A stretch of DNA of 64,000 nt, from assembly GCF_020217425.1 (NCBI RefSeq), contig NZ_CP084090.1, forward strand, positions 1,240,001-1,304,000, written 5' to 3'. Shown piece by piece: positions 1 through 64,000 of the stretch. The position numbers and the translations under genes were made by a program. Each line of letters begins with the position of its first letter. Within the stretch, counting starts at the first letter, position 1. The notes beneath the pieces were generated by a model. It was not told the origin of the DNA. It did no database searches and worked only from the letters and a program-made list of their open reading frames with translations. The DNA comes from Halomicrobium urmianum (GTDB lineage: Archaea; Halobacteriota; Halobacteria; Halobacteriales; Haloarculaceae).

Positions 1-759
1 GAGCGGCGTCTCGACGCACTCGCCCAGCCGTCGGTGGCCGTGCTGGGAGATGCCGCCGTCGCGGTAGGGATCCTCGAGCCAGAGGTAGCCGTACTCGTCG
101 CAGGCGCGCCCCACCTGTAGCGCGTTGGCCCACGTCTCCAGGTTACAGGCGGGGTCGACCATCAGGTCCATCTCGTCGCCGACGCGCTCGCCGACGGCGC
201 GGACCGTCTCCGCCAGCAGGTCGGCGTCGCGCCAGTCGCCGTCCCAGCCGTGGACCTTGTAGGCGGGGTACCCCATCGCCAGGCACTCCTCGGCGAAGTC
301 GGCGTAGGCTTCGGGGGAGTCCAGCCCGCCGCTCCTGTCGCCCTGGTACGTCGAAGCGTAGGCGGGCAGGCGCTCGCGGTGGGTGCCCAGTAGCTCGTGA
401 ATCGGCGCGTCGTACTTCCGGCCCGCGTAGTCCCACAGCGCGACGTCGAGCGGTCCCATTCCCATCCGGTCGTACTTCCGCAGGGCGCGCTTGATCTCCG
501 ACCAGTGCTGCTCCCGCTTGAGCGGGTCCTTCCCGATCAGGTAGTCGGCGACCATGTTGATCTGCGCCGCGCCCGGCGAGTTGTTCCCGACGTACCGCCC
601 GACGAGTCCGTCGCTGGTCTCGATCCGGAACGCGAACAGCTTCCGCTCCATCCCGTTGCCCGGGTCGTAGATGATGTCGAACCCGCCCGGCGGCGTCCCG
701 ACGTCCGGCAACTCGTAACTGAACTCGATCGACTCGATTCTCTCGATGGTCGGTGACAT
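1..759 (-). CDS. Enolase-superfamily (mandelate racemase/muconate lactonizing-type) enzyme, C-terminus outside window
   Basis: Open frame from an ATG at 759 running off the left edge, 253 codons visible. The N-terminal capping domain (about residues 1-125) leads into a TIM barrel. The K168-V-H170 pair in GYPAYKVHGW lies where the superfamily has its KxK base. D202 in LMVDPACN and E229 in LWLEDPYRD match the first two metal ligands; the third ligand and the opposite base would lie beyond the edge. Such enzymes abstract an alpha proton from carboxylate substrates (sugar acid dehydratases, racemases). Substrate cannot be told. It is a lone gene here with its own upstream TATA-like box. Confidence 0.85.
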   Translation of the reverse strand, partial: MSPTIERIESIEFSYELPDVGTPPGGFDIIYDPGNGMERKLFAFRIETSDGLVGRYVGNNSPGAAQINMVADYLIGKDPLKREQHWSEIKRALRKYDRMGMGPLDVALWDYAGRKYDAPIHELLGTHRERLPAYASTYQGDRSGGLDSPEAYADFAEECLAMGYPAYKVHGWDGDWRDADLLAETVRAVGERVGDEMDLMVDPACNLETWANALQVGRACDEYGYLWLEDPYRDGGISQHGHRRLGECVETPL

Positions 760-845
760 ACGACGGGGGACAGCAGGAGGGCGGAAACGTCTGTCGGACA
801 TTACCGATGATCGTTGGTAGTGGCTGGGAACGAGGAGAGAAACGG

Positions 846-853
846 TATTTATA
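846..853 (-). promoter_or_regulatory. TATA-like box for the enolase-superfamily gene
   Basis: Minus-strand TATAAATA lies about 90 bp before the ATG at 759, which would give a leader of roughly 60 nt. It is an AT-rich island in GC-rich DNA. Assignment is inference from position and composition only. Confidence 0.4.
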
Positions 854-925
854 GGTCTCTGCGCGGCGTGGTTCGACGGCTAATCGACTGTGCCAAAACA
901 ACGGAAAAAGGAATGACGCTATCTA

Positions 926-1387
926 TCAGACGCCTTCGGAATCACTCGGGACCTCGAAGGTGGTGAGAGTCGAACTGGATCCACCACTTTCTGCCGTCCA
1001 CGTGATACGGATTACGTCGCCTTCTCGGAAGTTATCAGTGCTATCGGGCGTGGCTTCGTAGGTATCTCCAGCAGAGATAGAACTAGCGGACCATCCTCCA
1101 GAATTGTCTGTTATTGTTACTGCGTCAGAAGTAACGTCAATCTTTTCTTTGTCAATCGAATCTCCGCTGGCATGCGTGATAGTGACTACACCCTGATCTC
1201 CATTGCCCGACGGATTGTACTCGAACTCGAAGCTTGCCGTCGGCGTCGATTGCTGTGCCTGATCCCCCAGGTTGAGAACGAACGAGGCGATGACCGCGGC
1301 CAGGATGACCGTGATCGCGACCATCAGGATGACGCCGATGACCGGCGACACCGCGTCGTCCCGCTCGAAGAGTTCCTTGATTCGCAT
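926..1387 (-). CDS. Archaeal type IV pilin
   Basis: 153 aa. The N-terminus carries a short charged leader, then ERDDAVSPVIGVILMV and a hydrophobic helix to about residue 40. This is the haloarchaeal pilin N-terminal domain recognised and cleaved by the prepilin peptidase PibD before the SPVIG segment. The rest is a polar, Ser/Thr/Gly-rich beta-type head without cysteines. It would form or join an adhesion pilus or related surface filament. No secretion ATPase (PilB) or PilC gene is adjacent, so assembly would rely on genes elsewhere. A minus-strand TTTAATA at 1413-1419 puts the likely transcript start close to the ATG at 1387. GC is lower than in neighbours, as is common for surface proteins. 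Confidence 0.9.
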   Translation of the reverse strand: MRIKELFERDDAVSPVIGVILMVAITVILAAVIASFVLNLGDQAQQSTPTASFEFEYNPSGNGDQGVVTITHASGDSIDKEKIDVTSDAVTITDNSGGWSASSISAGDTYEATPDSTDNFREGDVIRITWTAESGGSSSTLTTFEVPSDSEGV

Positions 1388-2005
1388 ACGGATCTATCCG
1401 GGATACTGTTAGTATTAAAGACGTGCTATTGTTCGGTCGTTGAGTGTAATCCAGTATTCACTTGAAAACGGCCGCGGACAGGCAGAGCGGATGCGCCCGT
1501 CGGCAGCGCACCGTGGGCGAATAACTGTAATTACAGTTACCATCGGTGGCGATTTCCGACGGCAGCAGACTGGGACCGGTCGATTATCACGCTGCGTTAC
1601 TGCTGGTCTCGGCGTTCAAGCACTGGTTGAGTGTTTGGTATCGGCTCGAAGCTGTTCGGAAATTGAGGCTACAGCAATGGTCGGGTGGAACGACGTCCCG
1701 TCGACCGCCGGGTGGGTTCCGGGGCCGCGGACGTCGGTTTTACCTGCACCTGGCGCGGAGTGCGTGCGAGTATACGCCGGACTCAGGCGTCGGACGGTCG
1801 GCGGAGAGCGCGGCGATAGCCGGCGAGTGCACCGATCGGCCCGGCCGCACGCGGAGGGCGCGCTGTTCGCCGTCGGCTACGTACGCGGGCTGGGACGCGC
1901 TGGACGGCCCGTCTCGAACCGAGAAGAACGGTCAGCAGTTACAGCGGCCTGCGCCGAGCTGGCCGCCCGGCTCGTCGACCCGACGGCCGCGTTCGAGGGG
2001 CGCGC
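1388..2005. other. 618-bp stretch with no supportable gene
   Basis: The first part is the pilin promoter. The rest contains overlapping open frames of about 200 codons on the plus strand, but they lack recognisable motifs and overlap each other and the next gene, so I treat them as chance. Base composition from about 1388 to 1700 is noticeably more AT-rich than the surroundings. The one clear structure is the perfect palindrome at 1522-1539. Confidence 0.5.
1522..1539. promoter_or_regulatory. Perfect 18-bp palindrome, possible operator
   Basis: TAACTGTAA followed directly by TTACAGTTA, with no mismatches. It stands about 135 bp upstream of the pilin start. An AT-rich perfect palindrome of this length is unusual in such GC-rich DNA and looks like a dimeric regulator site, but no regulator can be named. 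Confidence 0.35.
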
Positions 2006-2248
2006 TCAGAACCCGTACTCGTCGGATTCGCCCTGATCGCGGGCGGCGGGGTCCTGCTGCTCCTCGACGTTGTCGAACAGGTCCTCGCCGGGCTCCTCGG
2101 TCGCCTCCTCCGTGGGGCCGTACGCGGAGATGCCCATCGAGAGGAGGTCCTCGACGGCCTGTTCGCGGTTGACGAAGTCGCCGCTCTCGACGAGCCGGTC
2201 GATCTCCGAGTCGATGCGGTCCGGGAGGTCCACCTGTGTCTTCGGCAT
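2006..2248 (-). CDS. CopG/ribbon-helix-helix-type small DNA-binding protein
   Basis: 80 aa from the ATG at 2248. A longer start at 2293 is possible, but homologues in this family begin MPKT-V-LP. The first 45 residues (MPKTQVDLPDRIDSEIDRLV then FVNREQAVEDLL) fit a beta strand plus two helices, as in RHH repressors. The remaining 35 residues are acidic and probably disordered. I recall such proteins as haloarchaeal DUF7120, with moderate certainty. It would act as a dimeric DNA-binding protein; there is no toxin partner next to it, so it is more likely a regulator than an antitoxin. Confidence 0.75.
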   Translation of the reverse strand: MPKTQVDLPDRIDSEIDRLVESGDFVNREQAVEDLLSMGISAYGPTEEATEEPGEDLFDNVEEQQDPAARDQGESDEYGF

Positions 2249-2438
2249 GTCTTGGAGTCCGTCAGTTAGCCACGTGAACGTTTCGCTCCCCATCCCCTTC
2301 TCCGCGGTCGTGGTTCGTGTGGCTACAGGCGGACCGTCGAACGCGTCGGGGTTCTCCGGCTGTTCGCAATCGCAGCCGTTCCACTGAAGCGCTGGTTGTT
2401 CGCCGTTCTCGACGAAACAGAGCCGTTCTCACGTCGGA

Positions 2439-2681
2439 TCAGGAGCCGGCGACGCCCCAGGAGACGCGGTCCCAGAGGCGCTCGTAGCTGTAGTAGGTGA
2501 CCGTCTTGACGACGTTGGCGGCGAGGCCGATCTCCAGCGCGTCGCCGGCGCTGCCGGTCACCGCGAGCGCGACGGCGACCGTGATCGCTACCATCACGAG
2601 CCGGTAGAGCAGCGTCTTGACGACGGCGCGGCGGCGCCGCTGGATGGCCTGTCGGTCCAGTAGCCCGGACGGCAAGACCAT
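2439..2681 (-). CDS. DUF2061 small membrane protein
   Basis: 80 aa. After a basic N-terminus (RQAIQRRRRAVVKTLLYR) come two hydrophobic segments (about residues 25-45 and 48-62) and the family signature KTVTYYSYERLWDRV near the C-terminus. DUF2061 proteins are short two-helix membrane proteins of unknown role, sometimes fused to sulfate-assimilation enzymes in bacteria. It is encoded alone, and nothing nearby suggests a pathway. Confidence 0.8.
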   Translation of the reverse strand: MVLPSGLLDRQAIQRRRRAVVKTLLYRLVMVAITVAVALAVTGSAGDALEIGLAANVVKTVTYYSYERLWDRVSWGVAGS

Positions 2682-2765
2682 GTGGACGACTCGCCGGCGC
2701 TCGACTTCAGTTGGGCGGTCGTTCCCACAGACCGAAAACGGCCTGACCGCGGTCGGCCGGTCGGA

Positions 2766-3185
2766 TCACCCTATCAGTTCCGCCTCGAGGTAGTCGAATT
2801 GCTGTTCGATCTCCTTCCGGCGCTGTCGCTTCACGATGGTCGCGTCCAGCACCGTGCCGACGACGGGGAGGTCGACGGCCTCGAAGGTCGTCGTCGCCGT
2901 CACGGTCGCGCCGTCGCCGGTCGCCTCGACGCGGTAGTCCGTCCGCATCGACTCGAAGATGCCGTCCCGCTGCTCGTAAGCGAGGACGGCGTCGGCGTCG
3001 TCGACGACGCCGAGGACCAGTTCCACCTCGAACAGACCGACCGTGTTCTCGAGCGTCACACGGTCGCCGTCGACCCTGACCGCGTCGAACCCCCCGGCGC
3101 GCATGAACGGCTCGACGTCCGCCATCAGGTCCCGGACCGCGTCCGGATCGGTGTCGAGCGTGCGCGTCACTGTCACTCGCTCCAT
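2766..3185 (-). CDS. SRPBCC (START/polyketide-cyclase-like) protein
   Basis: 139 aa from the ATG at 3185; in-frame codons further upstream run through promoter DNA and are not family-like. The sequence begins MERVTVTRTLDTDPDAVRDL and alternates predicted strands with a long C-terminal helix (KRQRRKEIEQQFDYLEAEL), the helix-grip fold of the SRPBCC superfamily, which encloses a hydrophobic ligand pocket. The ligand is unknown. It is divergent from the HTH regulator at 3347 and shares a 160-bp palindrome-rich promoter region with it, so the regulator may control this gene. Confidence 0.75.
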   Translation of the reverse strand: MERVTVTRTLDTDPDAVRDLMADVEPFMRAGGFDAVRVDGDRVTLENTVGLFEVELVLGVVDDADAVLAYEQRDGIFESMRTDYRVEATGDGATVTATTTFEAVDLPVVGTVLDATIVKRQRRKEIEQQFDYLEAELIG

Positions 3186-3244
3186 GGTCTGAGACGCGAC
3201 GGCCCGGAGGCTTAAGCTTTCGCGGAAAGCGGTTCGGCCCGGGG

Positions 3245-3342
3245 CGATAGCGCCCGCTATCGAAGGACAATACCCAAGCCGCTCCGGACGTAACCGAACG
3301 TGTTCGGGACAATGCACGCGCACCCGACGCGAATATATTCGC
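3245..3342. promoter_or_regulatory. Divergent promoter region with three palindromes
   Basis: CGATAGCG-cc-CGCTATCG at 3245-3262, CCGAAC-gt-GTTCGG at 3294-3307 and GCGAATATATTCGC at 3329-3342, all with perfect arms. The last ends 4 bp before the ATG at 3347. They are candidate operators for the HTH protein encoded at 3347 and/or an unknown dimeric factor acting on both divergent genes. Confidence 0.45.
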
Positions 3343-3346
3343 AAAC

Positions 3347-3976
3347 ATGCCCAGAGCAGAACTCACGCTGACGCTTCCGGAGGACGTCTGGATCGGCGAG
3401 CTGTCGCGGCAGTACCCCGGCGCGGAGTTCCGGGTGCTGGCCGCGGTGCCGGACGAGGAGGGCGGCGTGGGCCTGACGGAGGTCACGGCTGATCAGCTGG
3501 CAGACGTGCTCGGCGAGATGCGGGACCTGGCGGCGGTCTCCTCGCTGGAACTGCTCGGCCAGTGGGAGGAGACGGCGCTGGTCCAGTTCGAGACCGTGCG
3601 GCCGCTGCTGCTCCTCGCAGTCCAGGGGTCGGGCGTCCCGCTGGAGATGCCGTTCTCCCTGACCGACGGGGAGGCCCGGTGGGAGATCACCGCGCCCCAG
3701 GAGCGGCTCTCGGATCTGGGCGAGCAGCTCGACGAGTTCGGCATCCCCTTCCGCGTTGAGCGGGTGACCCAGCACGTCGAGACCGAGCAGTTGCTCACGG
3801 AGAGCCAGCTCGAACTCGTCCAGGCGGCCGTCGAGCACGGCTACTACGACACGCCCCGGGACTGCTCGCTGACCGACCTCGCCGACGAGGTCGGCATCGC
3901 CAAGTCGACCTGCAGCGAGACGCTCCACCGCGCCGAGGAGAAGGTCGTCAAGCGGTTCGTCGGGGACCTGGCCTGA
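3347..3976 (+). CDS. Bacterio-opsin-activator-type HTH regulator (HTH-10 family)
   Basis: 209 aa. The N-terminal ~150 residues form an alpha/beta sensor-like region. The C-terminus (TESQLELVQAAVEHGYYDTP, then DLADEVGIAKSTCSETLHRA) is the HTH-10 domain found in Bat-like haloarchaeal regulators, with its LTxxQ start and the recognition helix around residues 180-200. It has no GAF or PAS domain, unlike full-length Bat. The start is taken as the ATG directly after the AT-rich palindrome at 3329-3342. It is likely a transcription factor acting on its own divergent promoter; the signal is unknown. Confidence 0.85.
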   Translation: MPRAELTLTLPEDVWIGELSRQYPGAEFRVLAAVPDEEGGVGLTEVTADQLADVLGEMRDLAAVSSLELLGQWEETALVQFETVRPLLLLAVQGSGVPLEMPFSLTDGEARWEITAPQERLSDLGEQLDEFGIPFRVERVTQHVETEQLLTESQLELVQAAVEHGYYDTPRDCSLTDLADEVGIAKSTCSETLHRAEEKVVKRFVGDLA

Positions 3977-3980
3977 CCAG

Positions 3981-4067
3981 TTATAGTAGAAATTGAAACT
4001 ATTTACACGTCGAGGGACACCTCGGGTACCCCTCGAGTGTGTCAGTGCGTTCAATTTCTACTGTAGT
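3981..4067. repeat. Imperfect inverted repeat between convergent genes (terminator or MITE-like scrap)
   Basis: The left arm around 3983-3998 (AGTAGAAATTGAA core) is matched inverted at 4050-4065 (TTCAATTTCTACT). Between them ACAC-GTCGAGGG and CCCTCGAGTGTGT pair again, so the whole stretch can fold as one long hairpin. The right arm overlaps the end of the helicase gene and supplies its last codons and TGA stop. It could be a bidirectional terminator for the two convergent genes, or the remains of a small inverted-repeat element. Confidence 0.5.
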
Positions 4068-6510
4068 CGCCGTCGCCCGTCAGCGCCGCCAGCAGGTAGG
4101 CCGCCAGCCCCTTGTCCAGCGGATCGTTGGCGTTGCCGCAGTGAGGCGACTGGACGCAGGCCGGACAGCCGTCCCGGCAGTCGCACGACCGAAGCATGGA
4201 CAGCGTCGTCGTCATGAGGTCGTCGATCCCCTCGAACCCGCTGCGGGCCAGTCCGACGCCGCCGGGATAGCCGTCGTAGACGAAGACGGTCGGCTTGCCA
4301 GTGTGGGGGTGGACCGGCGTCGACAGGCCGCCGACGTCTCGCCGATCGCAGAGGTACTCGAAGGGGAACATGGAGATCATGGCGTGCTCCGCGGCGTGGA
4401 TGCCGCCTGGGAGATCGCCGGCGTCATCGGGCGATTCGGGCGCTGACGTCGCTTCGCCCTCGCCCGCCTCCCCGCCGCCGTCCGCGGCGGCGACAGCCTC
4501 GCCCCGGCCGAGCATGGCCCGCTCGACGTCGCCGGGGACGGTGAAGTACAGCGCCTTCGTCTCCAGCGTCGTCTCGGGCAGGTCCAGCGAGCGCTGGCCG
4601 ATGGTCTCGCCGCTGGTGGCGTCCTTCCGTTCGTAGCCGGTGATCTGCTTGCGCATGGTCACCTCGGCGAAGCGGACGGGCACGTCCTCGCGGGCGGAAA
4701 GCCGGTCCTCGCGCAGGTCCGCTTCGACGGTGATGTCCTTGTCGTGGAGAGTCCGCGTGAAGTAGTCCGCCCACGTGCGGTCCAGTTCGGCGACGTTCCG
4801 GTCGAGGTTCAGGTCGACCACCTCGTACGTCGTCCCCTGGTGGTGGTAGATGGCACCGGGGTGGGCGTCCCGCAGCGCGTCGCCGAACGGCAGGCGCGCG
4901 ACGACGTCGCCGCCGTGCATCAGCCGCACCTCGCGGTCGTCGACGGTCCGCAAGCTGGTGTCGTGCTGGGGACTGCCGTCGCCGGCGTAGGTCCAGCGGA
5001 CGCCCGCGTCAGTCGTCCGACGCTGCAGGTCGCCCGCGCTCTCCAGGCCGGCGACGAGGTCCGGGAACCGGTCCCCGAAGTGGCGGTCGTCGTCGGGTTT
5101 CAGCCACGTCTCCCGGGCCGCCGAGCAGACGTGGGACGGCATGAGCTGGTCGTTCTCCGGGTTCGTGACGGCCTGTTCGGGCGGGTGGTCGAACAGCCGC
5201 CCGGGGTTGCGCGCGACGTACTGGTCGAGCTGGTCCTCGCCGGGGACCAGCACTACGAGCGCCGGGTCGGTGCCGCGGCCCGCGCGCCCGGCCTGCTGGA
5301 ACGTCTGCATCCGCGTACCGGGGTAGCCGTCCAGGATCACCGCGTCCAGCCCGCCGACGTCGACGCCCAGTTCGAGCGCGTTCGTGCTCCAGACGCCGCG
5401 CAGGTCGCCGGACTTGAGCCGGTCCTCCAGGTCCCGCCGGCGCTCGTCGGTGAGCGCGGCCTGGTAGGCCCCGACCGAGCGGGAGAGGTCGTGCTCGCCC
5501 CGGTCCCGTAGCTCGTCGGCGCACTCGCTTGCGTACCGCTCGGCCACCTGGCGCGAGCCCGCGAACACGACGGTCTGGAGGCCCCGCTGGACGAGGTCGA
5601 CGAACAGCTGCTTGCTCTCGACGTGGGGCGAGCGCCTGCGCCCGCTGTCGCCCCACCCGTCGCCGCCCGCGCTGCCGTCGTCGTACGTCGGCGGGTTCCA
5701 CAGCAGCCAGTTTCGCGGGCCGCTGGCGCTCGCGTCCTCGTCCACGAGGGCGAAGGCGTCCTCGGGTCGCCCCGTCACCGCCGCCGCGTGCTCGACGGGG
5801 TTGCCGATGGTCGCCGAACAGCAGACCCATTCCGGGCCGGCGTCTGTGCCGTTTCCTCCGCGGGCGTCCTCCTGAAACCGCTCGACGACGCGCTGGAGCC
5901 GCCGCATCACGAGGGAGACGTGGCTGCCGAACACGCCGCGGTACTCGTGGACCTCGTCGATCACCACGGTCTCCAGCCGCTGGAAGAACCAGTCCCACAG
6001 CCGGTGGGCGTGGGGCAGGATCCCGTAGTGGAGCATGTCCGGCGTCGTCAGCAGGACCGTCGGCTGGCGCTCCCGGATGGCCTCCTTCTCCGACTTGGAC
6101 TGGCGACCGGTGTACTGGTCGACGGTCACGCCCGAGGCGAACCCGAGGTCCGCCGCGAGGTCCGACAGCGTCTCCGTCTGGTCGTTGATCAGCGCGACCT
6201 GTGGGGCGACGTACAGCGTCGTCGCTCGCCTGTCCATCGCCCGCTCGAAGGCGGGTACCGTGTACGCGAGGCTCTTCCCGCTGGCCGTCTCCGTCGCGAG
6301 GACGACGTTGTCTCCCCCGCGGACGGCCTCGACGGCCTCGGCCTGGTGGGCGTAGAAGTCCTTGATGCCCCGGTCCGCCAGCGCGTCGGCGAGTCGCCCC
6401 TCGACCTCGCAGTCGGCCGGCGTCGCCTCCCGCCCCGGGATCGTCAGCCGGTCCTCGATCTGGCCCTCGTAGTAGGGCCGGCCCCGGAGCCACTCGATGG
6501 TCTCGTCCAC
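4051..6510 (-). CDS. DEAD/DEAH-box helicase with DUF1998 C-terminal zinc cluster (MrfA/YprA type)
   Basis: 819 aa. Walker A is ATETASGKS at residues 72-80, the DEVH box at 185-188, then the SAT motif (CCSATIGNP) and a second RecA-like half ending in QxxGRxGR (FQQAGRAGRG). The C-terminus has C776, C778, C782, C785 and C791, the cysteine cluster of DUF1998. Bacterial MrfA with this architecture is a 3'-5' ATP-dependent DNA helicase in a repair route for DNA crosslinks. A DNA-repair role here is inferred by family. The stop codon lies inside the inverted repeat at 3981-4067. It runs alone and divergent from the gene at 6611. Confidence 0.9.
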   Translation of the reverse strand: MDETIEWLRGRPYYEGQIEDRLTIPGREATPADCEVEGRLADALADRGIKDFYAHQAEAVEAVRGGDNVVLATETASGKSLAYTVPAFERAMDRRATTLYVAPQVALINDQTETLSDLAADLGFASGVTVDQYTGRQSKSEKEAIRERQPTVLLTTPDMLHYGILPHAHRLWDWFFQRLETVVIDEVHEYRGVFGSHVSLVMRRLQRVVERFQEDARGGNGTDAGPEWVCCSATIGNPVEHAAAVTGRPEDAFALVDEDASASGPRNWLLWNPPTYDDGSAGGDGWGDSGRRRSPHVESKQLFVDLVQRGLQTVVFAGSRQVAERYASECADELRDRGEHDLSRSVGAYQAALTDERRRDLEDRLKSGDLRGVWSTNALELGVDVGGLDAVILDGYPGTRMQTFQQAGRAGRGTDPALVVLVPGEDQLDQYVARNPGRLFDHPPEQAVTNPENDQLMPSHVCSAARETWLKPDDDRHFGDRFPDLVAGLESAGDLQRRTTDAGVRWTYAGDGSPQHDTSLRTVDDREVRLMHGGDVVARLPFGDALRDAHPGAIYHHQGTTYEVVDLNLDRNVAELDRTWADYFTRTLHDKDITVEADLREDRLSAREDVPVRFAEVTMRKQITGYERKDATSGETIGQRSLDLPETTLETKALYFTVPGDVERAMLGRGEAVAAADGGGEAGEGEATSAPESPDDAGDLPGGIHAAEHAMISMFPFEYLCDRRDVGGLSTPVHPHTGKPTVFVYDGYPGGVGLARSGFEGIDDLMTTTLSMLRSCDCRDGCPACVQSPHCGNANDPLDKGLAAYLLAALTGDGDYSRN

Positions 6511-6610
6511 GGCCGGCGTTGGACGCGAGCGGTCCTAACGGTTGCGCCCGCCCGCGCAGCCTTGATCGCTCAGCCCCTGCCCTTTTGGCCGTGCTGATCT
6601 ACCGTCGCCC

Positions 6611-7324
6611 ATGGACAAGGACGCCGTCCGCGAGGCCGTCTGGGACGAACTGGAGGACAGCGGCGTCGCCCGGTTCCCCTTCCCGCCCCACGACAGGATT
6701 CCGAACGTCGCGGGGGCGGAGGACGCCGCTGAACGCCTCGCCGGGACCGACGCCTGGCAGCGCGCCGACGCGATCAAGGCCAACCCCGACGCGCCCCAGT
6801 TGCCGGTCCGGCGGCGCGCGCTCCGCGAGGGCAAGACCGTCTACATGGCGGTCCCGCGGCTGCGCGAGGTCGAGTGCTTCCTGGAACTCGATCCCGCCGA
6901 GATCGACGACGTCGAGAGCGCGCCGACGGTCTCCTCGATGGACGAGTACGGCCGGCAGGTCGGCCCCGAGGACGTCGAATCGGTCGACCTGATCGTCTCC
7001 GGCAGCGTCGCCGTGAACGAGCAGGGCGCCCGGATCGGCAAGGGCGAGGGGTTCAGCGACCTGGAGTACGCCGTCCTGCGGGAACTCGACCTCGTCGGCG
7101 ACGAGACGCCCATGGTCACGACCGTCCACGAGCGGCAGGTCCGTACCGAGGACTGGATCGTGGACGACCACGACGTCCCGATGGACCTCGTGGTCACGCC
7201 CGAGCGGATCATCGAGACGGAGACGCCCTACGAGCGCCCCGCGGGCGTCGACTGGGACCTGCTCGACGAGGAGCGGATCGAGGAGATGCCGGTGCTTGCG
7301 GAGCGATATCAGACAGATCGGTAG
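6611..7324 (+). CDS. 5-formyltetrahydrofolate cyclo-ligase family protein
   Basis: 237 aa, close to the usual length for archaeal members. It starts MDKDAVREAVWDELEDSGVA and shows the NagB/RpiA-like fold signature: KANPDAPQLPVRRRAL, then DLIVSGSVAVNEQGARIGKG with the glycine-rich G-x-RIGKGxGFSDLEY phosphate loop. The bacterial enzyme converts 5-formyl-THF plus ATP to 5,10-methenyl-THF in one-carbon metabolism. Haloarchaeal paralogues are divergent, so the exact substrate is less certain than the family. It is convergent with the broken toxin gene at 7346. Confidence 0.85.
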   Translation: MDKDAVREAVWDELEDSGVARFPFPPHDRIPNVAGAEDAAERLAGTDAWQRADAIKANPDAPQLPVRRRALREGKTVYMAVPRLREVECFLELDPAEIDDVESAPTVSSMDEYGRQVGPEDVESVDLIVSGSVAVNEQGARIGKGEGFSDLEYAVLRELDLVGDETPMVTTVHERQVRTEDWIVDDHDVPMDLVVTPERIIETETPYERPAGVDWDLLDEERIEEMPVLAERYQTDR

Positions 7325-7345
7325 ACCGGAGCGTCGAGGTCGTTC

Positions 7346-7610
7346 TCAGGGAGGGCGGTGCCGGTCGTAGACGTTCCGCCGGTGACCGACGGCCTCGACC
7401 CGGAGGAGATCTGCCGTCCGATCCCAGGGTGATGATGGCGCGATAGTCTCCTGCACGAAGCTTGTAGTACAGGTATCCGGAGAGCGGATCGAGGCGGTGA
7501 TCCGTCCACTCAGTCGCCTCGTCGACCTTGTTCATCACGCGGTCGGCGACCCGTGGGTCCAGATGTTCGAGGTGACTGAGGGCCTGCTCGGTGTATTCGA
7601 CCTCAGTCAC
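7346..7610 (-). pseudogene. RelE/ParE-family toxin gene broken by a +1 frameshift
   Basis: From a GTG at 7610 the frame reads VTEVEYTEQALSHLEHLDP to YYKLRAGDYRAIIT, the RelE-like core. At 7427-7430 (minus-strand ACCC) the frame is lost. Removing one C restores WDRTADLLRVEAVGHRR and a normal end (VYDRHRPP, stop at 7346). The total of 265 nt is one more than a multiple of three. The intact protein would have been about 87 aa, the usual RelE size, acting as an mRNA interferase. No normal antitoxin gene precedes it. Either the toxin is dead or the base is a sequencing error in a short homopolymer. Confidence 0.75.
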
Positions 7611-7690
7611 CGCGGCCAGCTCCACCGCCGTCTCGAAGACCTGACTGGCCCTGTCGCTCCCGTCGACCGCGCAGAGTATTCGCGTCCGTG
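7611..7690 (-). pseudogene. Universal-stress-protein-like N-terminal fragment in frame with the RelE remnant
   Basis: Directly upstream of and in frame with the RelE start, the minus strand encodes RTRILCAVDGSDRASQVFET. This resembles the first strand and helix of UspA proteins (ILVxxDGSD, then an amphipathic helix). There is no credible start codon and nothing of the remaining 110 residues. It may be the joint between a deleted usp gene and relE. An overlapping 36-codon ORF in another frame (ATG at 7717, stop overlapping the GTG as GTGA) has no antitoxin features. The assignment rests on about 25 residues. Confidence 0.35.
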
Positions 7691-7830
7691 TGCGGGTGTA
7701 CGACGAGGTTCGTGCATGACTATTGGTACCAAAAATCGATGCGCGGGATCGAGGTCGTCCTCGGGTGCTCGTGTGTCCGGTGCGCACAGTAACTCACCGT
7801 TTAAGAGCCGAGAGGCATTACGACCGGTCG

Positions 7831-8928
7831 ATGAACGACGAGAGCTACGACGAGTATCAGGTAGCGGTCGTCGGTGGGGGGCCGGCCGGGCTGACGGCGG
7901 CCCTCTACACGACGCGCCTGGGACACGACACCGTCGTCGTCGACCGCGGGGGCGGTCGGGCGGCGATGATGCAGGAGACGCACAACGTCATCGGGGTATC
8001 CGAGGACGTGTCGGGCAACGAGTTCCTCGGGACCGCCCGCGAGCAGGTCGAGAGCTACGGCGGCGACATCCTCCAGGCGTACGTCGAGTCCGTCGAGGAG
8101 ACCGACGACGGGTTCCGGCTGACCGCGGGCGAACACACCATCGAGGCCGACCGGGTCGTGCTGGCGACCGGGTTCACCGACGAGCGGCCGGACCCGCCGC
8201 TGCCGCGGACGGGACGCGGCCTGCACTACTGCCTGCACTGCGACGCCTACATGTTCGTCGACGAGCCCGTCTACGTGATGGGCACCGGCGACGCCGCGGC
8301 CCACGTCGCGATGATCATGCTGAACTTCACAGACGACGTGGACCTGCTGACCCGCGGCGAGGAGCCCGAGTGGAGCGACGAGACCGACGAGCAACTGCGG
8401 GGCCACCCCGTCGAGATCGTCGAGACGGAACTTGCGGACATACGCAACGACGACGACGGCTGGCTGGAGGCCGTCGAGTTCGAGGACGGCGAGGTCCGCG
8501 AGTACCGCGGCGGTTTCCCGATGTACGGCTCCGACTACCACGCCGAGCTGGCCGACCAGCTGGGCCTGGAGCGCACCGACGACGGCACCGTCGCCGTCGA
8601 CGACCACGGGAACACGAGCGTCGACGGCGTCTACGCCACGGGGGACCTGACGCCCGGCCACAACCAGATCCCCGTCGCGATGGGCGACGGCGCCAAGGTC
8701 GGGATCGACATCCACTACGGCCTGCGGGAGTTCCCCCGATCGAACGAGGAGATCGAGGAGTCCGGCCCGGTCTCGCCCGAGGAGGTCCCCGCCATCTCGC
8801 CGGACCTCATGGCCACGGCGATCAGCCACGAGGGCCACGCCGGCGGCCCGCGCGACCCCGACGAGGGCGTCGACGCGGACGGTTCGGCCGACGGGGCCGA
8901 GAAGACGGCCGCCGAACAGGACGACTGA
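7831..8928 (+). CDS. FAD-dependent thioredoxin-reductase-like oxidoreductase
   Basis: 365 aa from the ATG at 7831; an upstream in-frame ATG at 7723 would cross the promoter. GGGPAG at residues 15-20 is the FAD dinucleotide site, a second GTGDAAAH motif binds NAD(P)H, and C134-L-H-C137 occupies the place of the redox CxxC. GVYATGDLTPGHNQ near the C-terminus is the final FAD motif. A TATA-like tttaag 25-30 bp before the ATG suggests a nearly leaderless mRNA. The low-identity central region means the partner may not be thioredoxin. The C-terminal 40 residues are an acidic tail. Confidence 0.85.
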   Translation: MNDESYDEYQVAVVGGGPAGLTAALYTTRLGHDTVVVDRGGGRAAMMQETHNVIGVSEDVSGNEFLGTAREQVESYGGDILQAYVESVEETDDGFRLTAGEHTIEADRVVLATGFTDERPDPPLPRTGRGLHYCLHCDAYMFVDEPVYVMGTGDAAAHVAMIMLNFTDDVDLLTRGEEPEWSDETDEQLRGHPVEIVETELADIRNDDDGWLEAVEFEDGEVREYRGGFPMYGSDYHAELADQLGLERTDDGTVAVDDHGNTSVDGVYATGDLTPGHNQIPVAMGDGAKVGIDIHYGLREFPRSNEEIEESGPVSPEEVPAISPDLMATAISHEGHAGGPRDPDEGVDADGSADGAEKTAAEQDD

Positions 8929-8930
8929 CG

Positions 8931-9092
8931 CGAGATTCCGACCGAAGGGAGGAATCTCGGTTAGAGCGAGCGGGAGTGAGCGGAGCGAACGACACGCGAG
9001 CCGCGACGTTCCGACCGAAGGGAGGAATCTCGGTTAGAGCGAGCGGGAGCACTCGATAGAGCGAGCGGGAGCGCCAGGTCGCGAAGCGACCT
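8931..9092. repeat. Hairpin repeat cluster between convergent oxidoreductase genes
   Basis: CGAGATTCC-GACCGAAGGGA-GGAATCTCG at 8931-8959 is a type II hairpin (9-bp stem, 11-nt loop). A 41-bp stretch including its loop recurs at 9009-9049 (first copy 8936-8976), followed each time by AGCGAGCGGGAG. AGGTCGC-gaa-GCGACCT at 9076-9092 is a type I hairpin. The position between two 3' ends would suit transcript termination. No gene fits in the 8929-9124 gap. Confidence 0.7.
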
Positions 9093-9124
9093 CGGACGAA
9101 ACGAGCGGTCGAGACCCCGCCCGG

Positions 9125-10522
9125 TCACTCGCCGACGGCGGCGGCAGCGTCCCTGAACAGCCCGTCCAGGTTCTCGGGCAGCGTCGGGTGGTACGCCCGG
9201 TCGGGAATCTCGCGGACGTCGAGTCCCATCTCGACGACGATCTGCATCGTCTTGGCGAAGCTGTCGGCGTGGTAGTGCAGGCCCTGCCAGCCCAGCACGG
9301 TGCCGTCCGTCCTGTCGACGACCAGTTTCCCCAGGCCCTCCGGGACGTACTTGGACTGGAACACGCCGTCGGCGCTGGCCCGCCGGGTGACGCAGACCAC
9401 GTCGTGGCCCGCCTCGCGCGCGGTGCGCTCGGTGTGGCCCAGTCGGGCGTAGGGATAGACGCCCAGTCCGGAGAAGACGACGTGGTGGGCGACGTTGCGG
9501 TACTCCTCGAGGGGCTCGTCGTCGCGGTGACGCAGGACGTTCTCGGCGGCAACCTGGCCCTGCTCCTTGGCGACGTGGAGGATCGGCTCCTTTCCGTTGA
9601 CGTCGCCGACGACGAACACGCGGTCGTCGTCGCGGGCCTGCATCGTGTCCCGGACCCAGCCGGGGCCGGGCTCCAGCGGCGTCTCCTCAACGTGCAGCCC
9701 CTCCAGGTTCGGCCGCCGGCCGGTGAACAGGAACAGCTCGTCGGCCTCGTAGGTCTCCTCGCCACCGTCCTCGAAGGCGACCGACAGCCGGACGCCGCCG
9801 CCGTCGGTGGGCTCCACTCGCTCCTCGTAGCAGTTGGTGGGGATCGTCACGTCCCACTGCTCGCGGTAGAGGTCAAGCACGGTCCTGCCGAAGGCTGGGT
9901 CGGCCTCGTCGAGCGGGTGCTCGTCGTGCTCGACGACCGTCAGGTCCATCCCGCCGACCTCGGCGAGGTACGGGACCAGTTCCAGGCCGACGTAGCCGAA
10001 GCCCATGACGATGCCCGAGTCGGGGAACGAGGTGGCGTCGAGCACGTCGGCGCTGGTCAGGAAGTCGACGTCCCCGATCCCGGGCGTACCGGGCACGTTC
10101 ACCCGCGATCCGGTGGCGACGACGACGTAGTCGCCCTCGAAGCGCTCGCCGCCGGCCCGGACGGTGCGGTCGTCGACGAACCGCGCGGTGTCGTGGACGA
10201 AGCGGACGTCGTCGCGCGCGGCCAGGTCGTGGATCGCCTCGCGGCGGTGGGCGGCCCAGCCCAGCGTGTTGTCGTCCTTGCGCTCGGTCGTCCGCTCCAG
10301 GTCGACCTCAGGGACGCCCGCCAGCCGGTCGTCGTGGCGGGCCTGGAAGCGGTGGGCGCCGACCGAGAGGACCTCCTTCGAGGGCATACAGCCGTCCAGA
10401 ATGCACAGGCCGCCGCCGGGGTCGCCGCCGTCGATCAGGGTGAGTTCGACCTCGCCGGCGAGTTCGTCCGCGACCATCGCGCCGGCGCTGCCGTAAGCGC
10501 CGATGACGATGACGTGAGTCAC
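9125..10522 (-). CDS. Class I pyridine nucleotide-disulfide oxidoreductase (dihydrolipoamide dehydrogenase/mercuric reductase-like)
   Basis: 465 aa from the GTG at 10522. An ATG at 10549 lies inside a TTTATG TATA-like element 27 bp upstream, so the GTG with a leaderless transcript is the better start. The protein has an N-terminal glycine motif (VIVIGAYGSAG), the redox pair C40-I-L-D-G-C45, a second nucleotide motif (GIVMGFGYVGLE), VFVVGDVNG for FAD, and a C-terminal dimerisation domain with HPTLPENL. That H-P is the general-base region of the dihydrolipoamide dehydrogenase class. No 2-oxoacid dehydrogenase genes are near, so the substrate is open. Confidence 0.85.
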   Translation of the reverse strand: MTHVIVIGAYGSAGAMVADELAGEVELTLIDGGDPGGGLCILDGCMPSKEVLSVGAHRFQARHDDRLAGVPEVDLERTTERKDDNTLGWAAHRREAIHDLAARDDVRFVHDTARFVDDRTVRAGGERFEGDYVVVATGSRVNVPGTPGIGDVDFLTSADVLDATSFPDSGIVMGFGYVGLELVPYLAEVGGMDLTVVEHDEHPLDEADPAFGRTVLDLYREQWDVTIPTNCYEERVEPTDGGGVRLSVAFEDGGEETYEADELFLFTGRRPNLEGLHVEETPLEPGPGWVRDTMQARDDDRVFVVGDVNGKEPILHVAKEQGQVAAENVLRHRDDEPLEEYRNVAHHVVFSGLGVYPYARLGHTERTAREAGHDVVCVTRRASADGVFQSKYVPEGLGKLVVDRTDGTVLGWQGLHYHADSFAKTMQIVVEMGLDVREIPDRAYHPTLPENLDGLFRDAAAAVGE

Positions 10523-10605
10523 GGGTAACCCGTCGGCGCGGACGGGCATAAAGGAGCGGGCGCGTGACCCGGCGGCACACCGGCGGGCGCGCCGGGAATA
10601 GCTGC

Positions 10606-13137
10606 TCAGTCGCGCTCGTCGCGATCGTCGCCGCCGTTGACGACTGCGGGTCGGCGCCGCCCGACGCCGAACAGCGAGGCGAACGATCGGTCGCCGTGGA
10701 TCAGCGCGTCCCAGACGACGAGCGCCGACGGCAACACCAGCAGCGACGAGAGGAAGGCGAGCGCCACGGAGATGGCGGTCAGGATCCCGAACTGCTGGAG
10801 CGGGACGGAGATCGCGATGGCGAGGACGCCCAGTCCGGCCGTCGTCGTCAGCATGCTGCCGAACAGCGCGCCCCCGGTGCCCCTGACAGTCCGGTCGAGG
10901 GCCGTCATCAGGTCGTATTCGGCGCGCTCGTCGGCGAACCGATGCGTGACGTGGACCGAGTAGTCGACGCCGAGACCGATCGTGATCGCCAGCAGCATCG
11001 CCGTGATGGCGTTGAAGGGGATGGCCAGCAGCCGCATCGTCGCCGGGATCATGGCGACGGTGACGACGACCGCGAACACGTTCGCGACGCCGAGCGTCGC
11101 GTACCCCTCCAGCAGGCGGTAGATGATCACCAGGAACAGGGCGGTCGCGCCCAGCGCGACCGCCAGGCTCACGACCGCCGACTCGAAGATCAGGTCCTCG
11201 ATGACGGCGAACACGACGAGGGCTCCCGTCGCCGTCGCGGTCATCCGCATGTCCTCGGCCACCGACCAGGTGTCGTCGTAGACCGCCCCCTGATCGGCGT
11301 CGGACTCGACGGTATAGACGACCCGCGTGCTCCGGTAGTCCTCCGTGATGTAGTTGCTGGCCCGGTCGCCGGCCGACGAGTCCAGCAGGTAGTCGTATAT
11401 CTCCCGCAGGTTGTCGTCGGGCACGCCGTTGTCGTTGCGGTCGTTGCGATCGACCAGCCGCTCGAACTCGGGGTCCCGCTCGGCCTGGCTCTGGATGATC
11501 GTCACGATAGAGGTGGCGTCGGCCCGGCCGTCCTCCTCGACGAAGGTGTCCGGCGGGCTGTCGCCCGCGCGGTAGATCTCCTCGAGGGCGTCGTCCCGCG
11601 TGAGGTGTCCCTCGACGTACACCGTCGCCGAGCTGCTCTGCGTGGTCTCGAAGTTGTCCTCGAGGAAGTTCAGCTGCTCGCGCGTCTCGTACTCGCTGGG
11701 CGAGAACGGCTCCGGCAGCTCCTCCAGATAGCCCGGGATGTCCTCTGGCGGGAGGAAGTCCTCGTCCTCGAAGCTGGTGTCGACGCCGGCCCCGTACGCG
11801 CCGGCCCCGGCCGTCAGGAGGATCACGCCGATCAGGAACAGCGCGGGCGCCCGGTCGGCGACGACGACGCCGCTGCGCAGCACCGATCCGAGCGCGGACC
11901 CCTCCGATCCCAGCGGCGACTGGCTGAACTGCGGGATCGGGTATCGCTCGCGGAGCCGGTCCAGTTCGACCTTCGCCGCCGGGAGGAAGACCCCGAAGAT
12001 GAGGAACGTGAACACGATGCCGGCCGCGGCGGTGAGGCCGAACTCCTTGATCGGCCCCAGCGGGCTGGCGTAGTTCGACAGGAACCCGATGACGGTCGTC
12101 CCGGCGACGATGAAGAAGGCGACTAGGAGCTGATCGGTGGTGATCCGCATCGCGCTCTCCACGGACGCGCCGCGGACCCGCTCCTCCCGGTAGCGGTTGA
12201 TCGAGTGGATGCCGAAGTCGATGCCGACCGCCAGCAGCATCGGCGGGACCGCCACGAGCATGATCGAGAACGGGATGCCGGCGTACCCGGTGAACCCGAA
12301 GGTCCAGACGATGGCCATCACCAGCGAGATTACGCCCAGCAGGAGGTCCGCCAGGTCCCGATAGGCGATGAGGAGGAAGGTCAGGATCAGGATCACCGCC
12401 GCCGGGACCACGAGCAGCAGCGAGTCCATGATGAGGTTCTGGGACTCGGTTCCGATCAGCGCGCTCCCGAACGTCTCGATGCTTCCCCCGCCGCCCCGCT
12501 GGACGGTGAAGTCGGCCCGCTCCTGGACCGGCGCCAGCGGGCTGCCGCCGCCCTGGCCGGCCCCGCCGGAGAGGCCCTCGGGCACCTCGTGGGTGACCGT
12601 GCCCAGCGTCGCCGACGTCGAAGCCGACTGCCGGTTGAAGTCGACGCCGACGAGGCTCCTGAACTGCGGGTTCTCGTCGTAGGCCGCGCGGATCGCCTCC
12701 TTTCGCTCGCTCGCCGTCGAGTGCTCGATGGCGTCGATCTGTCCCTCGATCGTCGTCGCCTCGGGGTCGATCCGCTGGGCGACGACGGCGGCCGCGCTGC
12801 CCGTCGATGTCACGCGTAGCTCCTCGTTGTCGTCCAGTCGCTCCTGGGTCCGCAGCATCCGCAGCATGGCGTCCCGCGAGAGGACGTTGGTGCCGCTCTG
12901 GAGCAGCTGGGTGCTCCCGGTGTCCGTCGTGAACGTCGGCGAGAACTCGTCGTTGATCGACTCCAGAGCCTCGTTCTCCGGGATGCCCTGTGCGAACTGC
13001 TGGGTGCCCGCCTCGGTCGACGTGGCCCCCAGCCCGCCGGCGAAGACGAGCGTCAGGACCAGGAACGTCAGTACGACTCGCCGGGAGTCGTTGACGACCC
13101 GGTCGTCGACCCAGTCGACGTAGTGCTGGTACTCCAT
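10606..13137 (-). CDS. RND/MMPL-superfamily exporter
   Basis: 843 aa. Two homologous halves each have one helix, a large outer domain and a block of five helices: residues ~20-40, loop to ~235, helices to ~390; then ~430-450, loop to ~645, helices to ~830. LLAVGIDFGIHSINRYREE and GLGVDYSVHVTHRF are the charged helix-4-type motifs for proton coupling. It would be a proton-driven exporter of lipids or hydrophobic compounds in the cytoplasmic membrane. The ATG overlaps the stop of the upstream gene as TGATG, so the two are cotranscribed, and a TetR operator lies ahead of the operon. Confidence 0.9.
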   Translation of the reverse strand: MEYQHYVDWVDDRVVNDSRRVVLTFLVLTLVFAGGLGATSTEAGTQQFAQGIPENEALESINDEFSPTFTTDTGSTQLLQSGTNVLSRDAMLRMLRTQERLDDNEELRVTSTGSAAAVVAQRIDPEATTIEGQIDAIEHSTASERKEAIRAAYDENPQFRSLVGVDFNRQSASTSATLGTVTHEVPEGLSGGAGQGGGSPLAPVQERADFTVQRGGGGSIETFGSALIGTESQNLIMDSLLLVVPAAVILILTFLLIAYRDLADLLLGVISLVMAIVWTFGFTGYAGIPFSIMLVAVPPMLLAVGIDFGIHSINRYREERVRGASVESAMRITTDQLLVAFFIVAGTTVIGFLSNYASPLGPIKEFGLTAAAGIVFTFLIFGVFLPAAKVELDRLRERYPIPQFSQSPLGSEGSALGSVLRSGVVVADRAPALFLIGVILLTAGAGAYGAGVDTSFEDEDFLPPEDIPGYLEELPEPFSPSEYETREQLNFLEDNFETTQSSSATVYVEGHLTRDDALEEIYRAGDSPPDTFVEEDGRADATSIVTIIQSQAERDPEFERLVDRNDRNDNGVPDDNLREIYDYLLDSSAGDRASNYITEDYRSTRVVYTVESDADQGAVYDDTWSVAEDMRMTATATGALVVFAVIEDLIFESAVVSLAVALGATALFLVIIYRLLEGYATLGVANVFAVVVTVAMIPATMRLLAIPFNAITAMLLAITIGLGVDYSVHVTHRFADERAEYDLMTALDRTVRGTGGALFGSMLTTTAGLGVLAIAISVPLQQFGILTAISVALAFLSSLLVLPSALVVWDALIHGDRSFASLFGVGRRRPAVVNGGDDRDERD

Positions 13138-15071
13138 CAGCTAAAGCGGAGGTAGCCGCCGATGGCGAGGACGCCCACGAGCGCCGCGATGCCGACGGCG
13201 ATCAGCGAGGGGCCGCTGCCGCCGTCGTCAGACTGGACCTGCACGGGAACGTTATACGTGTCCGAGGTCACCGTGTCGCCGTCGGGCTCCTCGTACTGGA
13301 AGTCCATCGACAGCGGGTAGGTCTTGACCAGTGCGCCCTGTCCGGCGCTGACGCCGAACGTGACGTTTCTGGACTCGCCGGGGGCCAGCTCCGCGATGAA
13401 CGCCTCGTCGTCGTCCGTCGTGATGGGATCGTTGGCGAACATCTTGGCGGAGATGTCCGTCAGCGTCTCGTCGTCGGCGTTCTCGATCCGGACCTCGACG
13501 GTCGAGCTCTCGCCGGGCGTGAGGTTCGCCGACTGTATCGCGACGTCGAACTCGTCGGTGTCGGGGGCGACCTCCTGGCGGACGTTCAGCGCGTCGCTGG
13601 TCTGCCGGTCGCCGTTCGAGTCGTCGTACTCGGCGGTCAGCGAGAACTGCCGCGGGCCGGCCTCCGCACCCTCGCTGACGTCGACGCCGAAGTCGAACTC
13701 GGCCGCCTCGCCGGCGTCGAGGGACCCGACGGCGTACTCCGTCTCGGTCGGGTTGACGTTCTGCTGCTCGCCGGACCACTGGAGGACGAGGTCGTCGACG
13801 GGGCGATCGCCGGTGTTGACCAGTTCCCCGGTCAGGCGTCCGTCGTCGCCGACCGCGAGGGTGCCGGAGACGTTGCGGACCGCGAAGGACTGTTCGGGGC
13901 CGGGCACGACGCCCACCGAGATCCCTTCGGCTCTGCCGGCGTTGCCGGCGTCGTCCTCGTAGCCGACGGCGGCGTTCAGCGTGTAATCCTGGCGCTCCGC
14001 GTTCTCGCTGGCACTGAGGTCGAAGCTGACCGTCTTCGTCTCGCCGGTCGCCCAGTCACCGACGTAGCGGCTCCCGGACTCCGCCTCGCCCAGCGTCACG
14101 TGGGCGTTCTGCGAGGTGAGTTGCACCGTCGCGTCGTTGGCCGCCGCGGGGCCGTCGTTGCGGAGCGTCAGGTTGTACGTGCCCCGGTCGCCGACGGCGA
14201 CGTCGCTGTCCGTCTCGACGACGGTGAACTCCTGTTCGGCCTGGGGTGCGATGCCCACCGTCACCGGCGAGACGTTCTCCGTCTGGCCGTTGGGCCGCTC
14301 GTGGTCGCCCGAGAGGGTGAAGGCGTAGGGCTCGGAGTCTGCCGTGTCGGCGGCCGTCACGCTGTAGGTCAGTTTGCGGGTCTCACCGGGAGCCAGCGAC
14401 TCGACGTAACGGTCGGCGGACGCGGACTGGCCGAAGGTGACGTCCTGGCTCGGCGAGGCCAGCGAGAGCGTCGCGTCGCGGGCCGTCCGATCGCCGGTGT
14501 TCTCGACGGTCATCTCGACCGTCCCGGTGCCGCCAACCCGGACGTTCGAGTCGACGTTCCGGACCGTCAGCTGCGGGGTGCGCTCGACGGTCACCGACAG
14601 CGTGATCGTCTCGTCGGCGCGGCTCTCCTGCTGGGTCCCGTCGCCCTCGGAGATGTAGTCGGTGTACTCGTAGTTGAGGTTGACAGCCACGTCGTAGGTG
14701 CCCGGTTCGGCGTCGTCGGGCACGGAGACGCGGAACGGGATCGACCGCGGCTCGGTGGTCCCCAGCGTCCCGATGGCCTGTCGGCCCGTCTGCACGTCGA
14801 TCGGGGCCGACCGGTTGTTCAGCGCCACCGTCAGCCCGCGGGCCGTCTGGACCCGCTCGTTGAGGCCCGACGCCTGCGGACCGCTGCCCGCGCTCTCGAG
14901 GTCGCCGCTGTTGACGAGCGTCACTTCCAGGCTCGTCTCCTGGCCGGGCGCGACGGTGCTATCGGAGAACTGGGCGTCGATGTCCGGACTCCCGACGACC
15001 GCTGCCAGGGCCGTCGTCGGGACGAGCAGGGCCGCGACCAGCCCGACGACCAGTAGCGTCCGCCCCCTCAT
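13137..15071 (-). CDS. Secreted, membrane-anchored CARDB/COG1361-type Ig-repeat protein, partner of the RND exporter
   Basis: 644 aa. The signal peptide is MRGRTLLVVGLVAALLVPTT with an Ala-rich end. Then four to five beta-sandwich repeats of ~100 residues follow, each with an N-x-G turn (VENTGD, LRNDGP, LVNTGD, IENADD) and a closing LAPGE/LDAGE-type motif. One C-terminal helix (LIAVGIAALVGVLAIGGYL) anchors it with the body outside the cell. Haloarchaea lack an outer membrane, so an adaptor or substrate-capturing role for the exporter is my inference from the operon. It overlaps the RND gene by TGATG and an upstream 40-codon ORF by ATGA. Confidence 0.85.
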   Translation of the reverse strand: MRGRTLLVVGLVAALLVPTTALAAVVGSPDIDAQFSDSTVAPGQETSLEVTLVNSGDLESAGSGPQASGLNERVQTARGLTVALNNRSAPIDVQTGRQAIGTLGTTEPRSIPFRVSVPDDAEPGTYDVAVNLNYEYTDYISEGDGTQQESRADETITLSVTVERTPQLTVRNVDSNVRVGGTGTVEMTVENTGDRTARDATLSLASPSQDVTFGQSASADRYVESLAPGETRKLTYSVTAADTADSEPYAFTLSGDHERPNGQTENVSPVTVGIAPQAEQEFTVVETDSDVAVGDRGTYNLTLRNDGPAAANDATVQLTSQNAHVTLGEAESGSRYVGDWATGETKTVSFDLSASENAERQDYTLNAAVGYEDDAGNAGRAEGISVGVVPGPEQSFAVRNVSGTLAVGDDGRLTGELVNTGDRPVDDLVLQWSGEQQNVNPTETEYAVGSLDAGEAAEFDFGVDVSEGAEAGPRQFSLTAEYDDSNGDRQTSDALNVRQEVAPDTDEFDVAIQSANLTPGESSTVEVRIENADDETLTDISAKMFANDPITTDDDEAFIAELAPGESRNVTFGVSAGQGALVKTYPLSMDFQYEEPDGDTVTSDTYNVPVQVQSDDGGSGPSLIAVGIAALVGVLAIGGYLRFS

Positions 15072-15190
15072 GCGGACACCTCGTTCGGCGCGGCCGACGG
15101 TGCTCCCGGTCCCCGTTCCGTCGGACGGTTCGCGCCGCCAGGGCCGGCGACACGTCGGCAGACACTGCAGTCCAGCAATCGCTCTGTCAT
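15068..15190 (-). CDS. Candidate leaderless 40-aa ORF at the head of the RND operon
   Basis: The ATG at 15190 lies 26 bp from the centre of a minus-strand TTCATATGTT box, the haloarchaeal spacing for a leaderless start. The ORF begins MTERLLDCSVCRRVAGPG and its TGA overlaps the next ATG as ATGA. It has a CxxC (C8, C11), but the rest is Pro/Gly/Ala-rich without a fold I recognise. It may be a leader peptide that couples translation to the secreted protein gene, or simply the 5' leader of that mRNA. Confidence 0.4.
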   Translation of the reverse strand: MTERLLDCSVCRRVAGPGGANRPTERGPGAPSAAPNEVSA

Positions 15191-15192
15191 GT

Positions 15193-15210
15193 GTCGAACG
15201 AACGTTCGGT
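15193..15210 (-). promoter_or_regulatory. TetR operator, exporter side
   Basis: Minus strand reads ACCGAACGTTCGTTCGAC, matching 14 of 18 positions of the site before tetR. It sits between the TATA-like box (about 15213-15218) and the predicted transcript start at 15190, where a bound repressor would block transcription. Confidence 0.7.
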
Positions 15211-15295
15211 AACATATGAATCTGCCGAAGCGATTCGACGGACTGAGGTCCCTCCGTCAGTACCCGTCGTATTGACCGCAAGCCTTACCCGATCG

Positions 15296-15313
15296 ACCGA
15301 ATATTCGTTCGGT
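15296..15313 (+). promoter_or_regulatory. TetR operator, autoregulatory side
   Basis: ACCGAATATTCGTTCGGT with ACCGAA/TTCGGT arms abuts the tetR ATG at 15314. Together with the copy at 15193-15210 it implies that the repressor controls both itself and the exporter operon. Confidence 0.7.
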
Positions 15314-15955
15314 ATGACTGACGAGATCCCGTTCCTGGGGGAGCCGTCGGACTCCCGCGAGGAGATAATGCACGCCACGTTCGCCGCGCTGACGAAGCAC
15401 GGCTACGCTGGGCTGTCCATTCAGCGCATCGCCGACGAGGCGGACCTGAGCAAGTCTACCTTCTATCACCACTTCGACGACAAGGACGACCTGCTCCGGT
15501 CGTTCGTGGAGTACGTGCTCGAAGAGTTCGGCCGGGAGCTCTCGACGCGGACCAGCGACGACCCGGAGGAGGCGCTGTGGACCTACGTGGACCTGCTGCT
15601 GGCGTCCGACGAGGTGGACGTCCTCCAGACGGAACTCAGCGACGAGATGCTCGAGTGCTACGTCGAACTGCGCGCGCAGGCGGTCCGCGACGACTCCCTC
15701 CGCGAGCTGTTCACCCGGCAGGACGACACCTTCGGGGAACAACTCGCCGACATCATCCGGGACGGCATCGACCGTGGCGTGTTCCGGGACGTCGACCCCG
15801 AAGCCGTCGCGACGTTCGTCCAGACGGTCGACGGCGGCAACGTCCTCCACCGGGTGACCAGCGACGACTACGACACGGACCAGATCAGGGCCCAGCTGGA
15901 GGCCTACATTCGCGGGCACCTGCTGGCCGACGGCGCCGACGAGAGGTACAGTTAA
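15314..15955 (+). CDS. TetR/AcrR-family repressor of the divergent RND operon
   Basis: 213 aa from the ATG at 15314, just after a palindrome. The HTH (residues ~14-60) reads REEIMHATFAALTKHGYAG, then IADEADLSKSTFYHHFDDKD, a classic TetR N-terminus. The C-terminal ~150 residues are helical and ligand-binding, with an acidic character. Divergent placement with an efflux operon and matched operators is the classic design for substrate-induced export. The inducer is unknown. Confidence 0.92.
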   Translation: MTDEIPFLGEPSDSREEIMHATFAALTKHGYAGLSIQRIADEADLSKSTFYHHFDDKDDLLRSFVEYVLEEFGRELSTRTSDDPEEALWTYVDLLLASDEVDVLQTELSDEMLECYVELRAQAVRDDSLRELFTRQDDTFGEQLADIIRDGIDRGVFRDVDPEAVATFVQTVDGGNVLHRVTSDDYDTDQIRAQLEAYIRGHLLADGADERYS

Positions 15956-15981
15956 GCCTCGCCGTACACAGGACACGGGCG

Positions 15982-16674
15982 ATGACAGCCAGCGTCGTTC
16001 CGGGGGGACGGCGGACCGGAGCCGGGTGGATCGCGCCAAGCGTCGCGCTCGCGAGCGCGGTCGCGCTCGCACAGGGGATCGAACCGACGGCGGCGACAGC
16101 GGCCGTCCTGCTGGCGACGAGCACTCGACGCTTCGAGGGAGTGACCGGGCTCGCCGGGAGCCTCCTCGCGGGGGCCGCCATCGGCGGTGGACTGGGACTG
16201 GCGCTCGCCGAACTCGCCGCGGTCGGATCGGCCGTCGCCGCCGGCCTCGGCGTCGCGCTCGGCGGTGGCGTCGGCGCCGTCGCCCAGTACGCCCTGGCCG
16301 GGACCGACGAGGCGTCCGACGAGCACGTGACCGTCGACATGGAGGAGCCCGACCGCTCGCCACAGCCGGCGGACCTCTTCGACGGCCACCCCGATCCGAT
16401 CCTGTACGTCGTCGACGAGGGCCACGGGCCGGTCGTCCGGGCGGCCAACGCGGCCTACGCGGACGCGTTCGGCGTCGGCACCGACGGCGTGACGGGCGCG
16501 CCCCTCGCCGAGGCGCTGTTCGCGCCGGACGCCGACGGCGTGGCCGCCGAGGTCTCCGACGGCGAGGCGGTCGACCGACGCGTCGCCTGCGAGACGCCCG
16601 GCGGCGACCGCGCGTTCCGGCTCCGCTGGAGCGGTACCGGCGACGACGGCTACCTCCTGTTCACGCCGGCCTGA
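15982..16674 (+). CDS. Membrane protein with a C-terminal PAS-like domain
   Basis: 230 aa. The first ~110 residues are Ala/Gly-rich with about four hydrophobic segments. After an acidic linker, residues ~120-230 read FDGHPDPILYVVDEGHGPVV, then RAANAAYADAFGVG, the N-terminal pattern of a PAS domain. No kinase, HAMP or output domain follows, so it is a sensor without an obvious effector. It starts 26 bp after tetR and may share its transcript. The convergent HalX regulator at 16715 is a possible signalling partner by proximity only. Confidence 0.65.
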   Translation: MTASVVPGGRRTGAGWIAPSVALASAVALAQGIEPTAATAAVLLATSTRRFEGVTGLAGSLLAGAAIGGGLGLALAELAAVGSAVAAGLGVALGGGVGAVAQYALAGTDEASDEHVTVDMEEPDRSPQPADLFDGHPDPILYVVDEGHGPVVRAANAAYADAFGVGTDGVTGAPLAEALFAPDADGVAAEVSDGEAVDRRVACETPGGDRAFRLRWSGTGDDGYLLFTPA

Positions 16675-16714
16675 GCCGTTCCGCCAGCGGATCGGCGTGC
16701 TCGCGCGGCGCCGA

Positions 16715-17284
16715 TCAGTTGGGGTGGCGACTGATCTCCTTGAACGCGGCGTCGATGTCGTCGAACTCGGCGAGCGCGGCGTCGACCTCCCCTCGCAGTT
16801 CGTCGACGCGGTCCCTGAGATCGGCGACTTCGGCGCTGTCCTCCAGGGCCTGCGGGGTCTTCTCGGCCTCCAGCAGCGCCAGCTTCGACGTCGCCTCGAG
16901 GTAGGTCGAGAGCCGGTCGTCGTACCGCTGGGCGGCCAGCTGCTGCTCGATGGCCGCCACGAGGTCGTCCTTCTCGATGGGCTTGCAGAGGTAGTCGTCG
17001 AACGGCATGTCGATGATGTCGAAGTCCGGATCGACGGCGGTGATCATGATCACCCGGCAGTCGAGGCCCCGCTCGCGAATCTCGTCGAGCACGTCGTCGC
17101 CCGAGAGGTCCGGCATCCGACGGTCGAGCAGGACGACGTCGACGTCCTCGTCGATCGACGCCAGGGCCTCCTCGCCACCGTAAGCGGTCTCGGTCTCGTA
17201 CTCGTCGCCCAGGCGCAGGGCGTACACGTCCGCCACATCCCGCTCGTCGTCGACGACGAGCACCGTCGCAATAGACTCTCCCAC
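16715..17284 (-). CDS. HalX-domain response regulator
   Basis: 189 aa from a GTG at 17284; no good ATG lies between it and an AT-rich ATTATTAC box ~28 bp upstream. The receiver domain has D12-D13, the phospho-acceptor D54 in VVLLDRRMPD, and K101 in YLCKPI. The C-terminal ~70 residues are the HalX domain, here a long coiled-coil-like helix (ATSKLALLEAEKT to DELRGEVDAAL). Such regulators are typical of haloarchaea. No histidine kinase is encoded nearby. Confidence 0.92.
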   Translation of the reverse strand: MGESIATVLVVDDERDVADVYALRLGDEYETETAYGGEEALASIDEDVDVVLLDRRMPDLSGDDVLDEIRERGLDCRVIMITAVDPDFDIIDMPFDDYLCKPIEKDDLVAAIEQQLAAQRYDDRLSTYLEATSKLALLEAEKTPQALEDSAEVADLRDRVDELRGEVDAALAEFDDIDAAFKEISRHPN

Positions 17285-17420
17285 GGTACTATCCCCGTTT
17301 CTCTCGTCCGTAATAATGATTCGGCCCGCGACCGCCCGGTGACGACGGCAGGCCGTTCGGGCCCGTGTGGGCGCGTAACGGAACTTTAAAGGCCGCATCA
17401 GGGCGACGTTCGCAGTAGGA

Positions 17421-17708
17421 ATGCTCGCGCCACCGCTGCAAATCGTCGACAGCTTCCTGTTGAACTACAACCTCGGTGACGTGCTGCTCCTGGTGACCGC
17501 GCTCGGGGCCGTGGGGATCTTCCTCCAGCGCTCCAACAAGCTCCTGAGCCTCCACTTCCTGACCTTCGGGCTCCTCTTCATGATCCTCCCCGCCAACATG
17601 TTCGCGCCGGCCACGAAGAGCCTCCTGGCCACGGTCGCGATGTACAAGTTCGTCGGGATCGGCCTGCTCGTGATCGCGCCGGTGATCTTCGCGGTCAGCC
17701 GGTACTAG
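17421..17708 (+). CDS. Small haloarchaeal membrane protein
   Basis: 95 aa with three hydrophobic segments (about residues 20-33, 43-62 and 70-92) and few charged residues. It begins [21 protein letters not shown] recognise it as a conserved haloarchaeal hypothetical but no function. The last codons overlap the end of the convergent NAD kinase gene by 4 bp through a shared CTAG. Confidence 0.75.
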
Positions 17709-18568
17709 GCGAGCTTTCCCAGCGCGGCGAAGAAGTCCCGTCCCGGCCCGGCGATCCGCACCGGATCGTCCGCACGCGCGAGCCGGACGCGCTCGGGCGG
17801 CTCGACCGCCCGGCGCACGCGCCCGTCACTGACGACGACCCCCTCGGCCGCTTCCTCGATCCTGACCGTCACCTCGCTGTCGTCGTCGACGACCAGCGGT
17901 GGCATCGACTCCTCGCCCGCCATCTCCGTCACGACCAGCGCGTCGACCGACGGGTGGACGAGCGGCCCGCCCTCGCTGAGGTTGTAGGCGGTCGACCCGG
18001 TCGGCGTCGCCACCAGCACGCCGTCCGCGGAGCCGCTGGTGTACAGCGATCCGTCGACGCGGACCTCGAAGCCGGCACCGCCCCCGTGTCCCCGCCGCGG
18101 ACCGTGGACGACGACCTCGTTGATCGCCGTGGAGAGCGACCAGTCGTCGCCCTCCGCGCGAATCCGGGGCATCTCCCGGGTCCTGATCGTGCCGCTCTCG
18201 CGGAGGTGCTCGACCTCGTCGACGACGGCGTCGACGGCGTCGTCGGCCGCGATGGCGTTCAGGAACCCGACTTCCCCGAGGTTGACGCCCATGATCGGCG
18301 TCGAGCCCGCGCCGCGCGCGGCGTAGAGAAAGGTCCCGTCGCCCCCGATGCTCACCACCAGGTCGCAGTCGGCCATCGCGTCGACGGTCACGCCCGTCGC
18401 CGGCGGCTGGTCCCCGTCCGGCCACCGACCGTCCTCGGCCGCGAGCGCGGCCGCGGTCGTCTCGTCGAACACGACGCCGGCCCCCAGCTCCCGGAGGCGC
18501 TCGGCCAGTCGGGCCGCGAGCGAGGTGGCGCGGCGGTTGTTCCGCTGGGCGACGATCCCGACGTTCAT
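17705..18568 (-). CDS. nadK: NAD kinase
   Basis: 287 aa from the ATG at 18568. Diagnostic motifs are GGDGT at residues 75-79 (nucleotide phosphate site and catalytic Asp), NEVVVHGP, and [15 protein letters not shown] for NAD binding. It phosphorylates NAD (or NADH) to NADP(H), using ATP or polyphosphate in archaeal members. An insert around residues 40-60 is an acidic loop. The minus-strand TTATGTAC box about 27 bp upstream suggests a leaderless transcript. It supplies the NADP used by the isocitrate dehydrogenase and HMG-CoA reductase encoded elsewhere in the window. Confidence 0.93.
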
Positions 18569-18717
18569 CGTCTCCGGGTATCGGCGGGCCGTACATAAGA
18601 GTGGTCTGAAAGTCCGATCCCGTCGGGGTGCCCCGCGTCGGGGCCCGTCGGCGACAGAGTTAACCCGTCGGCTCACACTCTATCCGGGCAGGCGGTCCCC
18701 CGGGGCCGGGAGACGGG

Positions 18718-19767
18718 ATGAGCGAGGACGAGACCGACGAGGACTGGTTCGAGAGCGCCGTGGGCAGCGAGGCGTCCAGCGGCGACGGAGGGGACGGCGC
18801 CGCGAGCGACGACGGTGAGGCCACGGAGGACGGCGGTTCGACCGGCGACGCCGGAGACTACGATTCCCCGTTCGAGACGGACGAGGACCCGGGGTCGTCC
18901 GACGAGTACGATTCCCCGTTCGAGGGCGACGAGGACTCGGCGTTCGCGTCGGAGGGCGATTCGCCGTTCGAGGGCGACGACGAGTCCCTGTTCAAGGAGG
19001 ACTTCACGGACGCGTTCGCGTCGGCCGGCGCCCCCGGCAGGTCGGAGTTCGAGGACGAGGACTTCGAGTCCGACATCCCGCGGATCGACCTCGGCATCGA
19101 GGGACTCGACGGGATGATTCAGGGCGGGGTCCCGGAGCGACACCTGATGGTGGCCATCGGATCGGCCGGGACCGGCAAGACGACGTTCGGGCTCCAGTTC
19201 CTCCACCACGGACTAAAGCAGGGCGAGAGCTGCGTGTTCATCACGCTTGAGCAGACCCGCGAGGCGATCATGGCCACGGCGAACGACCGGGACTGGGCGT
19301 TCGACCGCTACGCGGACGAGGACCGACTCGCCGTGATCGACCTCGACCCCGTCGAGATGGCCAACAGCCTCGACAACATCCGGGACGAACTCCCGGGGCT
19401 GATCGCCGAGTTCAGCGCCGACCGCCTCGTGCTCGACTCGGTCTCCCTGCTCGAGATGATGTACGACGATCAGGCCGAGCGCCGGACCGAGGTGTACGAC
19501 TTCACCCGGTCGCTCAAGCGGGCCGGCGTCACGACCATGCTCACCTCCGAGGCCAGCGAGGACAACCCCTACGCCTCCCGGCACGGCATCATCGAGTACC
19601 TCACCGACGCCGTGTTCGTCCTCCAGTACGTCCGCTCGAACACCCAGGAGACCCGCCTGGCCGTCGAGATTCAGAAGATCCGCAACGCCAACCACTCCCG
19701 GGAGACGAACCCCTACGAGATCACGATGGACGGCATCGACGTCTACCGCCAGGCCGACATCCTCTAG
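18718..19767 (+). CDS. KaiC-like RecA-fold ATPase with an acidic repeat N-terminus
   Basis: 349 aa. Residues 1-120 are almost entirely Asp/Glu/Ser/Gly and contain DSPFE three times (49-53, 65-69, 81-85), probably a disordered or interaction region. From 121 the KaiC/RadA-like domain begins (IPRIDLGIEGLDGMIQGG), with Walker A GSAGTGKTT around 148-156 and Walker B-like RLVLDSVSLLEMM. It lacks the second KaiC domain. Haloarchaeal members are annotated as RAD55-family or KaiC-domain ATPases of unknown role. It is monocistronic. Confidence 0.85.
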   Translation: MSEDETDEDWFESAVGSEASSGDGGDGAASDDGEATEDGGSTGDAGDYDSPFETDEDPGSSDEYDSPFEGDEDSAFASEGDSPFEGDDESLFKEDFTDAFASAGAPGRSEFEDEDFESDIPRIDLGIEGLDGMIQGGVPERHLMVAIGSAGTGKTTFGLQFLHHGLKQGESCVFITLEQTREAIMATANDRDWAFDRYADEDRLAVIDLDPVEMANSLDNIRDELPGLIAEFSADRLVLDSVSLLEMMYDDQAERRTEVYDFTRSLKRAGVTTMLTSEASEDNPYASRHGIIEYLTDAVFVLQYVRSNTQETRLAVEIQKIRNANHSRETNPYEITMDGIDVYRQADIL

Positions 19768-19881
19768 ACTGACGTCCCCTATGCGGCGCGACCGCGCCCG
19801 CCGGTTACGAGGAGTCGCTGGGGGCGACCGGCCGCGCCGCCCGGCGGTCGTCGCGAAATCGAGCGGAGCCCGGTCGCGTCG

Positions 19882-20148
19882 TCACTCGTCGCAGTCAGTG
19901 ACGGTGACGCCGCCGTCGCTGTCGACGCGGACCTGCGTGCCGACGTAGCGGAACGTGATCGAACCGCTGTCGGCGCTGTCCCGAAAGAGCGCGCCGAGGG
20001 CGTCGGGGTCGACCACGGAGGCGAGCGGTTTCATCTCAAGCGGCGAGACGTCGTTCGCGTCGGCGACGGCGTCGACCACGGCGGCGACGATCTCGGTCTG
20101 GTCGCGTCCGGCCGCCTGCGACGTCGTCGAGGGGCGTGCGTCTGTCAC
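19882..20148 (-). CDS. HalOD1 output-domain protein
   Basis: 88 aa. After a short linker it reads TEIVAAVVDAVADANDVSPL, EMKPLASVVDPDALGALF, then GSITFRYVGTQVRVDSDGGV, which is the HalOD1 domain seen at the C-termini of haloarchaeal signalling proteins. Here it stands alone. Its role is unknown, but HalOD1 is assumed to be a signal output module. No partner is adjacent. Confidence 0.85.
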   Translation of the reverse strand: MTDARPSTTSQAAGRDQTEIVAAVVDAVADANDVSPLEMKPLASVVDPDALGALFRDSADSGSITFRYVGTQVRVDSDGGVTVTDCDE

Positions 20149-20410
20149 AGACGCGACTAGTAGGTGTGAACGTATAAATCCATCCGCTCTACCTCGATAT
20201 TCTTTCCATCACACGGAAATGGCATAGAGATTCGAACCTGGATAGATTATCATATTGATTCTCAATCCTGTCGCGAACCATACTTGAGTCACCGCGACCG
20301 TCTTTTCGATCATTCACTCCTTTCGGTAGTGAGATGGAGATATCGAACCCAATCTGTTGATTCGAGACGAGTATCGTCGCTATCAAGGTGTTGGCCCCGG
20401 TAGCGAAGCC
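20149..20410. other. AT-rich intergenic region, promoters only
   Basis: About 260 bp with several AT-rich runs between the divergent HalOD1 and Lrp genes. No gene or clear repeat is visible. GATTCGAACC near 20230 resembles a T-loop complement, but the flanks do not pair. Confidence 0.4.
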
Positions 20411-20893
20411 ATGGCGGACTACGACCTCGACGACGTCGACAGGCAGATACTCGACCACCTTCAGGAGGACGCCCGCTACACGGCCACCGAACTCGCGGAG
20501 GCCGTGGGCGTCTCCGACAACACGATTCACAACCGGATGGAACGGCTGGAAGAGGCCGGCGTCATCACGGGCTACACGGCGACGGTGGACCACGATAGAG
20601 CGGGTCTCTCTCTGTACTTTCACTTCACCTGTACCGCGCGCATCAGCGACCGCGCGGACGTCGCCGAGGAGGTGCTGTCCATTCCCGAGGTCATCGAGGT
20701 GACGGAGCTCATGACCGGCCAGCGGAACCTCCACGTCAGGATGGTCGCGGCCGACGACGAGGACATCACCCGGCTCGCCCAGCGGCTGGACGACCTGGCG
20801 CTCGAGATCAACGACGAGAACCTCATCCGGGAGGAGCGTCGGGACCCGCTCGCCTTCGTCGAGGTCGGCGAGATGCTGGATCGGAAGGAGTAG
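20411..20893 (+). CDS. Lrp/AsnC-family transcriptional regulator
   Basis: 160 aa. The N-terminal winged helix reads DLDDVDRQILDHLQEDARYT, then ELAEAVGVSDNTIHNRMERL. The RAM-like ligand/oligomerisation domain follows from about residue 65 (GYTATVDHDRAGLSLYFHF to ELMTGQRNLHVRM). Length and domain order are typical. The target and ligand are unknown. The start is the ATG at 20411; the longer frame from 20357 is preceded by promoter-like DNA. Confidence 0.9.
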   Translation: MADYDLDDVDRQILDHLQEDARYTATELAEAVGVSDNTIHNRMERLEEAGVITGYTATVDHDRAGLSLYFHFTCTARISDRADVAEEVLSIPEVIEVTELMTGQRNLHVRMVAADDEDITRLAQRLDDLALEINDENLIREERRDPLAFVEVGEMLDRKE

Positions 20894-20951
20894 CGCCTGC
20901 CGGTCGCGACGAATCGGTAGCGTCTCCCGACCGCGACCCGGCCGTCTCAGT

Positions 20952-21536
20952 ATGGACTGGCAGGTACGCCTGGCGACGCCCGCGGACGCGCCCGCGGTCC
21001 GCGACATCTACGCGCCGTTCGTCGAGTCGACGCCGGTCACCTTCGAGGTCGAACCGCCGACCGTCGGCGAGACGGCCGACCGCATCGAGGCGACGCTCGA
21101 GCGATACCCGTGGCTGGTCTGCGAGGCGGCCGGCGACGTCGTCGGCTACGCGGCCGCGAGCCAGCTGCGCTCGGCGGGGGCCTACCAGTGGACGGTGGAG
21201 CTGTCGGTGTACGTCGCCGAGGAATCACGGCGGTCCGGCGTCGGGACTGCGCTCTACGAGTCGCTGTTCGCGGTCCTGGCCCGGCAGGGGTACTGCGACG
21301 CCTACGCGGCCACGTCCCTGCCAAACCCCGCCAGCGAGGCCCTCCACGAACGGACGGAGTTCGATGCGGTGGGGACCTTCCCCGCCGCCGGCTACAAGGA
21401 CGGCGAGTGGCACGACGTCCGGTGGTGGCACCGGCCGCTCCGGGAGCGACCGGCGGACCCGGACCCGCCGACGCCGCTGCCCGACCTGAACGACGACGCA
21501 GTCGACGACGCACTGGCGTCCGCGCGAACGGAGTGA
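20952..21536 (+). CDS. GNAT N-acetyltransferase, phosphinothricin-acetyltransferase-like
   Basis: 194 aa. It starts MDWQVRLATPADAPAVRDIY APFV and shows the family landmarks TPVTFE, SVYVAEESRRSGVGTALYE (acetyl-CoA loop with R-x-x-G-x-G/A), NPAS.ALHE and the Trp/His-rich end WHDVRWWHRPL. Relatives acetylate phosphinothricin or methionine sulfoximine/sulfone-type amino acids. A detoxification or amino-acid acetylation role is inferred. Its TGA stop lies inside the loop of a type II hairpin at 21521-21541, so a repeat element has set the C-terminus (…ARTE). Confidence 0.85.
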   Translation: MDWQVRLATPADAPAVRDIYAPFVESTPVTFEVEPPTVGETADRIEATLERYPWLVCEAAGDVVGYAAASQLRSAGAYQWTVELSVYVAEESRRSGVGTALYESLFAVLARQGYCDAYAATSLPNPASEALHERTEFDAVGTFPAAGYKDGEWHDVRWWHRPLRERPADPDPPTPLPDLNDDAVDDALASARTE

Positions 21537-21650
21537 GCGCGCGCTCGCGGGACTCACTGCGTTCGTCCCGCGGTGTCCGGCCGGGAATCCCCCGGCGACG
21601 GACGGTGCGGAGCTCCGCTCGCTCGTTTCGGGTGCTCGCTTCGCTCGCAC
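21521..21650. repeat. Hairpin repeat cluster downstream of the acetyltransferase
   Basis: Type II hairpins: CGCGC-GAACGGAGTGA-GCGCG at 21521-21541; CGCGGGAC-TCACTGCGTTC-GTCCCGCG at 21546-21572; and a 4-5 bp stem around TCGCTTCGCTC at 21632-21650. A GC hairpin GCCGGG/CCCGGC lies at 21580-21596. The loops are the same motif in either orientation. The cluster fills most of the gap to the next gene. Confidence 0.7.
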
Positions 21651-21704
21651 ACCTTGCGACGCCAAAGAACTACATTTTTTATCGCCGGTCCCGTTGTGTG
21701 GCAC

Positions 21705-22037
21705 ATGTCCACACGCGGCCGGCCGGAGAGCGGACGACAGCCGGAGGGCGGACAGGTCTCGCTGCCCGACGCGATCCCGATCAGCGTACCGGAACTGACG
21801 CGCCTGAGCTGGGAGCTGGGGACGCGCGTCGTGGGGGACGACGATTCGGAGCTGCACGGCGAGTGGGCGGGGACGGGCCGCTGGCGGCTGTCGGTCTTCC
21901 GCGTCACCGAACACACCGGGGTGGTGCGCGTCCGGACGCCGGTGGGTCGAAAGCAGTTCTACGGCGCGGCGATGGCGGACCTGCAGTCGGCGCTCGCGGA
22001 CCTGGAGTCGGCACCGCGCTGGGATCGCCGCGCGTAA
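21705..22037 (+). CDS. Conserved haloarchaeal hypothetical protein
   Basis: 110 aa from the ATG at 21705, with a TATA-like tttttat ~27 bp upstream fitting a leaderless start. The N-terminal 22 residues are basic and polar; the rest reads as alternating strands (GRWRLSVFRVTEHTGVVRVR) and a C-terminal helix (QFYGAAMADLQSALADLESA). I do not recognise a function. It has no signal peptide or membrane helix. It runs in the same direction as the stress-protein gene at 22104 but has its own promoter. Confidence 0.65.
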   Translation: MSTRGRPESGRQPEGGQVSLPDAIPISVPELTRLSWELGTRVVGDDDSELHGEWAGTGRWRLSVFRVTEHTGVVRVRTPVGRKQFYGAAMADLQSALADLESAPRWDRRA

Positions 22038-22103
22038 CTGCTCCGCGGGCGATCACCGCCGACCGCCCACATAATTAAGCGGTCACCGCGTCACGTGACC
22101 GGT

Positions 22104-22562
22104 ATGGTCCTGCTAGTTCCGTTCGACGGCTCGGAGCTGTCGAAGGCCGCGCTGCGACGCGCGCGCGAATTCTCCGAGTACACGGACGAGGCGGTGATCG
22201 CGCTGTCTATCATCCCCGACGACGCGGACTACGCGCGCGAGCGCGACTGGATCGGCGAGAACGAGTCCTTCGCAGTCGAGTCCGTCAGGGAGGCGCTGGC
22301 CGAACTGGTCGCGGACGTCGATCCAGACGCGGAGTTCCGCTGTGAGATCCCGGAAGACGTCAGTTCGATGGCCGACCTGACGACGGACGTGGTGCGGACG
22401 ATCAGGGAAGTGGCCCACGAGGTCGACGCCTCGATCGTGTTCGTCGGCAGCGAGAACGCCGGCCGCGTCACGACGCCGGTCTGCAGCGTCGGCGCGCCCA
22501 TCTCCGAGGATCCCGAGTACGACGTCCACATCGTCCGGCACGCCGAACCGGTGGTCGCCTGA
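22104..22562 (+). CDS. UspA-domain protein without the ATP-binding loop
   Basis: 152 aa. The ATG at 22104 lies ~27 bp from a cataattaa box, so it is preferred over a GTG 9 bp earlier. MVLLVPFDGSELSKAALRRA is the Usp first strand and helix. The C-terminal GxxGxnG(S/T) ATP-binding loop of ATP-type Usps is absent: the region reads GSENAGRVTTPVC, so it likely belongs to the non-ATP-binding class. The convergent gene at 22604 encodes an ATP-type Usp, so two Usp types sit tail to tail here. Confidence 0.8.
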   Translation: MVLLVPFDGSELSKAALRRAREFSEYTDEAVIALSIIPDDADYARERDWIGENESFAVESVREALAELVADVDPDAEFRCEIPEDVSSMADLTTDVVRTIREVAHEVDASIVFVGSENAGRVTTPVCSVGAPISEDPEYDVHIVRHAEPVVA

Positions 22563-22603
22563 CGCGGGGCTGTCCGGCCTGCCCCGTCGGCGTCGCCCGA
22601 CAC

Positions 22604-23032
22604 CTACCGCGCGACGGTCACCGGGACCGACGCCCGGCGGACGACCGTCTCGGCGACGCTGCCCAGCAGGATGCGCGAGACGCCCGAGCGGCCGTGCGAT
22701 CCCATCACGATCTGATCGACGTCGTGTTCGTCCGCGTAGTCGACGATGGCCGTGGTCGGCCGGCCCACCTCGACGACGCGCTCGACGGACGTCCCGGTCG
22801 CGTCGGCGGCGGCCTCGAGTTCGTCGAACAGCCGCTCGGCGCGCGCCTTCTCCTGGTCGTACCACTCCTCCGAGAACGTCGGGACCGACGCCTCGGCGCT
22901 GTAGCCCGCCTCCGCCGGGTTGATCACGTGAAACAGGATCACCGTCGCGTCGGGATACTGTTCGGTGACGAACTCGACCGCGCACTCTGCTTGCTCCGAC
23001 CCGTCGACCGGCACGAGGATTCGTTGCCCCAT
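22604..23032 (-). CDS. Universal stress protein, ATP-binding type
   Basis: 142 aa from the ATG at 23032. MGQRILVPVDGSEQAECAVE opens the fold, and GSHGRSGVSRILLGSVAE near the end is the G-x2-G-x9-G-S ATP-binding motif. Usps bind ATP and help survival under stress; the exact function is unknown. The divergent manganese catalase gene at 23235 shares the 200-bp promoter region, which would suit joint oxidative-stress expression. Confidence 0.92.
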   Translation of the reverse strand: MGQRILVPVDGSEQAECAVEFVTEQYPDATVILFHVINPAEAGYSAEASVPTFSEEWYDQEKARAERLFDELEAAADATGTSVERVVEVGRPTTAIVDYADEHDVDQIVMGSHGRSGVSRILLGSVAETVVRRASVPVTVAR

Positions 23033-23234
23033 GCGTCCCAGTAGCGCCACCCGTGCATTGAAAGTTCCCGTCGGATTGAGGCCGCCTGCCGCCGGGCGAC
23101 CGCTGATTCTGCCCCCTGGCGTGGCACTCCGACAACAGGTGATGACAACGTCTGACCGCCGGTGATGCTCCCGCCAACAAATTGGACAAAATACAATTTA
23201 TCGTGCCGCCGGTCGTTTCTGGCGGAGGCAGACT

Positions 23235-24095
23235 GTGTTCTACCACGACAACGAGCTTCAGTACGAAGTCGAGGTCGAGGAACCAGACCCGTACTACGCC
23301 AAGATGCTTCAGGAGGGGATCGGCGGCATCGAGGGAGAGATGCGCGTCGCCCTGCAGTACATGTTCCAGGCGTTCGGCACACCCAAGAGCAAGGCGAAGT
23401 ACCGTGACCTCCTGATGGAGACGGCGATGGAGGAGTTTGGTCACGTCGAGATGTACGCCACGGCCATCACGAAGAACCTCCAGGGGGCACCCCAGAGCAT
23501 CATCGACGAGATCGCTCACGACAGTCCGCTCATCTCGATGATGATGGAGGGGGGCCAGCCCCGGCAGGCGCTGTCCGCCGGGCTCCACGGCCTCGCGACC
23601 GACGCCAACGGCGTCCCTTTCAACGGCAACTACATCATTGCCAGCGGCAACCTCGCGGCCGACATGTACGCCAACATCGCCGCCGAGGCCACCGGGCGAC
23701 AGCTCGCCTGCCGGCTGTACGAGATAACAGACGATGAGGGGATGAAGGACATGCTGTCGTACCTCATCGCTCGCGATACCATGCACCAGAACCAGTGGCA
23801 CGCGGTCCTCGAGGACCTCGGCGAGACGATGCCCGTCCCCGCGAGTTTCCCCGAGGAGAAGGAGAACCAGGAGTTCAACTACCAGTTCATGTCCACGTTC
23901 CGCGAGGAGCGCGAGGACCCCGGCGAGCGCTGGACGCAGGGCACCTCCATCGACGGCAAGGGGGAGTTCTCGTACGGCTTCCAGCCGGGCGGCGGCACTG
24001 GTATCGTCGAGGAGGCCGCCGCCGAGATGTACAACGAGGCTTCGAGTCAGGGCGGAGACAAGAGCATCGACGACGAGTCCGTCGACGAGTCCTGA
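23235..24095 (+). CDS. Manganese catalase
   Basis: 286 aa with a GTG start at 23235. GGIEGEMRVALQYMFQ carries E35 and METAMEEFGHVEM carries Glu66/67 and H70, the first half of the dimanganese site. EATGRQLACRLYEIT and RDTMHQNQWHAVLEDL supply the second half. It breaks down hydrogen peroxide in the cytoplasm without haem. The C-terminal ~35 residues form an acidic Ser/Asp tail typical of halophiles. A tttatcg box upstream, together with the imperfect palindrome AAATTG-N9-CAATTT at 23183-23203, may be the promoter and operator. Confidence 0.93.
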   Translation: MFYHDNELQYEVEVEEPDPYYAKMLQEGIGGIEGEMRVALQYMFQAFGTPKSKAKYRDLLMETAMEEFGHVEMYATAITKNLQGAPQSIIDEIAHDSPLISMMMEGGQPRQALSAGLHGLATDANGVPFNGNYIIASGNLAADMYANIAAEATGRQLACRLYEITDDEGMKDMLSYLIARDTMHQNQWHAVLEDLGETMPVPASFPEEKENQEFNYQFMSTFREEREDPGERWTQGTSIDGKGEFSYGFQPGGGTGIVEEAAAEMYNEASSQGGDKSIDDESVDES

Positions 24096-24186
24096 CGGAC
24101 TGGGCGACAGCGGTGGACAGCGCCGTCGCCGGGGCCTCGACGACGTGGCGCTCGCTCCGGGGTCGTCGGTCGAGGAACGCGGCGTG

Positions 24187-26067
24187 TCAATCGCGACCGT
24201 GCTTCGTCAGACAGGTCGCCAGCCCCTGGATCTCGACGGGCTCGGAGTTGTCCGGCGAGTAGACGACCATCTGGCCCTTCTCCATGTAGGGCACCTTCGA
24301 CTCCAGGCTGGCGGGGATGTTCACGGCGGAGATGGCGTCCTCGTCGCCGAGGTTGAGGACGACGGTGGTGTTGATCTGCTTGAAGACGGGGTCGGCGATG
24401 TCCTGGGGGTCCTGCGTGATGAGAAAGAGTCCGAGGCGCTCCTTGCGGCCCTGCTTGGCGGCCTCGGTGAACTTGCCGATGACCTTGCGGGCCTGGACGC
24501 TGTCGGCGTCGGTGAGGAAGTTGTGGGCCTCGTCCATCCCGAGGATCAGCGGCGTCTCCTTGATGCGGTCGAACCGCGGGCTGTTCGAGAGCTTCTGGTC
24601 GACGAGCATCGACGCCAGCGCGAGCACGATCGTCGTCTTCGACCGGGAGTCGTTCAGGTGGTAGGTCGGGACGACGCTGATGCCGTTCGGGCGGACGAAC
24701 TGCTTGACGAGGTCCGTGATGGGCCGGGCGTCCTGGTCGAAGACGCCGTCGAAGCCGTAGGCGCGCCGCTTGACGGCGTCGAAGGTGGCCTCGTGGACGC
24801 GCCCGGACTCGTCGAGTTCCTCCTTCAGCGCCGGGTCGTCGAGGAACGTAGTGAAGTCGTCGTAGGTGCCGGTCGATCCGAACTCCCTGCGGAACCGATC
24901 AAGCAGGTACTGCAGCGCGTTGTACTGGTTGTCGTTGAGTTGGCTGCCGGCGATCAGCCAGGGGTTGCGGTACACCATCGAGAAGGGAATGGTGAACTCC
25001 ACCTGCTCGGCGCGGTGGTGCGAGGCGGCGTAGCTGGCGTCGTCGACCTTCGGGACGAAGCAGGTGGTGTCCTCGTGGCCGCCGCAGGCGACGCCTTCGC
25101 GCTCGCAGCGCCGGCGGAACTCCTCGGACAGCTCGCCGTCGTCGTGCATCTGGGCGTACTCGTCCTGCGGGTCGAACATCACCAGACAGGGCCCGACTTC
25201 GCGGTCCGTGCCCTCGATGGGGTAGGTGCGGTCCGCGGCGAGGAACTGCCGGAGGATGTTCTTCGAGCCGTGGGTCTTCCCCGACCCCGTCCCGCCGGCG
25301 ACGAGCGTATGCCGGAAGACGAGCGGGTCGCCGTCGCTGTAGTCGTCCGTCAGGCGGTAGTCGATGGTCGGCGGCTCCGCGGCGGTCCTGACCTTCTCGC
25401 CGCCGACTGAGAGATGGCCCAGGAACACGCCGTCCTCGGGAATCTTGAGGCCGGTCTTGATCTCGGCCTTGTCCGTGGCCTGCCGGACGACGGTCTCGGG
25501 CTTGGGCACGCGGTCGGTCATCCGTCGCTTGAGGTCGCCGCCTGCTCGCGGCTCGTCGCCGCTCGCACTGTCCGAGGCGCGTGGCGCCTCGCCTTCCTCG
25601 TAGAGGACGGCTATCGGCTCCAGTTCGGCCATGAACTTGAAGTCCTGCTCGTCGATGCCGTTCGATCGCATCGCGCGGCGGGCGTGGATCTCGGTCGCGT
25701 CGTCGGCGCGGAACTCCTGGGCGTACTCCAGGCCCGCGATGCGGCAGAACAGCCGCTCGCCGTCGGGATAGGGGACGAGCAGGTACTTGCCGATCCGGAT
25801 GTCCGAGCGGTTGCCCACCGTCACGTAGGCTCGCAGGCAGGTCTCCCGCTCGTCCTCGTGGATGGTCAGCCCCTCCGAGGCGGAGAGGACGCCGACGCCG
25901 CGGTCCCGGCCCGCCGGCTCGACGGACATCTCCTCGAAGGGGTCCGCCTCGTCGGACTCGCGCGCGGCCGCGCCGGTCCCGTCCGACGCGGCCGTCGCGT
26001 CGTCGCTCTCGTCGCCGCCGTCGCCGTCGTCTGGTTCGAAGTCGGTGAAGTCCCCGAGGTCGGACAT
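24187..26067 (-). CDS. HerA-like ATPase (DUF87/FtsK-HerA superfamily)
   Basis: 626 aa. An acidic disordered N-terminus (1-60) leads to a HAS-barrel-like region (~60-155), then a P-loop GGTGSGKT at 258-265, CLVMFDPQDEYAQ, Walker B LILGMDEAHNFL and ITQDPQDIADPVF. HerA is the hexameric translocase that works with the nuclease NurA in archaeal end resection. A nurA gene lies three genes away (27471) in the same direction, supporting that role, though haloarchaea also have other HerA-like ATPases. Residues ~158-178 (EGEAPRASDSASGDEPRAGG) are a low-complexity insert containing a type I hairpin at the DNA level. Confidence 0.85.
   Translation of the reverse strand: MSDLGDFTDFEPDDGDGGDESDDATAASDGTGAAARESDEADPFEEMSVEPAGRDRGVGVLSASEGLTIHEDERETCLRAYVTVGNRSDIRIGKYLLVPYPDGERLFCRIAGLEYAQEFRADDATEIHARRAMRSNGIDEQDFKFMAELEPIAVLYEEGEAPRASDSASGDEPRAGGDLKRRMTDRVPKPETVVRQATDKAEIKTGLKIPEDGVFLGHLSVGGEKVRTAAEPPTIDYRLTDDYSDGDPLVFRHTLVAGGTGSGKTHGSKNILRQFLAADRTYPIEGTDREVGPCLVMFDPQDEYAQMHDDGELSEEFRRRCEREGVACGGHEDTTCFVPKVDDASYAASHHRAEQVEFTIPFSMVYRNPWLIAGSQLNDNQYNALQYLLDRFRREFGSTGTYDDFTTFLDDPALKEELDESGRVHEATFDAVKRRAYGFDGVFDQDARPITDLVKQFVRPNGISVVPTYHLNDSRSKTTIVLALASMLVDQKLSNSPRFDRIKETPLILGMDEAHNFLTDADSVQARKVIGKFTEAAKQGRKERLGLFLITQDPQDIADPVFKQINTTVVLNLGDEDAISAVNIPASLESKVPYMEKGQMVVYSPDNSEPVEIQGLATCLTKHGRD
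25573..25591. repeat. Type I hairpin inside the HerA-like gene
   Basis: CGAGGCGC-gtg-GCGCCTCG: 8-bp perfect stem, 3-nt loop, in frame, encoding GEAPRAS (residues 159-165). Confidence 0.7.
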
Positions 26068-26146
26068 ACCCACTCCATCCGTCTCGGGTGACAAACGCCT
26101 TTCCCCCGACGACAGGCTTACCCCCCTCGGCCCGCTGGCACGTGGC

Positions 26147-26992
26147 ATGGATCCCCTCCGCGTGATGACGTTCAACGTCCGCGTCGACCTCGAGGCGGAC
26201 GGCGCGGACGCCTGGGCGAACCGGCGGGACCTCGTCGCCGACACGATCAGCTACCACGCGCCGGACGTGATCTGCCTGCAGGAACCGCTCGCCCGCCAGG
26301 TCGACGACCTCGACGAGCGCCTCCCCGGCTACGACTGGGTCGGCCGCTCTCGGGAGGCCGCGGAGCGCGCCGGCGAGTACGCTCCGGTCTTCTACGACGC
26401 CGACCGCTTCGAGCCGGAGGAGCGGGGAACGTTCTGGCTCTCGGAGACGGGCGAGCCCGGCGGCGTCGGCTGGGACGCCACCCACCCCCGGATAGCGACG
26501 TGGGTCCGCCTCGCTGACGCCGGAAGCCGCGCCGCTGGCGGCTTCCGAGCCCGTGCTCACTCCGTTCGCGCGGACGACGAGCGCGGCGACCGCCCGCTGC
26601 TCGTCTGCAACACCCACCTCGACCACGAAGGCGAGCGCGCCCGCCGGGAAGGGGCCGCGCTGGTGGCGGACCGGGTTGCAGACCTGGCGGTCGGAGCGGG
26701 GGTCGTCGTGACGGGCGACCTGAACTGCGAGGCCGGGGACCCGCCGCACGATCGGCTCGCCGGCGCCGAACTGGACGACGGCCGACACCTCGTGGACGCC
26801 GTCGCCGCGGCCGACGACCGCCACGGGCCCGCCACCTCGCGGACGGACTTCCACGAACTGGTCCCCGACCGGCGGATCGATCACGTCCTCGTCGCCGACG
26901 ACGCCCGGGTCGACTCAGCCGTGACGCTGACCGACCGGGACCAGCGCCGCTACCCCTCCGATCACCTCCCGGTCGCCGTCGACCTGCGGTGA
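26147..26992 (+). CDS. Endonuclease/exonuclease/phosphatase-family protein
   Basis: 281 aa. Fold landmarks are MTFNVR (N10), CLQEPL (E46), NTHLDH (155-160), VVTGDLNCE and SDHLPV near the C-terminus, the catalytic set of the DNase I/Mg-dependent phosphodiesterase superfamily. The substrate (nucleic acid, inositol phosphate or other) cannot be read from sequence. Residues ~123-147 (GSRAAGGFRARAHSVRADD) interrupt the fold between a strand and NTHLDH. This insert is encoded by two adjacent hairpin repeats. It is divergent from the HerA-like gene. Confidence 0.85.
   Translation: MDPLRVMTFNVRVDLEADGADAWANRRDLVADTISYHAPDVICLQEPLARQVDDLDERLPGYDWVGRSREAAERAGEYAPVFYDADRFEPEERGTFWLSETGEPGGVGWDATHPRIATWVRLADAGSRAAGGFRARAHSVRADDERGDRPLLVCNTHLDHEGERARREGAALVADRVADLAVGAGVVVTGDLNCEAGDPPHDRLAGAELDDGRHLVDAVAAADDRHGPATSRTDFHELVPDRRIDHVLVADDARVDSAVTLTDRDQRRYPSDHLPVAVDLR
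26521..26573. repeat. Tandem hairpins inside the phosphatase/nuclease gene
   Basis: CGGAAGCCGC…GCGGCTTCCG at 26521-26547 (10-bp arms) is followed by CCGTGC-TCACTCCGTTC-GCGCGG at 26551-26573, a type II hairpin (one G-T pair) with the 11-nt loop in complement orientation. Both lie in frame within the coding sequence. Confidence 0.7.
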
Positions 26993-27086
26993 CGGGACGG
27001 TCGGTCGACACCACGGCGGCCGCGGACTCGTCGGTCAGCTGACCTCCGGGGCATCGCTTAAATCCCTTGGTACTGTATCACATACT

Positions 27087-27428
27087 ATGCTGCTCATCCG
27101 CGGACGGGCAGGTGGGACCGAGCTGACCGGCACGCTGTACGAACCCGGCGAGCGCGCCCCGTCGTTCAAGGGCGCGCCGGACGAGGGGACGCCGTACGTC
27201 TGGGTGTGCGACGCCTTCTACGAGGTGGCCAGCGGCGGGCAGGTCCAGCAGGTCGGCGACGAGGAGGTCAACGTGGCCTTCGAGTCGCCGATGCCCCGCG
27301 GGTTCGAGACGCGCGACGACGCCATCGCTGCGGGGAAGGAGCACGTCCGCACGCAGTTCGTCCGCGTCGGCGTCGACGCCGGCGACGTCGACGTCGACGT
27401 GATCCAGGTCGAGGAAGCGGAGGCCTGA
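27087..27428 (+). CDS. Conserved haloarchaeal protein (DUF7113-like)
   Basis: 113 aa. It begins MLLIRGRAGGTELTGTLYEP and has VWVCDAFYEVASGGQ and a C-terminal acidic strand-helix region. I recall this family (DUF7113) as recurring beside nurA in haloarchaea, which matches its place directly before nurA on the opposite strand. No catalytic motif is visible, and a role in the HerA-NurA process is only a neighbourhood inference. A tttaaat-type box lies ~28 bp upstream of the ATG. Confidence 0.7.
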   Translation: MLLIRGRAGGTELTGTLYEPGERAPSFKGAPDEGTPYVWVCDAFYEVASGGQVQQVGDEEVNVAFESPMPRGFETRDDAIAAGKEHVRTQFVRVGVDAGDVDVDVIQVEEAEA

Positions 27429-27470
27429 GCGGTCGGCGACCGCACCGGCGGCGAGTGGACGAACCGACGC

Positions 27471-28718
27471 TCAGACGTCGAACTCGGCGCCCCAGCGGAC
27501 GTCGTCGTACTCGCGCTGGCGCTCGCTGTCGAAGCGGCGCTCGATCTCCTCCTTGAGCGCGGCCTTCTCGTCGCGGCCGATCCGGGCCAGTTCGTCGGCC
27601 TTGTTGACGGCCAGCGGCGGGCCTCGCTCGGCAGCCACGTCGGCCAGCACCTGCCGGGTGATGGCGTCGCGGGTCTCCTCGTCGCGGGTAACGCCGTAGG
27701 GAGCCTCGACGCGGTAGAGGACGTCCTCCCGGGGGTCGTAGACTACGAAGAAGGTGACTTCGTAGGCCTCGGGCTCGCGGGCGCGCTCGACGCCCAGCGC
27801 GTCGCCGTCGGCCGCCATGACCGAGTCCGTGCCCACGCGCGAGCGGAACCAGCTGGTGCAGGTCAGCGAGTCGGTGACCCGCTCGCCCTCGTCGTCGCGC
27901 TGCTCCAGCAGTTTGGTGAAGAAGGCCGCGTCGTTGGCCCACGGCGCGGACCCCTGCGCGTCCCTGACCGCCCGGGTGATCGCCTTCGACGTGGTCGACT
28001 TGACGAAGCCGATCAGCGGCACGCCCCGGTCGAGGAACGCCTCCACGAGGTCGACGTAGTTCTCGACGACGGTCAGCACGTCCTCCTTGACGAGCAGTTC
28101 CGCCAGTTCGGGGTCGTGGTCGGCCCACTGGAGTAGCCCCGTGGGGTAGATGGGGCCGTCCAGGATCATGAGGTCCTCGACCACCTCGGCCTGCTTGAGC
28201 GCGTGCTCGCTCTCGGCCAGGTACAGCGCGAGCGCGTGGACGACGTCCTGCTCGTAGCGGTCGACCCGCGGGGTCTGGAGGATGCGTTCGCGGACGTACC
28301 CCTCGTCGTGCATCGTCCACTCGCCGTCCAGCGCGACGGAGACGTCGTTGGCGTGGGCGGTCATGACGATGGTCCGCGCCCGGTGGAGGTCCAGGTCGGA
28401 GGGGACGGCGCTCATCGCGGCCTGGGCCACGTCGATCACCAGACCGTTCTTGAACGTCGTCGGGTTGATCGTCCCCGAGTCGAGTCCGTGCTGGGTCGGG
28501 AAGGGCCGCTCCTGCAGGGCCGCGTCCTCGCAACCGACCCGGAGGCGGCGGCGCTCACCGATCGGTTCCAGCACGCGCCGACCGTCGGCCACCAGCGGGT
28601 CGAGGAAGTCCTCCCAGACGGTCTCGGCGAACTCCCGGTGGTCGCTCTCGTCGACGCTCTGTTCGATCCGGCCGGCGAGGCGCGCGATGCCGTCGACGTG
28701 CACCGGGTCGAGAGTCAT
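27471..28718 (-). CDS. nurA: NurA-domain nuclease
   Basis: 415 aa. MTLDPVHVDGIARLAGRIEQ opens it. LMILDGPIYPTGLLQWADHD contains the catalytic Asp of NurA, and GFVKSTTSKAITRAV and NKADELARI belong to later motifs. NurA is a dimeric 5'-3' exo/endonuclease that, with HerA, Mre11 and Rad50, makes 3' overhangs at double-strand breaks. It is convergent with the DUF7113-like gene and close to the HerA-like gene. The start is the ATG at 28718; upstream DNA is a repeat element. Confidence 0.88.
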   Translation of the reverse strand: MTLDPVHVDGIARLAGRIEQSVDESDHREFAETVWEDFLDPLVADGRRVLEPIGERRRLRVGCEDAALQERPFPTQHGLDSGTINPTTFKNGLVIDVAQAAMSAVPSDLDLHRARTIVMTAHANDVSVALDGEWTMHDEGYVRERILQTPRVDRYEQDVVHALALYLAESEHALKQAEVVEDLMILDGPIYPTGLLQWADHDPELAELLVKEDVLTVVENYVDLVEAFLDRGVPLIGFVKSTTSKAITRAVRDAQGSAPWANDAAFFTKLLEQRDDEGERVTDSLTCTSWFRSRVGTDSVMAADGDALGVERAREPEAYEVTFFVVYDPREDVLYRVEAPYGVTRDEETRDAITRQVLADVAAERGPPLAVNKADELARIGRDEKAALKEEIERRFDSERQREYDDVRWGAEFDV

Positions 28719-28763
28719 TGCACGTGGCTTTCGCCGGCGGCGTATAAGGGTTTCCGGAGGCAG

Positions 28764-28788
28764 CGAGGCCGAACGAAGTGAGGCCTCG
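28764..28788. repeat. Type II hairpin upstream of nurA
   Basis: CGAGGCC-GAACGAAGTGA-GGCCTCG: 7-bp stem, 11-nt loop. It is followed by GTTAGGGCGAGCGGGAG, like the tail at 8959-8976, and by a partial copy with loop GACCGCAGGGA at about 28808-28825. It occupies the space between nurA and the next gene. Confidence 0.7.
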
Positions 28789-28861
28789 TTAGGGCGAGCG
28801 GGAGCGACCGCAGGGAGGCCTCGAAAATGCGAGCGCCGAAAGCTACGAGCCCCGAGTGCCG

Positions 28862-29254
28862 TTACTCCTCGTCGGACTCCTCGGCCAGCAGCCGCTCGAG
28901 GGCCTCGGCGACGTCGTCGTAGGTCTGCATCGTCAGACCGTCGGTCGTCAGGAGCACCCCCGCGCGGTCGGTCGCGACCCGGAGCAGGTAGCCGTTCTCG
29001 AAGGCGCGGATCGTGAACTCGTACTGGCCCAGTTCCGACTCCCGGTAGGCGTTGTTGGTGTCCTTGTAGCCGCGCCACTCGTGGCCGACGAACTCGTTGA
29101 GGTCGGCGTCCCGTTCCAGGTCCTCCCGGAGGTACAGCTGTTGAAAGTCAGATCGAGTGAAGTAGGTCACCGACCGGAGGCTGTCGCCCGTGGCGGTCCG
29201 GGCCGCGGTGACGATCTCCTCCGACAGCTCGTCTGAGAGGATGCGTCCGCTCAT
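28862..29254 (-). CDS. Conserved haloarchaeal protein (DUF7522-like)
   Basis: 130 aa from the ATG at 29254, with an ATTATA box ~27 bp upstream (leaderless). The sequence SVTYFTRSDFQQLYLREDLE and ENGYLLRVATDRAGVLLTTD recurs in haloarchaea, and I associate it with DUF7522 with moderate confidence. It is soluble, acidic and predicted alpha/beta. It lies upstream of nurA in the same direction, so it may be cotranscribed, with the hairpin element between them. Confidence 0.65.
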   Translation of the reverse strand: MSGRILSDELSEEIVTAARTATGDSLRSVTYFTRSDFQQLYLREDLERDADLNEFVGHEWRGYKDTNNAYRESELGQYEFTIRAFENGYLLRVATDRAGVLLTTDGLTMQTYDDVAEALERLLAEESDEE

Positions 29255-29403
29255 GTGCGAGTGATGGCTCGCGAACACTATAATTCCGGTGGGCCGGCGG
29301 GTCACGGGGCCGCCGTCGCCGGGCGGGAGGTCGCGTTGCGGTCCCTCCGCGCTACGTGCCGGGCTTCGAAGGGGTATTACGCGGCGCGGGAGGACCTCCG
29401 GAC

Positions 29404-30963
29404 ATGAAGGCTGCGCTCGTCATCCTGGACGGCTGGGGGCTCAACCCCGACGAGGGCGTCCGCGACGCGGTCGCCGCGGCGGACACCCCGAACTTCGACG
29501 ACTACTGGGAGCGGGGTGCGACGAGCACCCTGGTGACCCACGGCCGCCGGGTGGGCCTCCCGGAGGGACAGATGGGAAACTCCGAAGTCGGTCACCTCAA
29601 CATCGGCGCCGGCCGCGTGGTCAAGCAGGATTCCGCGCGCGTGTCCGACAGCATCGCCCGCTCGCGCGGCGAGTCGCCGCCGGACGAGGGCGCGCAGGAC
29701 CCGCCGTTCTTCGAGAACGAGCGGCTGCTCTCCGCGTTCGAGTACGCCGAGGAGCACGACGGCCGCGTCCACTTCATGGGGCTGGTCTCCGACGGCGGCG
29801 TCCACTCCTACCAGGACCACCTCCACGCGCTGATCGAACTGGCCGGCCAGCGCGGGACCGACGCGGTCACCCACGCGTTCACGGACGGCCGGGACACCTC
29901 GCCGACCGGCGGCGAGGGCTACCTCGCCGACCTGCAGGCCCACGTCGAGGAGCACGGCACCGGCGACGTCGCCACCGTCGTCGGCCGCTACTACGCGATG
30001 GACCGCGACCAGAACTGGGAGCGCACCCGGCGGGCCTACGACGCCATCGTCGACCGGGCGGCCGACTACCGCGTCGACGACGCCGTCGAGGCGGTCCGCG
30101 GGTCCTACGACCGCGGTGACACCGACGAGTTCGTCGAGCCGACGCTGGTCGGCGATCACACCGACATGGCGGACGGCGACGCGGTGGTGTTCTTCAACTT
30201 CCGGGCCGACCGCGCCCGCCAGCTGACCCGCATGCTCGCGGACATTCGCCCGGAGGACTGGGGCGCCGACACCGAGCCGCCGGAGATCCGGACGGTCACG
30301 ATGACCCAGTACGACCGGACCTTCGACGTGGGCGTCGCCTTCCCGCCGAACCAGCCCGAGGACGTGCTGGGCGAGGTGCTGGCCGACGAGGGGCTCACTC
30401 AGCTCCGCCTCGCCGAGAGCGAGAAGTACCCCCACGTCACCTACTTCCTCAACGGCGGCCGCGAGGTGGAGTTCGACGGCGAGCGCCGCCGCATCATCCA
30501 GAGCCCGGACGTCGGGACGTACGACCAGGCCCCGGCGATGAGCGCCCGCAAAGTGACCAACACCGCCGTCGAGATCATCGAGGAGGACGACCCGGACGCG
30601 CTCGTGCTCAACTACGCGAACCCCGACATGGTCGGGCACACTGGCGACTTCGCGGCCGCGGTCCAGGCCGTCGAGGCCGTCGACACCCAGCTCGGCCGGC
30701 TCGTCGACGCCGTGACGAAGGCCGGCGGGCACGTCCTGCTCTGCGCCGACCACGGCAACGCCGACGACATGGGCACCGAGGACGACCCTCACACCGCCCA
30801 CACGACCAACCCCGTCCCCTTCGTCTACCTCGCGTCCGACGGGACCGACGGCGGCCTGACCGCCCGCGACGGCGGGACGCTGGCCGACCTCGCCCCGACG
30901 ATGCTGGACCTGATCGGCGTCGAGCAGCCGGACGCGATGACCGGCGAGCCGCTAGTCGAGTAG
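29404..30963 (+). CDS. gpmI: 2,3-bisphosphoglycerate-independent phosphoglycerate mutase
   Basis: 519 aa, the usual size for the bacterial-type dimanganese enzyme. MKAALVILDGWG is the first metal motif, GQMGNSEVGHLNIGAGR holds the catalytic Ser60, and FTDGRDTSP, FNFRADRARQ and CADHGNADDM with H near TAHTTNPVPF complete the alkaline-phosphatase-fold site. It interconverts 3- and 2-phosphoglycerate in glycolysis and gluconeogenesis. The 3' end overlaps the convergent kptA gene by 12 bp. An ATG further upstream is less likely because MKAALVILDGWG is the conserved N-terminus. Confidence 0.95.
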   Translation: MKAALVILDGWGLNPDEGVRDAVAAADTPNFDDYWERGATSTLVTHGRRVGLPEGQMGNSEVGHLNIGAGRVVKQDSARVSDSIARSRGESPPDEGAQDPPFFENERLLSAFEYAEEHDGRVHFMGLVSDGGVHSYQDHLHALIELAGQRGTDAVTHAFTDGRDTSPTGGEGYLADLQAHVEEHGTGDVATVVGRYYAMDRDQNWERTRRAYDAIVDRAADYRVDDAVEAVRGSYDRGDTDEFVEPTLVGDHTDMADGDAVVFFNFRADRARQLTRMLADIRPEDWGADTEPPEIRTVTMTQYDRTFDVGVAFPPNQPEDVLGEVLADEGLTQLRLAESEKYPHVTYFLNGGREVEFDGERRRIIQSPDVGTYDQAPAMSARKVTNTAVEIIEEDDPDALVLNYANPDMVGHTGDFAAAVQAVEAVDTQLGRLVDAVTKAGGHVLLCADHGNADDMGTEDDPHTAHTTNPVPFVYLASDGTDGGLTARDGGTLADLAPTMLDLIGVEQPDAMTGEPLVE

Positions 30964-31626
30964 CTCCAGGTACGCTGGCGGCACCCGGTCCGTCGTGTAC
31001 GTCGCGCGCCCGCGCTCGACGACGCGGCGGCCGTCCCGCTCCATCGCCGCGGCGTCGACGGCGAAGACGATCGGATCGTCGGCGTGGCGTGATCCGACCT
31101 CGCGGGCCTCCGCGAGCGTCCCCGAGAGGTGGACCTTCTGGCGCGACATCGGCCTGAGCCCTTCTTCCCGGATGGCGTCGACGTTCCGGGGCGCCGTCCC
31201 GTGGTAGAGCGTGTCCGGGACGGGCGTGTCCGCGGCGTCGAGGTCCACGTCGACCGAGTGGCCGTACGCGGCCCGGACGCGGCCGCCGGCGGGGGCCTGA
31301 CTGTCGTCGCTCCCCGCCGCGGCCCCGCCTGTCCACTCGAACCGACCTTTGGGGTCGGTCTCGATCACGCCCGCGAGTTCCCGCGAACCGCCCCAGTCGT
31401 ACTTTCCGGCGACGGCCTCCGCGAGGTCGTCGAACGCGGTCCAGCCCGCGTCGTCCAGCGAGAGGCCGACGTCGTCGGGGAAGTGCCGGAGTGCGCCGCT
31501 CGCGAACTTCGAGAGCCGGCGGCGGCGCTCGCCGGAGAGGACCGTTTCCCCACGCCCCCCACAGGCGGGACACGTCTCACCGTCGAAGAACCCGTGCTCG
31601 TCGCACGCGCGGATCGTCGCCGTCAT
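30952..31626 (-). CDS. kptA: RNA 2'-phosphotransferase (KptA/Tpt1) with N-terminal zinc finger
   Basis: 224 aa. KptA motifs are LSKFASGALRHFP, AYGHSVDVDLD, LYHGTAPRNVDAIREEGLRP and KVHLSGTLAEAREVG. The enzyme removes a 2'-phosphate left at an RNA splice junction using NAD, releasing ADP-ribose cyclic phosphate. Residues 8-22 (CDEHGFFDGETCPACG) form a small metal-binding motif ahead of the catalytic domain. A Gly/Ala-rich insert around residues 97-113 breaks the core before RAAYGHS. It is divergent from the gene at 31712. Confidence 0.9.
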   Translation of the reverse strand: MTATIRACDEHGFFDGETCPACGGRGETVLSGERRRRLSKFASGALRHFPDDVGLSLDDAGWTAFDDLAEAVAGKYDWGGSRELAGVIETDPKGRFEWTGGAAAGSDDSQAPAGGRVRAAYGHSVDVDLDAADTPVPDTLYHGTAPRNVDAIREEGLRPMSRQKVHLSGTLAEAREVGSRHADDPIVFAVDAAAMERDGRRVVERGRATYTTDRVPPAYLELLD

Positions 31627-31711
31627 CGTCCGTCGGTCGGTCGCCCTCGATGAAAAGCGGTGCGCCAGAACAGTCAGTAGCGCTATACGTCTGGGGTGCC
31701 AACCCCGAGTG

Positions 31712-32440
31712 ATGTCAGCGTCCACCGAGTTCGACTTCGGGGACGACCGCAAGCGGGTCTACCGGTACGTCGACCGCCACGGTCCGATCGAGCCCTCCGC
31801 AGTGGCCGAGGCGCTCCGGCTCGACCCCGAGTCGTTCCAGCACCACGTCTCGATCCTCCGGCGGGACGGCCTCGTCGAGGAGGTCGACGGCCGCCTCCGG
31901 ACGCCGATGCACGCCGGCGAGGCGGAGGAACACGAGGAGGCCGGGATCACCTACGAGATCAGGCCGGCGGGGCCGCCGGACCTCTCGGGCGTCGTCGCGG
32001 TGATCCGCAGCGTCGTCGACGCGGAGAGGGACGTCGTCGCCGAGTCCGTCGCCGAGCAACTGGCCTTCGAGGAGACGCTGTTCCGCCGCTCGCCGACGGA
32101 GTGTCGCGCCGTGTTCGTCGCCACCGTCGCCGACGACGTCGTGGGGTGGGTCCACGCCAGTCGTCCCGAACCGGCCACGCTGTCCGGGACGGCGGAGCTG
32201 ACCCTCGGCGTGCTGGAGGAGTACCGCCGCCACGGCATCGGGAGCCACCTGCTCCAGCGCGGCGTCTCGTGGGCCGCCAGCGAGGGGTCTCGCAAGGTCT
32301 ACCAGAGCCTGCCCGCCACGAACGAGGTCGGGATCGAGTTCCTGGAGGAGAACGGCTGGGCGGTCGAGGCCGTCCGCGAGGACCACTACGAGATCGAGGG
32401 CGACCTCGTCGACGAGGTCATGCTGGCGCGGGACCTCTAG
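31712..32440 (+). CDS. Winged-helix plus GNAT acetyltransferase fusion
   Basis: 242 aa. Residues ~8-65 form a helix-turn-helix (RVYRYVDRHGPIEPSAVAEA, then HHVSILRRDGLVEEVDGRLR). Residues ~75-242 are a GNAT domain (YEIRPAGPPDLSGVVAVIRS) with ELTLGVLEEYRRHGIGSHLLQRG as the acetyl-CoA loop and FLEENGW near the end. This architecture recurs in haloarchaea. It could be a regulator sensing acetyl-CoA or an acetyltransferase targeted by its HTH; the substrate is unknown. It ends 9 bp before the convergent nadC gene. Confidence 0.85.
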   Translation: MSASTEFDFGDDRKRVYRYVDRHGPIEPSAVAEALRLDPESFQHHVSILRRDGLVEEVDGRLRTPMHAGEAEEHEEAGITYEIRPAGPPDLSGVVAVIRSVVDAERDVVAESVAEQLAFEETLFRRSPTECRAVFVATVADDVVGWVHASRPEPATLSGTAELTLGVLEEYRRHGIGSHLLQRGVSWAASEGSRKVYQSLPATNEVGIEFLEENGWAVEAVREDHYEIEGDLVDEVMLARDL

Positions 32441-32449
32441 ATCCGTGCC

Positions 32450-33295
32450 CTAGCGTTCGACCGTCTCGGTACCCGTCCTGAAGGAGTAGTCCAGCGCGGA
32501 CGCCGAGTGGGTGAGCGACCCCATCGAGACCACGTCGACGCCCGTCGCCGCGTAGTCGGGGACGGACTCGACCGTGATCCCGCCGGAGGCCTCGGCCAGT
32601 ACCTCGCGGCCGAGGTCCGCGGCCGCATCGCGGAGCAGATCGACCGCCCGCTCCGTCTCTCCGGGCGTCACGTTGTCCAGCAGGACGACGTCCGCCCCCG
32701 CCCGCGCGGCCCGCGGCGCGTCGGCGGGCTCCTCGACCTCGACCTCCACCTTCGTCGCGAAGGAGGCCCGCTCGCGGAAGCGCTCGACGGCCCGCTTCAG
32801 GCCCAGTTCGGCGACGTGGTTGTCCTTGACCATCACCATGTGAGAGAGGTCCAGACGGTGGGTGTCGCCACCGCCCGCCGCGATCGCGCGCTTCTCGACG
32901 CCGCGCAGCCCCGGTGTCGTCTTGCGGGTGCCGGCGATGCGCACGTCGTCATCGACCGCGCGGGCCTCCGCCACCGCCTCGCGCGTCTTCGTCGCGACGC
33001 CGGAGGCGTGGCCGGCGACGTTGACGGCGACGCGCTCGCCTCGCAGGACCTCGCGGGCTGGCCCGTCGACGCGGAGGACGGCCTCGCCCGCGTCGACGGC
33101 CGCGCCGTTCTCGACCCGGTCGATCACGTCGACGCCGAGGTAATCGAAGACGGCCGCGGCGGCGTCCAGTCCCGCGGCGACGCCTTCCTCCTTCGCGACG
33201 AGTCGACCGGCGGTCGCCCCGGGTACCTGGTTGGTGACGTCGTGGTGGCCCAGGTCCTCGCGGAGCCAGTCCTCGATTTTCGAGTCGGGGATCAT
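32450..33295 (-). CDS. nadC: Nicotinate-nucleotide pyrophosphorylase (carboxylating)
   Basis: 281 aa. Motifs EDLGHHDVTN, AGTRKTTPGLRGVEKRA, GGGDTHRLDLSHMVMVKDNH and EASGGITVESVPDYA are diagnostic. It converts quinolinate and PRPP to nicotinate mononucleotide, CO2 and PPi, the third step of de novo NAD synthesis. It is the last gene of nadA-nadB-nadC, with a single base between the nadB stop and the nadC ATG. Confidence 0.96.
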   Translation of the reverse strand: MIPDSKIEDWLREDLGHHDVTNQVPGATAGRLVAKEEGVAAGLDAAAAVFDYLGVDVIDRVENGAAVDAGEAVLRVDGPAREVLRGERVAVNVAGHASGVATKTREAVAEARAVDDDVRIAGTRKTTPGLRGVEKRAIAAGGGDTHRLDLSHMVMVKDNHVAELGLKRAVERFRERASFATKVEVEVEEPADAPRAARAGADVVLLDNVTPGETERAVDLLRDAAADLGREVLAEASGGITVESVPDYAATGVDVVSMGSLTHSASALDYSFRTGTETVER

Positions 33296-33296
33296 C

Positions 33297-34931
33297 TCAG
33301 TCGGCCGTCGTCTCCGCCGCGTCCACGAGGTTGTGCGTGCCGACGGACTCGCCGTTCTCCGACGCGGCGCGGGCGACGAGCAGCGCGGTGACGCTCGCGT
33401 TCCGGAGCTCGTACAGCGACCGCGAGGTGCGCGTGCGGACGTAGGCGTCGACCTCGCCTTTCAGCCGCCGGAGGACGCCCTGGGCGCGCGCGAGGTCCTC
33501 CGGGTCGCGCCGCAGGCCGACGTACTCGTCCATCACCCGGCGCAGGCGGACGAACTTCTCGCGCGCGAAGTTGTCGGGCAGGTCCGGGTCGCGGTTCAGC
33601 AGGTCCGGCGACTCGACGACTTCGGGGTTTCGGCCGGCGGCGTCCTCCCCGGCCCGCAGCCCCCACACGAGCCCCTCCAGCAGGGACGTCGAGGCCAGTC
33701 GGTTGGCGCCGTGGACGCCGGTCCGCGAGCACTCGCCGACGGCGTAGAGGCGGTCCAGCGAGGCCCGGCCGCGGTCGTCGACGGCGACGCCGCCGCAGAG
33801 GAAGTGCTCCGCGGGCGCGACCGGGATGCCGGACTCCCAGTCGACGCCCCGCTCCTCGCACTTCGCCGCGAGGTCGGGGAACTCGTCGGCGAAGTCAAGC
33901 GGCGAGACACCGGAAGAGCGGAGCTCTTCCGAGCGTCGTCTCGCTTCGCTCGACGACACGTCCAGCACTACCTCGCCGGTGGCCTCGCGCTGCTCCTGGA
34001 CGGCCCGCGCGACCACGTCGCGGGGCGCCAGTTCGGCGTCCTCGTGGTAGTCGGGCATGAACCGCTCGCCACCGGGAGACTGCGTCTCCCGAGCCCCCGA
34101 GCCGCCGGGCTCGGAGACCTCGCCGTTCCGGAGGAGGGCGCCCTCGCCGCGGACGGCCTCGCTGACGAGGAACGGGCCCCCGTCACAGTCGGCCGCCTCG
34201 TCGCGCCCTGGATAGACGGTCGGGTGGAACTGCACGTACTCCATGTCCGCGACGTCGGCCCCGGCGAGCGCGGCCATCGCGACGCCGTCCCCGGTCGAGC
34301 CGTCGGGGTTGGTCGAGCGCGGGTAGCAGTCACCGATGCCGCCCGTCGCGAGGACGGTCGCGCCGGCGTAGGTCGGCGTCACCGCGCCGTCGCGCTCCAG
34401 CAGCGCGCCGTGGACTCTGCCCTCGTGGGTGATCAGGTCCAGCGCGGCCGTGTCGTCCCGGATCTCGACGCCCTCGTGGTCGTCGAGGTAGGTCAGGAAC
34501 GGGACGTGAATGTGCTTGCCCGTCGAGGCGTCGACGTGGAGGATGCGCGCCTCGTCGTGGGCGGCCTCGCGGCCGAAGTCCCACTCGCCGTCGCCCTCGG
34601 TGTCGAACTCCACGCCCAGCGTGTCGACGATGACGTCCCGCACGGCGTCATTGGCGTTCTCGACGAGCACGTCGACGGCGTCGGGGTCCGCGGTGTCGTC
34701 GGAGGCCGTCAGGATGTCGCGCTTGAACTGCTCGGGGTCGTCCCGGGCGACGGCGATGCCGCCCTGGGCCCACCACGAAGACGCGCCCGCCGGGCGAGTG
34801 GCCTTCGTGGCGACGGTGACGTCGTCGCCCTCACGCGCGGCGGCGAGTGCGGCCGCACACCCGGCGATGCCGGAACCCACGACGAGGACGTCCGTCTCCC
34901 GGTAGTCGTCGTAGTCCGCTGGTTCAGTCAT
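33297..34931 (-). CDS. nadB: L-aspartate oxidase, carrying two repeat-derived inserts
   Basis: 544 aa. VLVVGSGIAGCAAALAA binds FAD; SSWWAQGGIA, HVDASTGKHI, GERFMPDYHEDAEL and GVHGANRLASTSLLEGLV are succinate dehydrogenase/NadB family motifs. It oxidises aspartate to iminoaspartate for NadA. Two low-complexity stretches interrupt conserved segments: residues ~273-287 just before GERFMPDYHED (encoded by 34073-34114) and ~325-341 within the segment after VVLDV (encoded by 33911-33957). Both contain hairpin repeats and keep the frame. It is two bases from nadA. Confidence 0.95.
   Translation of the reverse strand: MTEPADYDDYRETDVLVVGSGIAGCAAALAAAREGDDVTVATKATRPAGASSWWAQGGIAVARDDPEQFKRDILTASDDTADPDAVDVLVENANDAVRDVIVDTLGVEFDTEGDGEWDFGREAAHDEARILHVDASTGKHIHVPFLTYLDDHEGVEIRDDTAALDLITHEGRVHGALLERDGAVTPTYAGATVLATGGIGDCYPRSTNPDGSTGDGVAMAALAGADVADMEYVQFHPTVYPGRDEAADCDGGPFLVSEAVRGEGALLRNGEVSEPGGSGARETQSPGGERFMPDYHEDAELAPRDVVARAVQEQREATGEVVLDVSSSEARRRSEELRSSGVSPLDFADEFPDLAAKCEERGVDWESGIPVAPAEHFLCGGVAVDDRGRASLDRLYAVGECSRTGVHGANRLASTSLLEGLVWGLRAGEDAAGRNPEVVESPDLLNRDPDLPDNFAREKFVRLRRVMDEYVGLRRDPEDLARAQGVLRRLKGEVDAYVRTRTSRSLYELRNASVTALLVARAASENGESVGTHNLVDAAETTAD
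33911..33957. repeat. Type I plus type II hairpin inside nadB
   Basis: CGGAAGAGC-gga-GCTCTTCCG at 33911-33931, then GTCGTC-TCGCTTCGCTC-GACGAC at 33935-33957. The second has the 11-nt type II loop (complement GAGCGAAGCGA). In frame; encodes residues ~325-341. Confidence 0.7.
34073..34114. repeat. Hairpin pair inside nadB (second site)
   Basis: CGGGAGAC-tgc-GTCTCCCG at 34073-34091 (8-bp stem, 3-nt loop) and CCGAGCC-gccg-GGCTCGG at 34097-34114 (7-bp stem). In frame; encodes the insert before GERFMPDYHED. Confidence 0.7.
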
Positions 34932-34933
34932 GG

Positions 34934-36070
34934 TCAGATCTCCAGCATGCGGTCGAGCGCGACCTGCGCCAGTTCCTTCTCCTCCGGCGCGACCTCGATG
35001 ACGTTGCGCTCGCGGCCCTCGAGCAGCTCCTCCAGCACCCAGCAGAGGTAGTTCGGGTCGATCTGGCGCATGGCGTTGCAGTCCATGCAGGCCTCGCCAC
35101 AGAGGGGCAACACCTCCACCTCGGGGTGCCAGCGGTCGAGGTGGTTGGTGAGGTGGATCTCGGTGCCGATGGCCCACGTCTCGCCGGGGTCGGCCGCTTC
35201 GACGGTCTCGGTGATCGTCGCCGTGGATCCGACGACGTCGGCGGCCTCGACGACCTCGCGGCGGCACTCGGGGTGGACCACGACGTTCGCGTCGGGGTGG
35301 TCCTCGCGGATCTGGGCGACGTGGTCCTCAGTGAAGCGCTCGTGGACCTGGCAGTAGCCCTCCCAGAGGATCACGTCGTTGTCGACGGCCTCGGCGGCGC
35401 TGACGCCCTCCGGGTCCCACGGGTCCCACTCGACGATCTCGTCCTCGATTCCGAGGCGGTGGGTCGTGTTCGTTCCCAGGTGCTTGTCCGGCAGGAACAG
35501 CACCGTGTCGCCCTTCTCGAAGGCGTACTCGAAGGCGTCAGCCGCGTTCGAGGAGGTGCAGACCAGCCCGCCCTGCTCGGCGCAGAAGGCCTTCAGGTCG
35601 GCGTAGCTGTTCATGTAGGTGATCGGGACGATCTCCTCGTCGTCGGCCAGCGCTCCGGTGAGCTCGGCCCACGCCGCGTCGACCTGCAGGGCCTCGGCCA
35701 TCCCGGCCATGGGACAGGAGGCCTCCATCGACGGCAGGATCACCGTCTGGTCGTCGTCCGTGATGATGTCCGCGGACTCGGCCATGAACGTCACGCCGCC
35801 GAAGATCACGTACTCGGCGTCGGCGTTCGCGGCCTCCTTCGAGAGCTGGTAGGAGTCGCCGACGAAGTCCGCGTGCTCGACGATCTCCCGGCGCTGGTAG
35901 TTGTGGCCGAGGATCACCACGTCGTCGCCGAGGTCGGCGAGCGCCGCCTCGATGCGCTCCGTTCGCTCGTCCTCTTCGAGCTCGCGGTATTCGGGCGGTA
36001 ACTGTTCCAGGTTGTCGTACTTGAAGAGACTCAGGTCCGTCTCGAACTGCGCTGTTTCCATTTCGGGCAT
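34934..36070 (-). CDS. nadA: Quinolinate synthase
   Basis: 378 aa. VVILGHNYQRREIVEHADFV opens the first of three pseudo-repeat domains. Cysteines in LVCTSSNA, VVHPECRREV and LPLCGEACMDCNAM include the three [4Fe-4S] ligands, and FLPDKHLGTNT is conserved. It condenses iminoaspartate with dihydroxyacetone phosphate to quinolinate and needs an anaerobically sensitive cluster. First gene of the operon. The ATG at 36070 could be replaced by the Met three codons later. Confidence 0.96.
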   Translation of the reverse strand: MPEMETAQFETDLSLFKYDNLEQLPPEYRELEEDERTERIEAALADLGDDVVILGHNYQRREIVEHADFVGDSYQLSKEAANADAEYVIFGGVTFMAESADIITDDDQTVILPSMEASCPMAGMAEALQVDAAWAELTGALADDEEIVPITYMNSYADLKAFCAEQGGLVCTSSNAADAFEYAFEKGDTVLFLPDKHLGTNTTHRLGIEDEIVEWDPWDPEGVSAAEAVDNDVILWEGYCQVHERFTEDHVAQIREDHPDANVVVHPECRREVVEAADVVGSTATITETVEAADPGETWAIGTEIHLTNHLDRWHPEVEVLPLCGEACMDCNAMRQIDPNYLCWVLEELLEGRERNVIEVAPEEKELAQVALDRMLEI

Positions 36071-36113
36071 GGGTGTGGTCCTCCGGTAGGTAGCTAGGGG
36101 TCGAAGTGCCTGT

Positions 36114-36134
36114 TTGAAAAAATTTTGTGTTCAA
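36114..36134 (-). promoter_or_regulatory. AT-rich inverted repeat upstream of nadA
   Basis: TTGAA-N11-TTCAA with an A/T-rich centre, 44 bp before the nadA ATG and overlapping the likely TATA region. It may be an operator for a NAD-responsive regulator or just the promoter element. Confidence 0.35.
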
Positions 36135-36304
36135 TAGGGCCCTGTGGTGGAGAGGAGGGTGTCTGTCGGGACGGTTGGTCGTCACTGTTTTGTGATACTG
36201 CTTGTCATGGGTCGCCGTACGACCGGAGCGGCGTCCTGTCGCGTCAGTTGCACCGGGCGATTCGGGCGGTGCGCCGACCGGTTCCCGCCGATCGCCTCCC
36301 GAGA

Positions 36305-36484
36305 CCGCGCTCACTTCGTTCGCGCGGACGCCGGAGGACGGACGGAGTGAGTCCTCCGAGCCCAGCCTCGTGATTCGAGAGACCGAAGGTCTCTCGTCAT
36401 CTGCTCACGGGCGCGAAGCGCCCGTTCGCACGGTTCGCGGGACGGAGTCCCGCGCTCATCACGAGAGGCGCGATGCGCCTCTCG
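36305..36484. repeat. Hairpin array before hmgA: two type II and four type I copies
   Basis: Type II: CCGCGC-TCACTTCGTTC-GCGCGG at 36305-36327 and CGGAGGAC-GGACGGAGTGA-GTCCTCCG at 36332-36358. Type I: CGAGAGACC-gaa-GGTCTCTCG at 36376-36396; ACGGGCGC-gaa-GCGCCCGT at 36407-36425; GCGGGAC-gga-GTCCCGC at 36437-36453; CGAGAGGCGC-gat-GCGCCTCTCG at 36462-36484. All stems are perfect. Confidence 0.8.
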
Positions 36485-36554
36485 AACGACTTCGCTCGGC
36501 TGGACGCCGGACCGCAAGAGCAACTGTTAGGGGACCCGGTCGCCACCAACGGGT

Positions 36555-37772
36555 ATGACCGAGACGGACGCGGACGACCTCGCGGAGCGGGTCCGCGAGG
36601 GGAAGCTGCGACTCTACGAGCTGGAGGACCACGCGGACGCCGAGACGGCCGCGGCGGCGCGCCGGCGCCTGCTGGCCGAAGAAACCGGTGCGGATCTGGA
36701 CGCCGTGGGCGACTACGCGTTCGACGCTGACGATGCGGAGTCGAACGTCGAGAACATGGTCGGCGCGGCGCAGGTCCCGATGGGCGTGGTCGGCCCGCTG
36801 CCGGTCGACGGCAGCGCCGCCGAGGGCGAGCACTACCTCCCGCTGGCGACGACGGAGGGCGCGCTCCTGGCCAGTGTCAACCGCGGCGCGAGCGCCATCC
36901 GGACGGCGGGCGGCGCCACCGCGGAGGTCCTCAAGTCCGGGATGACCCGGGCGCCCGTGTTCAAGGTCGACGACGTGCGCGAGGCCGGCGAGGTCTCGTC
37001 CTGGGCGCGCGGGAACGTCGACCGCCTGGCGGAGGCGGCCGAGGCGACCACCAGCCACGGCGAGCTACAGGACGTGACGCCCTACGTCGTCGGCGACAGC
37101 GTCTTCCTCCGCTTCGCTTACGACACGAAGGACGCCATGGGGATGAACATGGCCACCATCGCGACGGAGGCCGCCTGCGAGGTGGTCGAGGCCGAGACGC
37201 CCGCGGACCTCGTGGCGCTGTCGGGCAACCTCTGCAACGACAAGAAGCCCGCCGCCATCAACGCCATCGAGGGCCGCGGCCGGACCGTCGCCGCGGACGT
37301 CCTCATCCCCCACGAGCAGGTCGAGGCGGGGCTGGACACGACGACGGAGGCCATCGTCGAGGCCAACACCCGCAAGAACCTGATCGGCTCCGCGAAGGCC
37401 GGCGCGCTGGGGTTCAACGCCCACGCCGCCAACGTCGTCGCCGCGACCTTCCTGGCGACGGGCCAGGACGCCGCCCAGGTCGTCGAGGGAGCCAACGCCA
37501 TGACCACCGTCGACGAGCGCGAGGAAGGGCTGTACGCCTCCGTGACGCTCCCGTCGCTCGAGGTGGGCACCGTCGGCGGCGGCACGTCGCTGCCCACCCA
37601 GTCCGAGGGTCTCGAGATCCTGGGCTACGGCGGCGGCGGCGACCCGCCCGGGAGCAACGCCGACGCGCTCGCCGAGGTCATCGCCGCGGGCGCGCTGGCG
37701 GGCGAACTCTCCCTGCTGGCCGCCCTCTCCTCCCGACACCTCTCCAGCGCCCACGCGGACCTCGGGCGGTGA
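36555..37772 (+). CDS. hmgA: Hydroxymethylglutaryl-CoA reductase (NADPH)
   Basis: 405 aa, class I size. ENMVGAAQVPMGVVGPLPVD, TTEGALLASVNRGA (catalytic Glu), DAMGMNM, GNLCNDKKPAAIN (catalytic Lys and Asn) and the C-terminal SSRHLSSAH region are all present. It makes mevalonate, the committed step to archaeal isoprenoid membrane lipids, carotenoids and retinal, and is the target of statins. The hairpin array ends ~70 bp upstream. The promoter is not obvious because that DNA is very GC-rich. Confidence 0.96.
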   Translation: MTETDADDLAERVREGKLRLYELEDHADAETAAAARRRLLAEETGADLDAVGDYAFDADDAESNVENMVGAAQVPMGVVGPLPVDGSAAEGEHYLPLATTEGALLASVNRGASAIRTAGGATAEVLKSGMTRAPVFKVDDVREAGEVSSWARGNVDRLAEAAEATTSHGELQDVTPYVVGDSVFLRFAYDTKDAMGMNMATIATEAACEVVEAETPADLVALSGNLCNDKKPAAINAIEGRGRTVAADVLIPHEQVEAGLDTTTEAIVEANTRKNLIGSAKAGALGFNAHAANVVAATFLATGQDAAQVVEGANAMTTVDEREEGLYASVTLPSLEVGTVGGGTSLPTQSEGLEILGYGGGGDPPGSNADALAEVIAAGALAGELSLLAALSSRHLSSAHADLGR

Positions 37773-37975
37773 TCGGTCCGTCCTGACGGCCTTCGATTAC
37801 TTTCGGCCTCCTCGGACGACGCCGTACGGGCGCGTTGCCGTCCGTCGCCCGCCACAGTGACGCATCTCCGACACTTTCACTTTCACCGCGCGGACGTGGC
37901 CGTTTCTTTTGTCGGTCCCGCGAGTAGTCTCGGGCGGCGTCCGCCGGTCAGCACCCGCGGGCGCCCCCACCACCC

Positions 37976-38233
37976 ATGCGCTCTCCGCATCAGTCCTCCG
38001 ACCGGACGGTACAGCACGTAGCGCCCGAGGCCGACCGCAGGGAGGCCTCGGGACGGGCGAGCGGGAGTGAGCGAAGCGAACGGCACGCGAGCCCCGCGGA
38101 CGAGTCGTCGGACTGCGACGACGCTCCGTCGGACCGGCTGGCCCTCGCCCGCCGACTGCTGAGAGTGGCGAAACTGCTGGCGACCACGCTCGCGGCGCTC
38201 GTCGGCGTCGCGAGGACGCTGGGCCTCCTGTGA
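37976..38233 (+). CDS. Doubtful 85-aa small protein with a C-terminal hydrophobic segment
   Basis: It begins MRSPHQSSDRTVQHVAPEAD. The middle (EASGRASGSERSERHASP) is simply the translation of a type II hairpin and its tail at 38024-38090. The C-terminal ~30 residues (RLALARRLLRVAKLLATTLA) could form an amphipathic or membrane helix. I know no homologue. Either it is a real small membrane protein that has absorbed a repeat, or a chance frame. Confidence 0.3.
   Translation: MRSPHQSSDRTVQHVAPEADRREASGRASGSERSERHASPADESSDCDDAPSDRLALARRLLRVAKLLATTLAALVGVARTLGLL
38024..38052. repeat. Type II hairpin with conserved tail
   Basis: CCCGAGGCC-GACCGCAGGGA-GGCCTCGGG: 9-bp stem, 11-nt loop. It is followed by GCGAGCGGGAGTGAGCGAAG, nearly identical to the tail at 8967-8990. 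Confidence 0.75.
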
Positions 38234-38274
38234 CGCACGGAACCTTTTCGGCGGTGCCCGTCCTCCGCTCCCGC

Positions 38275-38679
38275 ATGGACGCGGACGTCCGCCAGTACGG
38301 TCTCTTCGTGCTCTCCGGCCTGGTCGCGCCGGTGGCCACCGTGATCGCCACCCTCGCGATCGGGAACGCCTTCGACGTCCCGTCGTTCTACGTGATCTTC
38401 GCCCTCTTCGCCGTCCCGCTGCTGGGCCTCGGGACCGCCTACGTCGTGGGCGTCCGCACCGCCGGCCTGCCGGCGCCCGACTGGCTCCCCATCGGCGGCA
38501 CGAGGCGCTTCCGCGACGAGATTCCCGAACGCTACCACGAGGAGTTCGCCGTCGAGACGCTCAATCAGGAACGTGAGCCGGAGAACCCCCGGACCGCGAA
38601 GTTCCTCGTGTACTACCTCGTCTACCTCGCCGCCGTCCCCGTCCACGCCGCGCTGCTGATCGTCCTGTTCAGCATCTGA
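38275..38679 (+). CDS. Haloarchaeal membrane protein, function unknown
   Basis: 134 aa with three hydrophobic segments (about residues 8-28, 36-58 and 108-132) and a soluble loop (RRFRDEIPERYHEEFAVETL). It starts MDADVRQYGLFVLSGLVAPV. It is recognisable as a conserved haloarchaeal hypothetical. No motif suggests transport or catalysis. It ends 24 bp before the convergent zinc-finger gene. Confidence 0.75.
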   Translation: MDADVRQYGLFVLSGLVAPVATVIATLAIGNAFDVPSFYVIFALFAVPLLGLGTAYVVGVRTAGLPAPDWLPIGGTRRFRDEIPERYHEEFAVETLNQEREPENPRTAKFLVYYLVYLAAVPVHAALLIVLFSI

Positions 38680-38702
38680 GGCGGCGGGGTCGCACCGCGG
38701 CG

Positions 38703-39227
38703 TCAGAGCAGGCGATACGTGCCGCCGCTCTCCGTCGCGCGGCCCCGCCGGACGAGTTTCTCCAGCGCGTCCGCCGTGTACTCCGCGGGGACGCCCCGCT
38801 CGGCGGCGTAGTCGACGACGGCCTCGCGGTCGGGCGCGTCCAGTTCACGGAGCGCCGACAGGACCGTCTCCTTGCGGCTCTGGCTCCCACCGGCCCCCTG
38901 CTCCGCTCGCTCGTCCGCCGCGGCGACCGATTCGGCGTCGACTCCGGACGCCTCCAGGTACTCCTCGTCGTCCGGCCCGGCCTCGTCGACGCGCTCTTCC
39001 ATCTCCGCGAACGAGTCCAGCTCCGCGAAGGCCTCGCCCTGATCCTGGCGGTTGGCGAGCATCGACGCCCGCACCTCCCGGGCGTGGTCCTCGTCGTCCG
39101 TCTCCACGAACTTCCGGCGCTTCTCGTACCCGCGGCGCTTCCCGCAGCGGGGACACTGGGTCGTCTCGGACCGCCCCTCGATGATCCACAGCGCCGAACA
39201 CTCGCCGCAACCCACGACCGCGTACAT
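38703..39227 (-). CDS. Zinc-ribbon/winged-helix protein (DUF5817)
   Basis: 174 aa. The N-terminus MYAVVGCGECSALWIIEG and TTQCPRCGKRR give two CxxC pairs (about residues 7-10 and 25-28), a zinc ribbon. A charged helical linker follows, and the C-terminal ~60 residues (SALRELDAPDREAVVDYAAE, then YTADALEKLVRRGRATESGG) form a winged helix. It is a likely nucleic-acid-binding regulator, common in haloarchaea. The target is unknown. Confidence 0.8.
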   Translation of the reverse strand: MYAVVGCGECSALWIIEGRSETTQCPRCGKRRGYEKRRKFVETDDEDHAREVRASMLANRQDQGEAFAELDSFAEMEERVDEAGPDDEEYLEASGVDAESVAAADERAEQGAGGSQSRKETVLSALRELDAPDREAVVDYAAERGVPAEYTADALEKLVRRGRATESGGTYRLL

Positions 39228-39660
39228 GTCACGTATCCCTACCTCTGCCGGGCTGTTCACCCTTTCGTCCCAGGGGTTACAGACCGCGGCAGATCCTGGC
39301 ATAGCGGCGTGAACAACCAGAAAGCCCCCGTCCGCTCGATGGCTGCGACTCGCTGCGGTCCTCACTTCGTTGTCGTTCGAAAGACGCCAGCGGCGTCTTT
39401 CGTGATCGCGAGAGAGTCGTCCGAAAGAGCGCCCAGCGCTCTTTCGTGATCGCGAGAGATCGAAGCTCTCTCGGACGACTTCGCTCTCTCGAACGACGGT
39501 CCTTGCGTCGCCTCGCTCATCGAGCGGACGGCCCCTTTCAGTCCCGCCCGATGCCGGCTGGCCAACCGACTACGGGCGGGACTTTCTGGTTGTTCGCAGT
39601 TGTAGCGGTTGTCCCGGGGCTCGCACAATCCCTTAGTCACGCCGTTACGTCACCAGTGCC
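39228..39660. other. 433-bp gap filled by a MITE-like hairpin element
   Basis: Apart from the short promoters of the flanking divergent genes, the gap is the element at 39311-39595. No gene is visible. Confidence 0.6.
39311..39595. mobile_element. MITE-like element with inverted ends and internal hairpins
   Basis: GAACAACCAGAAAG at 39311-39324 is repeated exactly inverted at 39582-39595, bounding 285 bp. Inside are CGAAAGACGCC-agc-GGCGTCTTTCG (39378-39402), CGAAAGAGCGC-cca-GCGCTCTTTCG (39422-39446) and CGAGAGATC-gaa-GCTCTCTCG (39453-39473, one mismatch). The spacer TGATCGCGAGAGA follows each of the first two. There is no coding capacity. A shorter relative with similar ends lies at 58653-58843. 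Confidence 0.6.
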
Positions 39661-39999
39661 ATGGAGGAAGTTCCACACGCGACCCGGGAGACGGTCGAGG
39701 CGGTCGAGGGCGTCCACCTCACGCAACTGGCCGTGGGCGAGCGCATGAGCGTCCAGCACTTCCACTTCGAGCCGGGCGCCGGCGTCCCCGAGCACAGTCA
39801 CCGCCACGAGCAGGTGGGGTACGTGGATCAGGGGACGCTCACCTTCGCCGTCGACGGCGAGGAGTTCACCGTCGGGCCGGGCGACTCGTACGTGATCCCC
39901 GGCGACGAGCCCCACAGCGCGGAGAACCGCGGCGAGGAGCCGGTCAGCGGCGTCGACGTGTTCAGCCCGCCGCGCGAGGATCCGGACTGGATGGACTGA
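39661..39999 (+). CDS. Cupin-domain protein
   Basis: 112 aa. The cupin motifs are FEPGAGVPEHSHRHEQVGYV (G-x5-HxHxxxxE region) and PGDSYVIPGDEPHSAENRG, giving a metal site of three His and one Glu. Single-domain cupins may be isomerases, dioxygenases or sensors; nothing here narrows it. It starts 66 bp after the MITE-like element, so its promoter must lie within or next to that element's edge (ATCCCTTAGT near 39627-39636 is a candidate box). Confidence 0.85.
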   Translation: MEEVPHATRETVEAVEGVHLTQLAVGERMSVQHFHFEPGAGVPEHSHRHEQVGYVDQGTLTFAVDGEEFTVGPGDSYVIPGDEPHSAENRGEEPVSGVDVFSPPREDPDWMD

Positions 40000-40085
40000 A
40001 CGGCCGGGCGGCTCTGCGTTGCTATCGGGGAGCGCCAGAGAAGAAAACGACGGCGGTTCCGCGGGTTACGAGGCTTCGAGGTCCT

Positions 40086-41363
<1,278 letters not shown>

Positions 41364-41681
41364 GGTCGAAGCATTACGACAGTTGCCTAAAGGACTGCCG
41401 CTTCCATCGTGGTATGTGACTGAATGACGCCCCCGATAGTCGACGAGACAGGCCCCAGGATTGGAAGATCATGCAGTAATCCGGGGCCGATCACCGTAGC
41501 AAGTTTACGAACGTACACCGTACCTGTCAGCCGAGTGCCACGGGCCGTTCGCGGGGGCTCGCCGGGGAACGTCTCGATGCGCGCGCCCGTGTCGTTCCCG
41601 AAGGCACGGCCACGGGGCCGGCGACGGATCTCCCCCGATCGCTGACGCCAGTCACTTCATCGGCACGCGCGAACGGCCAGT
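41364..41681. other. 318-bp divergent intergenic region, no gene seen
   Basis: Contains the icd promoter on the left and an AT-richer stretch (41470-41530) in the middle. No ORF with family features and no strong repeat was found. Confidence 0.5.
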
Positions 41682-42527
41682 ATGGACGCGATCGTTCACG
41701 GCGGCGCGGGCCCGGAGCCGGACGCGCCTCAGGAGCGGCGGGCGAGGGTGGCCGATGCGGCCGACGCGGCAGCGGCGGCGGACGACCCCCTCCCGGCCGT
41801 CTGCGCGGCCGTCCGCGTGCTGGAGTCGGACCCTCGGTTCAACGCGGGGACGGGCAGCGCCGTCCAGAGCGACGGCCGGATCAGGACCGACGCGGGCCTG
41901 ATGACTGACGACGGGACGGTCGGCGCGGCCTGCGCCATGCCCGGCGTCGAGCACGCCGTCGACGCCGCCCGCGTCGTCGCGGCGGAGACGCCACACGTCC
42001 TGGTGGCCGGCGACCGGGCGGTCGACCTGGCCGCGGCCGCCGGCGTCGCCACCGACCGGGACCTCTGGACCGACCGGACGCGCGAGCGCTGGGCGGCCGC
42101 CGATCCGCCAGGGGGCAGGGTCGCCGAGCAGTTACCGTGGGTCATCGAGCGGTTCGGCGACGGCCACGACACCGTCGGCGCCACGGCGACCGACGGGAAT
42201 CGGCTGGCAGTGGCCACCTCGACCGGCGGTCGCTGGTTCGCGCTGGCCGGTCGGGCTGGGGATGTCCCGCAGGTCGGCGCGGGGTTCTACGCGGACGAAC
42301 GCGGCGCCGCCAGCGCGACCGGGGCAGGCGAGGCCATCGCCCGGTTCGGGCTGGCCCGGGCGGCCGTGGAACGGCTGGACGGAGAGGACCCGGAAGCGGC
42401 CGCGGCGTCGGCCGTCGACGCGTTCGCCGACGCCACGGGCGAGGGAGCAGGGGTCGTCCTCATCGACGCGGACGGCCGGGCGGGCGAGGCGTTCAATACC
42501 GCCGCGATGCAGACCGCGCGGCGGTGA
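41682..42527 (+). CDS. Isoaspartyl peptidase/L-asparaginase (Ntn-hydrolase, T2 family)
   Basis: 281 aa. It begins MDAIVHGGAGPEPD; HGGAG is the family N-terminus. GDGHDTVGATATD contains T164, the residue freed by autocleavage to become the nucleophile of the beta subunit. NAGTGSAVQSDG and GAGFYADERGAASATGAGEA are also conserved. The precursor would split into alpha (1-163) and beta chains. It hydrolyses beta-aspartyl peptides and/or asparagine. The family usually has ~300 residues, so this is a compact member. Confidence 0.92.
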   Translation: MDAIVHGGAGPEPDAPQERRARVADAADAAAAADDPLPAVCAAVRVLESDPRFNAGTGSAVQSDGRIRTDAGLMTDDGTVGAACAMPGVEHAVDAARVVAAETPHVLVAGDRAVDLAAAAGVATDRDLWTDRTRERWAAADPPGGRVAEQLPWVIERFGDGHDTVGATATDGNRLAVATSTGGRWFALAGRAGDVPQVGAGFYADERGAASATGAGEAIARFGLARAAVERLDGEDPEAAAASAVDAFADATGEGAGVVLIDADGRAGEAFNTAAMQTARR

Positions 42528-42564
42528 GAAATTTGTTCGGCGCTCAGACCGCCGTCGCACTCGC

Positions 42565-42798
42565 TCAGTCGTCCCAGGGATCGATCTTGTTGTCGTACTG
42601 GGGCTCGCCGACGTCGCGGAGACGGCCGAGCCCGGTCGCGAGGAGGGCGACGACGACGACCCCGACCAGCGAGCCCAGCAGCAGGGCGACGGCCGTCCAG
42701 GGGCCGTCGGTGACGCCGCCGAGGAGCGTCACGACGGCGACGGCGCCCCACAGGAGTCGGCTGGCGTAGATCGGCGGTCGATCACGCTCGGAACTCAT
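42565..42798 (-). CDS. Small two-helix membrane protein
   Basis: 77 aa. MSSERDRPPIYASRLLWGAV begins it, two hydrophobic segments span about residues 15-30 and 34-56, and the C-terminus is DVGEPQYDNKIDPWDD. It is a conserved haloarchaeal hypothetical. It is divergent from map by 60 bp. Function unknown. Confidence 0.7.
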   Translation of the reverse strand: MSSERDRPPIYASRLLWGAVAVVTLLGGVTDGPWTAVALLLGSLVGVVVVALLATGLGRLRDVGEPQYDNKIDPWDD

Positions 42799-42858
42799 CT
42801 CCCCTCTCTTTCGAGGCCAAGGGGAAACCCTTTGCCCTGCAACCGTCAACCCTTCCCC

Positions 42859-43755
42859 ATGACAGACGTGGACCTCGAGTCCGAGCAGTACGAGAAACAC
42901 CGCGAGGCCGGCGAGATCCTCGCGGAGGTGCGCGACGAGGCAGCCGAGATGGTCGAGGTGGGCGTCTCCCACCTGGAAGTGGCCGAGTGGGCCGAGGAGC
43001 GGATCCGGGAACTGGGCGGCGAGCCCGCCTTCCCCGTCAACATCAGCGTCGACCACGAGGCCGCGCACGCGACGCCCGCGCCCGGCGACGAGGAGACCTT
43101 CGGCGAGGAGATGATCAACCTCGACATCGGCGTCCACGTCGACGGCTGGCTCGCGGACACGGCCGTCACCGTCGACCTCTCGGGCAACGACGAGCTGGCC
43201 GCGGCCTCCGCAGAGGCGCTGGACGCCGCCATCGAGACGGTCGAGGCCGGCGTCGACACCAGCGAGATCGGCGCCGCCGTCGAGGAGGTCATCGAGGGGT
43301 ACGGCTACAGGCCCGTGGTCAACCTCACCGGCCACGGCCTGGGCCACTGGGAGCAACACACCGAGCCGAACATCCCGAACCGCGCCATCTCGCAGGGGAC
43401 GACCCTGGAGGCCGGCCAGGTCGTCGCTATCGAACCGTTCGCGACGACGGGCACGGGCAAGGTCCACGAGGGCAGCGACGAGCAGATCTTCGCCCTCGAG
43501 CGCGAGCGGTCGGTCCGCAACCGCCAGGCCCGCCAGGCGCTGGATCAGATCACCGAGGAGTTCAAGACGCTCCCCTTCGCCGCCCGGTGGCTCGACGTCC
43601 CCCGCGTCGAGATGACGCTCCGACGGCTCAAACAGCAGGACGTGGTCCACGGCTACCCCGTCCTCCAGGAGCGGAAGGGCGAACTGGTCAGCCAGAAGGA
43701 ACACACCGTCATCGTCACCGAGGACGGCTGCGAAGTGACGACGCGGAGCCGGTAG
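42859..43755 (+). CDS. map: Type II methionine aminopeptidase
   Basis: 298 aa. Metal ligands lie in NLDIGVHVDGWLADTAVTVD (two Asp), LTGHGLGHWEQH (His), EPFATTG (Glu) and QKEHTVIVTE (Glu). The ~60-residue insert between GSDEQIFAL and the C-terminal strand, with a helical subdomain, defines the type II (archaeal/eukaryotic) class. It removes initiator Met from new proteins at the ribosome. Confidence 0.96.
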   Translation: MTDVDLESEQYEKHREAGEILAEVRDEAAEMVEVGVSHLEVAEWAEERIRELGGEPAFPVNISVDHEAAHATPAPGDEETFGEEMINLDIGVHVDGWLADTAVTVDLSGNDELAAASAEALDAAIETVEAGVDTSEIGAAVEEVIEGYGYRPVVNLTGHGLGHWEQHTEPNIPNRAISQGTTLEAGQVVAIEPFATTGTGKVHEGSDEQIFALERERSVRNRQARQALDQITEEFKTLPFAARWLDVPRVEMTLRRLKQQDVVHGYPVLQERKGELVSQKEHTVIVTEDGCEVTTRSR

Positions 43756-43799
43756 GACCGCCCGGGACCGCGGGAGCGCTTTCTCGGCTATCCGGTATC

Positions 43800-43854
43800 A
43801 GATGGTATTAGATGCTGCTCTCTGGTTTTGTCCACCACCAGATGGTATTTGATG
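43800..43854. repeat. 15-bp direct repeat pair 40 bp apart
   Basis: AGATGGTATTAGATG at 43800-43814 and AGATGGTATTTGATG at 43840-43854. They lie in the AT-rich gap between the convergent map and zinc-ribbon genes; role unknown. Confidence 0.5.
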
Positions 43855-43952
43855 GTAAGGGTGGGGTCGAGCGGTCGCTGTAGCGCGTCGGCTCGCCGAA
43901 CGATAGCGACGCCAGCGGGTGACGAGACCAGTCGCTACCGGTCGGGATGGCC

Positions 43953-44150
43953 TCAGGCGTTGTTCATCCGGGTTTCGGTCGTGGTCCCGCAGACCCGACA
44001 CTTGCTTACCCGGTAGGGCTCCCTGGAGAACTGTGCGTTCTCCTCTTTGGTACTCTCGGTCAGGATCTTCACCGAAACCTCGTGTGGCGTCGTCCGTTCG
44101 CACGTTGAACACGACTCCGTCAGGTCAGTTGCGCCGTCTGTAGCTGCCAT
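43953..44150 (-). CDS. Small zinc-ribbon protein (DUF7835-like)
   Basis: 65 aa. Two knuckles, CSTCERTTPHEV and CRVCGTTTETRMNNA, enclose a basic/polar middle (KILTESTKEENAQFSREPYR), giving a four-cysteine zinc site. I recall this as DUF7835 in haloarchaea with moderate certainty. Small zinc proteins of this kind are abundant in haloarchaea and some act in motility or stress regulation. A TTTTTATG box precedes it by ~30 bp. Confidence 0.75.
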   Translation of the reverse strand: MAATDGATDLTESCSTCERTTPHEVSVKILTESTKEENAQFSREPYRVSKCRVCGTTTETRMNNA

Positions 44151-44332
44151 CCCACTTCGATTAATGCAGCCCAGACCGCATAAAAATCCCCAACGGTTCG
44201 CCGCCGTTCAGACCGTTTATCCGGGGATTAACCGGTGCCGATCCAGACGGAGGACGCAGGGCCCGGTCAGCGCGTTTACGGAGATTCAAGCGTCGGTATC
44301 ACCCGTGAAACCGACGTGAACGGCAACAAAGC

Positions 44333-44341
44333 TTATATAGT
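44333..44341 (+). promoter_or_regulatory. TATA box for the HIT-family gene
   Basis: TTATATAGT about 62 bp before the ATG at 44399, predicting a leader of roughly 36 nt. It is the strongest TATA-like sequence in the local 250-bp gap, which otherwise shows no gene. Confidence 0.55.
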
Positions 44342-44398
44342 ATGACTCGGCCGCCCGCGACCGCAGTGATTTTCTCCGGCGGCGGTCCACCGTGAGGC

Positions 44399-44935
44399 AT
44401 GGATCAGGTGTTCGCGCCGTGGCGCATCGAGTGGGTAGAGCGAGACGACGGGAACCCGGACGTCGACTGCGTCTTCTGCGACCTGCCAGAACGCGGCGAG
44501 GACCGCGACAACCGGGTGGTCGCCCGGAGCGAACACGCCTACGTCCTCCTGAACAACTACCCCTACAGCCCGGGCCACGTCATGGTGATCCCCTACGCCC
44601 ACACCGGCGAGTACGCCGACCTCTCCGAGGACGTCCTGCTCGACCACGCCCGACTGAAACAGCGGACCTTCGAGGCGCTGCGCGCGGGGCTGGACCCCGA
44701 CGCCTTCAACGCCGGCCTGAACCTGGGCGGTGGCCCCGCCGGCGGATCGATCGAGGACCACCTCCACACGCACGTCGTCCCGCGGTGGGAGGGCGACACC
44801 AACTTCATGCCCGTGATATCGGACACCCAGGTCATCGTCGAGGCCGTCGACGACACCTACGAGCGGCTCCGCGACGCCTTCGCCGGCCTCGACGGTGCGA
44901 CCGTCGAGGGCGAGGACGAGGCCGTGCGACTCTGA
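44399..44935 (+). CDS. HIT-family nucleotide hydrolase/transferase
   Basis: 178 aa. The N-terminus MDQVFAPWRIEWVERDD and CVFCDLP, with two Cys, precede a HIT domain. IEDHLHTHVVPRW is the histidine triad (HxHxHxx), and NNYPYSPGHVMVIPY is the preceding strand. Members act on nucleoside phosphates (Ap4A phosphorylase-like, Hint-like). FAPWR at the start matches the Ap4A/AMP-binding subgroup. Exact substrate unknown. Confidence 0.9.
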   Translation: MDQVFAPWRIEWVERDDGNPDVDCVFCDLPERGEDRDNRVVARSEHAYVLLNNYPYSPGHVMVIPYAHTGEYADLSEDVLLDHARLKQRTFEALRAGLDPDAFNAGLNLGGGPAGGSIEDHLHTHVVPRWEGDTNFMPVISDTQVIVEAVDDTYERLRDAFAGLDGATVEGEDEAVRL

Positions 44936-44973
44936 CGACACGCCTTTGTCGGGGGCCGCGTTAGGCTTCGCCG

Positions 44974-45885
44974 ATGTCTCGCGGTCCCGCGCTGCGACGG
45001 GTCGGGCTCGTGATCCTCGGGGTCAACGTCGCGCTCGCGGCCCTGAAAGGGGCAGTGTGGTGGGCGACGGGGAGCCTCGCCGTCGGCTCCGAGGCCGTCA
45101 ACAGCCTCGCCGACGCCACCTACAGCCTCGTCATCGTCGCCGGCCTCTACCTGACGACGCGCCCGCCGGACTTCGAGCACCCGCACGGCCACGAGCGCAT
45201 CGAACCGTTCGTGTCGCTGTTCGTCGCGCTGGGCGTCTTCGCCGCCGGCGGAGCCATCCTCTGGCGGGCCGGTCAGTCGCTGCTCTCCGGCGACATCGCG
45301 GTCGCGCGCGGGCCCGCTGCCGTCGGGGTGCTCGCGCTCTCGGCCGCGGTCAAGTACGGGCTCTACCGGTACTGCCTCTCCGAGGGTCGGGACCGCAACT
45401 CCCCGGCGCTGGTCGCGACCGCGAAGGACAACCGCAACGACATCCTGACCGCGGGCGCGGCGCTGGTCGGCGTCGCAGGGGCCGCGCTGGGTTTCCCGGT
45501 GCTCGACCCGCTATCCGCCCTGCTCGTCGCAGTCGGCATCCTCTACACGGGCGTCGAGATCGTCCGGGACAACGTCGACTACCTCGTCGGCGCGGCACCG
45601 CCCGAAGACCTGCGCGTCGAGATCCTCCGGCGGGCGCTGGCCCACCCGGACGTCGAGGGAGCCCACGACGTGATCGCCCACTACGTCGGTCCGGAGATCG
45701 ACGTCAGCGTCCACGTCGAGGTGGAGGGCGACCGGACGCTCCGGGAGGCCCACGACATCGAGTCCGCCGTCGTCGCGTCCATCGAGGCCCTCCCCGAGGT
45801 CGACGACGCGTTCGTCCACGTCGACCCGAAGGAGCTGGGCGAGTGGAAGCCCGACGAGTCGGTCGAGCGACTCAGGGACTCCTGA
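44974..45885 (+). CDS. Cation diffusion facilitator transporter
   Basis: 303 aa with six predicted membrane helices over residues ~1-200 and a soluble C-terminal ferredoxin-like domain (~205-290). EAVNSLADATYS in helix 2, HPHGHERIEPF in the following loop and DNRNDILTAGAAL in helix 5 carry the metal-site residues, though the usual H-D pairs are partly replaced by N and D. It would export a divalent metal (Zn, Mn, Co or Fe) by proton antiport. The ending (KELGEWKPDESVERLRDS) is a short acidic tail. Confidence 0.9.
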   Translation: MSRGPALRRVGLVILGVNVALAALKGAVWWATGSLAVGSEAVNSLADATYSLVIVAGLYLTTRPPDFEHPHGHERIEPFVSLFVALGVFAAGGAILWRAGQSLLSGDIAVARGPAAVGVLALSAAVKYGLYRYCLSEGRDRNSPALVATAKDNRNDILTAGAALVGVAGAALGFPVLDPLSALLVAVGILYTGVEIVRDNVDYLVGAAPPEDLRVEILRRALAHPDVEGAHDVIAHYVGPEIDVSVHVEVEGDRTLREAHDIESAVVASIEALPEVDDAFVHVDPKELGEWKPDESVERLRDS

Positions 45886-45987
45886 CCGTCAGCGTGCCCG
45901 ATCTGGACGCTTGGGAGCCAGGGAGTTCCCGGTCGATGCCGATATTCCAACGGCGCCTCTATTAGATACAATGTACATATCACTGAG

Positions 45988-45996
45988 TATTATATA
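45988..45996 (+). promoter_or_regulatory. TATA box of the ABC exporter operon
   Basis: TATTATATA, centred 26 bp before an ATG at 46019 and 112 bp before the secreted-protein ATG at 46105. It is set in the most AT-rich stretch of the gap (45960-46000). Confidence 0.65.
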
Positions 45997-46018
45997 GGAC
46001 GAGTTTGTGGACCCGGAT

Positions 46019-46108
46019 ATGGCTCTGATACCGCCCCCTGCGCAACGCAGTATCGTCCCCGAACAGGGGTCGTCGACTCGCTTCCCCCTCCACGGAGCGC
46101 GACGATGA
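46019..46108 (+). CDS. Candidate leaderless 29-aa ORF at the head of the ABC exporter operon
   Basis: The ATG stands exactly where transcription should start from the TATA box at 45988-45996. The product begins MALIPPPAQRSIVPEQGSST and the TGA overlaps the next ATG as ATGA. No fold is recognisable. It may be a coupling leader peptide, paralleling the 40-codon ORF before the RND operon, or just an mRNA leader. Confidence 0.4.
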   Translation: MALIPPPAQRSIVPEQGSSTRFPLHGARR

Positions 46109-47610
46109 ACGGTCGGACGCTCTCCGCGGCGGCGCTCGCGCTCGTGCTCGTCGCCTCCGCCGCCGTCGCGCCCGCTGCCGGCCAGGACAGCGGTCTCGAG
46201 GACGACGCCATCGTGACCATCGACGTCGAACCGCGGCCGGAGAACCCCGACCCCGGCGAAGAGGTCACGTTCGACGCGACGATCGAGAACGTCGTCGAAA
46301 ACGCCAGGACGTACAACCTCCAGCGCGTAGAGCTGCGGGAGTCGCCCGACGCCGAGGACGAGGTCGACGGGACCGACCTCAACAGCGACGTTCAGGGCGG
46401 CGAGTCCGTCACGGCATCGGTCAGCGAGCAGTTCGACGAGTCCGGCGAGTACACGCGCTACGTCCACATCCAGATGCTCTCGCCCACCGGCGACCTGATC
46501 AACCTGGTGCGCGAGGTGAACGTGACTGTCCGGCAGTCCCACCCCTCGCTGTCGATGACGGTCGACTCGGTCGACGGCGACGGCGACGGATCTCTGTCGG
46601 TGTCCGTCGCCAACGCCCTGCCCGACCCGGTCCGGGGCGTCACCCTGACGTTCGGCGACGGCGACGTCTCCGTGGTCGACCAGCGGCGGATCGTCTCGCA
46701 GATCGCGTCGGGCGAGCAGGCCACCGTCACCGTCGACGCGCAGGACATCTCTAGCGGTCGCCAGACCGTGCCGGTCGAACTGGAGTACGTGACCGCAGAC
46801 GGGGAGTCCCGGTCGACGACCGAGAACCTGTCCGTGCGGGCCGGGAACGGCGGCGACGCCGACGTGCGGCTGACCGACCTCCAGGTCGCCCGGGACGGAG
46901 AAGAACTCCGGATCAGCGGCAAGGCGAGCAACCTCGGCGCGAGCAACGTCTCCGGCGTCCTCGTCGGGGTGGGCGACGGCGACGGCGTCGGCCCCGCCGG
47001 GAGCCAGTCAGAGGCGTTCGTCGGGACCGTCGGCCCGAGCGGCGAGGCCGAGTTCACCGTGCGAGCGGCGATCGAGTCGAACGGGTCGGTGACGGTCCCG
47101 CTCGAGGTCAGCCACGCCGACGGCGGCCGCCGCGTCGCGACCGAGCAGACCGTCGCGTACGTCCCCGAGGAGCCCGCCGACGTGACGCTCACCGGCGTCA
47201 GCGTCGAACAGCAGGGACGGGAACTGGTCGTCAGCGGTAGCGTAAGCAACCTCGACGACGAGAACGTCACCGGCGTCGTGGTGTCGGCCGCCGAGGGCGA
47301 CGCCGTCGCGCCCGGCCAGAACCGAGCGGAGTACTTCGTCGGCTCCATCTCCGGGAGCGACTTCTCGTCGTTCGAGGTGCGCGCCGCACTCACCGGGCAG
47401 CGCAACGGATCGGTGACGATCCCGCTGCGCGTCCGCTTCACCGACGACGGCCGCGAAGTCACCGAGACCGTCGAGCGCCAGTACCAGCTCCAGCAGGGCG
47501 CGGCGCCGGAAACCAGCCAGTCGTCCTCGCCGGGGCTGCTGGTCCCGGTCGCCGGCCTCGCGCTCGTCGCCGTCCTCGCGATCGTCGGGTGGACCCGCTA
47601 CAGAGAATGA
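46105..47610 (+). CDS. Secreted, membrane-anchored CARDB/COG1361-type protein, partner of the ABC exporter
   Basis: 501 aa. The signal peptide is MNGRTLSAAALALVLVASAA with AAGQ near the cleavage site. Ig-like repeats follow: residues ~250-350 and ~355-450 are close duplicates (DVRLTDLQVARDGEELRISG versus DVTLTGVSVEQQGRELVVSG). A Ser-rich linker and a C-terminal helix (LLVPVAGLALVAVLAIVGWT) end in RYRE. The stop overlaps the ATPase ATG as ATGA, so it belongs to the transporter operon. By position it could be the outside adaptor, as MacA is for bacterial MacB, although it is not homologous to MacA. Confidence 0.85.
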   Translation: MNGRTLSAAALALVLVASAAVAPAAGQDSGLEDDAIVTIDVEPRPENPDPGEEVTFDATIENVVENARTYNLQRVELRESPDAEDEVDGTDLNSDVQGGESVTASVSEQFDESGEYTRYVHIQMLSPTGDLINLVREVNVTVRQSHPSLSMTVDSVDGDGDGSLSVSVANALPDPVRGVTLTFGDGDVSVVDQRRIVSQIASGEQATVTVDAQDISSGRQTVPVELEYVTADGESRSTTENLSVRAGNGGDADVRLTDLQVARDGEELRISGKASNLGASNVSGVLVGVGDGDGVGPAGSQSEAFVGTVGPSGEAEFTVRAAIESNGSVTVPLEVSHADGGRRVATEQTVAYVPEEPADVTLTGVSVEQQGRELVVSGSVSNLDDENVTGVVVSAAEGDAVAPGQNRAEYFVGSISGSDFSSFEVRAALTGQRNGSVTIPLRVRFTDDGREVTETVERQYQLQQGAAPETSQSSSPGLLVPVAGLALVAVLAIVGWTRYRE

Positions 47611-48275
47611 GTGTACTCGACACGAACGCCGCAGTCAAAGAGTACGACTCGGGTGACAAGCGGCTCCGCGCGCTCGACGGCGTCGACGTCTCCGTCGAGG
47701 CGGGTGAGTTCGTCGCCATCGTCGGCCCCTCCGGCAGCGGCAAGTCCACGCTGCTGAACCTGCTCGGCCTGCTCGACGAGCCCACCGAGGGCAGCGTCGA
47801 GGTCGAGGGGACCCGGCTGTCGACGCTGTCGACCAGCGAGCGGACGGACCTGCGCCGCGAGACCGTCGGATTCGTCTTCCAGAGCTTCTACCTGATTCCG
47901 ACCCTGACGGCCCGGGGGAACGTCGCGGTACCGGGGCTGGTCAGGTCGGATCGCGACTCGGTGTCCGAACGTGCCGAGACCCTGCTCGAACGGGTCGGGC
48001 TCGGCGACCGCACGAACCACTACCCCAACGAGCTGTCGGGCGGACAGAAACAGCGGGTCGCCGTCGCGCGGTCGCTCATCAACGACCCCGACGTACTCCT
48101 GGCCGACGAACCGACGGGAAACCTCGACCAGGACACCGGCGCGAAGGTGCTCGACGTCTTCGACGAGATCACCGACGAGGGCGTCGCGGTCCTGACGGTC
48201 ACCCACGACGAGCAGGTCAGCGACTTCGCGGACCGCATCGTCAGACTGGTCGACGGGAGGATCGAGTCCCGATGA
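47607..48275 (+). CDS. ABC transporter ATPase (MacB/LolD-type)
   Basis: 222 aa. Walker A GPSGSGKST, Q-loop FVFQSFYLIPTLTARGNV, signature LSGGQKQRVAVAR, Walker B LLADEPTGNLD and H-loop TVTHDEQV are all intact. The QSFYLIP and EPTGNLD features fit the LolD/MacB/FtsE exporter class. It overlaps both neighbours by ATGA. It powers conformational change in the FtsX-like permease encoded next. Confidence 0.95.
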   Translation: MSVLDTNAAVKEYDSGDKRLRALDGVDVSVEAGEFVAIVGPSGSGKSTLLNLLGLLDEPTEGSVEVEGTRLSTLSTSERTDLRRETVGFVFQSFYLIPTLTARGNVAVPGLVRSDRDSVSERAETLLERVGLGDRTNHYPNELSGGQKQRVAVARSLINDPDVLLADEPTGNLDQDTGAKVLDVFDEITDEGVAVLTVTHDEQVSDFADRIVRLVDGRIESR

Positions 48276-49411
48276 TCGACAGCCCGTTCTCCCGCCGCTT
48301 CCCGTTCGCGGCGCTGGCCTGGCACAACCTCTCGCGCGCGAAGGCCCGCTCGATCCTCGCGACGGCCGGGATCACGATCGGCGTGATCGCCATCGCGTCG
48401 CTGGGGATGTTCGGGGCCGCCTACGAGCAGTCGCTGCGCAACACGTTCGACGACACCGTCAGTCAGGTGTACGTCAGCCCCGGCGAGGACGCGTCGTTCG
48501 ACGCGATGACGCGGATGCACGTCCAGGAGATCGAGCGGACAGTCGACGGCGACGTCTACCCCGTCGGCTACTTCACTGCGAACGTCAGCGGGATCGCGGC
48601 CGAAGACGCGCAGGTCACCATGGTGTCGCTCGACAGGCCGACCGATTTCTACGACATCGCCAGCGGTGACACCGACGGCGATTGGCGGTCGGGCGTGATA
48701 ATCGGATCCGCGGTCGCAGAACAGCTCGAGGTCGACGTCGGCGACGGCATCACCGTCGACGGGAACACCCGCCGCGTCCGCGCCGTCCTCCAGGAGGCCG
48801 GGCGCGGGCAGGTGCTCCCGGCGGACGACGCCATCGTCGTCCCGCAGTCGCGGGCCCCCTCGAAGGAGTACCAGTTGATCATCGTCCACTCCGAGAACCC
48901 GCAGAAGGCGTTCGAGACGTCCAACCGCATGGACGAGGAACTCAACGGCCGCGAGGAGCGGTACTCGGTAAACGACGCCGAAGAAGGCTACGAGCAGCTG
49001 AATCAGCAGCTCAATACGTTCAACATGCTGCTGATCGGGATCGGTAGCGTCTCCCTGCTCGTCGCGAGCGTCAGCATCCTCAACGTGATGCTCATGTCGA
49101 CGATCGAGCGCAAGGAGGAGATCGGCGTCATGCGGGCCGTCGGCTATCACCGCCTTGACGTCCTGCGGCTGATGCTGGTGGAGGCCTCACTGCTGGGGGT
49201 GATCGGCGCCCTCGTCGGCGTCGCCATCAGCGTCCTCATGGGGATGGCGATCAACGCCGAACTGCTCAGCGACCCGCTGGCGTTCACGACCGAGGCGCTC
49301 ACGTACACCGTGCTTGGCTTCCTGTTCGGGACGCTGGCGAGCTTCGTCAGCGGGCTCTATCCGGCGTGGAAGGCCGCCAACGCGCGGCCCGTCGAGGCGC
49401 TGCGGGACTAG
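48272..49411 (+). CDS. ABC transporter permease (MacB/FtsX fold)
   Basis: 379 aa. One helix near residues 25-50 (SILATAGITIGVIAIASLGM), a ~200-residue outer domain, then three helices (about 250-275, 305-330 and 345-365). IERKEEIGVMRAVGYHRLDV is the coupling segment typical of FtsX-like permeases and GLYPAWKAANARPVEALR is the usual end. MacB-type proteins work as mechanotransmission exporters. The substrate is unknown. The 4-bp overlap with the ATPase gene shows translational coupling. Confidence 0.93.
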   Translation: MIDSPFSRRFPFAALAWHNLSRAKARSILATAGITIGVIAIASLGMFGAAYEQSLRNTFDDTVSQVYVSPGEDASFDAMTRMHVQEIERTVDGDVYPVGYFTANVSGIAAEDAQVTMVSLDRPTDFYDIASGDTDGDWRSGVIIGSAVAEQLEVDVGDGITVDGNTRRVRAVLQEAGRGQVLPADDAIVVPQSRAPSKEYQLIIVHSENPQKAFETSNRMDEELNGREERYSVNDAEEGYEQLNQQLNTFNMLLIGIGSVSLLVASVSILNVMLMSTIERKEEIGVMRAVGYHRLDVLRLMLVEASLLGVIGALVGVAISVLMGMAINAELLSDPLAFTTEALTYTVLGFLFGTLASFVSGLYPAWKAANARPVEALRD

Positions 49412-49464
49412 CGACCGTCCTTCATCTTAAAAGCGGAAATAGCGCGACGACACTACCGCCCGCG

Positions 49465-50727
49465 TCAGACCGGCTCCCCGAACGCGTACACCGTGTTGTG
49501 ACTGGTGATCTCGCAGTCGACCATGTCACCTACCGCCAGCCCGCGCTCCTCGGCGTCGGCGATCACGACCTGGCGGTAGGCCTCGTCGTAGCCCACCAGC
49601 GACTCCTCGGTGCCGTCCTCGACGAGCAGGACCTCGCTCTCCCGGCCGATCATGGACTCGTAGGCCTCGCCGGTGACCTCCATCTTGCAGTCGGTCATGG
49701 CCTTCGAGCGGTCCTTCTTGGTCTGGCCGCCCAGCCCCTTCATGTCGGCGGCGTCGGTGCCGGGGCGCTTCGAGAAGCGCGTGACGTTGATCTTCTCGGG
49801 GCGGGTCTCCCGCAGCAGGGCCATCGACTGCTGGAAGTCGCGGTCGGTCTCGCTGGGGAAGCCGACGATGAAGTCCGTCGACAGCGTCCAGTAGTCGAGG
49901 CGGTCGTCGAACGTCTCGACGACCTCGACGTACTCCTCGACGGCGTGCTGGCGGCGCATGTCGGCGAGGACGTCGTCGCTGCCGGACTGGACGGGCGCGT
50001 GCAGGAAGTTGTACAGCTCGTCGTGCTCGGCGAAGACCTCCGCGAGTTCCTCGCGGACGCCGTGGACGCCCTTGGGGTTGGCCATGCCGACGCGGACCCG
50101 GAACTCGCCGTCGACCTCGGTGCAGATCCGGTCCAGAAGTTCGGGAAGGAGGCTCTCGCCCTGGTTGCGGTCCCAGCCGTAGACGCCGGTGTCCTGACCG
50201 GTGATCCGGATCTCCTTCGCGCCGGCGTGGACCAGCGCCCGGGCCTTCTCGACGTTCTCCTCGACCGAGGGCGACTCGATCCGGCCGGTGGCGTGCTTGG
50301 TGATGCAGTACGAGCAGTCGCTCATGCACCCGCGTCCGATGGGGAGGATGCCGACGACGCCGTCGAGAACGGTCTCGGTGTCGGGCGTCACGGTCGGGCA
50401 CTCCCCGTTGAGGACGTGCTGGGGGACGTCGTCCCAGTGGAGGATCTCGGCGTCGACGCCCTCGTCGCGGAACTGCTCGCCCTGGGCCAGCGCCATGCAG
50501 CCGGTGATCACCAGGTCAGCGGGCGTCTCCTCATCCAGCTCTTTGGCCCGCCGGAGCATGTTGCGCTCCGTCTTCTCGACGACGGTGCAGGTGTTGAGGA
50601 TGGCCACGTCGGCCTCCTCGGGACCGTCGGCCGGGTGGTGACCCCCGTCGCGGAGCGCCTGCTCGATCTCCTGGCTCTCCCCGCGGTTGGAGGTGCACCC
50701 GTACGTCTCGATGTGGTAGCGGGCCAT
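49465..50727 (-). CDS. tRNA t6A37 methylthiotransferase (MtaB/Cdkal1-type radical SAM)
   Basis: 420 aa. UPF0004 domain: IETYGCTSNRGES, LNTCTVVEKTE, VITGCMALAQG (three auxiliary-cluster Cys). Radical SAM motif GRGCMSDCSYC. C-terminal TRAM domain from ~360 (IGRESEVLLVEDG). It adds a methylthio group to t6A at position 37 of ANN-decoding tRNAs. Archaeal members are closest to eukaryotic Cdkal1 and bacterial MtaB. Convergent with the ABC permease gene. Confidence 0.93.
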   Translation of the reverse strand: MARYHIETYGCTSNRGESQEIEQALRDGGHHPADGPEEADVAILNTCTVVEKTERNMLRRAKELDEETPADLVITGCMALAQGEQFRDEGVDAEILHWDDVPQHVLNGECPTVTPDTETVLDGVVGILPIGRGCMSDCSYCITKHATGRIESPSVEENVEKARALVHAGAKEIRITGQDTGVYGWDRNQGESLLPELLDRICTEVDGEFRVRVGMANPKGVHGVREELAEVFAEHDELYNFLHAPVQSGSDDVLADMRRQHAVEEYVEVVETFDDRLDYWTLSTDFIVGFPSETDRDFQQSMALLRETRPEKINVTRFSKRPGTDAADMKGLGGQTKKDRSKAMTDCKMEVTGEAYESMIGRESEVLLVEDGTEESLVGYDEAYRQVVIADAEERGLAVGDMVDCEITSHNTVYAFGEPV

Positions 50728-50811
50728 TGCCGTGCCTAGGCGTTGTCGCTCGCGGCCAAAAGCGCGACGGATCGGAGCGACCCGCGGGGCCTTCGCTCCA
50801 CCGGCCGGGGA

Positions 50812-50985
50812 CTATCGGACGTTCTCCAGAGCGCGAACGGTGTCAGACATCAGCCAGGCGTCCTCGTTGGTCTCGTCCTCGATGCTCAGCGCGAAGAACG
50901 AGTCGCGGCCGCCGTCGACGGTGATCTGGAAGCTACGACTCCTGAGCTCTGCGGTCTCGGGAGTGCCCGGTCCGGAAGTGGTCAC
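50812..50985 (-). CDS. Small haloarchaeal protein (DUF7511-like)
   Basis: 57 aa from a GTG at 50985 (VTTSGPGTPETAELRSRS), ending SIEDETNEDAWLMSDTVRAL plus four residues. The pattern strand-strand-AWLxxDT-L--VR matches the short haloarchaeal DUF7511 proteins as I recall them. No cysteines, no membrane segment. Start uncertain, because the frame stays open far upstream into non-coding DNA. Confidence 0.6.
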   Translation of the reverse strand: MTTSGPGTPETAELRSRSFQITVDGGRDSFFALSIEDETNEDAWLMSDTVRALENVR

Positions 50986-51107
50986 GTTCCCACTCCGAGT
51001 CTGAGAGGGAAAACTCGCACGATCGGAATTCCGACGGTAGAAAACTTCTCGCTGCCACCTGGCGACTATCCGAAGGAGCGTTTCCGGCGACCGGACGCCG
51101 CCGGCCG

Positions 51108-51905
51108 CTACCGGACGGTGTAGCCGCCGTCGATCAGCAGCGAGGCGCCGGTGACGTACCACGACGCCTCGCTGGCGAGGTACACCACCAGCGGCGCGAC
51201 GTCCTCGGGGCGGGCCATCTCCGACAGCAGCATCTCGTCGGTCCACAGCGCCTCGAGTTCGGGGTCCTCGGCCAGCGCCTCGTCGACGGGGTCGGTGCGG
51301 ACGTACCCCGGCGCGACGGCGTTGACCCGGACGTCGTGCTCGGCCCACTCGGAGGCCAGCTGGCGGGTGAAGGCGTCGACGGCTCCCTTCGAGGCGTTGT
51401 AGGCGACCTGATGCTGGGGGTAGTTCGCGACCCGCGCCGACATCGAGGAGAGGGTGACGACGCTCCCGGCGCCGCCGCGGCCGTCGCCGGGGTTCTCGAT
51501 CATCACGCGGCCCGCGTGCTTCGCACACCGGAAGGCGCCAGTGACGTTCACGTCGAGCACGCGCTGGAACTGCTCGACAGTCATCTCCTCGGCGGGCGCG
51601 TGGATCGTGATCCCGGCGTTGTTGACGAGGACGTCCAGCCCGCCCAGGTCCGCGACGGTCGCTTCGACCAGCGCCTCGACCTGCGCCTCGTCGGTGACGT
51701 CGACCTCGTAGGCGCGCACGTCGGCACCCGTGTCGGCGGCGATTTCGTCGGCCGCTCGCCGCCCGCTCTCGGCGTCCCGGTTGCCGATGGCGACGTCCGC
51801 GCCCGCCTCCGCGAGCGCCTGCGCGATGGCCCGCCCGATCCCCCGGTTCCCGCCGGTGACGACGGCCACGTCGCCGTCCAGCCGGAATCGGTCGAGGACC
51901 GTCAC
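51108..51905 (-). CDS. SDR-family oxidoreductase
   Basis: 265 aa with a GTG start at 51905. [12 protein letters not shown] binds NAD(P), NNAG is present in [12 protein letters not shown], catalytic SSM… and YNASK form the Ser-Tyr-Lys set, and [12 protein letters not shown] follows. It resembles 3-oxoacyl-ACP reductase/sorbitol dehydrogenase-type SDRs that act on sugars or polyols. It overlaps deoC by GTGA, so a deoxyribose or related sugar pathway is a reasonable guess. Confidence 0.88.
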
Positions 51906-52615
51906 CGGTCGCCCTCCGCGCCGTCGGCCGCCGGGTCCGCCGCTCCCGACTCGCCGCCCGCCCGCAGGGAAGCCAGGCTCGGTTCGCCGGCGTCGCGCCA
52001 CTCGCGGACGATGGTCGCGCCGCTGGATGCCCCGATCCGGTCGGCACCGGCGCGGAACATGGCGGCCGCCCGCTCCCAGGTGCCGATCCCGCCGCTGGCC
52101 TTGACCGGGCGGAACTGCGCGAGCGCCTCGACGTCGCCGACGGTCGCGCCGCCCTCCGAGAATCCGGTCGCAGTCTTGCAGTAGGCGGCGTCGGCCTCCG
52201 CGGCGAGTTCGCCGATCCGGTCGAGTTCGGTGTCCGACAGCAGCGGGGCCTCGACGATCACCTTCACTGGGATCGGGACGGCGGCGACCACCTCGGCGAT
52301 CTCCGTCCGGACGGCGTCGTCTTCGCCGGCCTTCAGCCGGCCGACGTTGGCGACGAGGTCGACTTCCCCCGCGCCGTCCTCCCAGGCCTGGCGGGCCGCC
52401 TCGCAGGCGACCTCGGGCGTCCCCTGGCCGTGCGGGAAGTCGATCACGGTCACCAGCGGGACGTCGGAGTGTTGCTCAGCCTGGGCAACGTAGCAGGGCG
52501 GGACACACGCGCGCATCCCGAGGTCGGCCGCCTCGTCCAGCGCCTGCCGGACGTCCGTCCAGCGCGTCGTCGGGCCCAGCACCGTGTGTTCGATCCGCTC
52601 GGGGACGGTCTCCAT
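51902..52615 (-). CDS. deoC: Deoxyribose-phosphate aldolase
   Basis: 237 aa from the ATG at 52615. [67 protein letters not shown] (Schiff-base Lys) and [10 protein letters not shown] are diagnostic of class I DeoC. It splits 2-deoxyribose 5-phosphate into acetaldehyde and glyceraldehyde 3-phosphate. First gene of a two-gene operon with the SDR. The C-terminal 25 residues are an acidic/Ala-rich extension. Confidence 0.95.
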
Positions 52616-52718
52616 GCGCTGCTCCACGCGCGGTCGCAACGTAAACGTCCCGCCGGGGCTCCGCACGGACCGGTGGCGTCCCGCTCCGGCGGTTGCATTC
52701 GCGCCGGATTCGTCGCAG

Positions 52719-52735
52719 AGAGCGTCTGACGCTCT
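52719..52735. repeat. Type I hairpin upstream of the DUF63 gene
   Basis: AGAGCGT-ctg-ACGCTCT: 7-bp stem, 3-nt loop, within the 170-bp divergent promoter region. Confidence 0.55.
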
Positions 52736-52784
52736 GCGGATCACCCGGAAGCTTTTTTCCCGGGTCGAAGCCACGTTCGTCCAC

Positions 52785-53618
52785 ATGCTCGTGCTCCCGT
52801 CGGGTTTCGCGCTGCCGCCGCTGCCGTACCTCGCCATCCTCGTGGGAGTGGTGCTCCTGGTGGCGGGGTTCTTGGTCGCGGTCGAGCCGCCCGTCTCGCA
52901 GACGACGGCCGTGGCGCTGGCCCCCTGGATAGCCGTCGGCGGGGCGCTGCACGCCTTCTACCAGCTGGACGCGTACCCGCCGGCCGCGGAGCCGCTCTTT
53001 GGCACGCCGGCGGTCTACCTGACCACGTTCGTCGTGACCGGGCTCGCCTGGCTGTTCGTGATGGCCGTCGACGTGCTGGGTCGGCGGGCCGACAACGTCG
53101 ACCGGAACTTCGGGCTCGTCGGGACGGGCGTGCTGACGGTCCTGTTCGTGGTGGCGGTCTGGCGGGGCAGCAAGGGCGGCGGCGTCGAGCCGCTGTGGCC
53201 CGCCGTCGCGGTCGTGGCCGCGACGTTCCAGACCGTCCTGATCGTCGCCGGGATCAGCCTCTGGCGGACGCCCATCTTCTACCGGACCCGCTACGTCGGC
53301 CCGGTAGTCGTGTTCGCCCACGCGCTGGACGGCATCTCGACGGCGATCGGCATCGACGTCCTGGGCGTCACCGAGCGCTCGCCGCTTCCCCGGCTGATCA
53401 TGGACGTCGCGGCGCAACTCCCCACCGCCGAGACCGCCGGCGTCGGGTGGCTGTTCGTCGTCGTGAAGCTGTTCGTGGTGACGGCCGTGGTCGTCGGCTT
53501 CAACCGCTACGTCGACGAGGAGCCCGTCGAGGCGACGCTGGTGCTCTCGCTGATTACCGCGGTCGGCCTCGGCCCGGCGACGAACAACCTCTTCCTGTTC
53601 CTGACGACGGCGGTCTAG
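52785..53618 (+). CDS. DUF63-family membrane protein
   Basis: 277 aa with about seven hydrophobic segments. The family features are GALHAFYQL near residue 50, RNFG-type turn, [18 protein letters not shown] (polar HxLDGxSTxxG motif within a helix) and an acidic N/E-rich loop late in the sequence. DUF63 proteins are archaeal polytopic membrane proteins of unknown function; the buried His/Asp motif suggests catalysis or ion handling. A tttttt box ~28 bp upstream suggests a leaderless start. Confidence 0.88.
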
Positions 53619-53630
53619 GCGGGACGCCGG

Positions 53631-53674
53631 TCGCCGCCTCGACTACGCAAGTTCGCCGCCTCGACTACGCGGGT
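53631..53674. repeat. 22-bp tandem duplication at a gene end
   Basis: TCGCCGCCTCGACTACGC-AAGT at 53631-53652 is repeated with GGGT instead of AAGT at 53653-53674. The second copy contains the stop of the small gene at 53665 and the first copy duplicates that tail. Confidence 0.7.
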
Positions 53675-53835
53675 TCGGCGAGTCGGACCGCCTCCAGGCT
53701 CACCTCCTCGTGGCCGTCCGCCGCCGCCCGTTCCCGCGCCGCTTCGACCGCCGGTCCCGGACGTTTGAGCGCGCCTTCGACCACGTACGTCTCCACGCCC
53801 GCGTCCGTCCTCAGCAGGACCTCGAGCTCTGGCAT
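53665..53835 (-). CDS. 56-aa conserved-looking small protein
   Basis: MPELEVLLRTDAGVETYVVE opens it, and a helix (AVEAARERAAADGHEEVSLE) and a final strand follow, so a beta-beta-alpha-beta fold is plausible. I know such proteins as small haloarchaeal hypotheticals but no function. The minus-strand AATAGC…TTCGCGT upstream may hold the promoter. Its 3' tail has been duplicated (53631-53674). Confidence 0.65.
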   Translation of the reverse strand: MPELEVLLRTDAGVETYVVEGALKRPGPAVEAARERAAADGHEEVSLEAVRLAEPA

Positions 53836-53914
53836 ACGCGAACGTTCACCACGACAGACAATAGCTATTCGGGTGGGTGCGGGCCGACGCCCCCTGGCGG
53901 TCACGGCGGGCCGC

Positions 53915-54925
53915 TCACAGGTAGCCGAGGTCCTGTAGCTGATCGCGGACGTCGGTGGCCGACCGCTCGGCCGTCGCCCCCTCGTAGCGGTGGCGCTCGG
54001 AGACGTCCGGTTCGTTGGCGTCGCGAGACGGCGCAGCGTCGTCGAGCACGTCCTTCACGTCGAGGACGCTCTCGACGCGCTCGACGATCTCCGGGTCGTC
54101 GCTGGCCAGCGTGGCGGCGTGGGTGTGGTCGCCGCCCTGCAGCCCGTGGTCGGAGACGCAGACGAGCGTGTCGCCCTCGCCGATCTGCGTGGCGACCTCG
54201 TTGGTCCAGCGGGCGGCCTGCTCGTAGTGGCGCCGTTGATAGCCCGCCTCCTCGACCACCGGGGCGATGTGACCGATCGTGTCGAGGTAGCCCAGCCAGG
54301 CGAAGACCACGTCGTACCGACGCTGGACGGCCTGTCGGACGACGCCGATCTTCTTGCCGGCCTGGCCGGCGACGACCTCGTCGAGGCGGTGGATCGGGAC
54401 CGTCGGCTCGTGGCTCTCGCCGTCGTCGCCCTCCTCGATGCTGAGGTAGCCCGACAGCTGCGCGCCCCGGTCGAACGCCAGCCCGAGGTCGCGGTCGGCC
54501 TCGGTCCGGTAGTTCGGGACGGCCAGCGAGAGCGAGCGTCGACCGTCGAACAGCGTCTCCAGCCCATGCTCGTCGTAGTAGTCGGCCGTCTTGCTCTCGC
54601 GCTCGACGCCCAGGTTCGTCAGCAGCCGGCCGACGCCCTGCTGCATCGAGTCGGGGACGAAGCTGCTGCCGACGTCGGTGATAGCGTCGACGAGGGGGTT
54701 CTCCCACTCGGTGCCCTCGTCGGCGGAGAGGGCCCGGATACCGGTCTCCTCCGGCGGTCGGCCGGTGACGATGCTCGGCCACACTTCGTTGGTGTGGGGC
54801 TTCTCGAGGATCGGGTTGTCGAAGGTGTCGATCTCCGTGACGGCGGTCCCGAAGGCGTCGGTCAGTTCGTACGCGTCCAGCAGTTCTGCGTCCAGTGCAT
54901 CCCAGCCGAGCACGACCAGCGTCAT
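53915..54925 (-). CDS. Alkaline-phosphatase-superfamily protein (nucleotide pyrophosphatase/phosphodiesterase-like)
   Basis: 336 aa. VVLGWDALDAELLDAY provides the first metal Asp, HTNEVWPSIVTGRPP carries the Thr/Ser nucleophile region, LGYLDTIGHIAP the central Asp/His and VCVSDHGLQGGDHTH the final metal residues. Members cleave phosphodiesters or release phosphate from nucleotides or sugars. Haloarchaea often place such genes with capsule or glycan genes, but none are here. Divergent from the nucleoside phosphorylase gene. Confidence 0.85.
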   Translation of the reverse strand: MTLVVLGWDALDAELLDAYELTDAFGTAVTEIDTFDNPILEKPHTNEVWPSIVTGRPPEETGIRALSADEGTEWENPLVDAITDVGSSFVPDSMQQGVGRLLTNLGVERESKTADYYDEHGLETLFDGRRSLSLAVPNYRTEADRDLGLAFDRGAQLSGYLSIEEGDDGESHEPTVPIHRLDEVVAGQAGKKIGVVRQAVQRRYDVVFAWLGYLDTIGHIAPVVEEAGYQRRHYEQAARWTNEVATQIGEGDTLVCVSDHGLQGGDHTHAATLASDDPEIVERVESVLDVKDVLDDAAPSRDANEPDVSERHRYEGATAERSATDVRDQLQDLGYL

Positions 54926-54982
54926 ATCCCATCATGGAGTCAGCGTAGCATCATGACACCGATCCTAGTAATCTTCCCGAAG

Positions 54983-55001
54983 CCACGTCGTCACGACGTG
55001 G
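54983..55001. promoter_or_regulatory. 19-bp perfect palindrome in the divergent promoter of the nucleoside phosphorylase gene
   Basis: CCACGTCGT-c-ACGACGTGG, followed by GTACG-tt-CGTAC. It lies about 35 bp upstream of a ctttagg box, which is ~27 bp before the ATG at 55068. A likely operator or activator site; the factor is unknown. Confidence 0.4.
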
Positions 55002-55067
55002 TACGTTCGTACGGCCGAAGCGGAGCGACGGGATGGCTTTAGGTGGCCAGGCGGCGACCACACGGAC

Positions 55068-55838
55068 ATGGCCAAGCAGCCACACCTCCTGGTCGAACCG
55101 GGCGATCTGACCGATCTCGCGCTCGTTCCGGGCGATCCCGACCGCGTCGATCGGATCGCGGGCCTCTGTGACGACAGCGAGACGGTCGCCGAGAACCGGG
55201 AGTACAAGGTCGTCAACGCCACCTACGAGGGGCGCGAGCTGACGATCTGTTCGACGGGCATCGGCGCGCCCTCGGCGGCTATCGCCGTCGAGGAACTCGC
55301 CGCGGTCGGCGTGGAGACGTTCGTCCGCGTCGGCACGACGGGCGCCCTGCAGGAGGGCATCGAGATCGGCGACATGGTGGTCGCCACCGCTGCCGCCAAG
55401 GACGAGGGCACCACGAAGCGCTACGAGGCCGCCGAGTACCCCGCCGTCGCCGACTACGAGGTGCTCTCGGCGCTCGTGGACTCGGCGGAACGTGCGGCCC
55501 AGGGGGCCGCAGACGGAGCGAGCGGCGACGCCGCGAGCAGCCGAGAGAACGTCCACGTCGGCCCCGTCGCCACGGACGACGCCTTCTACGCCGAGGACGA
55601 GGCCTACTTCGAGGACCGCGAGGCCGCCGGCCTGCTGGCCGTCGAGATGGAGGCCGCGGCCGTCTTCTCGCTGGCCCGCCGGAAGGGCCTGCGCGCCGGC
55701 GCCATCTGTACCGTCGACGGCAACCTCGTCGAGGGCACCCAGAAGGGCGAGACGGAGGACGAAGAGCTCCCGGAGAAGGCGAAGAACAACGTCGAGCGCG
55801 CGATCCAGCTGACGCTGGACGCGACGACGGCGCTGTAG
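55068..55838 (+). CDS. Uridine phosphorylase-like nucleoside phosphorylase
   Basis: 256 aa. LALVPGDPDRVDRIA (phosphate Arg), ICSTGIGAPSAAIAVEEL, FVRVGTTGALQ, LLAVEMEAAAVFSLA (ribose-binding Met-Glu) are the NP-I family motifs. It phosphorolyses uridine or a related nucleoside. Residues ~140-160 (RAAQGAADGASGDAASSRE) are a low-complexity insert between a helix and VHVGPVATDD, containing a type I hairpin in the DNA. With deoC nearby this suggests a nucleoside salvage neighbourhood. Confidence 0.9.
   Translation: MAKQPHLLVEPGDLTDLALVPGDPDRVDRIAGLCDDSETVAENREYKVVNATYEGRELTICSTGIGAPSAAIAVEELAAVGVETFVRVGTTGALQEGIEIGDMVVATAAAKDEGTTKRYEAAEYPAVADYEVLSALVDSAERAAQGAADGASGDAASSRENVHVGPVATDDAFYAEDEAYFEDREAAGLLAVEMEAAAVFSLARRKGLRAGAICTVDGNLVEGTQKGETEDEELPEKAKNNVERAIQLTLDATTAL
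55493..55511. repeat. Type I hairpin inside the nucleoside phosphorylase gene
   Basis: TGCGGCCC-agg-GGGCCGCA: 8-bp perfect stem, 3-nt loop, in frame, within residues 142-148. It is followed by GACGGAGCGAGCGGCGA, a degenerate type II-like tail. Confidence 0.65.
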
Positions 55839-55901
55839 CGGACCCACGAGCGGGCCGGCCGCGCCCCCGGATTTAAGCCGCCCGTCCGGCAAGCGAGGGG
55901 T

Positions 55902-57347
55902 ATGCGCGACCGGGCGCGGGCGGCCCTGCGGCGGCTTCGGCGACTCGAACGCCGCGAGGGGCGGGACCTGCGGGCGTGGCTGGAGACGACCAGCGCCGTC
56001 GTCCACGTCTCCGCGCTCCTGTTCGTCCCGCTGCTCGTCGCCCTGGTCACGTACCTCTCGACGCAGCTGGAGGCGCTGTCCTTCCTGCTGTTCCCGCCGC
56101 TGGCGGCCGGCAGCTACACACTCTTTACCGATCCCAAGGGGCAGTACGCCTCGCCGGTCCGCTTCGTCGGCGGCCTGACCGTCGGCGCCGTCTGCGGGCT
56201 GCTCGCCGCGACGGCGTCGGACGTCCTGCTACCCGGCGCGTCGGCCGGGGCGCTGGAGGCGATCCCCTTCGAGGCCGCGCTGGCGACGCTGCTGGCCGGG
56301 GCCGTCACCTGGCTGTTCTCTGTCGAGGAGCCCTCGGCCTACTCGGCCGCGCTGCTGGGGCTGCTGGTGCCCCGCGGCCAGCGGACGGCCTTCGTCGCGA
56401 GCGTCCTGGCCGCGTCGCTGCTGGTGGCGGCCGTGTTCATCCTCTGGCGGCGCCACTTCTACGAGCGCCGGGCGCAGTTCCTCTATCACTCGCTGCACGG
56501 CGACGACCACGTCCTCGTGCCGATGTGGGGCGACCGGGCGGACGCGACGGCGATGCTGGCCGCGCGGCTGGCGGCCGCCCACGACGCCGGCAAGGTCGTG
56601 CTGCTGGACCTCGCCGAGAGCCCCGAGCGAGCGCGTGCCGAGCGGACCCGCCTCGCCGCCGACAGTGACGTCCGGCTCCCGACAGACGTCGAGGGCGAAC
56701 CGGCCGCGGAGGGCGACGACGGGGTCGCCGCGGCGGTCGAGGCCATCGAGGAGCGGGCCCGCCGGATCGAGACGAAGGCGGGCGTCCCCTGTCAGGTGGT
56801 CGTCGCCGACGCCGGCGGCGACGTGAGCGCGACGATCCGCGAGGCCGCTGACCGGACGAACTGCGACCTCGTCGCCGCGCCCTACGAGAGCCGCCACGGG
56901 AAGCTCTCCGGGTGGATCCGCGACCTGTTCCGGGCCGACGTGGACGTGCTGGTCCACCGGTCGACCGGGGACCGCCGCCGCTGGAAGCGAATCCTCGTGC
57001 CGGTCCGCTCCACGAGCGACGTCGCCCACAGCATGGTCGACTTCGCCCAGCGGCTGGCCGGGCAGTCCGGCCGCGTCAGCGTCGCCACCTGCGTCCGATC
57101 CGACGCGAGCCGGCGGCGGGCGGAGAACATGCTCGCCGACCTCGTCGACCCCTTCGACGCGCCGATCGAGACTCGCGTCGCCCGCGCGTCGATCGAGTCG
57201 TTCCTCGCCGACGAGGCCGACCGCTACGACCTGGTGTTCATGGGCGCGAGCCGCGACCGCAGCGCCGCCTCGCGGCTGATCGCGCCGCCGACCTTCGAGC
57301 GGATCAGGGACCTCGACGCCGACGTCGCCGTCGTCGACCGCGGGTGA
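55902..57347 (+). CDS. HPP membrane domain fused to two UspA-like domains
   Basis: 481 aa. Residues ~30-190 have five to six hydrophobic segments with PPLAAGSYTLFTDPKGQYASP, matching the HPP family (named for a His-Pro-Pro motif, here FPPLA). Two soluble alpha/beta regions follow: ~200-355 (HVLVPMWGDRADATAMLAAR) and ~360-480 (KRILVPVRSTSDVAHSMVDF, ending in VFMGASRDRSAASRL), Usp-like. Such proteins may sense or transport small anions; plant and cyanobacterial HPP proteins have been linked to nitrite. Function here is not known. Confidence 0.8.
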   Translation: MRDRARAALRRLRRLERREGRDLRAWLETTSAVVHVSALLFVPLLVALVTYLSTQLEALSFLLFPPLAAGSYTLFTDPKGQYASPVRFVGGLTVGAVCGLLAATASDVLLPGASAGALEAIPFEAALATLLAGAVTWLFSVEEPSAYSAALLGLLVPRGQRTAFVASVLAASLLVAAVFILWRRHFYERRAQFLYHSLHGDDHVLVPMWGDRADATAMLAARLAAAHDAGKVVLLDLAESPERARAERTRLAADSDVRLPTDVEGEPAAEGDDGVAAAVEAIEERARRIETKAGVPCQVVVADAGGDVSATIREAADRTNCDLVAAPYESRHGKLSGWIRDLFRADVDVLVHRSTGDRRRWKRILVPVRSTSDVAHSMVDFAQRLAGQSGRVSVATCVRSDASRRRAENMLADLVDPFDAPIETRVARASIESFLADEADRYDLVFMGASRDRSAASRLIAPPTFERIRDLDADVAVVDRG

Positions 57348-57392
57348 GGACGGCCATTCAGGCCGTCGTCGACAGGCGGTGACGGGGGCCGC

Positions 57393-58565
57393 TCACTCCC
57401 GGAGGATGCGGTCGGCGATGGACTCGGAGTCGTCCTCGCCCAGCGCCGACTGGACCAGCAGGTGGCTGCCGATGACGGCCGGGCTGATGACCGAGTCCGC
57501 GCCCGCCCGCCGGAGCTTCTCGACGTTCTCGCGGTCGGTCGCCGCCGCGACGACGCGTACCTCGGGGTTGAGCTGCCGGGCCGTCAGGATGGCCAGCGCG
57601 TCCTGAGCGTCGTCGTTAGTCGCGGTCACGACCGCCCGAGCGCGCTCGATACCGGCCCGTAGCTGGGGCTCCTCGTCGCTGGGATCGTCCGTCAGGACCG
57701 GGATGTCGCGGCTCTGGAGCCGCGAGGCCCGCTCCTGGCTGTCCGTGACGACCACGAACTCCACGTCGGCCAGTTCGTCGATGATCGGTTCCGTCAGGTC
57801 GCCGTAGCCGAGGACCAGCAGGTGGTCCTCGAGCAGGTCGAGTTGGGTTTCGGTCATGGTTCCGAGCGCTCGCGTGATGCGGCTCTGGATCGCCGGGCCG
57901 AGCACCGACCCCAGCGCCAGGGCGAAGCTCGCGGTGCCGATGACGACCGCCGACGTGGCGAACAGCCGAGCCGACTGCGACTGCGCCGCGATGTCCCCGT
58001 AGCCCACTGTGCTCGACGTCACGACGGCGAAGTACAGGGCGTCCGTGAGCGTCTCGATCCCCCCGAAGCTCTCCCGGAGCGCGTACGAGCCCACTGTGAT
58101 GTAGATCTGCCCGCCGGCGAGCGCTGCGATCGCCGCCAGCTGCGTCGTCGAGACGTCCCACCGCCGATCGAACAGCCGGCGGTTCATCAGGACCGTCGGC
58201 AGCGACACGATCGACAGGACGACCAGCGGCGCTGACACGGGGAGCGGCTGTCCGACGCCCGGAACGGCGACACTGGGCTGCAGGAGTCCCTGGACCGCCG
58301 TCAGTGGGAGCAACAGGATAGTCGCGTACCAGGCCGCGCGCAGCCGCCGCCGGAGGCCGTAGACGCTGGACAGCAGCAGAAAGCCCGTCAGCGTCCCCGT
58401 GAACCCGACCGTCCGCTCGACCGCGGTGGGCAGGTACGGCGCCAGCGGCCCGGACACCGTCGCGGCGCTGATGTTCGCCACGCCCGTCGCGAACGACAGC
58501 ACCGCGACCAGCGTCGGCAACAGCAGCGTCGCCCTGACGCCGAACCAGTCCCGCGGCCCCTTCAT
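57393..58565 (-). CDS. Potassium channel with cytoplasmic TrkA-N/RCK domain
   Basis: 390 aa from the ATG at 58565. About six hydrophobic segments occupy residues ~10-215. The selectivity filter TVGYGD is at 186-191 between pore helix and last helix. Residues ~245-360 (HLLVLGYGDLTEPIIDELAD) form a Rossmann RCK domain that would bind NAD(H) or another ligand. The C-terminus has SHLLVQSALGED. The final domain is short, without a full TrkA-C. It mediates gated K+ flux, important in cells with molar K+. Confidence 0.9.
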   Translation of the reverse strand: MKGPRDWFGVRATLLLPTLVAVLSFATGVANISAATVSGPLAPYLPTAVERTVGFTGTLTGFLLLSSVYGLRRRLRAAWYATILLLPLTAVQGLLQPSVAVPGVGQPLPVSAPLVVLSIVSLPTVLMNRRLFDRRWDVSTTQLAAIAALAGGQIYITVGSYALRESFGGIETLTDALYFAVVTSSTVGYGDIAAQSQSARLFATSAVVIGTASFALALGSVLGPAIQSRITRALGTMTETQLDLLEDHLLVLGYGDLTEPIIDELADVEFVVVTDSQERASRLQSRDIPVLTDDPSDEEPQLRAGIERARAVVTATNDDAQDALAILTARQLNPEVRVVAAATDRENVEKLRRAGADSVISPAVIGSHLLVQSALGEDDSESIADRILRE

Positions 58566-58869
58566 GCACGCCGGCAGGCGATACTCCGAGTAAAACTTGG
58601 CGTCTCGGCTAGGGGATGTAACTGGTGCCAACAGGACGACTGTCGTTACTGTGAACGACCAGAAAGCCCCTGCTGTCGTCGGGCGCTTCACGCCCGACTG
58701 CTCGGGAGACCTCCGGTCTCCCGGTGGCTGAACTCGGGGGGCTCGCTGCGCTCCTCACTACGTTGCGGTGCTTACATCGCCCGCCGTCCTCAGAAGCGCG
58801 AAGCGAGTCGCAGCCCGTGAGCGAGCGGGGCTTTCCGGTTCTCCTCGATGGCTGCAACGACGTTCCTTT
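58566..58869. other. 304-bp gap occupied by a hairpin element
   Basis: Mostly the element at 58653-58843; the left ~80 bp would hold the channel gene promoter. No gene seen. Confidence 0.55.
58653..58843. mobile_element. MITE-like hairpin element, relative of 39311-39595
   Basis: GAACGACCAGAAAGCCCC at 58653-58670 is matched inverted by GGGGCTTTCCGGTT at 58827-58840 (one mismatch over ACC.GAAAGCCCC). Inside are GTCGGGCG-cttca-CGCCCGAC (58678-58698) and CGGGAGACC-tcc-GGTCTCCCG (58703-58723). The outer end CTCGATGGCTGC also occurs inside the 39311 element. Confidence 0.5.
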
Positions 58870-59679
58870 CTAGCCCCGATACTCCTCGAACCAGTCGACG
58901 GCGAAGTCGACCAGTTCGCGCTGGCTCACCAGCTTCGCGGTCGCCTGCCCGACCGCCCCCTCGGTCAGCCCGACGTCGCGCCCGAAGTCGGCGCCGAGGT
59001 CGGCGAAGTCCCCGTCGTCCCACTCGACGTCCTCGTACTCGGTCCAGACGCGCTCGCCGTCGCGAGTGACCGGCGCACCGACCGTTTCGGTCTCGGTCGG
59101 ACAGTCGGCGCGGTACTCGGCGAGGTGGAGCGAGGTGCAGGTGTCGTGGTCGGTCCCCAGCATGAGGACGTCGGCGTCGAGGTCGTAGAGGGTCGCAAGC
59201 GGGGAGTCCTCGCCGAGGGCGTGGTCGAGCGAGTGGTCGGCGACGACGCGCTCGGCCTCCGCGCCGCGGGCGGCGAAGGAGACCTGCGGGTGGTCGCTGC
59301 GGACGGCGCCGGGATAGGAGCGGAAGCACTCTGCAATCGCGCCCATCCCTCGCGTCGGCGTGGCCTCGGGGCGGAAGGCGGGCATCGACGCGCGGATCTC
59401 GTCGAGCCAGTCGTCCGGGACGGGCGGGCTCGACCAGCCCGCCGGGTCGCAGAGCTGTGGCGAGTGAGTCGGCATCGCGAGCGTCCCCGACTCCGTCACG
59501 GCTGAGAGGAGCGCGTCGACGGCGGCCTGCTCGCGGCCGGGGACCCAGCCCAGCGACGAGAGCGACGCGTGGACGAGCAGGGCGTCGCCGGCTTCGACGC
59601 CCAGGTCGCGCAGGTCCGACGCGATGCGCCCGGCGGTGACCGGCTCGTCGGTCCGGTCGACCACGTCGTCGTCGGTCAT
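58870..59679 (-). CDS. AAC(3)-family N-acetyltransferase (YokD-like)
   Basis: 269 aa from the ATG at 59679. LLVHASLSSLGWVPGREQAA, TLAMPTHSPQLCDP, ECFRSYPGAVRSDHPQVSFA and VLMLGTDHDTCTSLHLAEYR are the antibiotic acetyltransferase family motifs, including the catalytic His-Pro region. Chromosomal archaeal copies are unlikely to be dedicated resistance genes; the natural amine substrate is unknown. Length and motif order are normal. Single gene. Confidence 0.92.
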   Translation of the reverse strand: MTDDDVVDRTDEPVTAGRIASDLRDLGVEAGDALLVHASLSSLGWVPGREQAAVDALLSAVTESGTLAMPTHSPQLCDPAGWSSPPVPDDWLDEIRASMPAFRPEATPTRGMGAIAECFRSYPGAVRSDHPQVSFAARGAEAERVVADHSLDHALGEDSPLATLYDLDADVLMLGTDHDTCTSLHLAEYRADCPTETETVGAPVTRDGERVWTEYEDVEWDDGDFADLGADFGRDVGLTEGAVGQATAKLVSQRELVDFAVDWFEEYRG

Positions 59680-59751
59680 GGCCCTACCTGTGTAACGGCC
59701 GGCATGTGTCTTCCGGTCCCTTGACAGTGTCACAGCGGGACAGCGCGGAAG

Positions 59752-59771
59752 CCCACCCCTTTAGGGATGGG
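59752..59771 (+). repeat. IS200/IS605 right-end-like hairpin
   Basis: CCCACCCC-ttta-GGGATGGG (one mismatch), preceded by GGAAGC and followed by GAGGAAGC. This AAGCC-hairpin-AGGA layout recalls the right ends of haloarchaeal tnpB (IS1341-type) elements. No complete tnpB lies to its left. Confidence 0.45.
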
Positions 59772-59815
59772 AGGAAGCACATAAACTTGAAGCGACTTCG
59801 TGTCATATAATTTAA

Positions 59816-60022
59816 TATGTCCCGCAGGCGCAGAAGCCGTCGGTGGGACGGGCTGTCCGTCAGCCAGCCCCGAAGTCGGGAATAATGAACGCACCACTCC
59901 GATTCCCACCCGAAAGCCACCTGAGAAAGCCCCTTCTTAGAAAGGACGGAGCGTGGGGCTTTCGTGCGGGAGCGCGAAGTGTGGGAGTCCACCGACAAGC
60001 CCACGAGTGTACTCGTGGGTAG
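59816..60022 (+). pseudogene. Possible tnpB 3' remnant with omegaRNA-like folding
   Basis: An open frame of 68 codons without a proper start (internal ATG at 59885) ends ESHLRKPLLRKDGAWGF … VHRQAHECTRG. It resembles the disordered tails of haloarchaeal TnpB proteins, but I cannot align it here. The last codons and the TAG stop are formed by the hairpin CCCACGAGT-gt-ACTCGTGGG (60000-60019). GAAAGCCCC (59925-59933) pairs with GGGGCTTTC (59955-59963), and GTCGGTGG (59839-59846) with CCACCGAC (59989-59996). TnpB guide RNAs are made from exactly this region of intact elements. Confidence 0.4.
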
Positions 60023-60075
60023 CTGGCAGGCGGAGACTGGTACTCTTTTTGCCCCTGCCGGTCGGAGAAGGCCAC

Positions 60076-60726
60076 ATGACGAGCAAACAGGAGACCTACG
60101 AGCGCATCGTCGAGAGCGGCGTCACCGCAGTCCTCCGGGGCATCGACGAGGACGACATCGTGCCCGTCGCGAAGGCCATCCACGAGGGCGGCGTCACCGC
60201 ACTGGAGGTCACCGCAGACGGCAAGCGCGCGAGCGAGAAGATCGCGGCCATCGACCGCGAACTGGCGGACACCGACGCCGTCGTCGGCGCGGGCACGGTC
60301 ATGGACGCCGCGGCCGCCCGCAACGTCGTCGAGGCCGGCGCGCAGTTCGTCCTGGCGCCGAACCTCAACGAGGACGTGATCGAGGTGTGCAACCGCGCGG
60401 GCGTCGTCTGCGTCCCGGGCGTCATGACACCGACGGAGGCCGACCGCGCGATGGCCGCCGGCGCGGACATGCTGAAGATGTTCCCCGCGTCGACGGTCGG
60501 CCCGGGCCACATCGGCGCGATCCAGGGCCCGCTGGGCGACGTGCCGATCATGCCCACCGGCGGCGTCTCGACCGACAACGTCGCCGACTACTTCGATGCC
60601 GGTGCCGTCGCAGTGGGCGCGGGCTCCGCGCTCGTGGACTACGACGCGATCGAGCAGGAGGACTGGGACGGCGTCCGCGAGTCCGCCGCGGAGTTCGTCG
60701 CGGCCGTCGAGGCGGCGCGCGAGTAG
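60076..60726 (+). CDS. KDPG/KHG aldolase (2-dehydro-3-deoxy-phosphogluconate aldolase)
   Basis: 216 aa. AVLRGIDEDDIVPVAKAIHE, GGVTALEVTADGK, VGAGTVMDAAAARNVVEAGA, FVLAPNLNEDVI, LKMFPASTVGPGHIGAIQGP (Schiff-base Lys) and MPTGGVSTDN are the Eda family motifs; the first Glu-type motif is E-V-T in place of E-V-T/P. It cleaves KDPG to pyruvate and glyceraldehyde 3-phosphate in the semi-phosphorylative Entner-Doudoroff route used by haloarchaea. No KDG kinase or gluconate dehydratase gene is adjacent, except that the enolase-superfamily gene at position 1 could be a sugar-acid dehydratase. Confidence 0.93.
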   Translation: MTSKQETYERIVESGVTAVLRGIDEDDIVPVAKAIHEGGVTALEVTADGKRASEKIAAIDRELADTDAVVGAGTVMDAAAARNVVEAGAQFVLAPNLNEDVIEVCNRAGVVCVPGVMTPTEADRAMAAGADMLKMFPASTVGPGHIGAIQGPLGDVPIMPTGGVSTDNVADYFDAGAVAVGAGSALVDYDAIEQEDWDGVRESAAEFVAAVEAARE

Positions 60727-60807
60727 CTCACGCCGCCGCTGTATCGTCGGACGGGCGCTCGACGCACGGAGACACCGGGAGCCGCCACGGACCGGCGGGC
60801 GACGGCG

Positions 60808-61148
60808 TCACTCCCCAGCCAGCGCCGCGTTCGCGGCCGCGATAGCCTCTTCACACGTCGCCGAGGCCGGCTCGACGAGGTCACGGCGGAACTCCGCTCC
60901 GAGTACCCCTGCCGGAGACAGAGCCGTCGCTCGTCGGCCCAGTATTCGACGTGCTCGCCGGAGTCGCCCTGCCGCTCGAGGAACCCGGTCGCTGCGGCCA
61001 CCGGTGCCGGGCACGCGGTCGGGGCCGTCGACTCGGAGACGGCGATCAGGTCCAACGCCGCGTCCCGGAGCTGGTAGTCGGCGAGCGTGTCGAGCACCGC
61101 CACCGGCAGCAGGTAGCGACCGCGCTGGTCCACGTCCACCTCCCGCAC
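60808..61148 (-). pseudogene. Truncated and frameshifted gene of unknown family
   Basis: From a GTG at 61148 the frame reads GRYLLPVAVLDTLADYQLRD to HVEYWADERRLCLRQG with normal haloarchaeal codon bias. Near 60906-60909 (GGGG on the minus strand) it needs a one- or two-base shift to continue as VLGAEFRRDLVEPASATCEE and end at 60808. The N-terminus is cut at the junction with the plus-strand fragment. I do not recognise the family. Confidence 0.5.
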
Positions 61149-61253
61149 CTCGCCGGCGCCGACCTAGTCGACTACGACCGGCAGGCACGGACGGTTCGAC
61201 TCACCGAGGCCGCGGAGCGACTGGAATCGATGGTGGCGCCGCTGCTGGCGTAG
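61125..61253 (+). pseudogene. C-terminal fragment of a haloarchaeal winged-helix protein (DUF7344-like)
   Basis: The last 42 codons read ALVHVHLPHLAGADLVDYDR, then QARTVRLTEAAERLESMVAP. The HVHLPxLxxAxLVDYD pattern is the recognition helix and wing of the haloarchaeal DUF7344 HTH family as I know it. The first half of the domain (start, helices 1-2) is missing, replaced by the antisense of the minus-strand remnant. Confidence 0.5.
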
Positions 61254-61386
61254 GGGCCGCCGCCGTCCGGAGTTGGTGACGTCGTCGACCGTCACGAAAG
61301 CGACCGAGCGGGTTCAATGCCCCGCCTCCTGGGGGTTCAGTTCGGTCCCGTAGTGCTCGGCGTGGTCGGTGTACTGCCCCCGACGA

Positions 61387-62679
<1,293 letters not shown>

Positions 62680-62688
62680 GTAGCCCCC

Positions 62689-63147
62689 TTACTCGTCGCC
62701 CTGCTCTTCCTGCTGCATCATCTGCTGCATCTGCTGCTGCTGCATCTGCTGGGCCTGCTGCTCCAGCTGCTCCTTCTCGGACTCCAGCTCCGCGATCTGG
62801 GACTGGAGCTCCTCGATCCGGTCGTCGATGGTGTCCTTCTTGGTCTCGAGGCTGTCGACGGCGCCGTCCTGGTCGCGCTCGGCGGAGTAGCCGCCGCCCA
62901 GCGAGACGACGATCTCGTCGATGTCGGCGATCTCGGCGCGGGCGTAGGCGTCGCCGCCCAGCGGCACCTGCACCGTCGCGCCGGACTCGAGGGTGTCGAT
63001 GGCCTCGATGGCCTCGTCGATGTCGGTCTGCTCCTCGCGGAGTCCCTCGATCTCCTCCTCGACGGCCTCCTGCTCCTGCTCGATCTGCTCGATCTCCTGT
63101 GCGACCTGCTGCATCTGGCCGCCACCGCCGCCACCACCGAGGCTCAT
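62689..63147 (-). CDS. pfdA: Prefoldin subunit alpha
   Basis: 152 aa. Two long coiled-coil helices (residues ~12-55 and ~95-145) flank a beta hairpin region with VQVPLGGDAYARAEIADIDE and VVSLGGGYSAE. The glycine-rich start (MSLGGGGGGGQMQQVAQEIE) and Gln/Met-rich end are typical of haloarchaeal forms. It joins beta subunits in a hexameric chaperone delivering unfolded proteins to the thermosome. The ATG overlaps the upstream L18Ae stop as ATGA. Confidence 0.95.
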   Translation of the reverse strand: MSLGGGGGGGQMQQVAQEIEQIEQEQEAVEEEIEGLREEQTDIDEAIEAIDTLESGATVQVPLGGDAYARAEIADIDEIVVSLGGGYSAERDQDGAVDSLETKKDTIDDRIEELQSQIAELESEKEQLEQQAQQMQQQQMQQMMQQEEQGDE

Positions 63148-63317
63148 GCTGCCACCTCCTCGACCTCGATCTGCGTGCGCTTGAGGTTGTGCCGGGAGCC
63201 GAACTCGGCGTAGGCGCGCTCCTCGGCCACGTCCTCGTTCGGTGCCTCGATGCCGGTCTCGAATGCCTGCCAGCCCTCTCGAGCCTTGAACGAACCCGTC
63301 ACAGTATACTCGGTCAT
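63144..63317 (-). CDS. 50S ribosomal protein L18Ae (LX)
   Basis: 57 aa: MTEYTVTGSFKAREGWQAFE, then TGIEAPNEDVAEERAYAEFG and SRHNLKRTQIEVEEVAA. This is the archaeal L18Ae/LX protein, about half the length of the eukaryotic homologue. Its stop overlaps pfdA by ATGA. A minus-strand AGATACTT box ~28 bp upstream suggests it starts its own leaderless transcript rather than relying on aif6, which is 353 bp away. Confidence 0.95.
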   Translation of the reverse strand: MTEYTVTGSFKAREGWQAFETGIEAPNEDVAEERAYAEFGSRHNLKRTQIEVEEVAA

Positions 63318-63670
63318 GTGTTCCCGTGCGTCTGGGGCAGGGAAGTATCTTCCGTCTCCCGGTCTCCCGCCCGCTCGCCCGCTTCGCGGCGATAGCGCGA
63401 TTGACAGCGCCGATCAGCGCTCTGTCTGGTCGTCTCGTGCACTGTGCCCGCCGTAGTGATTTCTCTGCGTCGGGTGGCGAGAGCAACGGCGAGGACAGCC
63501 GTGCACGTGGGTCGGTGATGGGAACGGACGGAGTCGGGAGCGGGCGGCCGGTTCGAGGGCCGCGGGGAGACTGTCTCCGACGAGCACGGCACCGACGACG
63601 ACAGCGGTATGAGAGAGACTACGCGGATCTGGTCGATCCGCTCGAGCGGGTCCGGAAAGCGACCGCCGGG
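63318..63670. other. 353-bp gap between aif6 and rpl18a, no supported gene
   Basis: The right ~300 bp show no recognised gene on either strand. A plus-strand stretch around 63598-63672 translates as RYERDYADLVDPLERVRKAT, which has coding-like composition but no supported start and runs antisense into aif6. The left ~40 bp hold the rpl18a promoter. Confidence 0.45.
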
Positions 63671-64000
63671 TCAATCGATGTAGCCCAGCGCGTCCTCGAT
63701 GCGGCCCAGTTCCGGTCCGGTCGTGTCCCGGCCGACGACGTAACCGCTGTCGTTGGCCAGCAGGCCCGAACCGACGAGCGGCGCGCCGTAGTTGACCGTC
63801 CCGATGTCCGCGGGGACGCCCAGTAGCTCCTCGAGGGCGTCGAGTTCGGGGTCGGTGGCCTTGGGGTGACAGAGCACGCCGCGGTCGGTCGCGACGGCGG
63901 CGGTCCCTACTGTCTCGACGTCGGCCAGCGTCCCGCGCTCGACGGGGACTTCGAGAGCGTCCTCGACGGCCTGGACGGCCTCCCGCGAGAGGTCGGCGTG
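63671..64000 (-). CDS. Translation initiation factor aIF6, N-terminus outside window
   Basis: The last 109 residues are visible, from [20 protein letters not shown] to [12 protein letters not shown]. The repeats [40 protein letters not shown] and [17 protein letters not shown] are blades of the five-fold aIF6/eIF6 propeller. It binds the 50S subunit and prevents joining with 30S until release. Placement ahead of L18Ae, prefoldin alpha and FtsY is the usual haloarchaeal order. Confidence 0.95.

Follow-up and report, generated by a model that had tools for sequence, protein, structure and literature searches.

Two in-frame hairpin inserts in a haloarchaeal nadB gene as probable copies of palindromic DNA elements

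REP/BIME-RAYT systems, with their Y1 transposase, consist of short palindromes in pairs, scattered over the genome, and the REPs themselves are extragenic. Mobile tandem hairpins also occur in fungal mitochondria as double-hairpin and byp elements; the byps lie within genes, where translation passes over them, and need not keep the reading frame. Palindromes that do reside in frame are described in Rickettsia, where the Rickettsia palindromic elements (RPEs; Ogata et al. 2000/2002) are ~150 bp long and occupy unrelated housekeeping genes in which unstructured segments tolerate them, as described in PMC10969869 and PMC2996958. Coding palindromes have also been reported in Wolbachia and in the archaeon Methanocaldococcus jannaschii (refs 49 and 50 of PMC2996958). 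A further class, the PARCEL repeats, is palindromic and coding, forms amphipathic tandem arrays, is associated with membrane proteins and was reported to be absent from archaeal genomes (PMC2996958). Coding palindromes have thus far been a curiosity of the intracellular Rickettsiales and one methanogen.

Here we describe two in-frame inserts in nadB of Halomicrobium urmianum, within a 64,000-nucleotide stretch of DNA (hereafter the window), and their relatives across Halobacteria. Like the RPEs, the haloarchaeal repeats are palindromic, sit in frame in unrelated conserved genes and have empty sites in orthologues. Unlike them, they are 48-54 bp long, GC-rich and built of two small tandem hairpins, with hypervariable stems and one codon that is reused, and we do not claim them as members of the RPE sequence family, from which they differ in length, composition and host lineage. 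The first-pass annotation had named Rickettsia as the precedent, which is apt but incomplete, as the Wolbachia and M. jannaschii palindromes cited in PMC2996958 are by description the same phenomenon; the latter are archaeal, although the lineage differs from Halobacteria. The repeats resemble PARCEL in being palindromic and coding, with tandem arrays. They differ from the REP/RAYT system in that many copies lie in genes and that no Y1_Tnp domain is found in four copy-bearing genomes (G008, G027, G030 and G039), and from byps in that the inserts are in frame. Target preference and stem hypervariability are new relative to the known coding palindromes. The best explanation by analogy is that these would be haloarchaeal protein-coding palindromic elements comparable to the RPEs, their retention in the mature protein being inferred. 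As the first-pass annotation had supposed, we found no earlier description for Halobacteria in the literature searched, although most subscription journals lay outside that search. Halobacteria are free-living, culturable and genetically tractable, and, with two or more families, dozens of copies in a genome, a recurrent codon and visible compensatory evolution, they make it testable what moves such elements, how targets are chosen and whether new protein segments arise.

Two double hairpins in nadB

The host gene and its inserts are as follows.

33297..34931, minus strand: nadB, L-aspartate oxidase, 544 aa, intact (ORF; PF00890; matches to PDB 1chu, 1knp and 2e5v; AF2 model)
34071..34118, minus strand: insert 1, 48-nt double hairpin, codons 272-287, VSEPGGSGARETQSPG (missing in most of the 91 NadB proteins of the tree; compensatory stem changes)
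33909..33956, minus strand: insert 2, 48-nt double hairpin, codons 326-341, SSSEARRRSEELRSSG (missing in most NadB; same codon in L054 and, decayed, in L081)

The nadB reading frame in the ORF list contains no internal stop and is flanked by nadA and nadC, one on either side. Alignment with the NadB proteins of relatives sets the boundaries of the inserts, each of 16 residues, and both are missing from the solved structure of the E. coli enzyme. The first-pass annotation had reported two hairpin-encoded in-frame inserts at 34073-34114 and 33911-33957. Both are real and the hairpins were marked correctly, but a few bases of each insert were missed and each proves to be a pair of hairpins and not one. 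Insert 1 folds as CTCCGAGCC..GGCTCGGGG followed by CGGGAGAC-GCA-GTCTCCCG, and insert 2 as GTCGTC-GAGCGAAGCGA-GACGAC followed by CGGAAGAGC-TCC-GCTCTTCCG. Folding is stronger than in 60/60 random windows drawn from nadB itself for insert 1 (z -3.4) and in 59/60 for insert 2 (z -1.8). No Rfam family matched the window or the element loci at gathering score, with the exception of one tRNA.

All NadB motifs are retained despite the two inserts, as had been claimed. An AF2 model of the protein with both inserts, built from 67 natural sequences, keeps the NadB fold (pLDDT 87.7, pTM 0.90) and its best PDB match is E. coli L-aspartate oxidase 1knp (TM 0.84); with only 31 close relatives as input the pLDDT was 58. 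In the model insert 1 is disordered, with pLDDT below 50 over residues 273-286, and insert 2 forms a short extra helix at 328-337 with moderate confidence. The model thus bears out the predicted loop for insert 1, and shows insert 2 as something other than a bare loop. The protein is probably an active enzyme, although activity is inferred without an assay. It would be an ordinary working enzyme that carries two passenger peptides, with the caveat that translation of the inserts lacks experimental proof. Annotators should bear in mind that a low-complexity insert in a loop of a haloarchaeal enzyme can be mobile DNA.

Recurrence of the inserts across Halobacteria

We placed the inserts on a tree of 91 NadB proteins from which the insert columns had been excluded. 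Insert 1 is present in 6/91 proteins and insert 2 in 3/91, confirming the suggestion that they would be patchy among related haloarchaea, and leaving unmet the circumstance that would have refuted it, namely the same residues in most haloarchaeal NadB. The copies lie mostly at the tips of the tree. Insert 1 occupies five separate places (the window; QS_5_68_33; G001 with G003; QH_8_67_36; Natrinema mahii) and insert 2 three (the window; QS_4_69_225; Natronomonas LN261), which require five and three changes, respectively.

A wider search for insert 1, using a 50-mer with up to 3 mismatches against 392 Halobacteria genomes, found it in 12, as a single copy each. All 12 copies lie within genes and in the same frame: nine at the same codon of nadB and one each in an SdhA-type flavoprotein, an aldehyde ferredoxin oxidoreductase (AOR) and a DUF255 protein. 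The nine nadB carriers are spread over two families, f1 and f7, the latter probably Natrialbaceae, judging from the Natrinema carrier. The SdhA copy sits at the codon homologous to the nadB site (..LYNSE|VPESADSGARETTSPGG|ERFMERY..) and is identical to the nadB copy of genome G042 at 47/50 positions, whereas its host protein, a paralogue, shares only 36% identity with the NadB of the window. Near-identity in paralogous hosts rules out vertical descent for this pair of copies; they can be accounted for by insertion, more than once, at a target that both genes have, GGCGAS ahead of GAGCGGTTCATG.

For insert 2, the window and QS_4_69_225 (L054) carry it at the same nadB codon with 47/48 nucleotides identical (97.9%), whereas the remainder of the gene is 77.4% identical; L081 has a decayed copy at that codon, and a 35-mer search matched two nadB genes only. 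To within 60 nt, the flanks of the Natrinema insert-1 copy resemble its Natrinema sisters and not the other carriers, and those of the L054 insert-2 copy likewise track the host gene within 60 nt. Among Haloarculaceae the identity of insert 1 is about that of the gene background, which alone would fit inheritance with loss.

In a comparison of ~100 genes, other NadB proteins have further in-frame inserts at other loops. We found no frame-breaking or stop-containing insert in the ~100 NadB genes examined; one frame is read through. Tandem 54-nt in-frame arrays were also seen inside nadB (L019, L021), with five copies in G007 and three in G002, and suggest whole-codon slippage expansion.

Two families with conserved pairing

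The genome-wide extent of these repeats, their recurrence at the same sites in different genera and the covariation of their stems had all escaped the first-pass annotation. Besides the nadB inserts, the window contains the following features.

25534..25584, minus strand: family-2 double-hairpin in-frame insert in the HerA-like ATPase gene 24187-26067, PRASDSASGDEPRAGGD (gap in the G006 orthologue; CM match 25542-25593; PF01935)
55494..55544, plus strand: family-2 in-frame copy in the PNP/UDP phosphorylase gene 55068-55838, AAQGAADGASGDAASSR (CM match 55491-55545; partial gap in G006; PF01048)
8929..9007, plus strand: family-2 intergenic copy, between predicted genes (CM match, E 3e-7)
28797..28856, plus strand: family-2 intergenic copy (CM match, E 3e-6)
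38024..38080, plus strand: family-2 intergenic copy (CM match, E 1e-6)
21591..21654, minus strand: family-2 intergenic copy, weak (CM match, E 5e-4)
58678..58723, plus strand: intergenic family-1 double hairpin, [hairpin]TGCT[CGGGAGACC-TCC-GGTCTCCCG], of the same plan as the NadB inserts
29656..29694, plus strand: hairpin-bearing in-frame indel, no family assigned, in the iPGM gene 29404-30963, ARSRGESPPDEGA (gap in the G006 orthologue; CGGCGAGTCGCCG stem; PF06415)
36296..36484, no strand assigned: short perfect hairpins, each with a 3-nt loop, arrayed between genes upstream of nadA
39378..39446, no strand assigned: two perfect 11-bp hairpins between genes, each with a 3-nt loop

The array at 36296-36484 holds four or more perfect hairpins; linkers of the TCATCA type connect some of them, and G006 has such linkers between its hairpins as well. 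The comparison with G006 orthologues is limited by little synteny, with 32 pairs only. In 864 kb the general excess of hairpins across the genome is modest and the signal lies in tandem hairpins with 3-nt loops. Among perfect hairpins with stems of at least 8, GNA/TNC loops make up 24/42 of the noncoding ones against a background of ~12%, and 7/44 of the coding ones, without clear enrichment.

Family 1 follows the plan [hairpin 1]-GCT-[CGGRAGA..TCTYCCG], which matched in 28/59 genomes with a single match for the reversed-pattern control. Nearly all of the 77 copies placed in context are intergenic, and relatives of the plan occur between genes on either strand; the in-gene copies are sense, in NadB, aIF2-alpha and a HATPase domain. 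The aIF2-alpha genes of two genera (L152, L168) have a family-1 hairpin insert at an identical site. Hairpin 1 has ~40 different stems in 69 copies, yet is paired in 55/69 against 2/77 when shuffled. Taken letter by letter, GGGAGACNNNGTCTCCC is present at no more than two places in the genome and is no exact dispersed repeat, so it is the structure of the element that is conserved and not its letters.

Family 2 is a 54-nt unit whose peptide is approximately RE-GDRREPSERASGETAS-RE. Its pattern gave 104 matches against ~6 for reversed controls, and its covariance model (CM) R1 found 44 copies in the H. urmianum genome and copies in 46/59 relatives. Within the phylum it was present in 16/19 Halobacteria and 0/101 other genomes, the latter possibly differing in GC content, for which there was no control. 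A first analysis of context gave 13/16 in-gene calls as sense and in one phase, two of the three exceptions resting on weak gene calls. With a caller based on flanks, 32/32 clear in-gene copies were sense and 30/32 in one frame; two of these 30 were counted by eye from their peptides, and orthologous pairs among the copies bring the number of independent cases below 32. As we read the consensus, five of its six frames contain no stop, and the frame bias therefore reflects either the process of insertion or selection acting on the peptide. We infer that the other frames, being basic or hydrophobic, are ill-suited to halophile proteins. The hosts are housekeeping genes: LeuRS, Hef helicase, tryptophan synthase alpha (TrpA), a tryptophanase-like lyase, an ABC transporter, NadB and NadC.

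Two side observations concern the in-gene sites. In nadC, a hot spot after an ARE motif (GCxCGCGAG) holds divergent, mostly hairpin-like inserts in different genera (L006, L038, L041, L085, L097, L109 and L221). Between the G001 and G003 orthologues (L254:340-384, L255:316-378), one hairpin of a family-2 copy has been lost in one.

The stems covary. Across 14 copies of insert 1, 97.7% of cells are paired and six are double-change cells, compared with 1.2 in shuffles, of which 0/500 reached as high. At pair 4/23 a T-A to C-G exchange replaces Ser with Pro and Glu with Gly, and at pair 31/43 a G-C to A-T exchange replaces Glu with Lys and Pro with Ser. Compensating pairs of this kind change both amino acids, which argues that the hairpin and not the peptide is maintained; judged from the nucleotide sequences alone, it is the hairpin that is conserved, with the peptide yielding to the pairing. 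For 18 family-2 copies 90.5% of cells are paired, with 29 double-change cells, and slid controls reach 32-40% paired; these copies were picked by hand, which makes the level of pairing optimistic. Many copies contain GAGCGAAGCGA, and d(GCGAAGC) is treated in published papers as an extraordinarily stable DNA mini-hairpin. We infer that such loops hint at single-stranded DNA as the recognised form.

Origin of the inserts

We favour, with a probability of roughly 0.7, the reading that the inserts are copies of palindromic, probably mobile DNA elements of ~48-54 nt that are spreading through Halobacteria, prefer certain targets and are tolerated in loops. The tandem hairpins, their pairing, their dispersal, their in-frame residence, the recurrent sites and the restriction to one lineage within the genomes searched are all observed. 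Movement itself is inferred from phylogeny, since there is no clean empty and filled pair between near-identical strains; at an intergenic empty site in G003 compared with G001 the downstream flank was unmatched. Tolerance of the inserts by their hosts is likewise inferred.

A similar pattern, without any present mobility, could be left by old insertions that were passed on vertically and disappeared on many occasions, perhaps through slippage between the repeats at their flanks. Short direct repeats do flank the inserts, the Haloarculaceae copies of insert 1 are about as diverged as nadB, and partial hairpin loss is seen between close genomes (L254 against L255). We nevertheless regard this as unlikely, though not negligible, as insert 2 is far more alike than its gene in the window and L054, insert 1 recurs in two unrelated genes and, in a paralogue, at the codon that corresponds to the nadB site, and the copies are concentrated at tree tips. 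Near-identical sequence at the same codon in distant hosts might instead reflect micro gene conversion or nadB segments passed between haloarchaea, which do recombine across species. Quite a low likelihood attaches to this explanation, given the host-type flanks of the Natrinema and L054 copies within 60 nt and the ectopic conversion that the SdhA, AOR and DUF255 copies would require.

The conservation of pairing against the peptide would also be expected if the hairpins were kept for a function in the nadB mRNA, such as regulation, stability or translation pausing. However, the majority of nadB genes have no hairpins, the same hairpin is found in unrelated genes and intergenic relatives lie on either strand, making such a role very improbable. 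That the inserts go untranslated, through archaeal intron splicing or ribosome bypass as with the mitochondrial byp elements or T4 gene 60, is barely tenable: ~50-nt hairpin inserts with flanking repeats do resemble byps, but one frame is preferred and the ~100 NadB genes gave no out-of-frame or stop-containing insert. Some other NadB loop inserts fold no better than random windows, and for those ordinary low-complexity loop expansion, palindromic by accident in GC-rich DNA, has some support. For inserts 1 and 2 it is hardly credible and is already contradicted by the covariation, by the same 48-50-mer at fixed codons and by intergenic relatives with the same plan.

If the elements are mobile, an enzyme or a replication-linked process would recognise the hairpin, probably as single-stranded DNA, and not a sequence; such recognition is an inference. 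Copies would enter at short sequences preferred as targets, namely GGCGAS ahead of ERFM in nadB and sdhA and CGCGAG for family 2, and most in-gene insertions would be lost, the survivors being in frame and stop-free and adding a hydrophilic, flexible peptide at a loop. A more specific proposal, which we make only tentatively, is of a homing-like palindromic element whose mover reads the shape of the hairpin, prefers codons such as the ERFM motif of nadB/sdhA and adds in-frame peptides to essential archaeal proteins. The shape in question is that of hairpins in tandem, which frequently have GNA-type triloops and GA/GA mismatches, features characteristic of highly stable single-stranded DNA. The short direct repeats at the flanks, GGCGA and CGCGAG, are partly native codons, and target duplication is suggested by them but not proven.

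No transposase or other mover for the elements was identified. A Y1 transposase was considered and rejected, as its presence does not correlate with copy number and it is absent from several copy-rich genomes; G000 has five, and the copy-bearing G008, G027, G030 and G039 have none. Phages gave no match to the elements, and among plasmids the hairpin had two partial matches, both short, on haloarchaeal ones. Compared with a MITE, the short flanking repeats are partly native, and in one genome family-1 hairpins lie inside a longer MITE-like repeat. This genome, G041 (L190-L200), has 38 family-1 hairpins, and the copies that were read sit in a longer intergenic repeat starting GTGTTCAG, which contains several hairpin modules, is apparently MITE-like and is often found ~140 bp from a divergent gene start.
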